A DNA stretch of 64,000 nt. Source: Gemmatales bacterium. GTDB taxonomy: Bacteria; Planctomycetota; Planctomycetia; Gemmatales; Gemmataceae. Numbering within the stretch: the first letter of the stretch is position 1; each line of letters opens with the position of its first letter. The position numbers and the translations under genes were made by a program. Location of the stretch: assembly GCA_026004675.1 (NCBI GenBank), contig BPJP01000001.1:930001-994000 (forward strand), read 5' to 3'. The notes beneath the pieces are model-generated. The model saw nothing but the letters and a program-made list of their open reading frames with translations, was not told the origin of the DNA and did no database searches. Below are positions 1-64,000 of this stretch, piece by piece.

Positions 1-566
1 TCCACCTGGCCCAGGACTTCTACTGGTATAACCCCTCGAAGCTGCCTACGCCGGCCGAATGGGTCACCATTCGCCGGACGCGAGTCAAAGACGCCGTGAC
101 CACCCTGTGGTGGCTGTCCAAAAGCGAGAACCCCAACGCCGACAACCGCCGCGTCTTGAAGCCCTATAGCCGCTCGATGAAGCGACTCCTACGCGACGGC
201 TACGAAGTGGCGCGACGGCCATCGCAACACGACATCTCGCCCCATTTTCGCCGAGACAACGGCGGCGCCATCCCCCCCAATCTCCTCGCCGTCCCCAACA
301 CCCGCTCCAACGACGACTATTTCCGCCGCTGCCGCGAAGCGGGCTTGCCGATCCATCCGGCACGCTTCCCCGATGCCGTTCCCGACTTCTTCATTCGCTT
401 TCTTACCGAGCCGGGCCAACTGGTCGTCGATCCTTTCGCCGGCAGCAACGTCACCGGCTACGTCGCCGAATCCCTCAACCGACGCTGGATCGCCATCGAA
501 ATCAACGCCGACTACGTCAGCGGCTCCCGCCTGCGCTTCGGCTCCCCGAAAAAAAACGCGGCCTGA
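1..566 (+). CDS. DNA methyltransferase, C-terminal part (5' end outside window)
   Basis: The frame is open from the left edge (codons from position 3) to a TGA at 564-566. The last third carries an S-adenosylmethionine motif I, DPFAGSNVTG, followed by WIAIEIN, which is how the C-terminal half of beta-class amino-methyltransferases (N4-cytosine or N6-adenine, order IV-X-I) ends. The usual FAGSG has Asn in place of the second Gly. The catalytic DPPY-type motif IV would lie before the window, so the base modified cannot be told. No restriction gene follows, so it could be an orphan methylase, but the upstream side is unseen. A GTG at 96 is an internal codon, not the likely start. Confidence 0.8.
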   Translation, partial: HLAQDFYWYNPSKLPTPAEWVTIRRTRVKDAVTTLWWLSKSENPNADNRRVLKPYSRSMKRLLRDGYEVARRPSQHDISPHFRRDNGGAIPPNLLAVPNTRSNDDYFRRCREAGLPIHPARFPDAVPDFFIRFLTEPGQLVVDPFAGSNVTGYVAESLNRRWIAIEINADYVSGSRLRFGSPKKNAA

Positions 567-624
567 AGGGACTCCTCTGCCGCTGGCGACGACCGGCTCG
601 GCTCGGCAAGCGCTCCCTCCTCCC

Positions 625-1203
625 TCAATCGTCGCCGGTGATCAGCACCGTATCCCGCTGCGATTGCTTTTCAAGCACCCGGCGCAGACGCTCCCGGGCC
701 TGATACAACCTGCGTTTGATCGTGCCGATCGGAACACCGAACTCCCGTGCCATCTCCCTCACAGACAGATCTCGGTAGTAGAATGCTTCCAACGTGGCGC
801 GGTCGCGTGGCTTCAACCGCTTCAGTCCGGCCAGCGTTGCATGGCATCGCTCCGCCCGCTGCAATTCTTCGATCGGCAACCGATTGCTGTCAGGAGTGGT
901 GTCGAGCACCGCGGTCGCGGCTGGCCGAACCGGGCCACGACGCGTCAGACGGTTGAGCGCCAGACGGTCGGTGATCCGACGAATCCAGCCAGGAAAATGG
1001 GCCGGATCCCGCAGTTGCTCGAGCCGCGTCATCGCACGCACAAACACCTCCTGCGTCAAATCGTTCGCGTCGCTTTCGTTACGCAGCCGCGCAAGGGCAA
1101 CGCTGTACACGACACGCCTGAAACGCTTGACCACTTCCCCGTATGCCGACCGGTCACCGGCAGCGGCCCGTCGAACCAAATGGACGATTTCGTTTGCTCG
1201 CAT
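625..1203 (-). CDS. ECF-type RNA polymerase sigma factor
   Basis: The 192-residue product has the two sigma-70 modules of ECF factors. Region 2 (about residues 20-95) includes DANDLTQEVFVRA and FPGWIRRI; region 4 (about 130-180) includes LSVREMAREFGVPIGTIKRR, a helix-turn-helix for the -35 element. The start was set at the ATG at 1203 (MRANEIVHLV), because the 45 residues upstream in frame have no family resemblance. No strong ribosome site precedes it, so the start is moderately sure. No recognisable anti-sigma gene is adjacent; the only upstream candidate in the same direction is a 64-codon ORF at 1361-1555. Target promoters are unknown. Confidence 0.88.
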   Translation of the reverse strand: MRANEIVHLVRRAAAGDRSAYGEVVKRFRRVVYSVALARLRNESDANDLTQEVFVRAMTRLEQLRDPAHFPGWIRRITDRLALNRLTRRGPVRPAATAVLDTTPDSNRLPIEELQRAERCHATLAGLKRLKPRDRATLEAFYYRDLSVREMAREFGVPIGTIKRRLYQARERLRRVLEKQSQRDTVLITGDD

Positions 1204-1360
1204 GTTGGTTTCCACTACGCCCGACCCATACCGTTCCCCAATCTTTGCCGACTCCCCTGGCTGCCGCGCGGCGCAATTCGGGCGCCTCGGCCGCATCGGT
1301 TCACAGCCAATCGGCACAACACGATCACGAACTATCAATCGTTGACGCGCATCCTCGGTT

Positions 1361-1555
1361 TCACACGGGCGCCGGACGCATCGACAACCCCATCAGCCAG
1401 GCCGCCGACACGTGCCTCCGGCACAGGTGGAAGGGAAGACTCCGTAGCGGAAGCCGACCCAGGGTCAGCATGGAACCCCAGCGGGCGACCTTCTCTGCCA
1501 TGCCGGCAGCAACCATGCGATACAGTTTTTCGGATTCCATCTTCCTTCTGACCAT
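1361..1555 (-). CDS. possible small protein of 64 residues upstream of the sigma factor
   Basis: The ATG at 1555 is preceded by GTGGAGG seven bases upstream, an excellent ribosome site, and about 60 bases further up lies a TATAAT on the same strand. The product is basic, starts MVRRKMESEKLYRMV and contains an amphipathic stretch (KLYRMVAAGMAEKVARWG), a single Cys and a hydrophobic patch near the end. No family was recognised. A competing frame starts at 1583 with a weaker ribosome site and a less protein-like composition. It points the same way as the sigma factor gene 158 bases downstream, so the two could share a transcript. Confidence 0.4.
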   Translation of the reverse strand: MVRRKMESEKLYRMVAAGMAEKVARWGSMLTLGRLPLRSLPFHLCRRHVSAAWLMGLSMRPAPV

Positions 1556-1616
1556 GGGCGACCTCCACAATCGGCTTGGACATGCTTCTTCGGGATAGAG
1601 AACCTTGTTTGCTAGA

Positions 1617-1622
1617 TTATAC
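1617..1622 (-). promoter_or_regulatory. candidate -10 box TATAAT
   Basis: A perfect TATAAT is read on the minus strand 61 bases upstream of the 1555 start. No good -35 hexamer lies 16-18 bases further up, so it may be activator-dependent or belong to another sigma factor. Confidence 0.3.
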
Positions 1623-1734
1623 GTCCCTTGAACCGAAAAATTTGCACCTTCTACGCATTTTCCCAAAAGGGCGATTTCCGGTCGGTGTCCGCTTCGGGTT
1701 GTGAAATGGTCAGAATCAGGAATTTGGCGTGAAT

Positions 1735-2457
1735 TCAGCGCAACAGGGGGGTCTTCTGCACCCGGTTTTTGAGTTGCTTTTCCCACACCAGGTTCTTCCG
1801 GGCCTCGTCCAGCAAAGGAACGACGGCGTCGTAGTCGGCGGCACGATAGCCCGCTTTCTGCAAATATTCCCGCGCCAACTCTTCCGGATCGGGAGGCAAC
1901 GGCGGGGCGGCGTTCGCCCGCCTCTTGGGAGCATATTTCGCCAGCTCGGCCAGCTGCGTGCCGTCCGGCGAACCAAACGTCCCTCCCGCATCGGTGCCCA
2001 CCGGCACGCGAATCGGGGGACGACGTTCCGGGTCGCGGCTATCCAGCGACGCCAAGGCCTCTCGCTCCGCGACCATTCGGGCAAGCTCCGAACACAGCAC
2101 CGCCGCCAACTCCCCTTCGTTTCGGCATCTCTGGATCAGCCCTTCCGTCACGATCAGCCGCGACGTTCCAACTTGATCCACATGATGCAGGATCGCCGGT
2201 CGCGGATCACCGATCGCACTGATCACCGGCTTCAAGCCGATACCCGGATTGGCGGCGATGATTTTGCGCCCGAGCCAGTCCACCCTGGCCGCCGTCTGCA
2301 TCGAGGCCGGCGAGACAGTGACATGACTTACGCGATCCGGTGGCGGTGCGGCAAAAGGGGCGGTCGGCACCACTTGCGTCTTCGGCTCTTCCCACAGAAA
2401 ACACCCGCCGCACGCTGCCATGCCCAGAACCACGAGTTTCCACAAGCCGTTTTTCAT
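1735..2457 (-). CDS. lipoprotein with degenerate M48-peptidase-like domain
   Basis: Translation from the ATG at 2457 (GTGAG just upstream) gives 240 residues with a short lipoprotein signal: MKNGLWKLVV, then GMAAC with the lipidated Cys. Residues around 90-150 (LIVTEGLIQRC, then NEGELAAVLCSELARM) match the M48 metallopeptidase core, in which a start of helix reading ELAAVLxHExxH is expected. Here HExxH reads SELAR, so both zinc histidines are gone. The protein is probably anchored to a membrane facing the periplasm and probably not a peptidase. The C-terminal part is Pro-rich, then helical (EYLQKAGYRAADYDAVVPLL). Confidence 0.7.
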   Translation of the reverse strand: MKNGLWKLVVLGMAACGGCFLWEEPKTQVVPTAPFAAPPPDRVSHVTVSPASMQTAARVDWLGRKIIAANPGIGLKPVISAIGDPRPAILHHVDQVGTSRLIVTEGLIQRCRNEGELAAVLCSELARMVAEREALASLDSRDPERRPPIRVPVGTDAGGTFGSPDGTQLAELAKYAPKRRANAAPPLPPDPEELAREYLQKAGYRAADYDAVVPLLDEARKNLVWEKQLKNRVQKTPLLR

Positions 2458-2969
2458 CTCACGCACGCCAATCGGTAAGGAAGATTTTCTCCCAGAGTAG
2501 GGCCGTTTACTCCACTCAGGCGCCCGTGTCCAGAGCAGATTAGGCGTTCTCCTCCTTTCCACCGCATCCGTATTGTCAATAAAATTTTTTCAAGATTTTG
2601 CTTGCCAGAGCGAGCATTGCGTACTACTTTTAGCAGGTGAAGGGGGTGGGTAATTAGGAGCGGTATTGAGAGGCGCGGCTGCCTATTGCCCAGGCAAATG
2701 CACAAAAAAGAGGCAGACGATTGGTAAAAGGTGTTTTTTCGACATAACATAAGTGTTTTGAATGAGTTATGTCGCAGGGAGAAATTAAGACAGCCGTTTT
2801 ACTGCCTGGGGGGTGTGGGCAAGAACGGAAGTCTAAGTGTTGGTTGAAGTTACGTCAAAAATTAGGGGTATGGTTGCCGGAAATTTTTTTGGGTTTGGGC
2901 TGAAAGGAGGGGGGTCTGGGCAAACAGGTCATTTAAGTTGTTATTTGGTAAGGGTTTACGAGAGGGGGA
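2458..2969. other. AT-rich non-coding stretch, probable CRISPR leader
   Basis: No coding frame is convincing here. The stretch is clearly richer in A and T than its neighbours from about 2570 on, has poly-T and poly-A runs and ends in a G-rich segment directly against the first repeat. Because the repeats end in ATTGAAAC on the plus strand, transcription should enter from this side, which makes it the leader. It may also hold the promoter of the minus-strand lipoprotein gene. Confidence 0.6.
2740..2774. repeat. 9-bp inverted repeat in the probable CRISPR leader
   Basis: CGACATAAC at 2740-2748 and GTTATGTCG at 2766-2774 are exact reverse complements separated by 17 bases. The centre lies about 210 bases before the first CRISPR repeat. 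It could be a protein-binding site. Confidence 0.5.
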
Positions 2970-5900
2970 GGCGCAACGTCCTGGCCGATTGAGAGGCCAT
3001 TGAAACGAGAACTCTTTCTTTCGAAAGGTTCCCGCTGGGAGGCGCAACGTCCTGGCCGATTGAGAGGCCATTGAAACGAGAACTCTTTCTTTCGAAAGGT
3101 TCCCGCTGGGAGGCGCAACGTCCTGGCCGATTGAGAGGCCATTGAAACTCATATATGACGCAGTAGTATTTATCGGCCGGTTCAGGGCGCAACGCCCTGG
3201 CCGATTGAGAGGCCATTGAAACTACATTAGGGTTGGGCTTTAGCCCGTGATATTCAAGTTGCAACGCCCTGGCCGATTGAGAGGCCATTGAAACAGAACC
3301 TCCGCAAACGCGGATTTCTTCCCCTTTATTCCGTTGCAACGCCCTGGCCGATTGAGAGGCCATTGAAACGGCCGCTTCGACAACCTTGGCTCTGTCTAAC
3401 ACGTGGCGCAACGCCCTGGCCGATTGAGAGGCCATTGAAACAGGTGGCCCCCACACCTCCACCAGCCGCTCGCCGCTGGCGCAACGCCCTGGCCGATTGA
3501 GAGGCCATTGAAACACGGTTTCCAAGTGGTAATGAACAAGCGACCCCCGAAGCAACGGCGCAACGCCCTGGCCGATTGAGAGGCCATTGAAACTTCCCGG
3601 ACGCTTATGTCAGCATCCGGGGATCCAAGGCGCAACGCCCTGGCCGATTGAGAGGCCATTGAAACTCAGCGACCTCGCTTAACACTCCGCGGTATTGATA
3701 GGCGCAACGCCCTGGCCGATTGAGAGGCCATTGAAACGGTATTTGCCGCCGCGAGCCAGTTTGTCCAGCTCGGGCGCAACGCCCTGGCCGATTGAGAGGC
3801 CATTGAAACACCCCCACAGCCTCGGTCACGAGTTCTGCCAGGTTTGGCGCAACGCCCTGGCCGATTGAGAGGCCATTGAAACAGGACTGTTTGCACAATT
3901 CGGCCTCCTGGGGGCGGCGCAACGCCCTGGCCGATTGAGAGGCCATTGAAACCGGCCGCCGCCACGAAGCAGCACGGCCCCGAGTAAAGCATGGCGCAAG
4001 GCCCTGGCCGATTGAGAGGCCATTGAAACCTTTGGAGACGGAAAGAACTCTTCCAGCTCTTCCCAGGCGCAACGCCCTGGCCGATTGAGAGGCCATTGAA
4101 ACTACGTGCCAGCCGGGAACATCGAGTCGGAGATCGCGGCGCAACGCCCTGGCCGATTGAGAGGCCATTGAAACGTTTTGGTGCAGCCAGGGTTGGTATG
4201 CAACTCTGGCTGGCGCAACGCCCTGGCCGATTGAGAGGCCATTGAAACGTTTTGGTGCAGCCAGGGTTGGTATGCAACTCTGGCTGGCGCAACGCCCTGG
4301 CTGATTGAGAGGCCATTGAAACGTAGTTGGACGCCAATGCGATCCAGGAAGATTTCTAGGCGCAACGCCCTGGCCGATTGAGAGGCCATTGAAACCGGCT
4401 GAACTCTCTCGTTTCGCGTGGCAAGCCCACGAGGCGCAACGCCCTGGCCGATTGAGAGGCCATTGAAACCCAGCCGCGACGCCTGTCCGCGCGGTCCAGG
4501 CGCTTTTGGCGCAACGCCCTGGCCGATTGAGAGGCCATTGAAACTCGGCCTGCTCGACACTCTGGGGTTTCCCCCAGTTTATGGCGCAACGCCCTGGCCG
4601 ATTGAGAGGCCATTGAAACCATGTGTGGGCACCCTCAGGCGCCTCTCAGGCAGGCGCAACGCCCTGGCCGATTGAGAGGCCATTGAAACCATGTGTGGGC
4701 ACCCTCAGGCGCCTCTCAGGCAGGCGCAACGCCCTGGCCGATTGAGAGGCCATTGAAACCATGTGTGGGCACCCTCAGGCGCCTCTCAGGCAGGCGCAAC
4801 GCCCTGGCCGATTGAGAGGCCATTGAAACTCCCGGCTGGAACATGCTGTCTGAGATCGCCAGTGCAGGCGCAACGCCCTGGCCGATTGAGAGGCCATTGA
4901 AACGGCGGGTCGAACTCGAACGCCAATTTGCCATTGACGGCGCAACGCCCTGGCCGATTGAGAGGCCATTGAAACACTCTGCGGGCACGTGGAAGATCCT
5001 TCTTTCCGCCACGGCTGGCGCAACGCCCTGGCCGATTGAGAGGCCATTGAAACGTGGCCGACACAGCTGGTGAAATTATCGCCGCATTCTCGGCGCAACG
5101 CCCTGGCCGATTGAGAGGCCATTGAAACGAACTCTGCGGGGGCATAATGTATTTTGCCCATTGCGCGGCGCAACGCCCTGGCCGATTGAGAGGCCATTGA
5201 AACATTGTCCCTTCTTTCCAGTGTCGGACGACGCGATGGGCGCAACGCCCTGGCCGATTGAGAGGCCATTGAAACACGCCTGGCCCGATCACAAGGTTGC
5301 GTTGGAAGCCACGAGGCGCAACGCCCTGGCCGATTGAGAGGCCATTGAAACCATCCCCCTTTCAATCCAACGCGCTTCAAAATCCCGGCGCAACGCCCTG
5401 GCCGATTGAGAGGCCATTGAAACGTTTGATCAAACAAGGTTTATTCCCACTAGCTATGGCGCAACGCCCTGGCCGATTGAGAGGCCATTGAAACAAGACG
5501 CCGAGGCCAACGCCGTAAGGCGTCCGAAGGCGCAACGCCCTGGCCGATTGAGAGGCCATTGAAACGCCCCCGTAATCTTTCGGGTTAAGGTCGTCGCCGT
5601 ATACCAGGCGCAACGCCCTGGCCGATTGAGAGGCCATTGAAACGCGGGGCCGCGGCGGCAGCCCTAGAGGTCGTCCAACGGCGCAACGCCCTGGCCGATT
5701 GAGAGGCCATTGAAACTCCTTGCCTTCGATGTACTCGAAATGTGACAGCGGCGCAACGCCCTGGCCGATTGAGAGGCCATTGAAACGGTGCAAGGAGATG
5801 GACCATGAAGCTCCGCGATTGGCGCAACGCCCTGGCCGATTGAGAGGCCATTGAAACATCTTGGCGTCGATTTTGTGCTGGTGCGTGCCGGTTGCGGCGC

Positions 5901-5988
5901 AACGCCCTGGCCGATTGAGAGGCCATTGAAACTTTCTCTCCGCCTTCCCTGGTTTGTTGCACAACCGCGGCGCAACGCCCTGGCCGAT
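2970..5988 (+). CRISPR. CRISPR array, 41 full repeats plus one truncated, 41 spacers
   Basis: The repeat is 37 bp: it begins GGCGCAACGCCC, has a short hairpin TGGCC/GGCCA around GATTGAGA and ends ATTGAAAC, the 8-base handle typical of many type I and III systems. This end fixes transcription as left to right. Spacers are 33-42 bp. The last repeat (5969-5988) keeps only its first 20 bases, as expected at the leader-distal end. Repeats 1-3 (starting 2970, 3041, 3112) share a C-to-T change at position 10; repeats 5 and 6 start GTT; the one at 3993 has GCAAGG and the one at 4286 has CTGATT. Identical spacers occur at 3007/3078, 4175/4249 and 4620/4690/4760, so 37 are distinct. No cas gene lies in the window. 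Confidence 0.99.
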
Positions 5989-6267
5989 CTTGGCCACCAG
6001 GTAATCACTCCCCGTTTGCGCGATTGATCATTCAGAAAACCGTGCAAGTGCGTCCACTTGGCAGGAAGACGTGGTCCTACCTTGATGGGAGTGGTGGGTT
6101 CCAAACATCATCTTAATTGAAGCAGATGACGCTTCAGAAACAGCCAGCGACGATCTTGGTGGACGTGAATAGGGCCGATCCGAACATGGAGGGTCCCTCT
6201 ACGTCGGGTCCGTCACGAAAGACGCGAACGGTTTCCTCCGAGGAGATCAGGTCCATCGGCAGAAGGG
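5989..6267. other. non-coding stretch after the CRISPR array
   Basis: No supported gene. A minus-strand frame reading WTHLHGFLNDQSRKRG at about 5990-6100 runs straight into the truncated repeat and has no ATG start or ribosome site; it might be a remnant of a gene displaced by the array but was not recognised. Confidence 0.4.
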
Positions 6268-8046
6268 TTATGGCAACCCCAGTTCCTTGAGCTGTTTCGG
6301 GTCGACCGGTGCTGGCGCGCCGGTCATCAAGTCGCGGGCTTTTTGGTTCTTGGGGAAAGCGATGACGTCGCGGATATTGTTGGTGCCTGTCAACATCATG
6401 GCCCAGCGGTCCAAGCCGAGCGCGATGCCGCCGTGCGGCGGCGCCCCGTAGGTCAGAGCGTCAAGCAAGAACCCGAAGCGATTGCGGGCCTCTTCTCGCG
6501 ACATGCCCAGCAGTTGAAAGACGCGTTGCTGCACGTCGGGGCTGTGGATACGGATGCTGCCACCGCCACACTCGTCGCCATTGATGACCAGGTCATAGGC
6601 CTGAGACCGAACACTACCAGGGTCGCTCTCCAGTTTCTCCAGGTCTTCCTCGACCGGAGAGGTGAACGGATGATGGTTGGATACCCAACGGTTTTCCTCC
6701 TCGTCCCACTGGAAGAGAGGGAAATCGACGATCCAGGCGATTTTGAAGTCGCGTTTGGAAGGGTCGACCAGCTGCAGCAACGATGCCAGGTGCAAGCGAA
6801 GATTCGCCAGAGCCTGACAGACCACGCTTTCGCTGGCGTCCGCGACGATCAATAGCAGATCGCCAGGGGAGGCATCGAGACGTTGCCTTAGTTGTTGTTG
6901 GACTGGTGTCGGCAAAAACTTCTCGATCGGCGATACCAGCTTTTCCGCTTCCACCTTGATCCACGCCAGTCCCTTGGCGCCGTATGTTTTGACGAATTCC
7001 CCAAGGTCATCCAGGTTTTTTCGCGAGAACCTGGCGGCTGCTTGCCTGGCGTTCAAGCCGCGCACCTTCCCGCCGACCGCCAGGGCTGTTTTGAACACGT
7101 TGAAATCGGTGTCGGCTACGATGTCGCCCAAATCGGCAATCTCCATACCGAAACGCAGGTCGGGTTTGTCGGTTCCGAAGCGGAGCATGGCGTCGGCATA
7201 CGACAGCCGAGGCAACGGCAGGGGAATGTCAACGTCGAGACAGCGTTTGAAGACCGCAGCCGTCAGGCCTTCAATGACGGCAAAAAGATCATCGCGCTCG
7301 ATGAACGACATCTCCAGATCGAGTTGCATGAATTCGGGCTGCCGGTTGGCCCGCAGGTCTTCGTCGCGCAAGCAATGGGCCAGTTGATAGTACTTGTCGT
7401 AGCCGGCGATCATCAAAAGCTGCTTGTACAACTGAGGCGACTGGGGGAGAGCATACCAGCATCCCGGGAAAAGTCGGCTGGGAACCAGGTAATCTCGGGC
7501 CCCTTCCGGCGTGCTTCGTCCCAGCATCGGCGTTTCGACTTCGATGAAGTCCAAGGCATCGAGATAATCGCGTATGGCTTTGTTCATTCGATGCCTCATC
7601 AACAAACGCCTTTGCAGCGAAGGCCGGCGCAGATCGATGTAGCGATATTGCAGCCGCAATTCCTCGCCAGCCAACTCCTCTCCAGGAAATTCCGTGACTT
7701 CGAACGGTGGCGTCGGGCAGCGGTTGAAAATGACCATATCTTCGGCCCGCACCTCGATGGTTCCGGTCGCCAGATTGGGATTTTCCTTTCCTTCGAGCCG
7801 GCGCGTGACTTTGCCACGCACGCCGATCACGAATTCACTCCGCAGTTGCTGAGCCAAAGCAAACAACTCCGGATTGTCTTCCGGATGAAAAACGACTTGC
7901 GTGATGCCGTAGCGATCACGCAGGTCGACGAAGAGAAACACCCCGTAATCGCGGTAGGTGTTGACCCAACCATTCAAAACGACTGTCTGGCCGACGGCTG
8001 ACTCGCGCAGCTCACCGCAGGTGTGGGTGCGCTTGAAATTCGACAT
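6268..8046 (-). CDS. aspS: aspartate--tRNA ligase (AspRS), bacterial type
   Basis: Cytoplasmic enzyme that charges tRNA-Asp with aspartate. The 592 residues match the bacterial length and order: OB-fold anticodon domain (about 1-105; VVLNGWVNTYRDYGVFLF), class II catalytic core with motif 2 (CLRDEDLRANRQPEFMQLD), the bacterial GAD insertion (about 290-420) and motif 3 (GGIALGLDRWAMML). Substrate signatures TPEGARDYLVPSR and GGGSIRIH are present. The start was set at the ATG at 8046 (MSNFKRTHTCGEL), since residues upstream do not belong to the family. Some AspRS also charge tRNA-Asn; the sequence alone does not settle this. Confidence 0.97.
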   Translation of the reverse strand: MSNFKRTHTCGELRESAVGQTVVLNGWVNTYRDYGVFLFVDLRDRYGITQVVFHPEDNPELFALAQQLRSEFVIGVRGKVTRRLEGKENPNLATGTIEVRAEDMVIFNRCPTPPFEVTEFPGEELAGEELRLQYRYIDLRRPSLQRRLLMRHRMNKAIRDYLDALDFIEVETPMLGRSTPEGARDYLVPSRLFPGCWYALPQSPQLYKQLLMIAGYDKYYQLAHCLRDEDLRANRQPEFMQLDLEMSFIERDDLFAVIEGLTAAVFKRCLDVDIPLPLPRLSYADAMLRFGTDKPDLRFGMEIADLGDIVADTDFNVFKTALAVGGKVRGLNARQAAARFSRKNLDDLGEFVKTYGAKGLAWIKVEAEKLVSPIEKFLPTPVQQQLRQRLDASPGDLLLIVADASESVVCQALANLRLHLASLLQLVDPSKRDFKIAWIVDFPLFQWDEEENRWVSNHHPFTSPVEEDLEKLESDPGSVRSQAYDLVINGDECGGGSIRIHSPDVQQRVFQLLGMSREEARNRFGFLLDALTYGAPPHGGIALGLDRWAMMLTGTNNIRDVIAFPKNQKARDLMTGAPAPVDPKQLKELGLP

Positions 8047-8125
8047 CTTTCTCATCCTGTTACGGTAAAGCGGAATGCATCGCAGATGTATGATATGTTC
8101 CGCAGGGATAAACACAAAGCCCCTG

Positions 8126-8923
8126 TCAGGTGGTCTCCGCCAAATCGGGCAAAAATCGTCTGAGCAAGGCTTTCAAGTTGCGCAGAACGTCGTCTTGGAG
8201 GGCAGGATCGAGCGGGGAGCGAAGACGAAGGCCATTCCAGTGAAGGACCACGGGCCAGCCGGCATGATTCGCCGAATTGTTGAATTGCTCCCGAACCCGC
8301 TGAGCCCAGAGAAAGCCATACCGGTCGCGAAAATCGAACCAGACGGCATCGAACTGAGAGGCGGATTGACGGCGGCTGGACAACGACAACCAGGCGAACC
8401 ACGGCGAAAGTGCCACGAACCAAAAGCTCGTACCAGTCGTCCAGAACAGCGAAGCCGGCTGGTTGATCCGCAGCACTTCCCCCGTTCCCCCCAGCGCTAG
8501 AAGGCAAGCAGCCGGTCCAAGGCGTGTGGGCAAATAATTGAGCGCGATAAAGCATAGAATGCCAGCGACCAAAACCAGTCGAGGCCATTCTAATAATATT
8601 CGCCGACCCAACGTCATGCTTTCCGCTACGGGAAGGAGCATGACGGCCAACAGCCCGAGCAAAACGAAATTCCATGCCGAGGCGCCTGGAAAGCGGGCTC
8701 CCAGCACACCGACGCCGGCACAGCACGTCAGCGAAAGGGCGACATAGCTTAGAACATCGCTCGCGGAATTCGTCGGGTCGGGCCCGGCGGCCGCCCCCAG
8801 CCACGCGAGCCAGGCTGCGACCACGACGTTGAGAGTATGGAACAACGAAGTCCGGCGATTGGCCATCCAGGCTCGACCCACCGGAATGGCTGCGGACAGC
8901 AGAACCAAAAAGACGACCTTCAT
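8126..8923 (-). CDS. multi-spanning membrane protein of unknown function
   Basis: The 265-residue product is hydrophobic over its first two thirds, with about six likely membrane helices (for example near residues 1-20, 30-48, 58-80, 85-100, 112-130 and 165-180), and ends in a soluble tail of about 85 residues with FDAVWFDFRDRYGFLWAQRVREQF and HWNGLRLRS. No family was recognised. It lies 79 bases upstream of aspS on the same strand and could be its operon partner. Confidence 0.7.
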   Translation of the reverse strand: MKVVFLVLLSAAIPVGRAWMANRRTSLFHTLNVVVAAWLAWLGAAAGPDPTNSASDVLSYVALSLTCCAGVGVLGARFPGASAWNFVLLGLLAVMLLPVAESMTLGRRILLEWPRLVLVAGILCFIALNYLPTRLGPAACLLALGGTGEVLRINQPASLFWTTGTSFWFVALSPWFAWLSLSSRRQSASQFDAVWFDFRDRYGFLWAQRVREQFNNSANHAGWPVVLHWNGLRLRSPLDPALQDDVLRNLKALLRRFLPDLAETT

Positions 8924-9161
8924 GAAGCTGGCAGTGCTACCTTGTTTGCCCAGATTCTGAATTTTCCTTTACGTGCTATTGTAGCAGTTTTGCCTGGGTA
9001 ATCTTTGACGACGGTAACGCCAGTCGCTCCCGAAAAATCGGCTGAAATGCGCATCTCTGCCAAGTTTCAACCTGATCGCGAACCGATTGATGCACAGGAG
9101 TGCCGATGCAAGTGGGACACGTAAGGCGATCATGGCTGGGATCGTATCGGGAGAAGGATGG

Positions 9162-9917
9162 ATGACAGGACGCCGACAAATTGTTGCTGTGGTTATGTTA
9201 GCGTTGGTGGCGGAAACGGCGTTCGCCGGCATTTTCTTCAATCGGCGACCGAAGTCTCGGCCAATGTCCGTCAACAATCTGGTGCAAATCCTTAAAGGGG
9301 ACAGCAACGAACGAAGGCGTGCCTATGCCGCCGAGCAGATACAAAGTGAAGACGCCCAGCAGAATGCGGAACTCATCCCAGTGCTGATCGACCGCGCCTT
9401 GCACGACGATAGCGTCAACGTGCGGATCGAAGCCGTGCGTGCCCTCGGTCGCATCCGCCCCATTTCCGAACAAATCGGCTGGGCTTTGGAACAGGCGACT
9501 CGCGATCGTTCCTGGCGTGTGCAATGGAACGCACGGACGGCGCTTTGGTCGTATCGGATGAACGGCTACCGCCGAGGCAGCGGGCAACCGTCGGCTTCGC
9601 CGGGCGGCATTTCCACCGGAGAGCCTCCCTTGGCCGTGCCAATCGAAGAAACCAGCCCAGCTAAAAACACGGGAGAAGAACAATCGATTGCCGTCCCGCC
9701 GCCGCCACCCGTTCCGCGGAGCTTCGGCTCTCGGCTGATGCCGAAGATTTCACGCACGCCCTTGACGAACGCCGAACCAACTCGTCCTTTGCTCACCGGG
9801 CGTCCTGAATCGGTCGCCGGGCCGCCGAACCTGCAACCAATCCCCAATGCGGAGCCGCCACTGGCTGTCGAACCGCCTCGCGCAACGCAAGGTCCAGCCC
9901 TGGTTCCACCGAGATAA
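9162..9917 (+). CDS. secreted HEAT-repeat protein with Pro-rich tail
   Basis: The ATG at 9162 has GAGAAGG just upstream and opens a clear signal peptide (MTGRRQIVAVVMLALVAETAFA). Mature residues 25-130 form HEAT-like helical repeats (VNVRIEAVRALGRI, then WRVQWNARTALW), a scaffold for protein contacts. The remaining 120 residues are low in complexity, rich in Pro, Glu and Thr (VPPPPPVPRS), probably disordered. The 251-residue protein should act outside the cytoplasm. Its partner is unknown. Confidence 0.8.
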   Translation: MTGRRQIVAVVMLALVAETAFAGIFFNRRPKSRPMSVNNLVQILKGDSNERRRAYAAEQIQSEDAQQNAELIPVLIDRALHDDSVNVRIEAVRALGRIRPISEQIGWALEQATRDRSWRVQWNARTALWSYRMNGYRRGSGQPSASPGGISTGEPPLAVPIEETSPAKNTGEEQSIAVPPPPPVPRSFGSRLMPKISRTPLTNAEPTRPLLTGRPESVAGPPNLQPIPNAEPPLAVEPPRATQGPALVPPR

Positions 9918-9933
9918 TCAACGCCACCGTTCC

Positions 9934-10329
9934 TTATGTCTTGGGCAGAATATCCGGCTCGATCTGGTAAGCGTCCGCAAGCCGATTCATCTGGTTGAAC
10001 AACCCGACGACCGCGAGCACCTCGTTCAAGCCTTCCGTATCGAGTCCGAGTTTTTGCACGGCAGCGGTGTGGGAATTGATGCAGTAGTCGCAGCCATTGG
10101 TCACGGAAACCGCCAAGGCGATGATCTCCTTGGTCAGGGCGTCGATCTTGCCAGGCTTCATGATCGCTTTCAGACGGCTCCAGCACAACTCGAGATGCTC
10201 CGGGTGCGTGGCAAGCGCACGCCAGATCGCCGGAATCCAATCGATGTCTTTGGTTTTCTTGATGTCATCAAACACCGCGCGAACACGCGGGTCGGTCGTA
10301 TTTTCATCGACTAATCGAACGGTACTCAT
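9934..10329 (-). CDS. AhpD-like carboxymuconolactone decarboxylase-family protein
   Basis: A 131-residue all-helical protein with the family core ALTKEIIALAVSVTNGCDYCINSHT. The CxxC followed by His is the redox centre of AhpD-type alkylhydroperoxidases, which reduce or relay electrons to peroxides using the two cysteines. The start ATG overlaps the stop of the thioredoxin-like gene by four bases (ATGA), so the two are translationally coupled. The pairing of a CxxC peroxidase-like protein with a thioredoxin-fold protein suggests an oxidative-stress function; the substrate is not known. Confidence 0.9.
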   Translation of the reverse strand: MSTVRLVDENTTDPRVRAVFDDIKKTKDIDWIPAIWRALATHPEHLELCWSRLKAIMKPGKIDALTKEIIALAVSVTNGCDYCINSHTAAVQKLGLDTEGLNEVLAVVGLFNQMNRLADAYQIEPDILPKT

Positions 10330-10766
10330 GGTTGCGCCTCGACTTTCTTGGACAAAATATCGGCGATAGCATGGCAGAGCCTGTCAGGGGTCATGATCTC
10401 ATCGGCTTGACTGACCAGCCGGCCATTGACGATCACCGCCGGCAGCGAAAAACATTGAAATAACGCCCGCATTCCCATGCGAAATCCCGGGCGAAAACGC
10501 CAAACATCTCGCACCAATTTGGCAATCAAATAGAGCTGATTCCGGGGATCAACCTGCACCAGCGTCACTTGCCTCGTCGCGATTGCGTCGGCAAAACAAC
10601 GACGGACGACCCGGTAGAGCACGCCCATCTGCTGCTGGCGGTCCTTGATCTCGGCAAAAGCCTGGTTGTCAGGCAGAGTCGCGACGTCGCCGCCCAGTCG
10701 GCAACAATTCCCCGTGATTTGTTCGGCACGTTCCCCAATCAGAATGATGGAGACTTCCGCAGCCAT
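10326..10766 (-). CDS. thioredoxin-fold protein without a CxxC site
   Basis: The ATG at 10766 has GGGGAG seven bases upstream, and its product starts directly with the first strand of a thioredoxin fold (MAAEVSIILIGERA). The region with SLPAVIVNGRLVSQAD fits the cis-Pro loop and last strands of the fold. The expected N-terminal CxxC is absent; a CC pair follows at GNCCRLGGD. A longer version from a GTG at 10826 overlaps the kinase stop (GTGA). At 146 residues it sits in the middle of an operon with the kinase before and the AhpD-like gene after. Confidence 0.75.
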   Translation of the reverse strand: MAAEVSIILIGERAEQITGNCCRLGGDVATLPDNQAFAEIKDRQQQMGVLYRVVRRCFADAIATRQVTLVQVDPRNQLYLIAKLVRDVWRFRPGFRMGMRALFQCFSLPAVIVNGRLVSQADEIMTPDRLCHAIADILSKKVEAQP

Positions 10767-10822
10767 GGGTTTCTCCCCGAGTCGGATGGCGTCCGCCTCG
10801 CTCGGCGTCGATAGCCGCGATA

Positions 10823-12253
10823 TCACAACTTGATCGGCGGCACCATGTCAAGCAGCTTCTGCGTCAAAACCCCCAGCGTTACCGGACGAACCAGCACCGC
10901 CATGCTGGACGAAGTGGGGAATTTGCCGGCCCACGACTCCTGCTTTTCCGACAACAGGACCAGAGCGCTGCACTGACGCCTCATCTTCCGGGCTTCCTTC
11001 AACAGTTGTTGCAAACAGTGGACGCCAGGCATCCCCAACGCACCAACGTCGACGACGATCACGTCTGCCGGTCTTTGCTGAAAAATTTCCAGAGCACCAC
11101 CGGCACGTGTCACCGACTCAACGACGTAACCCTTTTCTTTGAATTTGTCTTCCATCGCCTTCTTCAGGCGTTCGTTGCTTTGCACCAGCAGCAACCGCGC
11201 CGCGTCTTCCTCTTTTACGATCTGGTCGATCGGGATTTCCATGCTGACTTCGGCGCGTGCTTCCCGAAGGGCGTCGAGCAGTTGGCTTGGGTTCTGGAAA
11301 CGCCGCTTCGGATCGAGCGACATCATCCGCTCAACCAAATCGAAGACCGATCGCGGGGCGACGATTTCGTCCGGCGACAAGGGGAGGACGTTTTCGAACC
11401 GTTCACGTTTCATCCGTTCGCGCTTGTCTTTTGTTTGGATCAGGGGAGATCGGCCGCTAAGCATTTCATACAGCACGCAACCGAGAAAATAGATGTCGCT
11501 GCGGACATCACCCGGTGGGACGCCAGTGGCTTGTTCGAGGCCAGCATAGTCCACGCTGCGATCGACAAGCTCCCCTTCGCCGCCATCGGCGGCACAGACT
11601 CCGGCCAGACCGAAGTCGACGAGTTTGGCTTGCCGGGATGAGGAGACCAGGATATTGGTCAACTTGATGTCGCGGTGGGTCACCCCTTGCAAAAAAGCAT
11701 ATTCAAGACCGGAAGCCGCGTCGTCGAGCAGACGCAACGCTTCCGCGTCCCGCAACTTCTTGCGAATCGCCAGGATTTCCTTGAGCGTTCCGCCTTCAAC
11801 GAATTCCATGACGATGTAGTGTTGCCTGGAAGCGGCATCCCGGTCCACTTCAAGAATCGACACGATGTTGGGATGTTTCAGCGACATGCCGACCCTGGCT
11901 TCGCGTTCGAAAAGCTCGATCGTCCGCGGGTTATTCGACCAGCGATTGCGGAGCACTTTGACGGCATACACCTTGCCGGTAGAAGGATCATCAGCGCGAA
12001 AGACTCGGCCAAAACTGCCGGTCGATATCCGGTAGAGCAGCCGGTATTTGCCCAGAAAATAGCCGTCTTTTTCGCCTCTTCTGAGCTTGGCTGTTTGAAA
12101 GGGAGTCAGATACCCTTTCCGCTCCATCACCCGCAAAAACTCTTCGGTGTCGGCCAGGGCTTCGCCACTCCGCACATCATCGATCTGTTCGGGAGTTGCG
12201 AGCCGAAGACCTGCGATTTGTCGGGCGAGCGCCTCGACCTCTCGGTTTGACAT
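10823..12253 (-). CDS. Ser/Thr protein kinase with C-terminal pseudo-receiver domain
   Basis: The 476-residue protein has a short helical N-terminus, then a Hanks-type kinase domain (about 68-335) with glycine loop STGSFGRVF, lysine in YAVKVLR, catalytic HRDIKLTNI, DFGLAG and a C-lobe GDVRSDIYFLGCVLYEML. Residues 355-470 fold like a response-regulator receiver: the Asp in VIVVDVG is kept, but the acidic pair of strand 1 reads VQSNE, the Thr is Ser (LLSE) and the Lys is Arg (VRP), so phosphorylation is doubtful. No membrane helix is present. Its stop overlaps the possible GTG of the thioredoxin-like gene. Confidence 0.92.
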   Translation of the reverse strand: MSNREVEALARQIAGLRLATPEQIDDVRSGEALADTEEFLRVMERKGYLTPFQTAKLRRGEKDGYFLGKYRLLYRISTGSFGRVFRADDPSTGKVYAVKVLRNRWSNNPRTIELFEREARVGMSLKHPNIVSILEVDRDAASRQHYIVMEFVEGGTLKEILAIRKKLRDAEALRLLDDAASGLEYAFLQGVTHRDIKLTNILVSSSRQAKLVDFGLAGVCAADGGEGELVDRSVDYAGLEQATGVPPGDVRSDIYFLGCVLYEMLSGRSPLIQTKDKRERMKRERFENVLPLSPDEIVAPRSVFDLVERMMSLDPKRRFQNPSQLLDALREARAEVSMEIPIDQIVKEEDAARLLLVQSNERLKKAMEDKFKEKGYVVESVTRAGGALEIFQQRPADVIVVDVGALGMPGVHCLQQLLKEARKMRRQCSALVLLSEKQESWAGKFPTSSSMAVLVRPVTLGVLTQKLLDMVPPIKL

Positions 12254-12524
12254 CAGCGTTGTTCCGGAAAGCCGCCTGAAAAATAACCAATGAATAAGAC
12301 GGACAATCTTATTTTAGAAGGCGTGAGGTCCAGGCGAAAGCAAAATACCAGGTTCACGGCAGCGCACACCGTCGCCGTCGGGTGATTCCGTCGGACCCGA
12401 CGCCAGCCAACCTGCCGATTCCCATTTCATCCCGTTTTCCGTTTCGGACGACAAAGAAGCGTGCTAAACTCCATACATCATGGCGTGTCATTTCTGTCCG
12501 TATCTTTTATGCGAAAGGAATTCC

Positions 12525-14021
12525 ATGTTGACCTCGCAACGATCATCCAGCCGATCGCCCCTGGCCTTTTTGGCCGTGTGGACCCTGTTCCTGGCGATGC
12601 CAGGTCGGGTGCCGGCACAAGTACGGGCACCTTCGCCCGAGGAAAAAGCCAAGATCGACCAGGCCGTCTTGCGTGGCGTGGCCTATTTGAAAGCAGTGCA
12701 GACGCCGCAGGGAGTCTGGCTGCCGGCCATGGAAGGAGGCGAGCCGTTCCTTGTCGGCCGAACGTCGCTGGCGGCCCTGACGCTTTTGGAATGTGGCGTG
12801 CCGCCCCAGGATGCAAGTATCCAAAAAGCCCTGGCATTCATCAAACAAAACTGGGCTAACGTGCAGAAAACTTATGACCTGTCGGTTGCGATCTTGTTTC
12901 TCGACCGTCTCGGCGCACGCAGAGACAAGCAGCTGGCCCAACTCGTCCAGGTTTTCGCTCTGCGCTTGATTGCCGGGCAGACGATGTATGGCGGCTGGAG
13001 TTACGATTGTCCGCCGCTGGCCGGCAACGTTGCTCAGGCTTTCTTCGCTACGTTGCAGAATCTGGAGAAGAACCCGGCCGCGACGAGGATTCCGCCCGCT
13101 TTTGCCGACTATACGGTGATGAAAAACCTGCAGCAACTGATGACGCTAAAGAATGAGGGCGAGACTGGAACGACGGATAATTCCAATACGCAATTCGCGA
13201 TCATGGCTCTTTGGGTGGCGCAGAACTACGCCATTCCGCTCAAGCGCACGCTTTACCTGGCTGGATACCGTTTTCGGAAAACGCAGAACAAGAATGGCAG
13301 CTGGAGCTATGAGTATATTCCAGGCGATTTTGGAAGCGAAACCATGACGTGTGCTGGCCTGCTTGGTTTGGCGATCAGCTACGGCATCACGCAACAAAAA
13401 GCGCCGCAGAAGGACCAGCAGATTCTCAGAGCGCTCGAATACTTGGGCAAAAACCTCGAAAAACCTTCTCCCGATGGAGGCGTCCCAACACAAGATCATG
13501 CACAGGTCAACTATTATCTCCTTTGGTCCGTTGAACGCGTCGGCGTGCTCTTCGAGTTGGCCACCATTGGCGGCAAGGACTGGTATGCCTGGGGCGTCAA
13601 GCAACTCCTTGCCAACCAGGGGGACAAAGGCCAATGGATCAATGGCCAGTACCCAGGCGCCGATCCCATCGTCAATACCTGTTTTGCTCTGTTGTTTCTG
13701 AAGCAGGTCAACCTGGTTGCTGACTTGACCGAAAAACTGCCCCTCAATATCAAGCGAGTCGACGTGGATATCAAGGCGAATGACCCGCCGCCAAACGGCA
13801 CGCCGTCGGCCAGAGACGGGGGAACCATCAAGGATGCCGGGGCGATCAACGAGTCCCCAGTCTTGCCACCTGCGAGCCAGACAACGTCGAGTTCTCCGAC
13901 GCCAGCAGCCAAGACCGGTTTCCAGCTGGATTGGAGCGACAAGCGAGTCATGGGCATTGGCGCGGGGTTAGCCGGGCTTCTGATCCTGGGTATCCTGGCC
14001 ATGACCTTGAAGCGTCGCTGA
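12525..14021 (+). CDS. secreted prenyltransferase/squalene-oxidase-repeat protein with membrane tail
   Basis: The ATG at 12525 follows GAAAGGA and starts a signal peptide ending near VPAQ. The mature part has alpha-alpha barrel repeats of the terpene cyclase/prenyltransferase type, seen as QTPQGVW, GQTMYGGWSYD and TQNKNGSWSYEY. The DxDD acid motif of true cyclases was not seen, so a cyclase activity is unlikely. A Pro/Ser-rich linker and one C-terminal helix (about 475-493) with KRR after it would anchor the 498-residue protein. Such proteins are frequent in planctomycetes and their function is not established. Confidence 0.8.
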   Translation: MLTSQRSSSRSPLAFLAVWTLFLAMPGRVPAQVRAPSPEEKAKIDQAVLRGVAYLKAVQTPQGVWLPAMEGGEPFLVGRTSLAALTLLECGVPPQDASIQKALAFIKQNWANVQKTYDLSVAILFLDRLGARRDKQLAQLVQVFALRLIAGQTMYGGWSYDCPPLAGNVAQAFFATLQNLEKNPAATRIPPAFADYTVMKNLQQLMTLKNEGETGTTDNSNTQFAIMALWVAQNYAIPLKRTLYLAGYRFRKTQNKNGSWSYEYIPGDFGSETMTCAGLLGLAISYGITQQKAPQKDQQILRALEYLGKNLEKPSPDGGVPTQDHAQVNYYLLWSVERVGVLFELATIGGKDWYAWGVKQLLANQGDKGQWINGQYPGADPIVNTCFALLFLKQVNLVADLTEKLPLNIKRVDVDIKANDPPPNGTPSARDGGTIKDAGAINESPVLPPASQTTSSSPTPAAKTGFQLDWSDKRVMGIGAGLAGLLILGILAMTLKRR

Positions 14022-14052
14022 GCGATTCCCAGGCGGCGCCTCAAGAAAGCAT

Positions 14053-14081
14053 CTCGTTCCCAGGCAGAGCCTGGGAACGAG
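14053..14081. terminator. 13-bp perfect inverted repeat between convergent genes
   Basis: CTCGTTCCCAGGC (14053-14065) and its exact reverse complement (14069-14081) enclose AGA. It sits between the ends of two convergent genes, where it can act as a bidirectional transcription end, although no long T run follows. The CCCAGGC...GCCTGGG core resembles dispersed palindromes found many times in some bacterial genomes, so it may be one copy of a repetitive element. Confidence 0.6.
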
Positions 14082-14088
14082 AAAACGA

Positions 14089-14463
14089 TTACTTCGCTCT
14101 CGTAAAGTTGTTTACTTCACCTGGACTTGCAGGCGTGTCTTTCGGCTGATCTGGCATTTTTACTAGCTTTGTTACTGTAAGGTTGTCTCCTCCTACAGTA
14201 AGCTGCCATTGTTCAGTTTTTCCGCCCATTGATACCTCGATCGTCGTCCCTTCCACGAACTTGTAGCTGCCGCTTGCTTGCCCCCATGTAACAGTCCCAT
14301 CTGCCTTGAATTCAAGGATATCGTCGGCCTTCGAGGGATCTTCGTTTTTCCACTTTCCAACAACGCTGGTCACGTCAAGTTTTTCCGGCTGCGAATTGGA
14401 AGACCCGCCGCATCCAGCTAGAAAACAGACGATAACCACCAAACACCAATTACGTAGTAACAT
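14089..14463 (-). CDS. small lipoprotein with lipocalin-like beta domain
   Basis: The 124-residue product has a lipoprotein signal (MLLRNWCLVVIVCFLAGC) with lipobox LAGC, followed by Gly/Ser. The mature domain alternates strands: VVGKWKNED, DDILEFKADGTVTWG, YKFVEGTTIEV, EQWQLTVGGDNLTVTKL. This pattern (weight kept as GKW near the start, DGT turn) is common to small secreted lipocalin-like proteins that report on model fit rather than known ligands. No function can be assigned. Confidence 0.75.
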   Translation of the reverse strand: MLLRNWCLVVIVCFLAGCGGSSNSQPEKLDVTSVVGKWKNEDPSKADDILEFKADGTVTWGQASGSYKFVEGTTIEVSMGGKTEQWQLTVGGDNLTVTKLVKMPDQPKDTPASPGEVNNFTRAK

Positions 14464-14555
14464 TGCATCGCTCCATCTACCGTACTGAAAGAAGAAATCC
14501 AGGCGCCGCTCTGGCGCCTGGATCTTTATTTAGCCGTTAGAACTTCGGTTTTTGT

Positions 14556-15362
14556 CTATGGCAGTTGGATGTTGTAGCCATCCTGAAACGCCCAGAGACC
14601 GCCTAAAGTCGTGCCTGTGATGGCGTAGCCAACACTTCGAACGGAACCATCGGCGAACAGCATCGGCATAGCTCCAGGATGAGGAGACCCCATTCTCGAT
14701 TCAATGCTTGACAAGGTATCCTGAGCCATGGGGATCGACGTCCCACATTCCCTGAGATAGCTCCAAAATGCATGTTGGTATTGCCAGTAATAGTCAGTCC
14801 CCGTGTAGCTTGTGTTTGAATAATTCGACGTGCGCATGGCCTTGTGGCCAATCAACAGCGTCATCGACGTACCATCGGCATTGCAAACAGCACCGAGTGT
14901 CGTCCCAGTAAAACTGGTGCCTTCCGAAGAAAGTCCGCGACCACCGCCAAGGATAGTCATGAAACGAACATTATTCCAACTATTAAAAGTCCGATAGTGA
15001 CGCGCGACACCGTAATCAACGTGCCGCGTTCTCGCTGGACGCCTCGATGGGCAGAACAGAATCTTGATGGGTTGCGCGCCGTTGTTGTTCTGCTGTTCCA
15101 TGAATGGCCGCAAATCCCACCACAAGCCGCGGTTCCAACCCTGCGAATTCGGATGAGGAAACGCCGAATAAGCGTCATGGTAGTCGTGAATTGCCAGCCC
15201 AATGTTCTTCTGATTATTCACGCACGAAATCCGGTTGGCGGCCTCCCGGACCTTCTGGATGGCTGGCAAAAGCAGCCCCACCAGCACGCCGATGATGGCA
15301 ATCACCACCAGCAACTCGATGAGCGTAAACGCTCGCCGCTTGAACGGTTTGACCTGGATCAT
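14556..15362 (-). CDS. DUF1559 pilin-like protein (type II secretion/pseudopilin N-terminus)
   Basis: The ATG at 15362 has AAGGAG ten bases upstream. Residues 9-30 ([20 protein letters not shown]) are a textbook prepilin methylation site and helix, cleaved before Phe. The rest is the planctomycete DUF1559 module: [19 protein letters not shown] near the start and the terminal box [17 protein letters not shown] close to the end. The 268-residue protein is probably processed by a prepilin peptidase and displayed in the envelope. Planctomycetes carry many copies. Confidence 0.93.
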
Positions 15363-15653
15363 AACAAGATCTCCTTCGACATAAAAACAACGAAACATAA
15401 GAGTCCAAAAGTAGGATGAATTCCGGGCGAGATGTTCAGCACAATCCTTACAAATGAATGATTTGGTTTGAGCTTAAGACGCAAAAATCGACCTGTCAAG
15501 GAAAAACGAAGCGATTTCGACGAAAAAAGCGAGCGTCGCAGCGTCAGCGCGACGAAACAGCGAGCGTCGCAGCGTCAGCGCGACGTGAAAACGAGCGACG
15601 CTCGCTAAAAAGCGTCTCGACGGTCGAATTTCACTGAGGTACACTCGTTTTTC
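15363..15653. other. intergenic stretch holding the left REP-like units
   Basis: No gene seen. The first half would contain the promoter of the DUF1559 gene. The second half holds two 26-bp direct units at 15529-15554 and 15560-15585 and a short palindrome, described separately. Confidence 0.5.
15529..15603 (+). repeat. REP-like units left of the transposase
   Basis: Two identical 26-bp units (15529-15554 and 15560-15585) start GCGAGCGTCG and end GTCAGCGCGACG, with a third palindromic piece GAGCGACGCTC at 15593-15603. The same core AGCGAGCGTCG appears in inverse orientation to the right of the transposase gene. Confidence 0.8.
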
Positions 15654-16217
15654 ATGGATCGCTATTGGCTGCTGACGAATACCTGCTACGGGACCTGGCT
15701 GCCCGGATCGAAGCACGGTTTCGTTGGCCGGGTTTGGGAGCACCGTCCCTTCGATCCGGAGCGCCCACGAGTGGTGCATAATGTACCGGATACGCCCTAC
15801 GACAAAGCCATGCCTGGGCTGGAATCGGCGGCGTACCAACTACTCAAAGGCGAACCGATCCATCTGCGAGTGGAGCACGCGGAAATCATTCAGGCACAAT
15901 TCCGCGAGACCGCCACCATTCGGGGCTGGTCGATCCTGGCGTTGACCATCCTGTTCAACCACTTTCACCTCGTGGTCGGCGTCGAAGGAGACCCTGCGCC
16001 AGGGAAAATCCTTGGCGATTTCAAGAGCTGGGCCACACGCACTCTGAATGAGCGCCTCGGCAAACCACCCTCGAAACGATGGTGGACCGAACGCGGATCG
16101 AAAAGACGCCTGTCCGATGACGATGCGGTCGCAGCGGCGGTGCGGTATGTCTTGTACCGTCAGCGTGATTTTCTCGTGACGTGGTCACCTGAGACCGGTT
16201 TGCGCTACGGTTCGTAG
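15654..16217 (+). CDS. REP-associated tyrosine transposase (RAYT, Y1/IS200-like fold)
   Basis: The 187-residue protein has the HUH metal site (FNHFHLVVG, His103 and His105) and the catalytic tyrosine helix near VRYVLYRQ (Tyr165 or Tyr168), the order seen in single-stranded DNA transposases. The N-terminus YWLLTNTCYGTWLPG is characteristic of planctomycete RAYT-like proteins. REP-like palindromes flank it on both sides in inverted orientation, and the TAG stop lies inside the first right-hand unit. RAYTs are thought to cut and join such units; they usually stay single-copy. Confidence 0.85.
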   Translation: MDRYWLLTNTCYGTWLPGSKHGFVGRVWEHRPFDPERPRVVHNVPDTPYDKAMPGLESAAYQLLKGEPIHLRVEHAEIIQAQFRETATIRGWSILALTILFNHFHLVVGVEGDPAPGKILGDFKSWATRTLNERLGKPPSKRWWTERGSKRRLSDDDAVAAAVRYVLYRQRDFLVTWSPETGLRYGS

Positions 16218-16337
16218 CGTTAGCGCGACGTGTTCGATTTTATTCTCACGTCACGTCGGGCTAACGCCTCGACGCTCGCTGAATCGCTCGACGCTCGCTA
16301 AAAAACTCGACGCTCGCTGAATCGCTCGACGCTCGCT
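16213..16337 (-). repeat. REP-like units right of the transposase
   Basis: A unit CGTAGCGTTAGCGCGACG (16213-16230) is followed by a related unit at 16254-16280 and by four copies of CTCGACGCTCGCT at 16268, 16287, 16306 and 16325, spaced exactly 19 bp. The orientation is inverse to the left units. Confidence 0.8.
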
Positions 16338-16369
16338 GAAAAGCTGGTTCTTGGTTGCGAGACTCGCGG

Positions 16370-16615
16370 TTAATTGGCGAGGACGTTGACGCGGCGGCCC
16401 TGGCGGTCGAAGTAGACTTTGCCTTCGACTAAAGCGAAGAGGGTATCGTCGCTGCCTCGTTTGACGTTCCGGCCAGGGAGGAACCTGGTGCCGCGCTGGC
16501 GAACGATGATGCCGCCGGCGCGAACGGTCTGGCCGCCGAAGACCTTGACGCCGAGCCGTTTGGAAGCCGATTCCCGGCCGTTGCGTGAGGAACCTTGACC
16601 TTTCTTATGAGCCAT
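16370..16615 (-). CDS. rpmA: 50S ribosomal protein L27
   Basis: The 81-residue product is a complete L27: [16 protein letters not shown] at the peptidyl-transferase end, then [19 protein letters not shown] and [15 protein letters not shown]. The start at 16615 gives the correct N-terminus and GAGG lies upstream. Unlike in most bacteria, neither rplU (L21) nor obgE is next to it; instead it follows a secreted-protein gene by only two bases and is probably cotranscribed with it. Confidence 0.98.
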
Positions 16616-16617
16616 GA

Positions 16618-17409
16618 CTACCTCGGTTTGTTGATCAAAAAAGGGTCCAACTGGAACAGGTTGGCGGCTTTGTCCTGTTTGTTCGCGTCGGGTTTGTCCG
16701 GCGGGCGCGAGTAGTTGGTCGCCCGGTAGATCCATTGTGCCGGCGGCACGAATTTGATTTCCGACGACCTCATATTATAGCGATCGCCCACCCGGCGGAA
16801 ATTCAACTGCAGCGTTTTTCGCCGAATGACTTTGTTATCGTCTTCCGACCAGCCGTTGGACAGGCCGCTGACGAAAATACTGTAGCGGTTGGCGTCCGGA
16901 TCGACATCGTCCCAGGTGGCGACGCCGGTGACAGCGCGAGGAAAGGCGTTGTCGTCGTCGATATCGGGGGACGGGGGAATCGGCTCGCTGGCAATGGTGA
17001 CGGAGTTCTTGATGTCGAGGCGGCCGGTGGGGTCTTCCAGCCGCTGGATGGCGCGTTGTGCGGTGGGCAGAACGCGATCGTGATAAACGCCCTTGCGGTC
17101 GTGGGTGACCAGTTCGAAATCGGGGATAAACAGATGTGGCCGGCGTTTGGGATCGCGATTGATGACCTGGTACCAGAGATACCAAACGACCTTTCGGCCT
17201 CGACCCGGGATATCGACGGTGATGAGTCGCGGATCCTTGAAGCGAAAGTCGAGCACCCAGATATCCGGTTTGTCCTCGATATTGGTTTGGCGCTCGACAT
17301 CACGTTCGTTGAAGGGCGCCGGTGGCTGGGCGATTGCAAGCGACGCGCCGCTTGCGAGCACGATCAGCATTGCCAACCGACTTGCTCTGTGCCACTTCGT
17401 TCCAACCAT
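16618..17409 (-). CDS. secreted protein of unknown function
   Basis: The ATG at 17409 has CGGAGGAAG upstream and opens a signal peptide ([28 protein letters not shown]). The mature 235 residues are probably all-beta, with [34 protein letters not shown] and [12 protein letters not shown]. No catalytic signature was recognised. It directly precedes rpmA. Confidence 0.75.
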
Positions 17410-17531
17410 CGCTTCCTCCGCTCCGTAGCGATTGACCGCTTTGCGCAGATTTCCCATTTGTTTGCTTTAGCAGGACTATAACAGGATCCGGGTTGGCGGA
17501 CAAGATGAAGGAGGATCGTCGCAGTCGCGAG

Positions 17532-18731
17532 TCAGTGCTGGCGGAGCCATTGTTCGAGGACAGGGTAGAATTGTTGCCGGGAGGTCAGGCCGACGATGGC
17601 GTCATTGTGGCCGGCATCGACACGGAACCCCTGTGCCCGGCCAAAGACGACCAGCGACTTGTCGCGCGAACCGACGTGGTCGTAGAGATAGCGTTGCACG
17701 CTGGGCGGCGCGAACTGGTCAGCAGCGCCGCAGGAAATCAGGATCGGCACGACGACGTTTTTCAGGTTGCGAGCATACGAGAAAGAGTTGTCGGCGCTGC
17801 GCAGTTCGCCGACTTTGGCCAGCGAGGCGTATTGCCGAAGCACGCCGACGGAAGGCACGTCTTTAGCCCAGGTCCGCAGGGCTTCGTAGACTTCCGCTTT
17901 GACATGGTTCTGGTTGAAGAACATATCGTGCAACGTCTTCCTGGTTGCCTGGGCAGGCTGTTTTCTCACCAGTTGGAGTTGTCGTTCGTTGAGCATTTCG
18001 CCGGCGAATTGGCCTACCAGCTGCCCTCGGGGAATGGTCATCTGACTGCCGACGGTGACGAGTTTGCCGATGCCAGGGTTGCGGTAGCGTGTCAGATGAG
18101 CCAGAGCGACGATGCCGCCCATCGAATGGCCGACCCAGGCGACTTGTTGCGCCCCGGTCTTTTGCCGAACGAGATAGACGAATGCCGGCACGTCATAGCG
18201 GATGTGATCGTCGAGGGTCCAATTGGCGAATTTCGGATCGATAGTGGCGTAGCCCGTGGGCGCGATTCTGCCGCCGGTGATCCGCCGGATAGCGCCGCCG
18301 ACGATAGTGGCCGAGGTGTTTTCGAGTTTCCAGACCCATTTTTGGCTGAGGCCGCTGCCGCGCAGGCTGACCGCCCAGACGTCGAAGCCCTTGTCGGCGA
18401 GGTCGTTCGCCAGGCTGCACGAGGGATCGAGGTCCCAGAAGAGGGCGTTGTAGGCCAGACCGTGGCAGAGGATGATCGGCACGGCGTGACGCTTGCGAGT
18501 TCGGGGACGGTAGCGATGGGCGACGAGGTTCCAGCCGTCGGCTGTACGAACGGTGTGGATTTCGGCTGAGCCGGCATGCGGTTCGATCACGGACTCGATC
18601 GTTTCCGGCGCGAACTGCTTGCGAAGCAGGTCCTTGCCGGTTTTTTCGAGAAACTTGCCGAAGTTCTGGGCGGGCGTCCGGGCCGGGAAAATCAGGCAAA
18701 CTGCCCACACCAGGAACAACCGTTGCGACAT
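17532..18731 (-). CDS. secreted alpha/beta hydrolase (lipase/esterase-like)
   Basis: The ATG at 18731 follows GGGGGAGG and gives a signal peptide (MSQRLFLVWAVCLIFPARTPAQ). The 399-residue protein has an alpha/beta-hydrolase fold: oxyanion strand IILCHGLAYN, nucleophile elbow GHSMGG, acid in GAADQFAPP and catalytic His in DAGHNDAI. The N-terminal part (HTVRTADGWNLVAHRYRP) resembles lysosomal-acid-lipase-type enzymes. A substrate cannot be named. A frame open farther upstream overlaps the divergent region and is not used. Confidence 0.88.
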   Translation of the reverse strand: MSQRLFLVWAVCLIFPARTPAQNFGKFLEKTGKDLLRKQFAPETIESVIEPHAGSAEIHTVRTADGWNLVAHRYRPRTRKRHAVPIILCHGLAYNALFWDLDPSCSLANDLADKGFDVWAVSLRGSGLSQKWVWKLENTSATIVGGAIRRITGGRIAPTGYATIDPKFANWTLDDHIRYDVPAFVYLVRQKTGAQQVAWVGHSMGGIVALAHLTRYRNPGIGKLVTVGSQMTIPRGQLVGQFAGEMLNERQLQLVRKQPAQATRKTLHDMFFNQNHVKAEVYEALRTWAKDVPSVGVLRQYASLAKVGELRSADNSFSYARNLKNVVVPILISCGAADQFAPPSVQRYLYDHVGSRDKSLVVFGRAQGFRVDAGHNDAIVGLTSRQQFYPVLEQWLRQH

Positions 18732-18981
18732 GGCCTCCCCCTCTTTTGCGTGCTTGTCTTTTCCACTGCATCGGCAAGGATACGCGACGAAGCCATCGAT
18801 TTTGCGCCGCACGACGGAAGAATTGCGGACAATGGCAGCGACAAAAGTCAAACCCGGAGAGTCAGGAGGACTATGCCGGCCCAAGAGCCACGCCATTTTG
18901 CTCGTGCCGGTTGCCGCCTGGACGCTATCTTGTCCCAAGAGTGTGCGTTTCACCGATTCAACAGGGCATTGGGAGAGAGTC

Positions 18982-19983
18982 ATGCGCTATCGTCGCTTGG
19001 GATCGGCAGGGGTGAAAGTGTCCGAGTTGTGTCTCGGTACGATGATGTTCGGAGGGGCGACCTCGGAGGAGGATTCGATCCGTATCATTCACCGCGCCAT
19101 CGACGACGGGATCAACTTCATCGACACGGCCAACATCTACGCCAAAGGGGAATCGGAACGAATCGTCGGCAAAGCGATTCGCGATCGCCGGGACCAGATC
19201 GTCCTGGCTACGAAAGTGCGCGTCGCCGTTGGCGAAGGACCCAATGACGCCGGGGCCAGTCGATATCACATTCTGCGTGAGTTTGACAAGAGCCTCAAAC
19301 GGCTCGATCTCGACCACGTCGATCTGTACTATTTGCACCAATACGACTGGGACACGCCCTTGGAGGAATCGTTGCGGGCGCTGGACGATCTGGTCCGTCA
19401 AGGGAAAGTGCGCTATCTGGGATGTTCGAACTATTACGCGTACCAGGTCTGCGAAGGGTTGATGATTTCTGCGAAGCAGAACCTGGAACGGTTCAGTTGC
19501 GTGCAGCCGCTGTACAACATCGTGAATCGTGATGCGGAAGTGGAGCTGTTTCCAATGTGCCGGGCGCATGGGATCGGTGCCGCGGTCTATAGTCCGCTGG
19601 CTCGGGGGGTGTTGACCGGCAAATACAAGGCGGGCCAGCCGTTTCCGGAAGGCTCGCGAGCCGCCCGGAACGATACCCGCATCCAGCAGACGGAATTGCG
19701 CGAGGAGAGCTTCCGCGTGGCGGAGGAATTGAGCAAGTACGTGGCAAAGAAGGGCGTTCCGCTTAGCCAGTTCGCCCTGGCCTGGACGCTAGCCAACCCG
19801 ATTGTCACCAGCACGATCATCGGCCCGCGAACCATGGAGCAATACCTCGACAATCTGCAAGCACTCCAGTGCCAAATAACAGCCGAAGACGAGGACTTTG
19901 TCGACAAACTGGTGCCACCTGGGGAACACACAGGGTGGGGGTTCAACGACCCGAATTACCCGGTGAGAGGTCGGCCGAGGTAG
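18982..19983 (+). CDS. aldo/keto reductase
   Basis: A 333-residue cytoplasmic NADPH-dependent oxidoreductase with the (beta/alpha)8 fold. The catalytic tetrad is visible: Asp in FIDTANIY, Tyr in the same motif, Lys in LATKV and His in YYLHQYD. The C-terminal half has the YSPLARGVLTGKY and STIIGPRTMEQ segments of the YajO/Tas-like branch. ATG at 18982 follows GGGAGAGAG. The substrate is unknown. Confidence 0.93.
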   Translation: MRYRRLGSAGVKVSELCLGTMMFGGATSEEDSIRIIHRAIDDGINFIDTANIYAKGESERIVGKAIRDRRDQIVLATKVRVAVGEGPNDAGASRYHILREFDKSLKRLDLDHVDLYYLHQYDWDTPLEESLRALDDLVRQGKVRYLGCSNYYAYQVCEGLMISAKQNLERFSCVQPLYNIVNRDAEVELFPMCRAHGIGAAVYSPLARGVLTGKYKAGQPFPEGSRAARNDTRIQQTELREESFRVAEELSKYVAKKGVPLSQFALAWTLANPIVTSTIIGPRTMEQYLDNLQALQCQITAEDEDFVDKLVPPGEHTGWGFNDPNYPVRGRPR

Positions 19984-20315
19984 TCGGACAAAATGTCCAT
20001 ATCGCTGGGCGACAATAGCAGCGTGGTCCGAGCAACACCGCACATTCATGTGCGAATTCGCACACGCACCAGGTGGCGGTTTAGATTATCTATCTTATCT
20101 ATTTTATCTATTCCTCCGTCAACAAACGGTAGTTGCCGTCAACAAACGGTGATTTCACCGTCAACAAACGGTGTTTGACGGCGGAAGTCGATTGTCAGCC
20201 CAGGCGCAACGTCGTCCGTTTTCCGTCGAATCAGCGGCATTATCGGCACAACGTTTGCACTACACTTGGCTGGTAAGGGGAACGGCAACACTGGTTCGCG
20301 GAAGCGAGGTGAACG
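19984..20315. other. regulatory intergenic region before the CBS/UspA pair
   Basis: No gene. It contains an AT-rich run with four close repeats of TATCTAT/TTATCTA at about 20087-20112 and, directly after it, three 15-bp repeats described separately. Confidence 0.6.
20116..20172. promoter_or_regulatory. three phased copies of CCGTCAACAAACGGT
   Basis: The 15-mer CCGTCAACAAACGGT stands at 20116-20130, 20136-20150 and 20158-20172, and each copy has inverted CCGT/ACGG ends. Starts are 20 and 22 bp apart, close to two helical turns, so bound proteins would sit on one DNA face. The group lies about 145 bp before the CBS-domain gene. It is a likely operator for an unknown regulator. Confidence 0.6.
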
Positions 20316-20795
20316 ATGACCACGGTCAAGAAAACACATCCCCGGCTAGTGCTGAAGGCGGCGACGGCAGAGGATTTGATGACGCCCAACCCGTTGTCGA
20401 TTCGGCAAGATGCGGTCATCAAGGAAGCGGTCGCTTTTCTCACGGACAAGGGGATAACGGCGGCACCAGTGATTGACGATGCGGGCCGGCCTGTTGGGGT
20501 GTTGAGCAGGGCGGACATCGTGGTCCACGACCGTGAAAAGGTGGAATACGTTCCGGCTGCGGCCGATCGCTTCCAAAAGCCGGGCTTTCAAATCGAAAAC
20601 GTCGACCACACCAAGGTCGCCGACATCATGACACCGGTGGTGTTCTCGGTTGCTCCCGACACCAGTGCCAATCGAGTCGTTGAGGAAATGATCAAGCTCA
20701 AGGTGCATCGCTTGTTCGTCGTGGACGACGATGGCGTGCTGATTGGCGTGATTAGTGCGATGGACATTCTGTCGAGGCTGGAACTGGAAGAGTAG
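20316..20795 (+). CDS. CBS-domain pair protein
   Basis: The 159-residue protein consists of two CBS domains: the first with AEDLMTPNPLSIRQDA and GVLSRADIV, the second with VADIMTPVVFSVAPDT and IGVISAMDILSRL. Such stand-alone pairs bind adenine nucleotides and act as energy sensors. GAGGTGA precedes the ATG. A UspA gene follows 13 bases downstream, so the two form a stress operon. Confidence 0.92.
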   Translation: MTTVKKTHPRLVLKAATAEDLMTPNPLSIRQDAVIKEAVAFLTDKGITAAPVIDDAGRPVGVLSRADIVVHDREKVEYVPAAADRFQKPGFQIENVDHTKVADIMTPVVFSVAPDTSANRVVEEMIKLKVHRLFVVDDDGVLIGVISAMDILSRLELEE

Positions 20796-20808
20796 CGAGG
20801 AGGCTGAC

Positions 20809-21288
20809 ATGTTCGCGTTGAATACCATTTTGCATCCGACTGATTTTTCGGAGAGGTCGGACGTGGCGTTTCAGCTGGCCTCGTCGTTGGCGAAGGACCA
20901 TGGGGCGAAGCTGTTGGTGCTGCATGTCGTGCAGCCCAGGGCAGTGGCCTATGGTGAAGCCATCAGCGACCTGGCGTTGAAAGAGTGCATGGAAAAGGCG
21001 TGGCAAGACATCGAGCGTTACCGCGCGAAAGAGGGAAGTGGATTGGTCGTCGAGCACCTGGTCGAAGAAGGTGACCCGGCGACGCGCATTCTGCAAGTTG
21101 CCGCGGATCGCGGTTGCGATCTGATCGTGATGGGGACGCACGGTCGGCGAGGTTTGGCTCGTTTGCTGATGGGGAGCGTCGCCGAGCAGGTGGTGCGAAA
21201 GGCCCCGTGCCCGGTGGTGACGGTGAAGCAGCAATTCCCCGCGCAAACAGAGGAAGCAGCCAAAGCGGAAGCCGCGCAAGCGATGTAA
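20809..21288 (+). CDS. universal stress protein (UspA family)
   Basis: The 159-residue product has the Usp fold: ILHPTDFSERSDVAF at the start, LLVLHVVQP, and near the end the ATP-binding GTHGRRGLARLLMGS, which fits Gx2Gx9G(S/T), followed by APCPVVTVK. The start at 20809 has GAGGAGG upstream. It is 13 bases downstream of the CBS gene; CBS and Usp proteins often work as nucleotide sensors in the same stress response. Confidence 0.95.
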   Translation: MFALNTILHPTDFSERSDVAFQLASSLAKDHGAKLLVLHVVQPRAVAYGEAISDLALKECMEKAWQDIERYRAKEGSGLVVEHLVEEGDPATRILQVAADRGCDLIVMGTHGRRGLARLLMGSVAEQVVRKAPCPVVTVKQQFPAQTEEAAKAEAAQAM

Positions 21289-21296
21289 CAGATCAT

Positions 21297-21397
21297 CTTC
21301 CAGAAGACAGACCGAGCCGAACTGACGGCGAAAGTTGCACCTTGGTAATTTATGAGCTACATCAGTAGCATTAGCAATTGAAGGATCTTCTGGAAGC
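21297..21397. repeat. 10-bp inverted repeat pair between uspA-like and WD40 genes
   Basis: CTTCCAGAAG (21297-21306) and CTTCTGGAAG (21388-21397) are reverse complements 81 bases apart. The second arm ends ten bases before the WD40 gene start. Function unknown. Confidence 0.4.
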
Positions 21398-21406
21398 GAC
21401 CGACCC

Positions 21407-22348
21407 ATGCGACGAATTGGTTATCCGCTGCTTTGGTGGAGTTGGAGTTTTGTAGCGTCTGCCGTGCTGGCGCAGGGTGGAGCTGACTTCGAAGGGCATA
21501 CGGCACTGGTTTATGATTTGGCCTTCCATCCCGCCGGCAACATGCTGGCCAGCGCGGGTTTCGATCATACGATTCGTCTTTGGCAATTCCCGTCGGGCAA
21601 AGAGGTTCGCGTGTTGAAAGGCCATGTTGGGCCTGTTTACAGCGTGGCTTTCAGTCCCGACGGCTCGTTGCTGGCGTCGAGCAGCCACGACAAGATCATT
21701 CGCATCTGGAATCCGGGCGACGGTAGCTTGCTTCGCGAATTGAAGGGGCATACCAGCATCGTGGACGACGTGGCCTTCAGTCCTGACGGCAAGCTGCTGG
21801 CCTCGGCGAGTGCGGACAAGTCGGTTCGCCTGTGGAATCCAGCTGATGGTAGCGAGATCAAGACCCTCGGCAGCCATGACAAGTCGGCGTATGCTGTCGC
21901 CTTTAGCCGGGATGGAAAGCTTCTCGCTTCCGCGGGGGACGATGCCCTCGTACGCATCTGGGATGTGGGGGCCAGGAAACAGGTCCGCAGCCTTCAGGGG
22001 CACGGAGCGGCGGTGACGGGCGTCGTGTTTTCGGCGGATGGCAAACACATCTTCTCTATCGGTTTCGACCGGTACGTTCGCGTCTGGAACAGCGCCGACG
22101 GCAAACCTGTCAAGAAAATGGGGCCGACGCCTGATGACCTCTATGGCATCGCCCTGTCACGTGACGGGAAGAGTCTTGCTACCAGCGGCTACGCCGGCAA
22201 CATCTTCCTTTGGGATATTGCCGCCGGCAAACCTCTGAAGTCGTGGAAACTCAAATTCGGAGCCTATTGCATCGCCTTCTCGCCCGACGGCAAAAACCTC
22301 GTCACGGGACACGACGACCACCACTGCTATATCACGCCGATCCCGTAA
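21407..22348 (+). CDS. secreted WD40-repeat protein
   Basis: The 313-residue protein has a signal peptide (MRRIGYPLLWWSWSFVASAVLAQ) and then seven WD40 blades, seen as repeated VAFSPDGKLLASASADKSVRLW-type units with small changes. This is one complete beta-propeller, expected outside the cytoplasm. The strong blade-to-blade similarity suggests recent duplication. The ligand is unknown. Confidence 0.9.
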   Translation: MRRIGYPLLWWSWSFVASAVLAQGGADFEGHTALVYDLAFHPAGNMLASAGFDHTIRLWQFPSGKEVRVLKGHVGPVYSVAFSPDGSLLASSSHDKIIRIWNPGDGSLLRELKGHTSIVDDVAFSPDGKLLASASADKSVRLWNPADGSEIKTLGSHDKSAYAVAFSRDGKLLASAGDDALVRIWDVGARKQVRSLQGHGAAVTGVVFSADGKHIFSIGFDRYVRVWNSADGKPVKKMGPTPDDLYGIALSRDGKSLATSGYAGNIFLWDIAAGKPLKSWKLKFGAYCIAFSPDGKNLVTGHDDHHCYITPIP

Positions 22349-22546
22349 ATGTTCCAGATCGATCGATCCGATTCTGGCAGCCGAGCAAAAACGACTTTTC
22401 TTCTCGGACCGCAGCACCGATAAACGCTGAAGAAGCCTTAGCGAAGCCATTCTGTGTGCGCCATCGGCAAGAGTTTTCGATCTGGTTCGGCGTCCGGAAA
22501 CCCGAGTTGAAAACTAGAAGCAAACCCGAAACCGTCAGGCGAAGCG

Positions 22547-24286
22547 ATGGAACGTAATGATTGTGCGGGTCAAGAAAGGCCAGGCGTTTTTGCGGTCGAT
22601 GTGCAGTTGGGTTGCGACGCTTTGACCGACTCGCGGTTCGAACGGCCTTTGCGAGTCAATGTAAAAGCCGCCAAACTTTTGGTGAACGCTCCCTGGGTGC
22701 GAACGCTCGGGAAGCTGCAGATGGAGGTTCGCACGCAGGGGTGGAAATTCCCCATGCCTGCAGAAGCAGCCCCGATGACGATGCCGGTTCCCGCGGCGAC
22801 GAACAGCTCCGCTCGTTCCGCTGCTATTCGGAAAAAAGCGACCCGGCTGAAGCCGCCGCGCGAGACGGTGATGCTCAAGGAACGGCTGCTATACATGTTG
22901 CAGCCGCCGCTGGAAAACCTCTTTACCGGTCGCCAGGTTCTTTTACCGCTGAAGCCTTATCCGTACCAGGTCGAAGGCATAGCATTTCTGATGCCCCGGC
23001 ATTCGGCATTACTTGCCGATGAAATGGGTCTGGGCAAGACCATGCAGGCGATCGTTGCCCTGCGCTTGTTGTTCCATACGGGGTTGATTCGGCGTGCTCT
23101 CGTGGTTTGCCCCAAGCCTCTGGTCAATAACTGGTCGCGTGAATTGCAGGTTTGGGCCAACGACGTTCCCTTTGAAATCATCGGCGGGGACGTTGCTGCC
23201 CGAAGAGCGGCGTGGACTATTTCCAATACGCCGCTCAAACTCGTCAATTACGAAATGCTCACCCGAGACGCCGAGTTCGTCTGCGACGACCGGGTTCATT
23301 TCGATATCGTCGTCCTCGATGAAGCCCAGCGCATCAAAAACCGCACGTCGAAAACGGCTCAGGTGATTCGCAGTATTCGTCGGGAACGCAGTTGGGCCAT
23401 GACTGGAACGCCCATTGAAAACAAGCCGGAGGACTTGATCAATATCTTCGCTTTTGTCGATCCCGGCCGCATTCCGCCGGAAACACCAGCACATCGGCTG
23501 CCAGCCCTAACCTCCGATTCGATCCTGCGTCGTACCAAGGAAGACGTTTTGCCGGACCTGCCGGCAAAAACGATTCGCGATACTTATGTCGAATTGACGC
23601 CGGCACAGCGAGCGGCATATGAAATGGCCGAAAAAGAAGGCATCATCCGACTCAACCGCCTGGGGGACACCATCACGGTGCAACATGTTTTTGAGCTGGT
23701 CATGCGGTTAAAACAAATCTGCAATTTCGATCCGTTGACGGGAGAAAGCGCGAAACTGGAACAGTTGCAGGCCGATTTGGCGGAAGTGGCCGAAAGCGGC
23801 CGCAAGGCCATCATCTTTTCCCAATGGGTCGAGCCTCTCGAGTTTCTGGCCGAAGCGTTGAAACCGTTCGGCCCGCTGCAATTTCACGGCGGTGTACCAA
23901 CGCGGGAACGGCAGGCCGTGCTTGATCAATTCAAGCACGATCCGTCCAAACACGTTATTTTGATGAGCTACGGGACGGGCAGCGTGGGCTTGAATCTGCA
24001 GTTCGCCAATTACGTCTTCTTGTTCGACCGCTGGTGGAATCCGGCTATCGAGGACCAGGCGATCAACCGGGCACATCGCCTTGGACAGCGTGAACCGGTC
24101 TTTGTTTACCGCTTCATCGCTCAGGGCACGATTGAAGGCCGAATCGCCGAAGTCCTCGACCGCAAACGCCAACTCTTCAACGACATTATCGAGCAAAACG
24201 GACCGCCACCCAATCTCGGGCTTACCGAAGAGGAAGTGTTCGGGCTATTCGATATCCAGGCCAGACCCAAACGGCTGGCAGCATGA
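22547..24286 (+). CDS. SNF2-family DNA-dependent ATPase
   Basis: A 579-residue helicase-like ATPase. Motif I is DEMGLGKT, motif II LDEAQRIKN (DEAQ rather than DEAH), motif III MTGTPIENK, motif V about GTGSVGLNL and motif VI INRAHRLGQ; the last reads as in SWI/SNF remodellers. An N-terminal region of about 120 residues has no recognised domain. Bacterial members act on DNA-protein complexes such as stalled RNA polymerase (RapA); this one is shorter than RapA and lacks its added domains, so the target is open. Confidence 0.93.
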   Translation: MERNDCAGQERPGVFAVDVQLGCDALTDSRFERPLRVNVKAAKLLVNAPWVRTLGKLQMEVRTQGWKFPMPAEAAPMTMPVPAATNSSARSAAIRKKATRLKPPRETVMLKERLLYMLQPPLENLFTGRQVLLPLKPYPYQVEGIAFLMPRHSALLADEMGLGKTMQAIVALRLLFHTGLIRRALVVCPKPLVNNWSRELQVWANDVPFEIIGGDVAARRAAWTISNTPLKLVNYEMLTRDAEFVCDDRVHFDIVVLDEAQRIKNRTSKTAQVIRSIRRERSWAMTGTPIENKPEDLINIFAFVDPGRIPPETPAHRLPALTSDSILRRTKEDVLPDLPAKTIRDTYVELTPAQRAAYEMAEKEGIIRLNRLGDTITVQHVFELVMRLKQICNFDPLTGESAKLEQLQADLAEVAESGRKAIIFSQWVEPLEFLAEALKPFGPLQFHGGVPTRERQAVLDQFKHDPSKHVILMSYGTGSVGLNLQFANYVFLFDRWWNPAIEDQAINRAHRLGQREPVFVYRFIAQGTIEGRIAEVLDRKRQLFNDIIEQNGPPPNLGLTEEEVFGLFDIQARPKRLAA

Positions 24287-24591
24287 CGGGCTGCGGCCAT
24301 CGACCTCCCCCCTCTTTGGCAGCGATCGTTTCAGACAATCTTTCCCAAACGTTGACAATGGAAAAATCTATTTTTTTAAGCTTTCTGTCGTAATCCGTCA
24401 CAGCAGAACAAGTTACATCAAGACAAATTCCTGTTGCTCCAATTTTAGGGCTTCGCTATATTGTCGGCGGCTTTAATTCTACCCACGCCATTGCTCCTCG
24501 TCGCGATAGGGAGATCGCAGCTTGCCGCTTCCTCATCGTGGTGCTGGGACACGGTTGTCTTGGTCTGAATGCATCAACAAGGAGGCTAGCG
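24287..24591. other. 305-bp region before the CsrA-receiver gene
   Basis: No gene seen. It contains a promoter candidate and would give a 5' leader of about 200 bases before the CsrA-fusion gene. Confidence 0.5.
24352..24380 (+). promoter_or_regulatory. candidate sigma-70-type promoter
   Basis: TTGACA at 24352-24357 is a perfect -35 box; 17 bases later TTTAAG (24375-24380) matches four of six -10 positions. It faces the CsrA-receiver gene that starts 212 bases downstream. Confidence 0.45.
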
Positions 24592-25332
24592 ATGCTCGTC
24601 TTATCACGAAATGTCAATCAGCAGGTGGTTTTCCCGGATCTGGAAGTGGCGATCAAGATTGTGAAGGCGGAGCACGATCGTGTCAAGCTCGGTATCAAGG
24701 CTCCGTCAAATGTTCGTGTCTTTCGGGAAGAGTTGCTCGCGGCTAATCCGGAGTTGGCTGGCAAGAAGTCCTCACGTCACGAAGCGAGAAATTCGTTGAA
24801 CACGATCGCGGTCGGGCTGGCTTTATTGCGCCGTCAGCTCGAAGCAGCTGGCTGCCGGGACGCTCTGGCGACGCTAAATCGGATCGAAGACGAAGTGCGA
24901 TCGTTTTCCCGGCAAGAAACCGAGCAAAGCGGACAAAGCGAACCGCCCGCGAAATCCAAGAATCGGCAGCGCATGTTGCTGGTCGAAGACGATCAAAACG
25001 AGCGCGAATTGCTCGCCGGCTTTCTGCGCATGGCGGGCTTCGATGTCGATACGGCAGGCGACGGTACGGATGCCCTTGACTATTTGCGCGGCCATCTGCC
25101 TAACGCGGTCTTGCTCGACATGATCATGCCCCGCTGTGACGGCTTGACGACAGTGAAAAAGATTCGGGAACGTTATTCCCGAACGCAACTGAAGATTTTC
25201 GCTGTTACAGGGCATACGCCCGAAGAGTTGGGTTGCGTCGAGCAGCAAATCGGTATCGATCGATGGTTTCGCAAGCCGCTCGATCCTCAGCAGCTTCTGT
25301 CGACGCTGCGGAACGAATTGATCGTTGTTTGA
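24592..25332 (+). CDS. CsrA domain fused to a His-containing hairpin and a receiver domain
   Basis: The ATG at 24592 follows AAGGAGG. Residues 1-50 are a full CsrA RNA-binding domain: MLVLSR with Leu4 and Arg6, DRVKLGIKAP, and FREE with Arg45 at the RNA-contact site. Residues 61-108 form a helical hairpin starting SRHEARNSLNTIAVGLALLR, which mimics the H-box of a histidine-kinase phosphoacceptor domain (His63) but has no ATPase domain. Residues 126-244 are a receiver with Asp133/Asp134, phosphoacceptor Asp176 in VLLDMIMP, Thr206 and Lys228. All key residues are kept, so phosphorylation could control mRNA binding. CsrA normally is a 60-70-residue single-domain protein. The GGA in its own ribosome site could allow autoregulation. 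Confidence 0.93.
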   Translation: MLVLSRNVNQQVVFPDLEVAIKIVKAEHDRVKLGIKAPSNVRVFREELLAANPELAGKKSSRHEARNSLNTIAVGLALLRRQLEAAGCRDALATLNRIEDEVRSFSRQETEQSGQSEPPAKSKNRQRMLLVEDDQNERELLAGFLRMAGFDVDTAGDGTDALDYLRGHLPNAVLLDMIMPRCDGLTTVKKIRERYSRTQLKIFAVTGHTPEELGCVEQQIGIDRWFRKPLDPQQLLSTLRNELIVV

Positions 25333-25333
25333 A

Positions 25334-28300
25334 CTACGTGCCGCTGTCCGCCGGCATGGGCGAGGTGAGCAAGGTTTTCAACTCATCGATATCGACCGGT
25401 TTCACGAAATAGTGTTCGAAGCCTGTATCCCGGATCGCCCTGAAATCGTTCTCGGACGTGCCGTAGCCCGTCAGGGCGATCAAACGGATCGGTAGCTGCC
25501 GTTGCTTGACTTCGTGGGCCAGCTGGAACCCGTCCATTTCTGGCAAACCGATGTCCACAAGGGCGATATCGGGCTGCAGGCGTTCAATGGCTTCCAGTCC
25601 CTGGCGGCCGTCGGGAGCCACGAAAACGGTGAATCCTTCCAAACGCAACACCGAGGCAAGCATTTCCCGGCTATCGGCGTTATCTTCAATGATCAAGACG
25701 GTCGGGAAATTATCGCTGTTTACCTGCCTTTTGTCTGCCACTTTTTGTTCCGTCGGTTGCTTGTTCGTCAGCGGCAAACGCACTTCGAATCGGCTGCCTT
25801 GATTCGGACCTTTGCTATGCACGTGAATCGACCCTTTGTGCAGGCGCACCAGCGTGCGCACCAGCGTCAAGCCGATTCCCATGCCGCCGTCAGACCGGTG
25901 CAGGCTGCGTTCATTCTGTACAAAAAGATCGAATATCTTGCTTTGCATGTCGTGTGGGATACCGATGCCATTGTCGGTTACAGCGAAGAGTGCCTGTTTT
26001 TGATCAGCGGATAGCTCGACCCGAATATGGCCTCCTGGAGGCGTATACTTGGCGGCGTTGGTGAGCAGATTCAAACAGATTTGCAAGAGCCTGACCCCAT
26101 CTCCTTCCACTAGGATCGGCTTTTCGCTGATGGATGTTTCGAGGACGTGTTTGTTCCTGCTGATCAGTGGTTGGACCAGTTCCAGCGCATGGTGTGTGAT
26201 ATCCACCAGGTCGACAATCTCCTTGCGAATGTTGATTTTGCCTTGGGTAATACGGGAAACGTCGAGCAAGTCATCGAGCAGACGTGCCATGTGTTCGCAT
26301 TGCCGTTGGAGAACGTCGCAGGCTTTTCGCATCTCCGCGTTGTCACGGCAGTAATGGCTCAGCAGCAGCGAGGCGTTGCGAACGGCACTCAAAGGATTGC
26401 GCAGCTCGTGCGACAGCATGGCGAGGAATTCTTCGCGGCGACGGACCGCTTCCTGTGCTTTCAGTTCTGCTTTTTTCTGTTTGGTGATGTCCTTGGCTAT
26501 CGAAGCGATCGCCGATGGTTTTCCGTCTTCATCGCTCAACAGAGACAACGTTTCCAGCACAGGATGAGTGTGGTTCTTCTTGTCTCGGCGGACGCCTTCC
26601 ACGTTGCGGACGTGCTCGTTCTGCAGGCAGCGTTTGCGAAGTTTTTCCGCATGGGCATGGTAGGCAGGCGGAATCAACATGCTGATTTCCCTTCCGATCA
26701 GCTCTTCGCGCTCCCAGCCGTAGGCGCGAACCGCTTCCTCGTTGACGTCGATAATCCGGCCAGCCAGGTCTTCGATGATGATGGGATCGGCGGCATCTTC
26801 GAAGACTTTTGACAGCCGACGCAGTTTCGTTTCGGCCCGTTTCAGGGCGGAAATATCGATGAGCGTCAAAACCACGCCCTCGACTTTGGGGCCTGCATAA
26901 TAGGGCAGGATGCGCAGCAGGTAGTGATTGCCCTGGTGATCGCGCACCTCTTTTTCGATGGTTTGCTGTTGGTTGAGGACGTTCCGAATATCATCGATCA
27001 TGGTCGGATGTTCGATGGAATGGGAGAAGCTGTCGATGCGACGGCCGACGTCTTGAGGCAGGATCTGAAAAGTTTTGGATATTTGCGGCGTGAATTTGCG
27101 GATGCGCAACTCACTATCGAGAAAAATTGCCGCAACATCAGTCGACCGAAACAGGTTTTCCATATCATCCGTCAACTGGGTCAATTCGGCGATTTTGCGC
27201 TGGTACTCGGCGTTGACGGTATACAGTTCTTCGTTGACCGAGTGGAGCTCTTCGTTCGTGCTTTGCAACTCTTCGTTGGCAGCCACCAGTTCTTCGTTGG
27301 TCGCCTGCAGCTCCTCGTTGCTGGTTTCCATCTCCTCAATGGTTGCCTGCAAGCTTTCCTTGGTAATGCGCAGCTCGTTTTCGAGAGCCTCGATTTGTTC
27401 CTTCGCCGACTCGTCGACATGAAGGACATCGACCGCTTCCGTAGCGGAGGTTTTCGCTGCCTGAACATTTTCGAATATGACCAGATAATACCAGTGAATC
27501 GGGTCGTCATCCCGGCCGATAGGCTTGACGGTCAACTTGATTTGATCTTCCCGCCCATTGGTGCGAATACGTACGCCGGCATAGGTGACCGTGGTTCCCT
27601 CCTTTGCTACGCGTTGCAAGGCGCCGGAAAGACAGGTCCGCAGGTCCTTGTCCATATGGTCGAGCACGTCCCGGCTAATCCGCCCGTCGCGGATGGTAAG
27701 AAATCTGCCTGCACCGGCGAACGCGTGCACCAGTTCGCGCTGATGGTTGATCAGCAGACTGGGAGGGACGAATTGTTCCAAAAGGACATCATAAGCTCGG
27801 AGCAAGTTGCGGTCGACAAGAGGCGTACCGTTACCAATCCGCTGGGAGCCGCCGGGACGCAGGTCGCTGTAACCCGCGGACATTGGCAGCCTCATGTCGG
27901 CAGGGAGCCTGCCATCGCGCCGCTTGCGGAATATCTTCCAATGCCGGTCGATGACATCGAATTCATCGGCAAGCTCACTCGTCGATTCGCTCGGTCCCAG
28001 GAAAAGGATGCCATTGGTCTTCAAGCCGAAGTGGAACAACGACAAAACCTTTTTCTGGACTGCCTGCTCGAAATAGATCAGGAGATTTCGGCAACTGATC
28101 AGGTCGAGGCGTGTAAAGGGGGCGTCCTTGATCAGATTGTGCGGGGCAAAGACGACCATTTGCCGCAGCTCTGGCGATATCTGATAGCCATCGTCTTTTT
28201 TGGTGAAATACCGGCTCAGCCGCTCCGCTGACACCTCCGACAAACTGGCTTCGCTGTAGATGCCTGCGCTGGCGAATTCGAGCGACGCCCGGTGGACGTC

Positions 28301-29356
28301 GGTCGCGAATATCCGGACATTGATCGGTTGCTTTTTCGATGAAAGGTACTCGTGAAACAGGATGGCAATGGAATACGCCTCTTCTCCTGTCGCACAACCG
28401 GCCACCCACACGCGAATCTCTTGTTCCGGAGGTGTGCGATCGACGATTTCCGGAATCACATCTCGTCCCAGGCGTTCAAATGCCTCCCGGTCGCGGAAGA
28501 ACTTGGTCACGCCGATGAGGAGGTCATTGTAAAGCCTGTTGACCTCGACCGGATCGTTCCGCAAGCGTTCGACATACTCGCGCAGGCTGGGGATTTGCAG
28601 AAGTTGCAGCCGCCGTTCGATACGACGTTCAACCGTCGTAGGCTTGTAGTGCGTAAAATCGATGCCATATTCCCGGCAGAGTATCTGGAAAAGGTCCGCG
28701 AAATCATCCCCTTCGCCTGTCGCTGGTCTGGGTATTTCGATCTGGCCTTTGGCATGTTTGATAAGCACCTCGGGGATTTTGTGCGGCGGCAGGACATAGT
28801 CCACTTTGCCGGTGCGGATGGCCGCTTTCGGCATGCCGTCGAACCGTGCCGTCTCTTCGTCCTGCACGATAACCAGTCCGCCTGCCTCGTGGATATCGAC
28901 GATGCCGCGGGAACCGTCGCTGCCGCTCCCTGAAAGAATGATGCCAATGGCGTGTTCTCCAGAGTCTTGCGCCAAAGAACGGAAGAACTGGTCGATAGGG
29001 AGGGCCAGACCTTGCTTCGGGTCCTTGTCGGTCAACAGCAGCCGGCCATTGGAGATTACCATTTCTTTTTTCGGTGGGATCAAATAAACAGCATTGGGTT
29101 TCACCTCCATGCCGTCTTCTACGAGATAAATGGGCAGCTGCGTATGGCGAGCCAGCAGCTCGTTCATCATACTCTTGAAATCGGGGGACAAATGTTGCAC
29201 GACGATGAAGGCCATGCCAATGTCGGGCGGAATCTTGTCGAAGAGCTCTTCAAGAGCCTCGAGACCTCCTGCCGACGCCCCGATTCCCACGACGTAAAAG
29301 GCGTTCGTCGCCTCGGAAGAGGAGCCGGTCGTTTTCGATTGCATACGCCCGTCCAT
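25334..29356 (-). CDS. CheB-CheR-PAS-histidine kinase-receiver hybrid protein
   Basis: A 1340-residue cytoplasmic protein. In order: CheB methylesterase (about 20-210; GIGASAGG with Ser28, QHLSP with His55, [10 protein letters not shown]), CheR methyltransferase (about 220-500; [14 protein letters not shown]), a long coiled coil with repeated [10 protein letters not shown]-type heptads (about 660-740), two PAS domains (to about 985; the second with [16 protein letters not shown]), HisKA ([12 protein letters not shown]), HATPase ([20 protein letters not shown]) and a C-terminal receiver with [10 protein letters not shown]. This known architecture is found in sensor systems outside chemotaxis. 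It is convergent with the CsrA-receiver gene, the two stops being two bases apart. Confidence 0.95.
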
Positions 29357-29475
29357 GATTGGATTCCCTTTATTCCAGACCGAAATAGCGGTTGTCGGTG
29401 AGGGAGAGCAAATACCGTTCCAGAAATTCAGGTCTATTGTCTTTGCCTCAACCCGCTGTCTCCAAACAAGTTCCG

Positions 29476-29552
29476 ACTTCGGTCCGAAGTTATTGCTGGA
29501 TGGTTATGCCAATTGAGGACAACCAAAACGATTGGTCATGCCAACTTGGCAT
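29476..29552. promoter_or_regulatory. two 15-bp palindromes, operator candidates
   Basis: ACTTCGG-T-CCGAAGT at 29476-29490 and ATGCCAA-C-TTGGCAT at 29538-29552 are both perfect 7-bp arms around one base, with centres 62 bp apart. They differ in sequence, so they may be sites of two regulators. They lie 120-200 bp upstream of the giant kinase gene. Confidence 0.5.
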
Positions 29553-29696
29553 CGTCGGCAACTCTTTTTGTGAAAAACCAATAGTCGAATCACAAAGCTC
29601 AATTGTCAATGATTTTCTGATCAAGCTTGAATCGCCCTGCCACCGATTCTGAAAGCCGCGTCAGCGCCCAAAGCGGAGCATCAAGTCATCAGGTCC

Positions 29697-29725
29697 TTGT
29701 ATTCGGAACAAATGTGCCCTACAAT
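29697..29725 (+). promoter_or_regulatory. weak promoter candidate for the 29912 gene
   Basis: TTGTAT (29697-29702) and TACAAT (29720-29725) are spaced 17 bases. The -10 box matches five of six positions, the -35 box three. The next start codon is 187 bases downstream. Confidence 0.3.
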
Positions 29726-29911
29726 CGGGGCTGGGCGATGTGCAGGTTTGGCTCTGTTTCGAACCGATGCACGAGCAGGTGCGAGCAGAATCACCAAATG
29801 CGTTCGACGTATCTTGTCTTTTTATGCACAGCAGCAGGAAATTCGAATGCGGAAAGGGGGTGAAGCCCGGTCTGGACCGTTCCTGACGATACGACAAGAA
29901 AAGGAGTGAAC

Positions 29912-30259
29912 ATGGACAACACTAATGTTTTGGTAACGGCGATGGCTGAGAAGTGTCGGGAATTGATTAGGGATTGGAGCGGTCCGCCCATTGATCTGCC
30001 CGAGCCCCTTGAGCCGGAACACCTCATTTGGATGTGCGAAATCATCGAGAAAAACGCGGACGAGTGGCCTGCAACGAAACTACACCGATGGATCGGGTTT
30101 GTGCAGTGCGCCATGATAGCAAACCGGATGTTGGATCTGTCTGACGCGAAGGCGATGTTCAACAACGCCAAGATCGCCCACAGCGAAAGCAGTGAAGACG
30201 AGTTGGATCATCTCGATCCGGCAAATGTATTCGAGTTGGATATAGGAGGCGAGGGCTAG
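29912..30259 (+). CDS. small acidic protein of unknown function
   Basis: The ATG at 29912 has AAAAGGAG upstream, a strong ribosome site. The 115-residue product is helical and acidic, with HLIWMCEIIEKNADEWPATKLHRWIGFVQ in the middle and a very acidic end (SESSEDELDHLDP). No family was recognised. It stands alone between two intergenic regions. Confidence 0.75.
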   Translation: MDNTNVLVTAMAEKCRELIRDWSGPPIDLPEPLEPEHLIWMCEIIEKNADEWPATKLHRWIGFVQCAMIANRMLDLSDAKAMFNNAKIAHSESSEDELDHLDPANVFELDIGGEG

Positions 30260-30495
30260 ATTCGACGAGGATCAACCTGGGTTTCGGTTGCGGATGGCGT
30301 GGAAGATCAGAGCAAAAAAGTGGATGGCACTTCTGAGGGGTTTTCTGGTTCTCTGTTTTCTGATTGACCTTTCTCCGGCAGCGCTTAGTTGATAATTTAT
30401 CTATTCTCCCTTTTCACGCAAATTGCCGACGCGGCAGAATTTTGTCCAGCCCGGAGGCGATTGCGTGATGGTCTCCAATTCCGAGGTGAAAAGCG

Positions 30496-31836
30496 ATGAG
30501 TACGGTTGAGCCGATGCTGATCGACGTTCGAGCCCTGCTGGTGGAACGGGACGAATGCGATGCGGGAACGGTACAGAAACTGCGTGAAGCCCTGGCCCAA
30601 GGGCGTTCGCAATACAAAGCGCTGCGCGATGCCACCGAGATACTGAAGAACAAAACGGAGACGGCGACAGGTGCGCAGGCGAAACGGTACCATCTCAAGC
30701 TCGGGATTGCCCAATACTTTCAAGGGTACCTTGGGCAAGCGATCGAGAATTTGAAACAGGCGGAAGGAGCGCTGGCGAACTATTATCTCGGCCGGGCCCT
30801 TGCCGAGCGCAAGGAGTTCGACGAAGCTCTGAAGGCGTTCGAGCGAGCCGAGAAGCTGGGTTACACCGCCAGCCAGGTGCAACTGCAACAGGCCGGCATT
30901 TATCGGCAGATGGGAGACATCGAACGAGCCAAGTCCATACTTAGCCGATTTGAGAAAGAAGCCAGCCACACCGCTGAATACCACTTCCAGCTGGCATCGT
31001 GCCTGCTTGAAGAAGGCGAGCGGGCAGAAGCGATTCGCCACTTCGAACGGGCCGTGGAACTCGATCCAGGGCATGCCGGGGCATTGTTCCAGCTGGGGCA
31101 TGCCAATGATTTGGCAGGTAACGACGAGGAAGCTATCAACTATTATGAGCGCTGCCTGAATTATCCCCCTGTTCACATGGGAGTGTTGATGAATCTGGGC
31201 ATTCTCTACGAAGATAACGAAAAATACGACAAGGCGGTTGAATGTTTTCGCCGAATTCTCGCCGTGAAACCAGTCGACGAGCAGGCCAGGTTGTTTTTGA
31301 AGGATGCCGAAGCCTCGCAGACGATGTATTACAACCCGGAAGAAGAGAGCGCGTTCAACCGCTTCAGCCAGGTGTTGGAGATTCCGGTCACGGACTTCGA
31401 GCTGTCGGTTCGCAGCCGCAACTGCTTGAAGAAAATGAATATCCGAACCCTGGGCGACTTGACCCGCTGCTCCGAACAGCAACTGCTGGCCAGCAAGAAC
31501 TTCGGCGAAACGTCGCTCGAGGAGATCAAGGAATTGCTGGCCTCGAAAGGGCTTCGCCTCGGTCAATCACTTGAAGACGGCGGGAATGAAATCCGCTTTC
31601 GTCCGCAGCAACCCTTGTCTCCTGAAGAACAGGCGCTATTGAACAAGCCCGTCAGCGACTTGAATTTGTCGGTGCGGGCACGCAAGTGCATGAATCGCCT
31701 TGGCATCACGACGTTGGGTGAGTTGATCCAACGCACGCCGGATGAATTGCTCGAGTCGAAAAACTTCGGCGTAACCTCCCTGAACGAGGTTCGGGAAAAA
31801 CTGGCAGCCTTGGGATTGGCGTTGCGGGGCGATTAA
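30496..31836 (+). CDS. TPR protein with two C-terminal RNA polymerase alpha-CTD domains
   Basis: The ATG at 30496 follows GAGGTGA. Residues 65-275 are about six TPR units (GHAGALFQLGHANDLAGNDEE, LMNLGILYEDNEKYDKAVE). Residues 297-356 and 385-444 are two copies of the alpha-CTD: DFELSVRSRNCLKKMNI, NFGETSLEEIKELL; and DLNLSVRARKCMNRLGI, NFGVTSLNEVREKL. The Arg that contacts UP-element DNA (E. coli R265) is kept in both (Arg306, Arg394); N268 is kept only in the first (Asn309) and is Lys in the second; K298 is Thr in both. The remainder of RpoA is absent. It could bind DNA or contact the polymerase as a regulator. Confidence 0.9.
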   Translation: MSTVEPMLIDVRALLVERDECDAGTVQKLREALAQGRSQYKALRDATEILKNKTETATGAQAKRYHLKLGIAQYFQGYLGQAIENLKQAEGALANYYLGRALAERKEFDEALKAFERAEKLGYTASQVQLQQAGIYRQMGDIERAKSILSRFEKEASHTAEYHFQLASCLLEEGERAEAIRHFERAVELDPGHAGALFQLGHANDLAGNDEEAINYYERCLNYPPVHMGVLMNLGILYEDNEKYDKAVECFRRILAVKPVDEQARLFLKDAEASQTMYYNPEEESAFNRFSQVLEIPVTDFELSVRSRNCLKKMNIRTLGDLTRCSEQQLLASKNFGETSLEEIKELLASKGLRLGQSLEDGGNEIRFRPQQPLSPEEQALLNKPVSDLNLSVRARKCMNRLGITTLGELIQRTPDELLESKNFGVTSLNEVREKLAALGLALRGD

Positions 31837-31961
31837 GGCGACAACTCCATCCACTTTTCTCCCTGGCCGTTCGCCCGGTTCCGCGATCGACCGTTTTGGG
31901 TGTCGGTACGTACCTATGGAGAACTGTTATTGGAGCATCAGGCAGGAACGATCAAGCATCC

Positions 31962-33065
31962 ATGCACTTTCAGGTTCATGCCACCGATGGCAAGGCGCGT
32001 CTGGGCGAGTTGCACACGGCACACGGCCGAATCGATACGCCGATCTTCATGCCGGTCGGCACGCAGGGTACGATCAAAGGCTTGACACCTGACCAGGTTC
32101 GCGATGCAGGCGCCACGATCATCCTTGGCAACGCCTACCATTTGGCCCTGCGTCCCGGAGACGAGCTAATCGCTGAACTGGGTGGCCTGCACCGTTTTCT
32201 CGCTTGGGACGGCGCTATCCTGACGGACAGTGGTGGATTCCAGGTATATAGTTTGGCCCAGAACCGGCGAGTGACAGATGATGGCGTGACGTTTCGCTCG
32301 CATATCGATGGTGCCCTCTTGGAATTGTCTCCGGAAAGGGCAGTCCAGATCCAGGAAAACCTCGGTTCCGATATCGCGATGTGCCTCGATGAATGTCCGC
32401 CCCATGGTGCATTAGCAGAAGAGTTGCAAGAAGCGGTTCGGCGGACTTTGCTTTGGGCGGAACGTTCCAGGTTGGCGCATCGGCGTCGTGATCAGGCACT
32501 GTTCGCCATCGTGCAGGGGGGCATGGACCTGGATCTGCGTGCCCGCTGTGCGGAGAAACTGGTTGAGATGGATTTTCCCGGCTATGCGCTGGGCGGGTTC
32601 AGCGTCGGGGAAACACCGCGGGAAATGCTTCAGGCGGTGGGGCCAGTTGCCGACATGCTGCCAGCGGACAAACCGCGCTATCTGATGGGGGTGGGCAGGC
32701 CGGTGGATATTCTCGAAGCGGTCGCGCGAGGCGTGGACATGTTCGATTGCGTTTTGCCCACGCGAAACGGGCGAAACGCTTCGGCGTTTACCGCCGATGG
32801 AACACTGCGCTTGCGAAATGCATGCCACAAGCGAGATTCCAGGCCGGTCGAGTCTGTTTGCTCGTGTTACACGTGCCGCCATTTTAGCCGGGCATACTTG
32901 CACCATCTGTTTCTCGCTGACGAAATGTTGGGGCCGACATTGTTATCGCTGCACAACATCGCCTATTATTGCCGGTTGATGCGGGAAATCCGGCAGGCGA
33001 TTCGGGATAAGAGATTCGAGGAGTACCGGGCGGTCAGTCTTGCCCGCTGGGAGGGAACCCTTTAG
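31962..33065 (+). CDS. tgt: tRNA-guanine transglycosylase (queuine tRNA-ribosyltransferase)
   Basis: Exchanges guanine 34 of GUN-anticodon tRNAs for the queuosine precursor preQ1. The 367 residues have the catalytic Asp of TDSGGFQ, the nucleophile region FDCVLPTRNGR, substrate loop GGFSVGE and the zinc site CSCYTC...H (CxCxxC then His about 25 residues on). Start set at the ATG at 31962 (MHFQVHATDG), which fits the family N-terminus; the ribosome site is weak. yajC and secDF follow, the common tgt-yajC-secD-secF order. Confidence 0.97.
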   Translation: MHFQVHATDGKARLGELHTAHGRIDTPIFMPVGTQGTIKGLTPDQVRDAGATIILGNAYHLALRPGDELIAELGGLHRFLAWDGAILTDSGGFQVYSLAQNRRVTDDGVTFRSHIDGALLELSPERAVQIQENLGSDIAMCLDECPPHGALAEELQEAVRRTLLWAERSRLAHRRRDQALFAIVQGGMDLDLRARCAEKLVEMDFPGYALGGFSVGETPREMLQAVGPVADMLPADKPRYLMGVGRPVDILEAVARGVDMFDCVLPTRNGRNASAFTADGTLRLRNACHKRDSRPVESVCSCYTCRHFSRAYLHHLFLADEMLGPTLLSLHNIAYYCRLMREIRQAIRDKRFEEYRAVSLARWEGTL

Positions 33066-33214
33066 GATACTACCTTATTCCGCGAATGGAATCCGGCGGC
33101 GACCAACCGGCTTTGCCGGCGGTTGCCGTTTCCCGGAGTGTGTTCATCGTCGGATTACCGGCGTGCTCAACACGCAAAGATGCCAGCCACGGCCAATGGC
33201 CGTCGGAGCCGATC

Positions 33215-33538
33215 ATGGTACATCTGATATTACTGGCTGCCGAGCAGAAAGGACCGCAGGCGCCTTTCTGGTATTCGATGATGCCTGTGTTTTTGATTCT
33301 GTTGTTGGGCTACTTTCTGTTGATGAGGCCAGTGCAGAAACAAGAACAGCAACGTCGGCAGATGGTCGCGACGTTGAAAAAGAACGACAAGATCGTCAAT
33401 TCGGGCGGCATCATCGGCGTCGTCGAGTCCATCAAAGACAACGAAGACGAGATCGTCCTTCGCGGTGGCCTGCGCATCTTGAAAAGCAGCGTTGTCCGGA
33501 TTCTGCGGGATGACGAAAAGGAAAAAGACAAGGAATAA
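33215..33538 (+). CDS. yajC: preprotein translocase subunit YajC
   Basis: The 107-residue product has one membrane helix (MMPVFLILLLGYFLLMRP), then the cytosolic YajC motif QKQEQQRRQMVATLKKNDKIV and GGIIGVVESI. The start at 33215 has GGAG upstream. YajC joins SecDF and YidC in the Sec holotranslocon; its place between tgt and secDF is the usual one. Confidence 0.96.
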   Translation: MVHLILLAAEQKGPQAPFWYSMMPVFLILLLGYFLLMRPVQKQEQQRRQMVATLKKNDKIVNSGGIIGVVESIKDNEDEIVLRGGLRILKSSVVRILRDDEKEKDKE

Positions 33539-33547
33539 TGGTTGGGC

Positions 33548-33572
33548 CGCCCCCTTTCGGGGCGAACTTTTT
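33548..33572 (+). terminator. weak hairpin with T run between yajC and secDF
   Basis: CGCCCC and GGGGCG (33548-33553 and 33559-33564) pair around CTTTC and are followed by AACTTTTT. It could be an attenuator lowering secDF transcription relative to yajC; it ends 15 bases before the secDF start. Confidence 0.4.
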
Positions 33573-33586
33573 AACGGACGTCAAAC

Positions 33587-36500
33587 ATGCCTCATCCTTT
33601 CGTAACCGTTGGCGTCAGCACGGTGCTGACGATCGTGGTGTTGTATCTTGCCAATCGCCATTTGAAACCCTTCTTCGGCAGGATCACCTCCTGCTTGCTG
33701 CCGATGGTGATCGGTACGTTGATCGTGCTCAACGCCTATAACAAGTACGTCAATGGCGAAGGAGGATTCAAACTTGGCGTCGATCTGGCCGGCGGCACCG
33801 ACTTGATCTACGAAATTGATGAAACCAAAGAGAAACGGGAGGGTTACACCCCTGAGCGGATGGTTGCCGCCTTGAAGCGTCGCATCGACCCGACCGACCT
33901 TTACAACATCAAGATTCGACCAGTCAGCGACACGCGTTTCGAAATCATTCTGCCCACGGGAGGAAGGCACCAGGCGGAAGCGGAAAAACGCGCCTGGGAC
34001 AACTTGATCGCCAAAGTGCAGGAAAAATGGCCAGCGTCAGGTTATCGTATTCCCGTCGGCGATACGCAAGCCTTGATTGCTGCTATTCACGACAGCCATT
34101 TGCAACTCACCTTTCGCGAGGTGAGCGAGTTTGTCGAAAAAAACTACAAGCCGGCAGCGGGCGACAAGGAAAAAACCAGGAAGGAATGGGAAGCACTTCT
34201 CAGCAAGGTCGAGAAGAAATGGCCTGCGAAACCTTACAACGTTGCACAAAACCACCTCGAGGATCTGGTGGCCCGGGTCCGCGAATTTTACCCAAACGTT
34301 GATGCGAAGACGATCAGCGACTTTATCGACGAGAATTACGAACTGCCAAAGAATCGCCGCAATCTGACGCACGAACAAGTGGAACGCGTCAAGCGCCAAG
34401 TGCGTGAAGTTGGCAGTCTCGAGTTTCGCATTCTAGCGAATGCACGGGACGACGCGGAAGCGATCGACGCGGCCCGCAAGTATTTCGCCGATCCCAAGAA
34501 CAAACAACGGTTGCAAGAACTGGCCTTCGACGGCAGGCCACCCGATCCGCCTATCAATCCCAAGACCAAGACCGAAGTTTTCGAAATCACTCTCGAAGAC
34601 GGCAAGACCTATAAACACACCTATAGCTGGGTGGAAATTGGCAAAAAAGAACTGAACCAATTGGGGCTGAACAATGCGGCCAAGGACAGCCCGGATGAAA
34701 ACGTCCGTGCTTTTTGGAACCGCGTGGCCGAGGCACGCAAAAAAGGCGAGCCTTACCTCATTAGTGGTCGCATGCACGAAGTCTTGCTTTATAGCCGGGA
34801 CATTCCCAATCCCAGCCGTCTCCCTCCAGAAGATCGAGGCAAGAAAAAATACGAATACTTTTTCCTGACGCGCGATCCGCTGCCCGGCAAAGAAGTTACT
34901 GGCGACTTTCTGGCCAGCGTCGGCGTCGGACAGGACGAAAAATTCCAGCCCGCAGTCACCTTCCGCTTCAATACCCAAGGCGCCAACCGCTTCCATGAAT
35001 TGACAAGCCAAAATCGCCCGCCAGCAGGCAGCGGCGAGGGCGGTTTCCGCAGACATTTGGCAATCGTCCTCAACGGCTACATCGAGCAGGCGCCGCGGCT
35101 AAATGCGGTGATCTCCGACAGCGGTCAGATTTCGGGCGGCTTTACCCAGCAAGAAGCCCAGCAGGTCGCGCAAATGCTTCGCTCCGGAGCCTTGCCGGCG
35201 GTTCTCAAACCGGAGCCTGTCAGCAACTACACGATCGGCTCGACCCTCGGCCAGGATACCATCCGCGCTGGCACCATATCCGTTGCCGTCGCCTTTCTCG
35301 CTGTCATCGTCTTCATGAGTATTTACTACCGCTTCGCCGGCATCGTCGCGAGCGTGGCGCTTCTTGCCAACCTGTTGCTAACCGTGGCTTTCATGGTCAT
35401 GGTGGAAGCCACGTTCACCTTGCCGGGCTTGGCCGGACTGGTGTTGATGCTCGGCATGGCGGTCGATGCCAACGTCCTCATCTATGAACGCGTCCGCGAG
35501 GAACGCGATCGAGGATCGTCGTTGGCGCTGGCTCTTCGCAATGGTTATGAACGAGCTTTCCCCACCATTATCGACACCCACTTGAGCAGCATCTTCACCG
35601 CCATCGTGCTCTACGTCGTCGGCAACGACCAGTTGAAAGGCTTCGGCGTCAGCTTGACCGTCGGTTTGATTATCAGCCTGTTCACGGCGTTGTACATGAC
35701 TCGGCTGATCTTCGATCTGTGGTTGCACTGGGACTTTTTGAAGAAGTTGAGCATGTTTCGGCTATTGGAAAGGCCGAACATCAACTTCATGGCCATTCGC
35801 TACTACTTTTTTGCCGCCACCGTATTGGCCACCCTGGCCGGCGCGGGCTTGTTCATCTACCGCCTGGGCGGCCGCGTGGAAGGGGCTGAAAAAGGCAGGC
35901 CGACTATCCTCAACATCGATTTCACCGGCGGTACTTCCTATAGCGGTTTGCTTGTCAAACCGGAGAGTATCACCGATCTTCGAGAACTTCTCGGTGAACG
36001 AGCTCAAGAAGAAAAGCTCGTCGTCGAGCAGGTCAAGCAAATCGGCGATTCAGGCATGACGTTCGAATTGCGCTACAAAGGGGAAAGCGAAGCCAGACAG
36101 ATTCAACTTCCCAATCCGGCGACGGCCGAGGCAGTGCGGATTCGCGCCAGCCAACTTCCCGACCTGTCCGTCGAACAAATCTTCGTGTCGACACCCGGCT
36201 ACACCGAGGGGAACAAGAGCCGATTGTTCAAAGTGCGGACTTCGGAACGGGCTCCCGAACTAGTTCAAGCCGCCATCGACCACCTTCTCGGAGACAAATT
36301 GCAAAAGACAGAGATTCGCTCGTATTCGATCGACGAATCCAATCGATACGCAACAATGGAATTTCAAAAAGCGGATCCGGATCAGCCCGGTGAATTCTTG
36401 CCGGCGTTCGTCTCTCCGGGTCAGGTGCGAACGCTGCTGACACGCGAATTCGAACGCCGCGGCATGACCACCGAGGCGAACCAGTTTGAACTTCGTGGCA

Positions 36501-37255
36501 GGGGTGTCGATCAGGACGGCCGCTTCTGGCGAATGCGTTTGGAATTGCAACGGCCGACCGATCGGAACAAACTGGACGAAGTCCTTCTGGCGACAAAAAA
36601 CGAATTCGCCCGCCGCCCGCAACCGGAAGAACTGGCCAACTTCGACAGCGAGCTTGCGAGTGAGACCCGCTCCCAGGCCTTCTACGCTATCCTGGCAAGC
36701 TGGCTTGCCATACTTGTTTACCTCTGGTTCCGTTTCGGCAATTGGACCTTCGGCCTTGCCGCGGTCATCTGCATCGTGCATGACTTGTTCTTCACTCTAG
36801 GTGTCATTGCCGTTTGCCATTACGTGACGAACTCGATGCCTGGATTGGCCGCCGCTCTGCTGATCCAAGACTTCAAGATCGACCTGGCTGCCGTCGCTGC
36901 CTTGTTAACCCTCGTCGGTTTTTCGGTCAACGATACCATCGTCGTCTTCGACCGAATTCGGGAAGTACGCGGCAAGAATCCGGAACTGACAGCGGGCATG
37001 ATCAACGACAGCGTCAACCAGACTCTTAGCCGAACCGTGCTGACTTCTTTCATCGCCTTTTTGGTAGTCGCGGTCCTTTACATATGGGGTGGTGAAGGAG
37101 TCCACTTGTTCGCGTTTTGCATGGTGGTTGGCGTTCTAGTCGGGACGTACAGCTCGATCTATATCGCCAGTCCCCTTTTGCTGCTTTTAGGCGAAGGCGC
37201 CCCGAGTGGAACCCGGCGGGAAGCCGAAGCGCAACCGGCCGAGGCCACTGCCTGA
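33587..37255 (+). CDS. secDF: protein translocase SecD-SecF fusion with duplicated insert
   Basis: One 1222-residue protein joins SecD (to about residue 720) and SecF. The SecD signature GVDLAGGTDLIYEI and the membrane segment with GMAVDANVLIYERVREE are present; SecF has DFTGGTSYSGLL, GFSVNDTIVVFDRIREVR. Together they form 12 membrane helices and use the proton motive force to pull proteins out of the Sec channel. Residues 137-255, inside the SecD periplasmic P1 domain, are an insert made of two related 64-residue units (starts WDNLIAKVQEKWP and WEALLSKVEKKWP) that ordinary SecD lacks. Confidence 0.96.
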   Translation: MPHPFVTVGVSTVLTIVVLYLANRHLKPFFGRITSCLLPMVIGTLIVLNAYNKYVNGEGGFKLGVDLAGGTDLIYEIDETKEKREGYTPERMVAALKRRIDPTDLYNIKIRPVSDTRFEIILPTGGRHQAEAEKRAWDNLIAKVQEKWPASGYRIPVGDTQALIAAIHDSHLQLTFREVSEFVEKNYKPAAGDKEKTRKEWEALLSKVEKKWPAKPYNVAQNHLEDLVARVREFYPNVDAKTISDFIDENYELPKNRRNLTHEQVERVKRQVREVGSLEFRILANARDDAEAIDAARKYFADPKNKQRLQELAFDGRPPDPPINPKTKTEVFEITLEDGKTYKHTYSWVEIGKKELNQLGLNNAAKDSPDENVRAFWNRVAEARKKGEPYLISGRMHEVLLYSRDIPNPSRLPPEDRGKKKYEYFFLTRDPLPGKEVTGDFLASVGVGQDEKFQPAVTFRFNTQGANRFHELTSQNRPPAGSGEGGFRRHLAIVLNGYIEQAPRLNAVISDSGQISGGFTQQEAQQVAQMLRSGALPAVLKPEPVSNYTIGSTLGQDTIRAGTISVAVAFLAVIVFMSIYYRFAGIVASVALLANLLLTVAFMVMVEATFTLPGLAGLVLMLGMAVDANVLIYERVREERDRGSSLALALRNGYERAFPTIIDTHLSSIFTAIVLYVVGNDQLKGFGVSLTVGLIISLFTALYMTRLIFDLWLHWDFLKKLSMFRLLERPNINFMAIRYYFFAATVLATLAGAGLFIYRLGGRVEGAEKGRPTILNIDFTGGTSYSGLLVKPESITDLRELLGERAQEEKLVVEQVKQIGDSGMTFELRYKGESEARQIQLPNPATAEAVRIRASQLPDLSVEQIFVSTPGYTEGNKSRLFKVRTSERAPELVQAAIDHLLGDKLQKTEIRSYSIDESNRYATMEFQKADPDQPGEFLPAFVSPGQVRTLLTREFERRGMTTEANQFELRGRGVDQDGRFWRMRLELQRPTDRNKLDEVLLATKNEFARRPQPEELANFDSELASETRSQAFYAILASWLAILVYLWFRFGNWTFGLAAVICIVHDLFFTLGVIAVCHYVTNSMPGLAAALLIQDFKIDLAAVAALLTLVGFSVNDTIVVFDRIREVRGKNPELTAGMINDSVNQTLSRTVLTSFIAFLVVAVLYIWGGEGVHLFAFCMVVGVLVGTYSSIYIASPLLLLLGEGAPSGTRREAEAQPAEATA

Positions 37256-37260
37256 TACCG

Positions 37261-37299
37261 ATCGGCACATTCGGGTTAAGCGTGGGCCTGTGTGCCGAT
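37261..37299 (+). terminator. 9-bp inverted repeat after secDF
   Basis: ATCGGCACA (37261-37269) and TGTGCCGAT (37291-37299) begin six bases after the secDF stop. No T run follows, so it may be a weak or factor-assisted terminator, or an mRNA-stabilising stem. Confidence 0.35.
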
Positions 37300-37516
37300 A
37301 GCTGCGATAATGGCGAGACTGGCATCTTGACCAGCCCGCATTCCTATGCGAAAATTGCAGCGGGATCGCTGTCCCGTTGGTGAAAATTTCCTGCCGTTTT
37401 GTAGGATCCAGCTTCGGTAACATTTTGTCGGCTTGCTGGGAGCAGCGCAAACACATGCCTGTTCCTGGAAATGAGTCCGAGCCGCGCGTGTTGGCACTCG
37501 TTAGTGAAAGGCACCT

Positions 37517-38734
37517 ATGAATTCCCGTCGCGTTGGCCTCTGGTTGATCGGCGCTTATGGCGGCGTCGCTACTACTGTCGCTTTGGGATTGGCGGCTCTA
37601 CGCCGCAACCGGATCGACACGACCTCGCTGGTAACCGCGCTGCCTGCGTTCAAGGATTTGCCTTTGGACGCTCCGAATGATTTCGAGCTTGGTGGCCACG
37701 ACATTCGCCGCACCAGCTACCGCGAAGCCGTGACATCGTTGCACCAACGCTCGAACATCTTCGAACACGATCTCGTGCAGGACTGCCTCGAACAACTCGA
37801 CGAATGGGGTGATAATGTCAGACCGGGTACCGTCTTGAATTCGGGAGAGACGATCTGCAAGTTGGCCGATCTCCCCGAAGTGCACCAATCCAACGACTTG
37901 CGGCGGACCGTCGAGCGCATCCAGACCGATCTGCGCGACTTTCAAGAACGGCTCAAATTGGACCAGGTGGTCGTCATCAATGTGGCCTCGACCGAGCCGC
38001 CGTTCGCTCTCCGCGACATCCACCTTTCGTTAGCGGAGTTGACTCGGCCAAGGCAATGCACCCACGAAGCTGTGCTGCCAGCAAGTTCCCTTTATGCCTG
38101 GGCAACCCTGGATCTGGGCTGGCCTTATATCAACTTCACACCCTCTCTGGGAGCATCCTTCCCCGCTATCCAGGAACTGGCCATGGAACGCGGCGCCTGC
38201 TTCGGAGGCCAGGATGGCAAAACGGGAGAAACCTTGCTGAAAACCGTCCTCGCTCCGATGTTTCGCGACCGCAACTTCGAAATCCTCAGCTGGGTCGGCC
38301 ACAACATCTTCGGGAATCGTGATGGCCTTGTGCTCGACGATCCCAAAAACAAAGAATCCAAGGTCCGCACAAAAGACCAGGTCCTATCCCAGATTGTCGG
38401 CTACAAGCCGCAAACGCACGTTTCCATCGAGTACATCCAATCCCTCGACGATTGGAAGACGGCGTGGGATTTCATTCATTTCCGGGGTTTTCTCAACGTG
38501 AAGATGAGCATGCAGTTCACCTGGCAAGGCTGCGATTCGATCTTGGCGGCGCCATTGGTCATCGATTTAGCTCGCCTGGCCCTCTTGTCGCAACGCCGCC
38601 ATGAAGTGGGCTGCCTGCGCCATCTCGCTTGCTTCTTCAAAAACCCCATGGGCGTTGCTGAACACGATTTCTTCAAACAGTTCCATATGCTCGAATCGTA
38701 CGCTCAGGAAGTGCGGCAAACGGTGAATGTTTGA
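37517..38734 (+). CDS. ino1: inositol-3-phosphate synthase (myo-inositol-1-phosphate synthase)
   Basis: NAD-dependent cytoplasmic enzyme turning glucose 6-phosphate into inositol 3-phosphate. The 405-residue protein begins with the NAD site WLIGAYGGVATTV and has the family core GGQDGKTGETLLKT, FEILSWVGHNIFGNRDG and SKVRTKDQVL. In planctomycetes it may feed inositol lipids or other inositol products. The start follows GTGAAAGGCACCT. Confidence 0.93.
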   Translation: MNSRRVGLWLIGAYGGVATTVALGLAALRRNRIDTTSLVTALPAFKDLPLDAPNDFELGGHDIRRTSYREAVTSLHQRSNIFEHDLVQDCLEQLDEWGDNVRPGTVLNSGETICKLADLPEVHQSNDLRRTVERIQTDLRDFQERLKLDQVVVINVASTEPPFALRDIHLSLAELTRPRQCTHEAVLPASSLYAWATLDLGWPYINFTPSLGASFPAIQELAMERGACFGGQDGKTGETLLKTVLAPMFRDRNFEILSWVGHNIFGNRDGLVLDDPKNKESKVRTKDQVLSQIVGYKPQTHVSIEYIQSLDDWKTAWDFIHFRGFLNVKMSMQFTWQGCDSILAAPLVIDLARLALLSQRRHEVGCLRHLACFFKNPMGVAEHDFFKQFHMLESYAQEVRQTVNV

Positions 38735-38802
38735 AGAACGTCATTGGCGTTCATTGCTGAAAAGGGAGGTCGAAGTCAAAGCGGTTTTCTTTGTCGGGCT
38801 GA

Positions 38803-39603
38803 ATGGTTGCTCGCAATACGCTCTGCGCGCCGCTATATTCCAGCGTTGGCTCGTCGGTGTCAAAGCGAACTGTAAAAACTGCCGTCTTCGTTAGTGTGAT
38901 CCTTTCAGCGGTCGCGGCTTACCTTCTTTTCCGGGATCATTTGACGTTGGAGCATCTGGCCCGGCACGAGGCCAGGCTGCGAGCCTGGCAGAATGAGCAT
39001 CCATGGCTGGTCTTTTTGCTTGCTTATCTGGTCTACACGGCTGTGACGGCGTTATCGCTTCCGATCGCCGCCCCGTTAAGCCTCGTTTACGGCTGGTATT
39101 TCGGGCTGATCCCGGCTTTTGTCGTGGTCAGCTTCGGCTCGACGAGCGGCGCTACGCTGGCGTTTCTCCTTAGTCGCTATCTGTTTCGCGACTTCGTGGA
39201 GCGAAAATTCGGCGAACAACTTGCTTCCTTCAATGACACATTGAAACGAGAGGGGGCGTTCTATTTGTTTACTCTTCGCCTCATCCCTGCCGTGCCATTT
39301 TTTGTCATCAACGTCGTCATGGGGTTGACACCGATCCGACTATGGACGTTCTGGTGGGTCAGTCAAATCGGCATGATTCCCGGCACCATCGTCTACGTCT
39401 TCGCTGGTTCGTCGGTTCCCGATCTTCAGACGCTGGCCAGCCAAGGTGCGTCGGGAATTCTGACTCGCGAACTGTTGATCGCATTTGCTATTCTGGGGAT
39501 TTTCCCACTGGCCGTTAGAAAGCTCGTGTCCTACTTTCGGCCAGCGGACCATAGTCATGCCCGTGGGGATGCCGATGCCTACCCCGCCAAACCAGCGCCT
39601 TGA
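38803..39603 (+). CDS. TVP38/TMEM64-family membrane protein (VTT domain)
   Basis: The 266-residue protein has about six membrane segments and the VTT signature: LPIAAPLSLVYGWYFG, FGSTSGATLAFLLSRY and LFTLRLIPAVPFFVINVVMG. Members of this DedA-related group act in lipid scrambling or small-molecule transport. The start is uncertain: ATG at 38803 lacks a good ribosome site and a GTG at 38857 is an alternative. Confidence 0.88.
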   Translation: MVARNTLCAPLYSSVGSSVSKRTVKTAVFVSVILSAVAAYLLFRDHLTLEHLARHEARLRAWQNEHPWLVFLLAYLVYTAVTALSLPIAAPLSLVYGWYFGLIPAFVVVSFGSTSGATLAFLLSRYLFRDFVERKFGEQLASFNDTLKREGAFYLFTLRLIPAVPFFVINVVMGLTPIRLWTFWWVSQIGMIPGTIVYVFAGSSVPDLQTLASQGASGILTRELLIAFAILGIFPLAVRKLVSYFRPADHSHARGDADAYPAKPAP

Positions 39604-39649
39604 GAATCATCGGCCGGGGCGCCACAATGCATGGAAGGAAGGGGGAATC

Positions 39650-40228
39650 GTGCCGAAATTGAAGAATCTGCCGCCCAATGACTTGGTCCCCAAAGTTCCC
39701 TGCTTGTTTTCGGCAGAGGAGATCGACCGCCGGATCGGTGAATTGGCGCAGGAAATATCGCGCGATTACTCCAATAGCGACCTCGTGGTGGTCGGCGTTC
39801 TCAAAGGCGCCTGGATTTTCATGGCCGATCTGGTGCGCCGCCTGACCATCCCAGTCCATTGCGATTTTGTTCGGGTTTCCAGTTACGGTTCCGGCACGAC
39901 GTCCAGTGGCCAGATACGTCTTGAACTTGATGTGACAACCGAGATTCGGGGGCGTCGTGTCCTGATCGTGGAAGACATCGTCGACACAGGCATCACGAGC
40001 AACTGGTTGCTGGAGCACCTGAAGCGCCGTCGGCCTCGCGACGTTCGTTTTTGCTGCCTGCTGGATAAACCGAGCCGTCGCGAATGCCAGGTGACGATTC
40101 ATTACACCGGTTTCCTTGTGCCGAACCAGTTCGTGGTCGGCTACGGCATCGACTGGAATGAACATTATCGTCAGTTGCCTTACGTCGGTTACTTGCCGGA
40201 CACCACGTCGGACGATCCCAGTGGATAA
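39650..40228 (+). CDS. hpt: hypoxanthine phosphoribosyltransferase
   Basis: Salvages hypoxanthine and guanine with PRPP. The 192-residue product has the PRPP loop VLIVEDIVDTGIT, flexible loop region RVSSYGSGTTSSG and LKGAWIFMADL, then LPYVGYLP at the end. The start is taken as GTG at 39650 because GGAAGGGGG lies right before it and the family begins there; no ATG serves. Confidence 0.94.
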   Translation: MPKLKNLPPNDLVPKVPCLFSAEEIDRRIGELAQEISRDYSNSDLVVVGVLKGAWIFMADLVRRLTIPVHCDFVRVSSYGSGTTSSGQIRLELDVTTEIRGRRVLIVEDIVDTGITSNWLLEHLKRRRPRDVRFCCLLDKPSRRECQVTIHYTGFLVPNQFVVGYGIDWNEHYRQLPYVGYLPDTTSDDPSG

Positions 40229-40372
40229 AACCGACTGCACCGCCAGAACGAAATTCCGAACCCTGCTGAAACGGTTTGCTGAAAAAAACATAAAATTCTC
40301 AGGTATGAGCCCCTGTTGCACAAGCTGGCTGAAGCAGAAGCCCACTGACGCTCTTCTGAAAAAAGCGAGTTG

Positions 40373-41356
40373 ATGATGCCGGTCGATTGGACCCCGTTTG
40401 TCGAGTTTGTGAAGCGTCATCGAAAGTTCATGCTGACGACGCACGTACGCCCTGACGGAGATGGCTTGGGGTCGATGCTGGCTTTGGCAGAATCTTTGCG
40501 CGATCAAGGCAAACAAGTGACATCGGTCGTCGCCAGTTCGCTCCCTCAGCGCTACGCGTTTCTCGATCCGAATGGAACTGTTGCTCGGTTTCTGCCGCCG
40601 GGAGAACAGTGGTTGCCCGCCGATGCGGTCATCGTCCTGGATACAGGCACTTACAATCAGTTGGGCGATCTGGCCGATTTTTTGCGGCGCCACAAGCCAG
40701 AGATTGCGGTGATCGATCACCATTTGACCCAGGATCACCTCGGCGAATGGATGTTCATCGATACGGAAGCCGAGGCAACCGGAAGGCTCGCCTACGAGGC
40801 GATTCAGTCGCTGGGAGGGAGGATTTCGGAATCGGCGGCGAATGCTTTATTCGTCGCACTAGCCATGGACACGGGCTGGTTTCGACACAGCAATACCACC
40901 GCACGGACATTCGAATTGTCGGCCGAACTGGTACGCTGCGGTGCGCGTCCCGATTATCTTTATGACCAGCTATTCGAACAAAACTCGTTGGCCCGGATGC
41001 AGTTGATGGGCCGGGTACTCGACCGGTTGCAGCTGGCAATCGACAATCGGGTCGCTTATACGGAGATTCGACGGGAAGACTATGAGGCAACGGGTGCGTT
41101 GCCTCAGGACAGTGAAGACCTGGTGAACTTTACGCGCAGTATTGCCGGCGTTGAGGTAGGATTGTTGTTCATGGAGCAGCCTCGGGGAGGCATTAAAATA
41201 AGTTTTCGCTCGCGTGAACAGGTGGACGTGGCAAAACTGGCAGAACAATTTGGCGGCGGCGGCCATCGCCGCGCTTCCGGTGCGATCCTGCATGAGCCGC
41301 TCGAGACGGTCCGCGAAAAAGTGCTTGCTGCCGTCGAAAAAGCGTTGCATGCCTGA
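40373..41356 (+). CDS. DHH-family phosphoesterase (NrnA-like oligoribonuclease/pAp phosphatase)
   Basis: The 327-residue protein has DHH motifs HVRPDGDGLGS, VIVLDTG, and VIDHH, with the DHHA1 domain glycine motif FGGGGHRRASG near the C-terminus. Members degrade short RNAs and the sulfur by-product pAp. The ATG at 40373 follows AAAAGCGAG; another ATG is three bases later. Confidence 0.92.
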   Translation: MMPVDWTPFVEFVKRHRKFMLTTHVRPDGDGLGSMLALAESLRDQGKQVTSVVASSLPQRYAFLDPNGTVARFLPPGEQWLPADAVIVLDTGTYNQLGDLADFLRRHKPEIAVIDHHLTQDHLGEWMFIDTEAEATGRLAYEAIQSLGGRISESAANALFVALAMDTGWFRHSNTTARTFELSAELVRCGARPDYLYDQLFEQNSLARMQLMGRVLDRLQLAIDNRVAYTEIRREDYEATGALPQDSEDLVNFTRSIAGVEVGLLFMEQPRGGIKISFRSREQVDVAKLAEQFGGGGHRRASGAILHEPLETVREKVLAAVEKALHA

Positions 41357-41466
41357 TCGACATCTTCGATTGCCGCCTGCAATCCCAACCATGACCGACC
41401 ACGCCAGCATAGAGTCAGTTTCCTCGTGTGAATTCCAGAGCGAATGTGCGGAAGGAGAACCAAGTA

Positions 41467-42561
41467 ATGTCGAACGATGATCATGATCGCTGGCTTTTGT
41501 GTCATTTGCCGCTCGTGGCGCGTGTGGTCGTGGCGGTTTTCTTGATCTCAGTGGGTATCGGTTATTTTTCAGCACTCGTTCAATTGCACTTTCAACATGC
41601 CAAGGCAGGTGAGGTCTTGCCCAGTCCCGAGGACGCCGTACACGCGTACCACGGTGTCGATGGCATGAGCGTTCTGGAACGCCTCATCGTCGCTGACGAA
41701 ACTCTCCCGTTCAATGGCGCGGGCAGCATGCGTGCCGCCTTCACCACACGCTCCGCGGGCTGGCGACGCTACGTCCGCAATAAAGCCAAAGCATTGAACC
41801 TTGATCCCAGCGATCCCGATGGCTGGCGACAAGCCGAAGCCGCTTTGAGAAAGGAAAGGGAGTGGGAAATCGACGCCATTCGCGCGTGGATTCACGCCGG
41901 CGCTTCCAAGGATACTTACTCGGAGTTTCCCCTCCCCAAAGAAATTTACGGGCAATTCCCTGAAAGCTTCAGCTCGGATTTCTTTTTCAAGAACGACAAA
42001 GACGAATGGGTCGGCAGCATCATCAACATCATCGACACTCGTTGCGTTCGCTGCCATTCCGAAGGCAAAGGGGGAGCCGCTGCCGAAATCCACCTCGACA
42101 AGTTCGAAGTGCTCAAAGAAGATTACCTGATCCCGGCGTCCAGCGGCGGCATGCCCTTGCGAAAGCTGGCGCAAAGCTCGCACGTCCACCTGCTCGGGTT
42201 CTCCATGCTCTACGGTCTGACCGGACTGGTCTTCGCTTTCACGTCCTACCCCTTGTTGTTGCGGCTGATATTGGCACCTTTTACGCTCATTGTCCAAATC
42301 ATTGACATCAGCTGCTGGTGGCTGGCACGCTTGCCCGAACCGACCGGACCGCTGTTCGGCAAAACCATCGCTCTGACAGGAATGCTCGTCGGTGCCAGCC
42401 TCGGCGGTCAAATCCTCCTGACGTTGTTCGACATGTTTGGCAAAAAAGGAAAAATGGTGCTCGTCGGTCTTCTGGTCCTGGCCGCGCTCATCTTCGGCAT
42501 CCTTTATGTGACCGTCATTGGCCCGCACCTGGAATGGGAGCGGACGGCCGCCGGCCTGTAA
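41467..42561 (+). CDS. membrane protein with one haem c motif
   Basis: The ATG at 41467 has GGAG nine bases upstream. The 364-residue product has one membrane helix near residues 20-45, a soluble domain of about 180 residues with a single haem c motif RCVRCHSEG (CxxCH), and then four more likely helices (FSMLYGLTGLVFAFTSYPLL, TLIVQIIDISCWWLARL, ALTGMLVGASLGGQILL, MVLVGLLVLAALIFG). No clear family is known to the annotator. It lies before an exported ferredoxin and a molybdopterin oxidoreductase and may be their electron-transferring membrane partner. Confidence 0.8.
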   Translation: MSNDDHDRWLLCHLPLVARVVVAVFLISVGIGYFSALVQLHFQHAKAGEVLPSPEDAVHAYHGVDGMSVLERLIVADETLPFNGAGSMRAAFTTRSAGWRRYVRNKAKALNLDPSDPDGWRQAEAALRKEREWEIDAIRAWIHAGASKDTYSEFPLPKEIYGQFPESFSSDFFFKNDKDEWVGSIINIIDTRCVRCHSEGKGGAAAEIHLDKFEVLKEDYLIPASSGGMPLRKLAQSSHVHLLGFSMLYGLTGLVFAFTSYPLLLRLILAPFTLIVQIIDISCWWLARLPEPTGPLFGKTIALTGMLVGASLGGQILLTLFDMFGKKGKMVLVGLLVLAALIFGILYVTVIGPHLEWERTAAGL

Positions 42562-42898
42562 AGACCAATGACTTCGACTGGCAACTAGAGAGAGGAAGCC
42601 TCTTTTACCGTGGTTCGGCGGCTTGACGTGCGATCGAAAAGGAACCGTTTCGGACCGGATTCGCCGGGGACACGTTTGTTGCGCCTCGCAAAAATCTGGT
42701 TGCCCGGCTGGAAGGCATTTCTAAAATGTCCCGTATGAAGCGGTTCCCCACCATTTCTGGATTCCATTTCGCTCCAGGGTTCACCTGAATCCGCCTGTAA
42801 TTCCGGCGTGTCCGCGTTTCTTCTCCTGTTCACACTTGCAACCGTACGCGTCGCATTTCGCTTGAACGCCAGTGCCGTGCAGTATTGGAGCATCGAAT
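42562..42898. other. 337-bp gap between haem protein and ferredoxin genes
   Basis: No gene and no clear promoter or terminator were seen. The gap shows that the haem protein may have its own transcript, separate from the ferredoxin and oxidoreductase operon. Confidence 0.5.
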
Positions 42899-43753
42899 AT
42901 GTCTCAGCAACACTCCACGACCAGTACCAGCCAAGGTGGGCCGGATCGGAGGGAATTCGTCACACTGGGGCTGTCGCTCCTGGCTGGTGGCGGTGCCGGC
43001 GCCGCTGATGCCGACCCCGCCGGCAAAACGAAGTTCTTTCCGGAAGAGTTTTGGCGTGAGCGCATGAAGCCGCCGGCGGATGGCAAACGCTACGGTTGGG
43101 TGGTCGACGTGCGCCGCTGTTTCGGCTGCCATGGTTGCGAAGTCGCGTGCAAAGCCGAAAACGACGTTCCCCTCGGTCATTTCATCCGCCAAACCATCTA
43201 CCATGATCATCAGCGGAAAAACGGGGCGGTGGCACGCATCATGGTTCCGATGTCATGCCAGCATTGCGAAGACGCCCCGTGCATCAAGGCCTGTCCTTGC
43301 GGTGCCTTGCACAAAGGCCCGGGCGGCTCGGTCCAAGTGGACTACGATATCTGCTGTGGCCACGCTTCGTGCAAAGAAGTGTGCCCCTACGGTGCCATCT
43401 ACATCGATCCGGTCGCCAACCAGGCCGTCAAGTGCCACAACTGCACGCATCGCCTCGAAGTCGGCATGGAACCAGCGTGCTCCGCTACCTGTCCCAGCGA
43501 GGCGTTGTATTTCGGCGATTTGAATGATCCCAACTCGAAAGTTTCGAAGATCAAGGCGGAACTCGAGAAACAAGAGAAGATCGCTCAACTCCGTCCGGAA
43601 AAAGGAACCCGGCCTCGGATGTGGTTTGCCGTCGATGAAAACCATGCCGTCTCGGAGTGGGAAGAGAAGATTCCCCGAGAAGGGCAGAGTTATTCCACCG
43701 AAGCGTACAGCATCTACAACTGGAAGAAAAAAAGTGCGGAGACGCAAAAATGA
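42899..43753 (+). CDS. Tat-exported four-cluster [4Fe-4S] ferredoxin (oxidoreductase beta subunit)
   Basis: The 284-residue product has a twin-arginine signal (DRREFVTLGLSLLAGG) and the four-cluster arrangement of PsrB/DmsB/NrfC electron-transfer subunits: CFGCHGCEVACK, CQHCEDAPCIKACP, CCGHASCKEVCP and CHNCTH...CSATCP. In the third, the second ligand of CxxCxxCxxxC is His (CxxHxxCxxxC), a rare change that may alter the cluster. The last bases overlap the molybdopterin gene by ATGA. The subunit hands electrons to or from the molybdenum enzyme outside the membrane. Confidence 0.93.
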   Translation: MSQQHSTTSTSQGGPDRREFVTLGLSLLAGGGAGAADADPAGKTKFFPEEFWRERMKPPADGKRYGWVVDVRRCFGCHGCEVACKAENDVPLGHFIRQTIYHDHQRKNGAVARIMVPMSCQHCEDAPCIKACPCGALHKGPGGSVQVDYDICCGHASCKEVCPYGAIYIDPVANQAVKCHNCTHRLEVGMEPACSATCPSEALYFGDLNDPNSKVSKIKAELEKQEKIAQLRPEKGTRPRMWFAVDENHAVSEWEEKIPREGQSYSTEAYSIYNWKKKSAETQK

Positions 43754-46575
43754 GCAAGCCATCCCACTTCCAGCAGGGAAGACTTTCCCGCCGCAGATTT
43801 CTGCGTCTGGGCAGCGTTCTGGCGGCAGGATATGTGACCGGCTGTGGTAGCAGGAAGCGGCTGGATGTCGAGAAGAAAACCGGCGCCAACTCGGAGCAAC
43901 CGGCAAAGGCCAGTGCTCCGACTCCAGAAGAGAATCTCAAGGTTTGGAAGAAAAAGGCGGGCAAGCCGTATGCGACCGGACCATTTCGCATGCCGGGGAT
44001 TGGTCCCTTGTCCGGCCCTGGGCGAGGGGTCAAATTTCCCGATCCGGAGAAATATAAGAACGTCACGAAAGTGCACGGCATGTGCCAACTCTGTTCAACG
44101 GTGTGCGGCATCACCGGGATCGTCAAGGATGGCCGAATCATCAAAGTCGAAGGCAATCCGGCGGATCCGAATTCTCAAGGGCGGCTTTGCGCTCGCGGTC
44201 AAGCCGCTTTGAACCACCAATACCATCCCGAGCGCCTCCTCTATCCGATGAAACGTGTCGGTCCGCGTGGTGGAGGTCGATGGAAACGCATCACCTGGGA
44301 AGAAGCTTTGGATGAAATCGCTGCCCGGCTGAAGAAAGTTCGTGAATCCGGCAAGCCGCATGAATTCGCCTTCCATCAGGGGCGCAGTCGCAGTGGCGAG
44401 ATCATCTCCGCCTTTCTCAACGCCTTTGGCACGAAAACCCATCTCAACCATCGTGGTTTGTGCTCGGCCGCCCGCCGAACCGCCAACCAAAGTCTTCTCT
44501 TCGAAAGCGATTGGGACCTCGGCGACTTCGAAAATGCCAAATATATACTGAATTTCGGATCGAATATGTTCGAGTGCCATCAGGGACACATCCCTGGTGC
44601 GCTTCGCATCCAACGGGGTCGGTTCCAAAACGGCGCCAAGCTCGTCACTTTCGATGTGCGCATGTCGAATACGGCAGGCAATTCGGATGAGTTCTACCGC
44701 CCGTTTCCCGGGACCGACGGGGCCATCGCTCTGGCCATGTGCCATACGATCATCAAAGAAGGCAAAGCCAACAAGGAGTTCTTCAACGACTGGGCTAACT
44801 GCACCTTGGACGAATTGTGGGAGCAGATCAAGGACTATACTCCCGAGTGGGCGGAAAAGGTTAGCACCGTTTCGGCGGACGTCATCAGGAGAATCGCCAT
44901 CGAGTTCGCCGAAGCAGCACCGGCTTGCACGACGTTGTGCAATCGCGGCAGCAGTGCCCACCTCAACGGTTTCTACAACGACCGGGCTATTCAATTGTTG
45001 AATGTGCTCGTCGGCAGTGTCGGCAAGAAAGGTGGGTGGTGCTGGATGTGGACCGGCGGGATCGACAAGAAACGGTTTTCGCCGCCGCCAAGTGCTCCTT
45101 CGCCTGAAGGCACTTCCATTCTGGCGGACCCGCCCGAATTCGTTCTCGCCAATGCCTGGAACACCATGCGCGTTGGCGAGATCGTCTACTGGTATCTCAA
45201 AACCGGCCGAGCCAGAATCCAGCTCTACATGACTTACAACCTCGACAGTCCTCTGACCTGGCCGGAAATGGATGTCACCAAAGACGTTTTTCTCGACGAA
45301 GAGAAAATCAATTTCCACGTCTGCATCAACCCCTTTTTCAACGAAACCGCGTCCCTGGCGGATATGGTTTTGCCGTGGACGACGTTCATGGAACGCTGGG
45401 ATGTCGATGCGCGCGGCGCCTATCGGCTCAAACCCTACATCAGCATGCGCCGACCGATGATCGAGCCACTAGGTGAAGCCAAGGACATCCGCGAGATTTT
45501 CCCGGAAATTGCCCGGCGAATCGGCGGCGACATGGCCAAATGGTTTCCCAAAGAACGCACAGTCGAAAAATACATGGAGGAATGGATTCAAAATGTCCCC
45601 TATGACAAAAAGAAGTTCAACAGTGCCATGGAGTTCTTCGCCAAAATCGGTGCGTTCGAAGATCCCGACGAAGAGCCGTATTACGAGCCTTATCTCAAAC
45701 CGCTCTCTGACGACGACATGAAAGGTGCGGTCGTCGACGAGAAGACCGGCATCATCACGAGGAATGGCAAGGGAATCGGCATCATGTACAAAGGAAAGCC
45801 CGTTCGCGGCTTCAAAACGCCTAGCCGAAAGATCGAAGTCCGCAGTCAATTCGTCGCCAAATTGGGGAAAAACGAAGATGTGTCTGATCTGGTGGCGATT
45901 GCCAATTCGAAAGGCAAGTCCCGGCCAGCGCACCATGCGGGCCACACCTACGACATCAAAGAATGGCCCCACTACATGCAGATTCAGGAACACGCTAACC
46001 TGAAGGACGACCAGCTGATCATGACGTCGTTCAAATGGAACGTCCACAATCATGGCCGGACAGCCAACTTGAAATGGCTCGCGGAGATTGTTCATTCGAA
46101 TCCGGCATGGATTCACCCGGAAACGGCAAAGAAATTCGGCCTCCAGGATGGCGACTGGATCGAGCTGACGGCCTTCCGGTCGCCAACCGTCGACAAGTTG
46201 ATGCCTCATCTCAAGTTGGGTTCCGGGCCTGTGTCGGGCAAATTGCGCATTCCGGTTTTCATCACCCCTGGCATCCATCCCAAAGCCATCGCCATCTCGA
46301 ACTCGTTGGGGCATTGGCAATACACCCGTGTCGCACAAGCCCGCAAGGACGGCGCCATCGGAGAGCAACAAGCCGGGATGGACTTGAAGACTTTCCGGGA
46401 CGACGATTGGGAACGCAATATGTGGTGGCAGGACGACTCGAACGGTGATTACAAGAAATGGAAACCCAATACAGGCAACGGCTGGGCGCAGAACATCGTC
46501 TTGCCCATCATGCCGGATCCGATTTCCGGCCAGCAAGCATTCAACGATACTGTTGTAAGCATACGAAAGTTGTGA
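43750..46575 (+). CDS. Tat-exported molybdopterin oxidoreductase, catalytic subunit
   Basis: A 941-residue enzyme of the DMSO-reductase family. The Tat signal SRRRFLRLGSVLAAG is followed by TGCG, so it may also be lipidated. An N-terminal [4Fe-4S] site (Cys112, Cys115, Cys119, Cys147: CQLCSTVC...GRLC) precedes the molybdopterin domains. Cys238 in RGLCSAARR lies where the Mo ligand is expected; a Cys ligand suits the polysulfide/thiosulfate/tetrathionate reductase side of the family. The C-terminal part has the cofactor domain (NHGRTANLKWL). Substrate unknown. A TorD-like chaperone gene follows. Confidence 0.93.
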   Translation: MSKPSHFQQGRLSRRRFLRLGSVLAAGYVTGCGSRKRLDVEKKTGANSEQPAKASAPTPEENLKVWKKKAGKPYATGPFRMPGIGPLSGPGRGVKFPDPEKYKNVTKVHGMCQLCSTVCGITGIVKDGRIIKVEGNPADPNSQGRLCARGQAALNHQYHPERLLYPMKRVGPRGGGRWKRITWEEALDEIAARLKKVRESGKPHEFAFHQGRSRSGEIISAFLNAFGTKTHLNHRGLCSAARRTANQSLLFESDWDLGDFENAKYILNFGSNMFECHQGHIPGALRIQRGRFQNGAKLVTFDVRMSNTAGNSDEFYRPFPGTDGAIALAMCHTIIKEGKANKEFFNDWANCTLDELWEQIKDYTPEWAEKVSTVSADVIRRIAIEFAEAAPACTTLCNRGSSAHLNGFYNDRAIQLLNVLVGSVGKKGGWCWMWTGGIDKKRFSPPPSAPSPEGTSILADPPEFVLANAWNTMRVGEIVYWYLKTGRARIQLYMTYNLDSPLTWPEMDVTKDVFLDEEKINFHVCINPFFNETASLADMVLPWTTFMERWDVDARGAYRLKPYISMRRPMIEPLGEAKDIREIFPEIARRIGGDMAKWFPKERTVEKYMEEWIQNVPYDKKKFNSAMEFFAKIGAFEDPDEEPYYEPYLKPLSDDDMKGAVVDEKTGIITRNGKGIGIMYKGKPVRGFKTPSRKIEVRSQFVAKLGKNEDVSDLVAIANSKGKSRPAHHAGHTYDIKEWPHYMQIQEHANLKDDQLIMTSFKWNVHNHGRTANLKWLAEIVHSNPAWIHPETAKKFGLQDGDWIELTAFRSPTVDKLMPHLKLGSGPVSGKLRIPVFITPGIHPKAIAISNSLGHWQYTRVAQARKDGAIGEQQAGMDLKTFRDDDWERNMWWQDDSNGDYKKWKPNTGNGWAQNIVLPIMPDPISGQQAFNDTVVSIRKL

Positions 46576-46579
46576 TCCC

Positions 46580-47122
46580 GTGAAGCCTGCGCTTGCTGCC
46601 TTCATCCCTGTAGCTGAGTTGTTCGGTCGGCTGCTGTTGCAAGAAATCGACGCCCAGTTGCTTCGCGAGTTGCGGCACGACGAGGTGAGCAAGGCGCTAG
46701 CCGACGTCGGCTTGTTTCTGCCCGACTTGCCGACGGCAGAATTGCTCGATGAATTGGCGGCCGAATATTGCAGCTGTTTTCTGGGACCGGCTGACCCGGT
46801 CCCTCTGATCCAGTCGGTGTGGGAAGGCGGAAGCTATGAAAGCGGTCCCGCTGCGGCCATTCGTCAGATCGCGACCCAGACCGGCATCGAATTCGACCGC
46901 GAGGCGGCTCGTTCCGCACCGGCCGATCATTTAGGGTGCATTCTTTTGTTGTGGGCAGAGTTGGTGGAATCCTGCTCCGAACACGCCGGCTATCTCGTCC
47001 AACATCATTTCGCTTGGGCGCGTCGCCCCTTGCAACTCGTGGCCAGGCGGGGCGGTTTCTACGGACAACTATGTGCTGCCGTCGACGACTTGCTGGAACA
47101 CATAAAGGCCTTGTCGGTGTAG
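46580..47122 (+). CDS. TorD/DmsD-family molybdoenzyme chaperone
   Basis: The 180-residue all-helical product begins with GTG at 46580 and has the pattern of TorD proteins: a hydrophobic helix with AAEYCSCFLGP near residue 60, PLIQSVWEGG, and a C-terminal HHFAWARRPLQLVARRGGFYGQL. Such chaperones hold the Tat signal and help insert molybdopterin before export. It directly follows the molybdoenzyme gene. Confidence 0.85.
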   Translation: MKPALAAFIPVAELFGRLLLQEIDAQLLRELRHDEVSKALADVGLFLPDLPTAELLDELAAEYCSCFLGPADPVPLIQSVWEGGSYESGPAAAIRQIATQTGIEFDREAARSAPADHLGCILLLWAELVESCSEHAGYLVQHHFAWARRPLQLVARRGGFYGQLCAAVDDLLEHIKALSV

Positions 47123-47239
47123 TTGGCGGCAGGTACTTCGTCCCCTTTGGTGAAGCGGACTGGCCAAGTGCGCAGGAACCGCTACAACGTCAACATCCCC
47201 ACGCCATTTCCTCTAGCGAAGGACTTTTGATTTAGAACG

Positions 47240-49015
47240 ATGGAGTTCCTCAATCACGACATTCTCATCGTCGGCGGCGGCGGCGCCGGATTGCGAGCGT
47301 CAATCGCCATTGGTGAAGAAAACCCACAACTAAGTGTCGGTGTCATTTCCAAAGTCTATCCGATGCGGAGTCATACCATTTCCGCGGAAGGAGGAGCAGC
47401 CGCGGTCATCAAGGCGAACGACAGCCTTGACGCCCACGCCCGCGATACCATTACCGGTTCCGACTGGCTGGCCGACCAGGACGCCGTCGAGGCGTTCGTC
47501 AACGAAGCACCGAAAGAAATGATCCAGCTGGAACATTGGGGGTGCCCCTGGAGTCGGGAACCGGATGGCCATGTCGCGGTCAGGCCGTTCGGCGGCATGA
47601 AGATCGAACGTACGTGGTTTGCTGCCGACAAGACCGGCTTTCATATGCTGCACGCCCTCTTTCAAACGTCGCTCAAGTACAACAACGTAACGCGTTATGA
47701 CGAATGGTTTGTCACCCGCCTTCTTGTGGACGATGGCCGGGTGCAAGGGGTTGCTGCCATCGAGTTGCGCACCGGCCAGGTCAGGGCGATCGGAGGAAAG
47801 GCCGTTATCCTGTGTACCGGCGGCGCTGGCAGAATTTTCCCGTTCACCACCAACGCGGCCATCAAAACCGGTGACGGCATGGCTTTGGCCTACCGGGTCG
47901 GTGTGCCGCTGAAAGATATGGAGTTCGTCCAGTACCATCCCACCGGCTTGCCCGGTACGGGTATCCTCATCACTGAAGCTGCCCGAGGCGAAGGCGGCAT
48001 CCTGGTCAACAAGGATGGCTACCGGTATTTGCAGGATTACAACCTGGGTCAACCCCTCGACGTTCGCGATCCCAGGCATCCGCAAAAGGCGTCGATGGAA
48101 CTCGGTCCTCGCGATCGGCTGTCGCAGGCCTTCATGAAAGAGGTCGAAAAAGGTCGAACGATCAAGCTCGAAACGGCGGTCGGACCAGTCGATGTGGTCC
48201 ATCTCGACGTTCGCCATCTCGGCGAAGAGAAGATCAACAAAAAAATTCCATTTGTTCGGGAATTGGCCAAGAATTACGCCGGTATCGATCCGGTGTACGA
48301 GCCGATTCCGGTTCGCCCTGTCGTGCACTATATGATGGGCGGTGTGAGCACGAACATCGAGGGGGCGACCATTGTTCCTGGTTTGTTTGCCGCCGGCGAA
48401 TGTGCCTGCGTCAGCATCAACGGTGCCAATCGCCTCGGCTCGAATTCCCTGACGGAGTTGTTGGTTTTCGGGGCTCGAGCGGCGCGCAGTGCCGTCAAGT
48501 TCGCCGCCGACCATCCGCAGATCAACAAAGACGCCTTGATTGCCCAGGCGGAAGACGAACAGAGGCAGATCACGCAACGATGGTTTCAAAAAGACGGAAG
48601 CGAAACCATTGCCGCCATTCGCCTCGAACTGAACAAGACCATGGAGGCCGGTTGCGGCATTTATCGGTCCGAAGAATCGCTGAAAAAAACGTGCGATGAC
48701 ATCCGCAAGTTGAAAGAGCGCTATCACAACGTCGGTATCAGCGACAAGAGCATCAGTTTCAATACGGAATTGACGGCTGCCATCGAGTTGGGATTCATGC
48801 TCGATACCGCGGAGGCGGTCGCCTTCAGCGCTTTGGCGAGGCAGGAATCGCGCGGCTCGCACCAGCGTACGGACTTTGCCAAACGAGACGATGAGAAATA
48901 CCTCAAGCATTCGTTGGCTTACCGAACGGACGGCGACCCGCGTATCGAATATCTGGACGTGGTGATTACCAAATGGCCGCCGGCCGAACGGGTTTACGGG
49001 CAGCAGACCAGTTAA
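47240..49015 (+). CDS. frdA: fumarate reductase/succinate dehydrogenase flavoprotein subunit
   Basis: The 591-residue protein starts with FAD site [16 protein letters not shown], has the histidine of covalent FAD attachment in SHTISAEGG, catalytic segments [10 protein letters not shown] and [13 protein letters not shown], and [14 protein letters not shown]. It reduces fumarate or oxidises succinate at the inner side of the membrane. frdB, frdC and frdD follow in order. Confidence 0.95.
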
Positions 49016-49165
49016 ACCGAATGGGCGTGTTCGGGCTGCCGGCGAACGGTCCCGTTTTCATCGTCCAAACCGTGAAACCGACATGCCGAAGCGGGGCGGT
49101 TGGGCATCCGATGCCGATGCCTTGCTGGCCGACATGCGAATGGTGCAAGATAAAAGGACAACCGC

Positions 49166-49912
49166 ATGCCTGAAAAATCTATTACTCTCGAAGTATTTCG
49201 TTATTTGCCGGAGCAATCCGACGAACCAAAGTATCAAAAATACGACGTTCCCTACCGCGAAGACTGGGTGGTGCTTGACGCTCTCAACTACATCAAGGAT
49301 CACATCGATGGGTCGCTGTCGTATCGCTGGTCGTGCCGGATGGGCGTGTGCGGAAGTTGCGGCATGATGGTCAACGGCGAACCGAGGCTGACTTGTGCCG
49401 CCTTTTTGCGCGACTTTTATCCCCAGCCGATTCGCGTGGAACCGCTGACCAATTTCCCGGTGATCCGCGATTTGATCATCAATCTCGAAGACTTTTTGCA
49501 CAAGCTCAAAGAAGTCAAGGCCTGGCTGATCCCCAAACAGGAAAAACCTGTGAGCGAGGGAGAGTATCTGCAGTCGCCGAAGGAACTGGCAACGTACAAG
49601 CAGTTCAGCATGTGCATCAATTGCATGCTGTGCTATGCGGCTTGTCCGGTCTACGGCTTGGAGCCGAAATTCCTCGGTCCGGCGGCTATCGCTCTGGGAC
49701 AGCGTTACAATCTGGACTCGCGCGACGGAGGCAAGGAGGAGCGAACCGACATCATCGCCTCGAGCGAAGGCATATGGGAATGCACGTTTATCGGGGAATG
49801 CAGCCGAGTGTGTCCCAAACATGTTGATCCCGCCGCTGCCATTCAGCGGGCCAAAGTCCAAAGCACTCAGGAGTGGTGGATGTCGCTTCTGCTTCCCAAA
49901 GGCGCCAAATGA
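49166..49912 (+). CDS. frdB: fumarate reductase iron-sulfur subunit
   Basis: The 248-residue protein contains the N-terminal [2Fe-2S] domain ([16 protein letters not shown]) and C-terminal ferredoxin domain with [12 protein letters not shown] and [17 protein letters not shown], giving the [4Fe-4S] and [3Fe-4S] clusters. It connects the flavin subunit to the membrane anchor. Upstream AAAAGGA serves as ribosome site. Confidence 0.95.
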
Positions 49913-50076
49913 CCAGCACCGATTCGGTTTGAGCCGCGTTGCTTGCCCGCTATGATGAGATGCCGTTGGAAAACACGCATCAATCGGCCTGCCGCGGCGT
50001 TTCTCGCCGCTGGCGCGAGGTTTTGAAAACATCGTAAGGCAAAGAAGAGGCAATTGCCAAGCCATTGAGGAGACCG

Positions 50077-50463
50077 ATGAAAACGAAAGAATACGTTCGG
50101 CCGATGCCGGCCAATTGGTTCATGCACAACCGCCATTTGCAGTTGTTCATGCTCCGCGAATTGTCTGCCTTTTTCGTGGCCGGCTATTCCGTGTTTCTGC
50201 TGGTCATGCTCTACAAAGCCGGCCAGGGAGAACAAGCTTTTCAGCAATTTTTCGAAGGCGTCATGAAATCGGGGCTATCGATCTTTTTGCACCTGATCGC
50301 CTTGGCGTTCGTCGTCTACCATGCCTTGACATCCTTCAATGCGGCACCGGTGATCATGGATGTGCGGATCGGCGAGGACCCGATCGATCCCCGGCTGCTC
50401 ATCGCCGCCCATTATGTGATGTGGGTCGTTGTTTCGGTGGTGATTCTCATTGTGGCATTGTGA
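50077..50463 (+). CDS. frdC: fumarate reductase membrane subunit C
   Basis: The 128-residue product begins KTKEYVRPMPANWFMHN, close to the EYVRPM start of E. coli FrdC, and has three membrane helices. The ATG at 50077 follows GAGGAG. Together with FrdD it holds the quinone sites; no haem-ligand pattern was noted. Confidence 0.88.
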   Translation: MKTKEYVRPMPANWFMHNRHLQLFMLRELSAFFVAGYSVFLLVMLYKAGQGEQAFQQFFEGVMKSGLSIFLHLIALAFVVYHALTSFNAAPVIMDVRIGEDPIDPRLLIAAHYVMWVVVSVVILIVAL

Positions 50464-50478
50464 TGAGGTAAGTATAAG

Positions 50479-50814
50479 ATGGCGAGGTCGAACGAACCGC
50501 TGTTCTGGGCGCCTTTCTTCGCTGGGGCTGGATTCTCAGCTTTGTTCATGCCAGCTGTCATGATCATTACCGGCGTTGCCGTCGCCGCCGGTTGGATCAA
50601 TGCCACTCAGCTTTACCAGTTGATTCTACACCCGCTCACACGTCTGTTTCTCTTTTTGCTGATATCCTTGTCCCTCTTTCATGCGGTTCACCGCATCCGC
50701 TTTGTACTCGTCGATTTGGGATTGAAACCCTTCGCGGGAATCATCTCGGTGCTTTGCTACGGCTCTGCCATCGTCGGCTCGATCCTGGCGGCGATCTTTG
50801 CCCTAACCCTTTAG
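50479..50814 (+). CDS. frdD: fumarate reductase membrane subunit D
   Basis: The 111-residue product has three membrane helices and the FrdD start NEPLFWAPFFAGAGFSALFMPA, plus LFLFLLISLSLFHAVHRI. It ends the frdABCD group, 15 bases after frdC. Four-subunit anchors without haem are typical of quinol:fumarate reductase used in anaerobic growth. Confidence 0.88.
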   Translation: MARSNEPLFWAPFFAGAGFSALFMPAVMIITGVAVAAGWINATQLYQLILHPLTRLFLFLLISLSLFHAVHRIRFVLVDLGLKPFAGIISVLCYGSAIVGSILAAIFALTL

Positions 50815-51052
50815 CTCCGTCAAAACCTCCCTATTGGGCCAACCATCTCTCCGAATGGAGCGGCGGCCCTTGCAGGTTTCGTCTTCGGCAGGCGGATCGA
50901 TCGAAACGACCGAACGATTCGAAAACTCAACCGGCTGCGAAGCCGCGCCTTCCAAGAACGGCTTTCGTGCTGGCGACTCGACATGCGCGAAAAGGATGAG
51001 AATGCGCGGCGGTCGCTACCTCTTATCCGCTAAGTTCGTGATGAGCCAAGCC

Positions 51053-51082
51053 TTGCACCAATCACACAGGTTCTGGCATAAT
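51053..51082 (+). promoter_or_regulatory. sigma-70-type promoter before the Clp N-domain gene
   Basis: TTGCAC (51053-51058) and CATAAT (51077-51082) are spaced 18 bases, with TGG just before the -10 box. The next start codon at 51105 is 22 bases downstream of the -10 box, so the leader would be short. Confidence 0.5.
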
Positions 51083-51104
51083 ACGTTCGCTTGTCGTCTT
51101 TGGG

Positions 51105-51632
51105 ATGGCGTTTATGGAAGAAAAACAAGAACCGAGCCAAGCGCTTTTTGCCCCCGACGGGAAAGTTCGTTTGGATCTGATGGATCGGTGGGCGGAAGCT
51201 GCATTAAGGGCAGCGGTCGAATCGGCTCGTCAATCCCGCTGGGACTGCATTCGGACGCCTCATATTTTCCTGGGTCTTCTGGCCAAGCCTGAGCCGCGCG
51301 TTCGCTATTGGGGCGAGCTGCTTCGTGCTGATCTTACCTCGCTTCGAAGCACGTTCCAGGAACTTTTCTATTGCGAAGTGAATAACGGCCAGCCCGTTCT
51401 ATGCCTCCAACGCGAGTTCCTGTCGGACAACGTGATTCAATTGTTGCGCCATGCCCAGCGGCGGGCGATGGAGAACCGCCGACCGCAGATCGATTCGATG
51501 GACTTGCTTATCAGTATCCTGACAGCGCGGAACAATGTCGTGGTGGAGTGTTTCGAGCGAATGCCGGAGCCGATCACGGCAGCACGCTTGACCGAACTTG
51601 CCGTCATCGCCGAGCACAAACGCTTGCCATGA
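51105..51632 (+). CDS. stand-alone Clp N-terminal (R) domain protein
   Basis: The 175-residue product has two Clp N-type repeats, seen as WAEAALRAAVESARQSRWDCIRTPHIFLGLL and NVIQLLRHAQRRAMENRRPQIDSMDLLISIL, the four-helix pairs found at the front of ClpA/ClpB/ClpC. No ATPase domain follows. It may bind substrates or adaptors for a Clp protease, as ClpS and similar modules do. The start at 51105 could also be the ATG at 51114. Confidence 0.8.
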   Translation: MAFMEEKQEPSQALFAPDGKVRLDLMDRWAEAALRAAVESARQSRWDCIRTPHIFLGLLAKPEPRVRYWGELLRADLTSLRSTFQELFYCEVNNGQPVLCLQREFLSDNVIQLLRHAQRRAMENRRPQIDSMDLLISILTARNNVVVECFERMPEPITAARLTELAVIAEHKRLP

Positions 51633-51643
51633 TGGCTTGTCGG

Positions 51644-52108
51644 CTAGCGCTTTTCAACGCGTAGCAATTCGACATCGAAAACGAGCGTGGCGTTTGGCGG
51701 AATCACGCCGCCGCTTCCTCTTGATCCATAACCAAGTTCCGGCGGAACGATCAACTTGCGCCTTCCGCCCACTTTCATACCCTGTATTCCTTCATCCCAA
51801 CCCTTGATTACCTCGCCCGTTCCGAGCACAAAATCAAATGGCTCGTTGCGATCGCGGCTGCTATCGAACTTTTTCCCATTGGTAAGCTGACCAGTGTAGT
51901 GGACAACAACGGTGTCCCCTTTTTGTGCCTCGGCACCCGTGCCGACTTCGATATCCTGGTATTTCAGCCCCGATGGGGTCGTGATCGTATTCGGCTCGTC
52001 GTCAACGACATCCTTATTGACATCCCTGTTGCCGCGGTCGCAAGCGACTGGCAACGTCAAAAGGACAACGACAACTGCCAGGCCAACGCAGACAATCAAC
52101 AATCTCAT
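51644..52108 (-). CDS. FKBP-type peptidyl-prolyl isomerase, lipoprotein
   Basis: The 154-residue product begins with a lipoprotein signal (lipobox LPVAC) and a short acidic linker, then one FKBP domain: YQDIEVGTGAEAQKGDTVVVHYTG, GTGEVIKGWDEGIQGMKVGG, and PPELGYGSRGSGGVIPPNATLVFDV. The isomerase pocket residues (Tyr, Phe-Asp, Trp, Ile) are present. It probably aids folding of exported proteins. It is convergent with the Clp N-domain gene. Confidence 0.93.
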   Translation of the reverse strand: MRLLIVCVGLAVVVVLLTLPVACDRGNRDVNKDVVDDEPNTITTPSGLKYQDIEVGTGAEAQKGDTVVVHYTGQLTNGKKFDSSRDRNEPFDFVLGTGEVIKGWDEGIQGMKVGGRRKLIVPPELGYGSRGSGGVIPPNATLVFDVELLRVEKR

Positions 52109-52287
52109 GGACGACTACTTTCCCTTGTGCTGGTCAATCGAGCTGGACTTTGCCTGGTTTCATTACAGCATGCCAGCGGGGAAATTCAAGCGAATTGGTC
52201 GGCGTTTGTGCCGCGAATGCAGTTCCTGACGAATATGATATATTGCCAGGGAGGCACCTATCACCGGCGAAGTCGGGAACCAGTTCC

Positions 52288-52686
52288 ATGGAGATATTTG
52301 GCATCGGCACGGACATCGTCGAATGCTTGCGCATTGGGCGCATGATCGAACAATATGGCGAATTGTTTTTGCGGCGTGTTTTCACGGATCGCGAGATTCG
52401 CTATTGCCAAATGCGCAAGCGGGCGACGGAGCATTTTGCCGGCCGCTGGGCGGCCAAGGAAGCCATCGTCAAAGCGTTGGGAACGGGAATCCGCCGGGGC
52501 TTCTCCTGGACCGATCTGGAAATCTGCAATAACTATGACGGCGCGCCGTCCGTACAATTGCGTGGGGCGGCAAAGGAGCAAATGGAAAAACTGGACGTCG
52601 CCCGCATATTGGTCAGCATTTCTCATTGCCGAGCTTACGCCACGGCATATGCCATCGCCGTCCGAGATCCTGGTCGCAGGAGCTGA
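52288..52686 (+). CDS. acpS: holo-[acyl-carrier-protein] synthase
   Basis: Moves the phosphopantetheine arm of CoA onto acyl carrier protein. The 132-residue product has IFGIGTDIVECLRI (metal-binding Asp) and HFAGRWAAKEAIVKALG (Glu and Lys of the active site), then ISHCRAYATAYAI. The start at 52288 fits the family; upstream frame is not coding. Confidence 0.95.
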   Translation: MEIFGIGTDIVECLRIGRMIEQYGELFLRRVFTDREIRYCQMRKRATEHFAGRWAAKEAIVKALGTGIRRGFSWTDLEICNNYDGAPSVQLRGAAKEQMEKLDVARILVSISHCRAYATAYAIAVRDPGRRS

Positions 52687-52793
52687 ATAAAATTCGGCCG
52701 CACAGTCAAACCAGCGCCAACAATATCAGGGTTGGTTTGTTGTTACTTTGAACGGTCTGTGCATTTCTCTTTTCTCATGGAGCGAGGTGCCTC

Positions 52794-54960
52794 ATGAAAC
52801 AAATCTTGGTGTGTGTCGCAATGTTGTTGGCGCTCGGTACCCGCAAGTGCCGACGATCAAATCGATCAAACAACCATCGCGGCGAAGAATCGCGAAATAC
52901 GCCGGCTGCTCGCTCAGCCAGTTGTCCTCGATGGCTTCGACCCGGGCACGCCGCTTAAGGAAGCCCTCGATCTTCTCGCTGAACGATACAGCGTCCCGAT
53001 AGTCATCCGCGACAAGGATCGCCAACTCGCGAACGCAAGAGTCGCGCTCCCCAGAATGTTCAGAGCCGATATGGCATTCTGCCTGCAGCGTCTGTTGAAG
53101 CGTGCCGGGCGAAGCAAGTTCACCGCTCGATACCGCATCCGCAACGGCATGATCGAAGTCCTGACGGATCCGGAGGACAGAATCCTTGTTGGCTCAAATG
53201 TTACGGATGGAGCGATCGTTAGACGGCGCAGTGAGCTTGGCGTTGACAGAAGAATGAATATAGGTGGTATCAATCCTGGGGAGCCTTTGCGCGACGTCCT
53301 TGAGTTTCTCAGCGAATTGAACGATGTGCCGATCTATTTTTCTGTCGAGGATTTCGAACAGCTCGGGTGGTACGATGCAGAACATTCGCTCATTGCACTT
53401 CCAGCCGCGAACGACACACTTGGCAATGTTCTTTCCAAATTGCTGGTGAAAGTGAAAGGACCGAGCGGTGTTTCTGCTGGATTCTTGGTTCGTGAAAGGT
53501 GGATTGAAATCGTGCCGACTCCGCGGGTTCGGTCGCATTTGGCCTTTTCTGCCGACGACAGGTATCTCGCATCGACCTATCGCAACGGCATTCATGGAAC
53601 CGTTCGGCTATGGGATGTCAAAACCGGGCGGGAACTGCACCGCGTGAGCACGCCCGGTTATGACATTCGTAGCTTCGGTTTTGACGGCGCCGGCAAATTG
53701 GTCACTGCCGCCCTCAAAATTGGTCCAACCGGCGATATTGAATCCGATGCCAAAAAGCCATTCGCGGAGTTATTCCGTTCGGGCAACCAAGGAGTACTAT
53801 CGTCCTGGAATTGCGCCACCGCCAAAGAGAGCCGCCGCCTGCCATTTACCCTCGATAAGACGAGCAAGGCGCAACACCTAACGGTAGGAGGCTCCAATGC
53901 CCTGTTTGCCCTGCCGACCGGAAACAAAATCATCCTTCAAGAACCAAACAGCAAAGAACCGAAAAGTATCGAGTTGCCTCAAACCGTCGATCTTGTTGCT
54001 TTGGCAGGCACGTCGCCAACGCTGGTAGCCGTGTGCGGCAAAACCCTCCATCTGCTCGACAGTACTGGCCGACTGAAGTCTCAAATCGACCTGGCAAAGG
54101 AAAAAGCCGGCATTCACTTTCCGATAAGCTGGCTCGGCGCGTCAAAGAAGTGGCTGGCATTTTGCGATGCCGTCGGGCGGTTCCACGTCTGGAATCTCGC
54201 CACCGGCCAAAGAAATAAGTTCTTTCCTGCTCTTGAAATCATCGACGCCGCCGCCTTTTCGCCGGACGGCAGCTTGATTGCCGTCAAGTTATCTTACCCC
54301 CAATCGAGCATTGCCGTCGTTCATGTGCCTAGCGGAAGAATGTTGTTCGAGTTCACGCTTTCGCCGGAATACGAGGTCGATGCGTTGGCGTTTTCACACG
54401 ATGGCAAATTCCTCGCCGCGGGTTGCCTGGACGGCACCGTGATTCTGTGGAAGCCGATGGAGTTGAAACCAATGCAATTGCAAAACAACACGGAAAAGAT
54501 CTGGCAGGATTTGGCCAGTGAGAATGGTCTGCGGGCTTTTCAAATCTATGCCGCCTTGGCTGATTCGCCAACAATGGCCTTACGCGTGTTTCGTAAACAT
54601 CTGCAGCCCGTGGATGGCCAGAGGATTAGACAGCTCGTGCGCCAATTAAACGACGACGATTTCAAAAAGCGTGTTACAGCAGAAGCGGAATTAATGAATG
54701 CCGGATCGCTTGTGGTGCCCATTTTGCAGGAAGTTTTGGCCAAAAAGCCGTCACTCGAAGTCCGGCGCCGTGCCGAGCGAATTCTCAACTTCTACCAGAA
54801 GTCGGACTGCCGAGCCTTGATGGCGGTGACCTTGCTCGAAAAGATCGCGTCTCCCGAAGCGCAGCAAATCCTCGCAAAAGTCGCCGGCGGCGAATCGGAA
54901 GCCTTTGTTACCATGCAGGCGAAAGCAGCTTTGCAGCGCTTGCAGCGAGCGCAGAAATAA
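52794..54960 (+). CDS. secreted STN/WD40/HEAT-like protein with frameshift in its signal peptide
   Basis: The ATG at 52794 has GAGCGAGGTG upstream and codes a signal peptide start (MKQILVCVAMLLALG) in one frame; the remainder (VPASADDQIDQTT...) runs from about 52838 in the next frame, so one indel lies near 52835-52842. The long frame encodes about 700 residues: an N-terminal part with two STN-like units (LKEALDLLAERYSVPIVIRD and LRDVLEFLSELNDVPIYFS), a WD40 propeller (LAFSADDRYLASTYRNG, DALAFSHDGKFLAAGCLDG) and a C-terminal HEAT-like helical block (RRRAERILNFYQ). The protein would act outside the cytoplasm. Confidence 0.85.
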
Positions 54961-54978
54961 GGTCCCGCCAGCAGCCGC

Positions 54979-55179
54979 CTACTTGGCAATTTCCAGCACC
55001 AGCTGCCTGGCAAATCGGTACGCTGTCCGGATAGTCGTGGTCCGCGCTTCGAGTTGACCTTCGTTGAAATGCTTACCTGGTTCAGCGTCCGGCAAACCGG
55101 CGATGGCGAGAGTCAACGGCAGCAAACTCATAAACTCCTTTACTTTCTGCTGTTGACGATCTGGGTGTTCCGTTGTCAT
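54979..55179 (-). CDS. small conserved-looking protein, 66 residues
   Basis: The ATG at 55179 is preceded by GGGGGGAGG, a very strong ribosome site. The product starts MTTEHPDRQQQKVKEFMSL, is helical and ends with TAYRFARQLVLEIAK. No function is known to the annotator. The strong ribosome site and codon use support a real gene. It is convergent with the WD40 gene. Confidence 0.7.
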   Translation of the reverse strand: MTTEHPDRQQQKVKEFMSLLPLTLAIAGLPDAEPGKHFNEGQLEARTTTIRTAYRFARQLVLEIAK

Positions 55180-55226
55180 GGTCAAATTCCTCCCCCCGAT
55201 GTGAGATTCGTCCGACAGGAACGCTC

Positions 55227-56111
55227 TCAGGCTATCTCATTGCCAATTGAAGGTAAAGCGCTTCCGAGTACATTTTCCCTGGTCTGGAGGTAATCCTGCA
55301 ATGCCTCCGGCCAGGGCCGCATCGGATACGTGTTCTCCAAGACACTGTAGTTTGGCCGACGCGCTTTGGCACCGTATGCCTCACTGGAAATGGCTTCGAG
55401 TTGGACGTCCCGATTGGCAAGGTGAAAAATCGTCCGGGCGAACTCGAACCACGTTGTCGAACCGTCATTTGTCAGGTGGTGCAGCCCGAAGCGCTGGCCT
55501 TTAACAAGCTCCATCGTAACGGCTGCGACGTCCCGGGCAAACGTCGGTGTGCAATGCTGATCGTTCACCACGCGAATTGGCCGGTTTGAGTCCGCCAGCC
55601 GGAGCATCGTTGTCACGAAGTTCGTTTGTTTGCCGCTCCCCGCAACTTGCCGATCACCGTACAAGCCGCACGTGCGGATGACAAAATGGTCGCCAAGGGT
55701 GGCGCGGACAGCATATTCGCCAGCCAACTTGCTCATGCCATACACGCTGAGCGGGCCTGGAGCATCATGAACGGTGTAAGGCGTGTTTCTGTCTGCATCC
55801 AGGCCGTATACATAATCGGTGCTGAAATGAACCAGCGGCACATGCAAGTCTCGACAGGCTAGCGCCAAAGCGCGGACACCGACGAAATTGACCGCGAAGG
55901 CCGACTCCACTTCGTCTTCGGCACGATCGACGAAGTTGTAGGCCGCACAATTGATGACAAGGTCGGGACCAGCTGATTTCAAAACGGCGCGAAGTTTCTC
56001 CGGCTTCAAGAGATCGAGGTCGCGTCGAAATAGCGGCAGGGCATTGTCTCCAAGAAGCCGGCAGAACTCGCTTCCCAGCTGGCCCGCTGCTCCGACGATA
56101 GCGTAACGCAA
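55227..56111 (-). CDS. rfbD: dTDP-4-dehydrorhamnose reductase
   Basis: Last step of dTDP-L-rhamnose synthesis. The 294-residue protein has Rossmann motif VGAAGQLGSE, LVINCAAYNFVDRAE, FSTDYVYGLD and catalytic YGMSK. It starts with TTG at 56111, after GGAGGAG, as no ATG lies nearby. Other rhamnose genes are not in the window. Confidence 0.93.
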   Translation of the reverse strand: MRYAIVGAAGQLGSEFCRLLGDNALPLFRRDLDLLKPEKLRAVLKSAGPDLVINCAAYNFVDRAEDEVESAFAVNFVGVRALALACRDLHVPLVHFSTDYVYGLDADRNTPYTVHDAPGPLSVYGMSKLAGEYAVRATLGDHFVIRTCGLYGDRQVAGSGKQTNFVTTMLRLADSNRPIRVVNDQHCTPTFARDVAAVTMELVKGQRFGLHHLTNDGSTTWFEFARTIFHLANRDVQLEAISSEAYGAKARRPNYSVLENTYPMRPWPEALQDYLQTRENVLGSALPSIGNEIA

Positions 56112-56150
56112 GGCGGTCTCCTCCCGGCCCGATCGAGCCAGCGACTCCGT

Positions 56151-57329
56151 TCAATTTTTGGAATAAACCTCGTTAGCGGCAGCGACCGCAGCGCCGGCAC
56201 TGATTTTCAATCCCGCCGACAGCAGGCATTGTTCCAACGCTGATAGAAAGAGAAGAACGTTGTTTGCCCGACTGCTGTAACCCATCAGCCCGATTCGCCA
56301 GGCTTTCCCTTTGAAATCGCCAAGTCCGCCGCCGATCTCGATGCCGAATTCCGCAAGCAAACGCTTTCGCACCGAGGCATCGTCGACGCCGCCAGGTATT
56401 TTGACGGCATTCAGTTGCGGCAACTGATAACCTTCCTCGGCGGCATATTCGATTCCTAATGCCTGCAAACCTGCCTTCAAAGCCGAATGATTTCGCTCGT
56501 GCCGTTGAAACCTCGCTTGCAGACCTTCCTCCAGAACCAAACGCAGCGCCTCGCGCAGGGCATAAATCATCGTGATCGGCGCCGTGTGGTGATAAAAACG
56601 CTCATCTCCCCAATAACGCTGCACCATGGTCATATCGAGGTACCAGCTCTGCACTTTCGTTTTTCGCCGATTGATTGCTTCCATCGCCCGTGGGCTGAAA
56701 GAAACCGGTGCCAGCCCGGGCGGACAGCTCAGACATTTTTGTGTGCCGCTGTAGACGGCGTCGATCTCCCAGCGATCGACCTCAACAGGAATACCCCCAA
56801 GCGACGTCACCGCATCGACCAGAAGAAGGGTGTCGAATTCGTGGCATAACTTGCCCAATTCTTCCATTGGCTGGCGAGCGCCGGTGGAAGTTTCCGCATG
56901 GACGATTCCCAACACCTTCGGCTTGGTCTTCTTGAGGGCGTCGCGAATGGAATCGAGGTCGAAGACCTGGCCCCAGGGTTTTTCGATGGTTGTCACGTCG
57001 GCGCCGGCGCGCTGGGCGACATCCGCCATGCGCTGGCCGAAAACGCCGTTAACGCAAACGATCATCTTGTCATCGCGTTCGATCAAGTTGACGACGCAGG
57101 TTTCCATGCCCGCCGAACCCGTGCCGCTTACCGGAAAGGTCAACTGGTTTTTGGTTTGAAAAACGTCACGGAGCATTTCCTGGGTCTCGTTCATGATGAC
57201 GAGAAATTCCGGATCGAGATGGCCGACCAGCGGCGTGGCCATGGCAGTGAGAACGCGGGGATGAACGTCGCTCGGTCCAGGACCCATCAAGACACGGGGA
57301 GAAGGGTTGAGTTGTCCGGGTAGGGGCAC
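56151..57329 (-). CDS. class V aminotransferase (alanine-glyoxylate/serine-pyruvate type)
   Basis: The 392-residue PLP enzyme has the start [31 protein letters not shown], cofactor Asp in [13 protein letters not shown] and lysine in [12 protein letters not shown]. It converts serine or alanine with glyoxylate, linked to glycine and photorespiration-like metabolism. Start is GTG at 57329, after GGAG; the upstream region is shared with the divergent SMP-30-like gene. Confidence 0.93.
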
Positions 57330-57496
57330 GGCATTTCTCCTTTGGCAAAGGTCGAATCGGCAGGAACATTATAGCCAAGACTGGGGCAATGCGTCCCGCA
57401 TCGGATCAGCCAATAGGGCAAGGGGATTGCATTTCCACACCACCAAGATTGTGTATAAATGACGAAAAACCAGGTCACTCTATCGGGGAGCGAAGC

Positions 57497-58568
57497 ATGA
57501 ATGAGCAACAAAGCACCAAACAGGACCAACTCTGTCGGCGTGCATTTTTGTCCGTGGCTGCCTCGGCGACCGCTGCCGTTTTTGCCGCGGGACGAGAGTA
57601 CGGTCCCAACGCACCACCGGTCCGCTATCCCGATCCCGACATCGTTGTCCTCGACAAGCGATTTGCCAAGTACCGGATCGGCAACACGCCGATTCAACGG
57701 CTGCACACGGGCACCCTTTGGGCCGAGGGACCTGCCTGGAATGGAGTCGGCCGATATCTCGTTTGGAGCGACATCCCCAACGACGTGCAACTCCGCTATC
57801 TCGATGAAGACGGCCATGTAAGCAAGTTCCGCGTACCGGCAGGGAATTCCAATGGAAACACCTTCGATTTCGAAGGTCGGCAGATTTCATGCGAGCACGG
57901 CAACCGCCGTGTGGTTCGGTATGAATATAACGGCAAAATCACCGTCTTGGCGGACAAATGGCAGGGCAAACCGCTCAATGCTCCCAACGACGCTGTCGTT
58001 CATCCCGACGGCGGTATCTGGTTCACCGATCCGGGGTACGGCATCCTGTTCAACTACGAAGGCAACAAAGCCAAACTCGAAATCAAGGAGGCCGTCTACC
58101 GTATCGATCCTAAGACGCTAAAACTCGAAAAGGTCACAGACGAAATCTTCAAGCCTAACGGCCTCTGCTTTTCTCCCGATTACAAGAAACTATACATTGC
58201 CGATACGGGAGCGTCTCATTATGAAAAAGCACCCCGCAACATCAAAGTCTGGGACGTCGTCGACGGCAAAAAACTGGCCAATGGCCGAGAGTTTCACCAC
58301 TATGGAACTGGATGGCAAAGCCGGCTTTGCCGACGGCATCCGCGCGGATGTGGACGGCAACATCTGGGCCTCGGCCGGCTGGGTCGGTGAAGGCTATGAT
58401 GGCGTTCACATCTTCGCCCCGAACGGCGACCGCATCGGCCAGATTCGCTTGCCGGAAATCTGTTCCAATGTCTGTTTTGGCGGCAAAAAACGCAACCGCC
58501 TGTTCATGACCGCCAGCCAATCTCTGTATGCCGTCTATGTCGAAACCCAAGGGGCACATATTACGTGA
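57497..58568 (+). pseudogene. SMP-30/gluconolactonase-like protein, frameshifted
   Basis: The ATG at 57497 starts a Tat-like signal (CRRAFLSVAASATAA) and a beta-propeller of the SMP-30 type: WAEGPAWNGVGRYLVWSD, NGNTFDFEGRQISCEHGNRRVVRYEY, LNAPNDAVVHPDGGIWFTDPGYG. At about 58288-58305 the frame shifts: the second frame carries MELDGKAGFADGIRADVDGN, which is the expected continuation, to a stop at 58566-58568. All four family blocks are recoverable, so the break is either a sequencing indel or recent. The intact protein would be a periplasmic lactonase-type enzyme. Confidence 0.85.
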
Positions 58569-58623
58569 AAAAACATCGCAGGCCGATTTTCACCACCAGT
58601 AACGTGATCAGTAGTTTCCATGG

Positions 58624-58644
58624 TACAATGAACGTACCCATTGT
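58624..58644 (+). promoter_or_regulatory. -10-like box overlapping a 6-bp inverted repeat
   Basis: TACAAT at 58624-58629 is followed by an inverted repeat ACAATG (58625-58630) / CATTGT (58639-58644) with an 8-base loop. It stands 45 bases before the ATPase gene; a good -35 box is absent. Confidence 0.35.
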
Positions 58645-58688
58645 GAGACTAGCATGTTCTTTCCCGGCAAAGGGAAAGGAAACGGATC

Positions 58689-59717
58689 ATGATAGAATCC
58701 ATTCAGTTCACGAATTTCAAGGCTTTGCGCCAAACGAGGTTGCCGTTGGCGCCGTTTACATTGCTCCTCGGACCCAATGGGTCGGGAAAGTCGTCCGTTT
58801 TACAGGCCCTCTGTGCGATTGCGGGTATTGTCAATAACTCGCCCGATAACCAGTTGAACCGAACTTCATTGTTGAGCGTTTCTGCGGAAAACCGAAATGA
58901 AGCGGTGGAATTGCGCCTGACATTGCGATTAAAGAGTCAGCCGATCATTGCGACGTTCCAATGGGAACGATCGCGTCCACCGGTTTGTTCACTTCAACAT
59001 GACAATGGCAAGGAAATACACGGAGAGCTCTCGGACCTCGCAAGGAATTGGCTGGGTCGGATGCAGGTCTTCTCGCTGGACTACTGTGCGATTGCCCAGC
59101 CTGTTCCTGTCAACGCCGAAGCGGGCTTGCAAGCGAACGGTCGGGGGTTGTCAGCTGTCCTTGATGATCTGAAAGACAACCATCCAGAGAAATGGGAATC
59201 GTTGTTGAAAGAGATGCGGCAATGGTTGCCGGAATACGACTACATTCTTTTCGACAAACCCTCGCCAGGCCAGAAAGCGATCGCACTCCGGACGAAGACC
59301 GGTCGACATCGCATACCTGCTGAAGACCTGTCCCAAGGAACGTTGATTGCATTGGCCCTGCTAACGTTGAACTATTTGCCCAGCCCGCCATCGCTGGTTG
59401 GACTTGAAGAGATCGACCGCGGTTTGCATCCGCGCTTGTTGCGAAACCTGCAGGATGCTCTCTATCGCCTTAGTTACCCTGACAATTCTGGGGCATCCCG
59501 GCCTCCGATTCAGGTGATTGCGACCACTCATTCACCCTATCTGCTCGATCTGTACTGCGAGCATCCCGAAGAAGTCGTGCTCGCCGAGAAAAAAGGGCTT
59601 GAGGTTGAAATGAAGCAATTGGCGCAGATCGATCACTTCGAGGACATCATCGGCGAATCGCCTCTCAGCGAGGTCTGGTACAGCGGCGTGCTTGGCGGAG
59701 TGTCGGTAAAACCATGA
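58689..59717 (+). CDS. AAA/ABC-type ATPase, first gene of a two-gene module
   Basis: The 342-residue protein begins IESIQFTNFKALRQ and has Walker A GPNGSGKSS (about 28-36), signature-like DLSQGTLIALALL, Walker B LVGLEEIDRGLHP and the switch TTHSPYLLD, as in RecF/OLD-type ATPases such as those of many defence systems. No nuclease domain is attached. Its stop overlaps the start of the next gene by four bases (ATGA), and the next protein looks TOPRIM-like. AGGGAAAGGAAA precedes the start. Confidence 0.85.
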   Translation: MIESIQFTNFKALRQTRLPLAPFTLLLGPNGSGKSSVLQALCAIAGIVNNSPDNQLNRTSLLSVSAENRNEAVELRLTLRLKSQPIIATFQWERSRPPVCSLQHDNGKEIHGELSDLARNWLGRMQVFSLDYCAIAQPVPVNAEAGLQANGRGLSAVLDDLKDNHPEKWESLLKEMRQWLPEYDYILFDKPSPGQKAIALRTKTGRHRIPAEDLSQGTLIALALLTLNYLPSPPSLVGLEEIDRGLHPRLLRNLQDALYRLSYPDNSGASRPPIQVIATTHSPYLLDLYCEHPEEVVLAEKKGLEVEMKQLAQIDHFEDIIGESPLSEVWYSGVLGGVSVKP

Positions 59718-60341
59718 AGATCGGTTACTACTTCGAGTCACCCGCAGACCGAGCCGCACTGGAGCTTTTCACGGAAGCGATCCTCGGCAAAGCCCCCGGA
59801 GCCGATCAGCATGGATCTCAAAGCTCACAGTGTGCCGGCTTTCTTCAGCGCACTCGATGGGGTTTTTCGCGGAGTACATTACAATGCGGATGCGGAAGGT
59901 TTGGTGGTTGTTGTTGACAATGACAACGACCCTCTGCATGATTCACGCCACGATGAACCTGGTACCGATTCGGGCATTTGTCGCTATTGCAGGATCCGCA
60001 AGACCATTCAGCGTGCACGAAATCAATTGAAACCAAGAAGAGGCCTTCCGCCTTTAAGAGTCGCGATTGGCGTGGCATTCCCGGCAATTGAAGCCTGGTA
60101 CCTTGTCGGTGTCGAAAAGGTTGGTGAGACAGCCTGGAAAGCCGGTCTACCGACAGGGTGTTTGCCCAGAACCCGTTTGAAGGAGTTAGTATACGGTACA
60201 GGGCGGCCGTCGTTGGAACTTGAAACCAAATGCGCGAAACAGGAAGCACGCCGTCTTATGAGTATGATGACCGCACTCGAAAGCGCCTTTCCGGTTGGTT
60301 TTGGCCTTATGGCCCAGGAGATGCGCTCGTGGATAGCGTAG
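59714..60341 (+). pseudogene. TOPRIM-like/DUF4276-like partner protein, frameshifted
   Basis: Starts at the ATG at 59714, overlapping the ATPase stop. The first frame reads KIGYYFESPADRAALELF, ending near ILGK; from a CCCCC run at about 59793-59797 the next frame continues KPPEPISMDLKAHSVPAFFSALDGVF and later LVVVVDNDNDPLH. The Glu of FESPADRA and the DNDND strand end match the acidic pattern of TOPRIM nuclease domains. The last part (PAIEAWYLVGVEKVGETAWKAGLP) is common in DUF4276-type proteins. With the frame restored it has about 208 residues. TOPRIM assignment is an inference. Confidence 0.7.
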
Positions 60342-60420
60342 CCGAGGTGAACGGCGCCTGCATCCGGAAAGTTGTTGACTACGGGCGATATCGAGTCTTG
60401 GTTTTCGGAGGATTCGTTCG

Positions 60421-62301
60421 ATGGGTTCCGCTACTCTGCCCTTTAAAACGGAACTGAAACAGATTCTCGACATCATCATCCATTCCCTTTACTCGCACAA
60501 AGAAATCTTTCTGCGCGAACTGATCAGCAATGCCAGCGATGCCATCGATGCTTTGCGCTTTCGCGCGCTGACCCAGCCCGAACTGACGGAAGGAGACGAA
60601 AACTGGAAGATCAAGCTGATTCCCGACAAGGAAGCCGGTACGCTGACGGTCTCCGACAACGGCATCGGCATGACACGCGACGAAATCGTCGAAAACCTCG
60701 GCACAATCGCCCGATCCGGGACGAAGGAATTTCTCGAAGCACTGAAAAAAGCGGATGCCCAACAAAGACCTGAATTGATTGGCCAGTTCGGTGTCGGCTT
60801 CTACTCGGCTTTCATGGTGGCGAAAAAAGTCGAGGTCATTTCCCGTGCCGCTGGGGTCGCCAAAGACCAGGCGGTCCGCTGGCAGTCGACCGGTGAAGGG
60901 GAATTTGAAGTCGAAACCGTTGAAAAGGAGACCCGCGGCACCGACGTGATTCTCCACCTCCGCGATGAAGACAAGGAATTCCTCGACGAATGGAGGTTGC
61001 GCAGTCTCGTTCGGCAATACTCCGATTTTATCGAACACCCGATCGTCATGGATGTCACGCGCGAGGACGAAAACAAGCAGAAGAAAACCGTTGAAGAGAC
61101 CCTCAATTCGCGCAAGGCGATTTGGCTACGCGACAAATCGGAAATCAGCGAAGAGGAATACATCGAATTCTACAAGCATTTGACACACGATACCGAGCCG
61201 CCGGCCAAGACGATTCATTATTCTGCCGAAGGAGCGGTGGAATTTCGCTCCCTCTTGTACATTCCGGGACACAAGACTTTCGATTTGCTGTTCGGTGACC
61301 CGAAGCGCGGCGTGCATCTGTATATCCGCCGGGTTTTCATCATGGACGATTGCGAAGCCCTTTTACCTCTGTATTTGCGCTTTGTCCGGGGGGTTGTCGA
61401 TTCTCCCGATCTGCCACTGAATGTTTCCCGGGAGATGTTGCAGCAAAGCGCGCCGCTGGAAATAATCCGCAACAACCTCACGAATCGCATCCTCAAAGCA
61501 CTCGCCGAGATGAAACAGGAAGAATACGACAAATACGTCCGTTTCTTCCAGGAACTCGGCGTGTTTTTGAAGGAAGGCGTTTACCACGATTTCAAAAACC
61601 GCGAACAGCTCGCCGACCTGCTTCTTTTCGAATCCACGAAAACCGAACCAGGCAAGTACACAACCCTTGCCGATTACGCAGGACGCATGAAAGACGATCA
61701 ACAGGAGATCTACTATCTGGCGGGCGAGCAAAGGGAGCAACTGGTCAACTCGCCTTATTTGGAGTCGTTTCGGGCCAAAGACCAGGAAGTGCTTCTGCTG
61801 ACGGAGCCGATCGACAGTTTCATGGTGGAATCGCTCACGGAGTACAAAGGCAAGAAGCTGAAAGCGGTCGACAAGGGAGAACTGGCCCCAGGAGAAATCC
61901 CCGAAGAGAAGAAAAAGAAATTGCAACCGTTGGTCGATTATCTCAAGGAAAAGATTCCGGAAGTGAAGGATGTGCGGTTGTCATCGCGCCTGAAAGAAAG
62001 CGCGGTGTGCCTTGTCGCCGACGATTGGGCGCCGGGCGCCCACATGGAACGGATTCTGAAACGAATCGGGCAAAAAGGGGAAACGGGACAATTCAAGAAG
62101 ATACTGGAGATCAACCCGGACCACGCGGTGACCGAGGCGCTGGTTGCACTTTTGCAGAAAAACCCGGACGATGCACGGTTGCCAGAGTACGGTCGGCTCC
62201 TTTACGAGCAAGCGCTGATCGCGGAAGGGTCGCCGATTCCGGATGCAGCCGGTTTTGCCCAACGGCTGAATCGCATCCTTGCCAAGGATGCATCCAGTTG
62301 A
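60421..62301 (+). CDS. htpG: molecular chaperone HtpG (Hsp90)
   Basis: The 626-residue protein shows all Hsp90 parts: ATP site with SLYSHKEIFLRELISNASDA, DNGIGM, GTIARSGT, QFGVGFYSAFMV; middle domain RRVFIMDD and GVVDSPDLPLNVSREMLQ; C-terminal dimerisation part. It helps fold clients in the cytoplasm. The start at 60421 follows GGAGGATTC. Confidence 0.97.
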   Translation: MGSATLPFKTELKQILDIIIHSLYSHKEIFLRELISNASDAIDALRFRALTQPELTEGDENWKIKLIPDKEAGTLTVSDNGIGMTRDEIVENLGTIARSGTKEFLEALKKADAQQRPELIGQFGVGFYSAFMVAKKVEVISRAAGVAKDQAVRWQSTGEGEFEVETVEKETRGTDVILHLRDEDKEFLDEWRLRSLVRQYSDFIEHPIVMDVTREDENKQKKTVEETLNSRKAIWLRDKSEISEEEYIEFYKHLTHDTEPPAKTIHYSAEGAVEFRSLLYIPGHKTFDLLFGDPKRGVHLYIRRVFIMDDCEALLPLYLRFVRGVVDSPDLPLNVSREMLQQSAPLEIIRNNLTNRILKALAEMKQEEYDKYVRFFQELGVFLKEGVYHDFKNREQLADLLLFESTKTEPGKYTTLADYAGRMKDDQQEIYYLAGEQREQLVNSPYLESFRAKDQEVLLLTEPIDSFMVESLTEYKGKKLKAVDKGELAPGEIPEEKKKKLQPLVDYLKEKIPEVKDVRLSSRLKESAVCLVADDWAPGAHMERILKRIGQKGETGQFKKILEINPDHAVTEALVALLQKNPDDARLPEYGRLLYEQALIAEGSPIPDAAGFAQRLNRILAKDASS

Positions 62302-62327
62302 TGCCAGGCGATGGGAAAAACGCAGTG

Positions 62328-63170
62328 TTAATTTTCGGCGGCCAAGGGTTTCATCGGTAATTTGACCGTAAAGGTCGAGCCTTTGCCGACGACGCTCTCT
62401 ACGCGGATTCGTCCATGGTGTTGCTCGATGATCTGGCGGCAAACGCTTAGACCGAGTCCGTTGCCGCCGTGTCCGTGTTCATCCGGTTGCTTCGTCGAAA
62501 AGAACGGCTCGAAGATGCGACGCATTTGTTTGGGGGGGATGCCCACGCCGGTGTCGCTGATACGAATTTCGGCCATACTGGTTTCGGAATTCTCTCGGAC
62601 GTGTACGGATAATTCCCCCCCGTTGGGCATGGCTTGGCGGGCATTGATGATCAGATTGAGAAGGATTTGTTCGATCTGGTTGCGAACGACCAAGGCCTGT
62701 GGCCGACTTTCGAATCTGGTCTGCACACGGATATGATGTTTGCTCAAGTCTTTTTCGGTCAACAACAAGGCGTCTTCGACGAGGGCCGCCAGGTCGACCC
62801 ATTCGCGTTGCGACGACTGGTTCCGGGCATAGCCGAGCATACTGTTGATGATGTTCGCCGCTCGCTGGCCGGCGTGGAGGATTTTTTCGAACGCCTGGCT
62901 GCGGACGCTATCGTCTTGGGAACGCAGTCCCATTTTGGCGTAGTTGATAATCGTGGTCAGGATGTTGTTGAACTCATGAGCAACGCTCGAAGCCAGCGCG
63001 CCGACGCTGCTAAGACGTTGGGCATGAAGTAATTGCTGCTTGAGTTGGTCCGTTTCCGAAAGCGGCACAAAGACTTCCTCGCTCGTCATCTTTCGCCGTC
63101 CTTTTTGCTTGCGGGAATGCACGCCCAATCGCTGCACCAATCGATCAGGGTCAAACTCAATATCGGTCAT
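62328..63170 (-). CDS. soluble histidine kinase (HisKA-HATPase)
   Basis: From the ATG at 63170 (GAGG upstream) the 280-residue product has a short N-terminus, H-box SSVAHEFNNILTTI with the His, N-box LLNLIINARQAM, G1 ISDTGVGIPPKQM and G2 GGNGLGLSV. No sensor or membrane segment was seen, so its signal probably comes through a partner. The partner regulator is not adjacent. Confidence 0.9.
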   Translation of the reverse strand: MTDIEFDPDRLVQRLGVHSRKQKGRRKMTSEEVFVPLSETDQLKQQLLHAQRLSSVGALASSVAHEFNNILTTIINYAKMGLRSQDDSVRSQAFEKILHAGQRAANIINSMLGYARNQSSQREWVDLAALVEDALLLTEKDLSKHHIRVQTRFESRPQALVVRNQIEQILLNLIINARQAMPNGGELSVHVRENSETSMAEIRISDTGVGIPPKQMRRIFEPFFSTKQPDEHGHGGNGLGLSVCRQIIEQHHGRIRVESVVGKGSTFTVKLPMKPLAAEN

Positions 63171-63386
63171 ATCGGCCACGCCTCTTCATCGGAAGTCTTT
63201 ATCAATTAACCGATTAAGACTTGAAAATAGACAAAAACACGGCGGCGCAGGGGCAAAGGAAAACAAGGGACTGTGCGAGTTCGCCAGGCGGTGAGGCAAC
63301 TTATCTGCAGCAATACCGACTGCATGCGACAGCACGATGAGCAATATCCACCGGGAAACTTTTTCAACACGATAACCCTGGCGCGT

Positions 63387-63392
63387 TATAAT
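63387..63392 (+). promoter_or_regulatory. promoter before the ACT-domain gene
   Basis: A perfect TATAAT at 63387-63392 with a weak -35 box TCAACA (63364-63369), 17 bases apart. The start codon is 23 bases downstream. Confidence 0.5.
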
Positions 63393-63414
63393 GGCCAGCC
63401 AAGGAGGATGCACC

Positions 63415-63843
63415 ATGCTATTCGATCTCCGCAGGGTTCAAGTCTGGCGAACGGAAATCCCCGATCGGCCTGGAGCTGCAGCCAGTAAACTCGAGCTTTT
63501 AGCACGCGTCGGTGCCAACCTGCAATTCGTCTTCACGCGCCCCGATGCTGCCAATCCCGACACCAGCCTGCTCTTTCTCGCGCCCATCGAAGGCGAAGAG
63601 CAAATCGCTGCTGCCAAATCGGTCGGCTTCGAGCCGGCCCGAGCCGTCACCATGTTGCGCATCGAAGGCAAGAATTGTCCTGGCATCGGCTATGAAGTCA
63701 TGAGCAAGCTGGCAGTCGGAGGCATCAACCTCAAAGGCCTGTCCCTTTCCTCCATCGGCGACCGGTTCGTCGCGTATCTGGCCTTCGATAACCCTGATGC
63801 CGCTACCCTGGCAGTGCAGATTCTCGCGACCATGATTAGCTGA
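63415..63843 (+). CDS. ACT-domain protein
   Basis: The ATG at 63415 follows AAGGAGG. The 142-residue protein has two ACT-like halves: VWRTEIPDRPGAAASKLELLARVGANLQFVF and LRIEGKNCPGIGYEVMSKLAVGGINLKGLS. Stand-alone pairs of this kind may bind amino acids and act as regulators. The exact ligand is unknown. Confidence 0.85.
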   Translation: MLFDLRRVQVWRTEIPDRPGAAASKLELLARVGANLQFVFTRPDAANPDTSLLFLAPIEGEEQIAAAKSVGFEPARAVTMLRIEGKNCPGIGYEVMSKLAVGGINLKGLSLSSIGDRFVAYLAFDNPDAATLAVQILATMIS

Positions 63844-63877
63844 ATACGTCATTGAAGCCTGTGCGACCGAGAACCAT

Positions 63878-64000
63878 TCACCGTGCCGCCTCGATCACAG
63901 CGTGCTGCCTGGTCATGCGTGCCAGGCGATCAGGATTGGGGGAGGTGCCGATGCCCGGCTGGTCCAACGCCTGCACCGTGGCGGCGCCAGTCAAGACAAT
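63878..64000 (-). CDS. C-terminal end of a gene running off the window
   Basis: The minus-strand frame is open from the right edge to a TGA at 63878-63880. Its 40 residues include DQPGIGTSPNPDRLARM, which looks like a protein end, but no family was recognised. Confidence 0.35.
   Translation of the reverse strand: MVLTGAATVQALDQPGIGTSPNPDRLARMTRQHAVIEAAR

Follow-up and report, generated by a model that had tools for sequence, protein, structure and literature searches.

Classically, antagonist small RNAs or FliW set the activity of CsrA, and a hybrid histidine kinase normally depends on a phosphotransferase to signal to a regulator that is a separate protein. In the BarA-UvrY-CsrB-CsrA cascade, a histidine kinase governs CsrA output (PMC7652899). 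Both translational repression by CsrA and autoregulation of csrA are expected to involve GGA-loop sites over the ribosome-binding site (RBS) (PMC7652899). Precedents for DHp-type phosphotransferases are ChpT and Spo0B, of which ChpT links a hybrid kinase to a response regulator (PMC3433190). A 2006 classification of response regulators, as cited in PMC2222644, places CsrA beside ANTAR among the RNA-binding output domains; since it is cited as naming CsrA among the outputs, the combination of CsrA with a receiver is already on record.

Here we analyze a gene from a Gemmatales bacterium that encodes a CsrA domain, a DHp-like hairpin and a receiver in one chain. The gene lies in a stretch of 64,000 nucleotides (hereafter, the window). 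Its product is probably an RNA-binding response regulator with CsrA as output, phosphorylated by the adjacent hybrid kinase in a relay via His63 that alters the grip of CsrA on RNA. A literature search that covered mainly open-access papers returned no functional study of a CsrA-receiver fusion and no report of its DHp hairpin, kinase linkage or leader hairpins, which counts as weak evidence.

Domain architecture and distribution of the fusion

Translation of 24592-25332 yields a stop-free product of 246 residues, with the following features.

24592-25332, + strand: CsrA-DHp hairpin-receiver fusion gene, 246 aa (single frame; Pfam CsrA and Response_reg; 145 clean full-length relatives)
24592-24741, + strand: CsrA domain, residues 1-50, with Leu4, Arg6, Val43 and Arg45 (PF02599, 54 bits)
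24748-24927, + strand: two-helix DHp-like hairpin, residues 53-112 (AlphaFold2 helices, hhalign, Pfam HisKA)
24778-24780 and 24790-24792, + strand: hairpin codons for His63 and Asn67
24970-25320, + strand: receiver domain, residues 127-243 (PF00072, 75 bits; Foldseek)
25117-25119, + strand: codon of the receiver phosphoacceptor, Asp176

The original prediction held that CsrA and a receiver are fused in one protein, and this is borne out: both Pfam domains are found in a single frame and exceed their cut-offs (CsrA, residues 1-50, 54 bits versus 27; Response_reg, residues 129-239, 75 bits versus 30.2). The stand-alone CsrA equivalog TIGR00202 covers residues 1-49 only and scores 48.4 bits, under its cut-off of 70.1, and the fusion protein shows no Pfam match to HATPase_c or Hpt (PF01627). 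Because AGGAGG (24580-24585) lies just 5′ of the CsrA ATG, an upstream GTG start at 24538 is not preferred. In an AlphaFold2 model built from 42 sequences (mean pLDDT 88), CsrA strands are followed by long helices at 53-84 and 88-112 and then by the receiver; with a pTM of 0.56, the placement of the domains relative to each other is unreliable. Foldseek searches with the whole model returned receivers only, the best matches being CheY4, RR468 and Spo0F.

Elsewhere in the window, a TPR protein (30496-31836, + strand) ends in two RNA polymerase alpha C-terminal domains, an unusual combination (PF03118, two stretches, 149 bits). A CBS-domain protein gene (20316-20795, + strand) overlaps or abuts a universal stress protein gene (20755-21288, + strand), and the two probably form a stress operon.

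A search for homologues with CsrA and Response_reg in one protein found many that carry both in a single frame, and full-length matches are spread over numerous genomes of this class. The same domain order occurs in 145 distinct full-length relatives from independent assemblies, complete genomes among them, and all those with a named source are planctomycetes. This recurrence refutes the view that the gene is an assembly join, a frameshift or a chance adjacency of two genes, which we regard as next to impossible: nothing about the window copy speaks for an artefact, and among the relatives one copy (L040) has a disrupted reading frame. Scanning a set of 84,980 species, each represented by one genome, gave 80 loci, with planctomycete carriers that include Stieleria, Blastopirellula marina, Gimesia, Rhodopirellula, Bythopirellula and Lacipirellula; at three loci from other phyla only the receiver part matches. 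Because the scan relied on a single peptide pattern from the receiver, it could miss fusions elsewhere whose receivers differ. By an alignment-based search, about a quarter of the genomes of the class (Planctomycetia, 102/398) carry the fusion, as do 25 of the 95 genomes of the window's own family; the same approach on a phylum sample gave 16 positives among 392 genomes, all inside the class. Searching plasmids by tblastn returned receiver-type noise only.

Apart from the acidic pair, every residue originally singled out in the three domains, namely Leu4, Arg6, Arg45, His63, Asp176, Thr206 and Lys228, is present in the window protein, and conservation was checked across homologues as proposed. 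Among 97 members, CsrA retains R6 in 96, R45 in 95 and L at position 4 in 86; the hairpin retains H63 in 91 and N67 in 85; and the receiver retains Asp133, Asp176, Thr/Ser206 and Lys228 in all 97. The receiver is thus complete in its Asp, Thr and Lys, as predicted, with one correction: the acidic pair is Glu132/Asp133 instead of Asp133/Asp134. E or D at 132 plus D at 133 is found in 97/97 members, and position 134 varies (D, N, Q, E or M). Within one chain, the RNA-binding, putative phospho-His and phospho-Asp sites are thus each constrained.

One relative genome carries two fusion copies (6343-7098 of locus L037 and 1501-2235 of locus L017). One of its copies has a degenerate CsrA with Cys replacing Arg6 and Arg45; the other has an intact CsrA and no hairpin histidine. 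This looks like a division of labour. In the copy at L196, the hairpin is nearly missing and the receiver follows close after CsrA; other members have lost the histidine only.

The DHp-like hairpin and the adjacent kinase

The hairpin was originally described as kinase-like. To the extent that it carries an H-box His63, on the first helix of an antiparallel pair, and resembles DHp domains this stands; kinase activity does not, because the fusion has no HATPase domain. In single-sequence Pfam searches, HisKA was the family that matched the most members among 30 hairpins, although the matches were weak (6/30, best 3.2e-4) and the window hairpin gave none. We then aligned a profile of the hairpin family to a DHp profile built from the neighboring kinases of the fusion loci. 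In this single comparison, hhalign gave a probability of 96 and an E-value of 2e-9, with His63 aligned to the phospho-His of the kinases and Asn67 four residues further on, at H+4. After column shuffling, none of 100 profiles scored as high (best 16 versus 41), and a reversed profile gave no match. Searching PDB sequences with the hairpin profile produced no significant match, and a fold search with the isolated hairpin model returned generic helical hairpins without singling out kinases, with nothing below E 0.001 (best E 0.86, for CsoR; HK853 ranked 32). Since the isolated hairpin gave no significant structural match, the case for homology rests on sequence profiles, by which the hairpin resembles a DHp-type phosphotransfer or dimerization unit.

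Adjacent to the fusion gene, and convergent with it, is a kinase gene.

25334-29356, − strand: CheB-CheR-PAS-HisKA-HATPase-receiver hybrid kinase, probable partner (Pfam; linkage in relatives)

Whereas the original prediction dispensed with a two-component system, a probable histidine kinase partner is encoded next door. Among 130 clean loci whose flanks were long enough, 89 have a histidine kinase core within 700 nt of the fusion, most commonly a CheB-CheR-kinase-receiver hybrid; about one third lack a kinase next to the fusion. The two genes occur in convergent, codirectional and divergent arrangements, with the kinase upstream or downstream and on the same or the opposite strand, which indicates that linkage has been kept through rearrangement.

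Of the 34 HATPase_c matches in the genome that contains the window (6.03 Mb), only 6 are followed by a receiver in the same frame, whereas 83 clean members of the fusion family adjoin a complete kinase that ends in a receiver. No Hpt domain (PF01627) was found in this genome (91% complete), several hybrid kinases notwithstanding, and no FliW. It has six CsrA-domain genes, the fusion plus five others. The CheB beside the fusion is the only one in the genome; across the window's own family, CheB is far commoner than the fusion (74/95 versus 25/95 genomes), making their phyletic co-occurrence uninformative.

Leaders of the fusion genes

Two elements of the window leader recall CsrA sites.

24577-24585, + strand: RBS inside a CsrA-consensus-like ACAAGGA (AGGAGG at 24580-24585; from sequence)
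24503-24518, + strand: upstream hairpin GCGAT-AGGGAG-ATCGC with GGA in a six-base loop, a candidate second CsrA site

The window ACAAGGA matches the ACARGGA core of the CsrA SELEX consensus, RUACARGGAUGU (PMC7652899). Many relatives have a short stem over the RBS that closes a loop, for example AAAGGAGA or ATGGAGA, and the stems themselves differ (GGG/CCC, CTCG/CGAG, GTTGG/CCAAC, AAGAA/TTCTT). The window leader, unlike these, has no stem around the RBS. Its predicted whole-leader fold is not unusually stable (z −0.34), and the 24503-24518 hairpin was not selected in that fold.

Watson-Crick stems of at least 3 pairs are present in 57% of 93 family leaders versus 15% of 325 control leaders from the genome. 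The control starts were chosen mechanically and carry little Shine-Dalgarno signal, and hence the shuffle and slide controls weigh more. When 3′ flanks were swapped among relatives, stems dropped to 38% (sd 4, maximum 52%). Covariation across 90 leaders was 0.311 versus 0.185, and 0/500 shuffles reached the observed score; one caveat here is that related sequences can inflate this test. When the register was slid, slide 0 beat all others in both paired cells and covariation score. Hairpins with a GGA loop and at least 5 pairs also occur further upstream, in 50% of family leaders versus 20% of controls. For the adjacent kinase genes, leader hairpins are at control level (16%). An A lies two positions before GGA in 91% of family leaders, resembling the ANGGAN loops that RsmE recognizes (PMC7652899). 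Scanning 22000-30500 against Rfam returned nothing, including no CsrB-type RNA. Judged from these sequence patterns, the simplest reading is that CsrA, via the fusion itself or a paralogue, represses translation from the leader, which suggests autoregulation.

Proposed phosphoryl transfer and relation to known systems

We propose that the adjacent hybrid kinase would autophosphorylate and then phosphorylate the receiver at its own C-terminus. From there the phosphoryl group would move to the fusion, first to His63 in the DHp-type hairpin and then to Asp176 in the receiver. This would make a His-Asp-His-Asp relay across two genes, with His63 as a probable relay station; direct transfer to Asp176 would be a simpler route. 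Because CsrA domains and DHp domains alike form dimers with two-fold symmetry, a rearrangement of the receiver and four-helix bundle would alter binding by the paired CsrA sites. Driven by phosphorylation, such a rearrangement may change, in one direction or the other, the binding of GGA hairpins in mRNAs, the fusion's own leader included.

The main rival holds that the hairpin is a dead DHp remnant that serves as a dimerization spacer only, with the kinase phosphorylating Asp176 directly and His63 idle. Members that lack His63 retain Asp176 and Lys228, indicating that the histidine is dispensable for receiver function. Some adjacent kinases have no receiver, and the acidic residue that active kinases typically have at H+1 is not conserved in the hairpin, as this rival would have it. 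Against it, His63 and Asn67 are among the best-conserved hairpin residues while flanking residues vary, which is not what a mere spacer would show. Moreover, most adjacent kinases have a C-terminal receiver and would need an HPt, and the window's genome shows no PF01627 match. We consider the spacer explanation unlikely, if worth keeping in mind. Members without His63 bear on the same question: 0/12 adjoin a hybrid kinase (Fisher 4e-6, raw), with the qualification that the losses amount to some four events on the tree and give 3 phylogenetically independent pairs, too few for significance. Alternatively, the main role of the hairpin might be that of a phosphatase acting on the fused or partner receiver, or of a place where that receiver docks, setting signal lifetime with no relay. 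The H+4 position of HxxxN serves HisKA phosphatase reactions, and Asn67 occupies it in 85/97 members; the conserved His suits a relay equally well, however, and we judge this role improbable.

That phosphorylation directly controls RNA binding, as originally predicted, is the most likely of the readings considered, and it is strengthened by the hybrid-kinase linkage together with the CsrA-type leaders. More tentatively, and with somewhat less than even confidence, we suggest that the locus encodes a His-Asp-His-Asp phosphorelay ending on mRNA: a Csr switch of two genes that needs no small RNA and combines a CheB-CheR hybrid kinase, a built-in DHp-derived phosphotransferase and self-repressing translation, in a genome without canonical HPt. 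If phosphorylation control is correct, the fusion family probably places CsrA under direct phosphorylation, with mRNAs regulated without the usual small RNAs. This would explain how one of several CsrA proteins is controlled in a lineage without FliW and a genome without Hpt. Kinase and fusion would form a compact two-gene system, in which phospho-control of mRNA binding is testable in vitro.

Compared to CsrA/RsmA regulators, the fusion has the same N-terminal CsrA fold and RNA-contact residues, and the leaders of many of its relatives likewise have GGA-loop sites over the RBS. It differs in the added hairpin and receiver, in a conserved FP motif (Pro15) that replaces the usual loop residues, and in a setting without FliW in the genome or a CsrB-type RNA in the region scanned with Rfam. 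Like the ANTAR regulators AmiR, EutV and PdtaR, it couples a receiver to an RNA-binding domain that the receiver would control; unlike them, its output is CsrA and N-terminal, with a DHp hairpin between output and receiver. With ChpT and Spo0B it shares a two-helix hairpin, a phospho-His motif and expected dimerization into a four-helix bundle, but it has no degenerate ATPase domain and is joined to its own receiver and RNA-binding domain. The proposed control of CsrA by a histidine kinase parallels the BarA-UvrY-CsrB-CsrA cascade, except that the fusion joins the receiver to CsrA itself and the transcription factor and small RNA steps would be unneeded.
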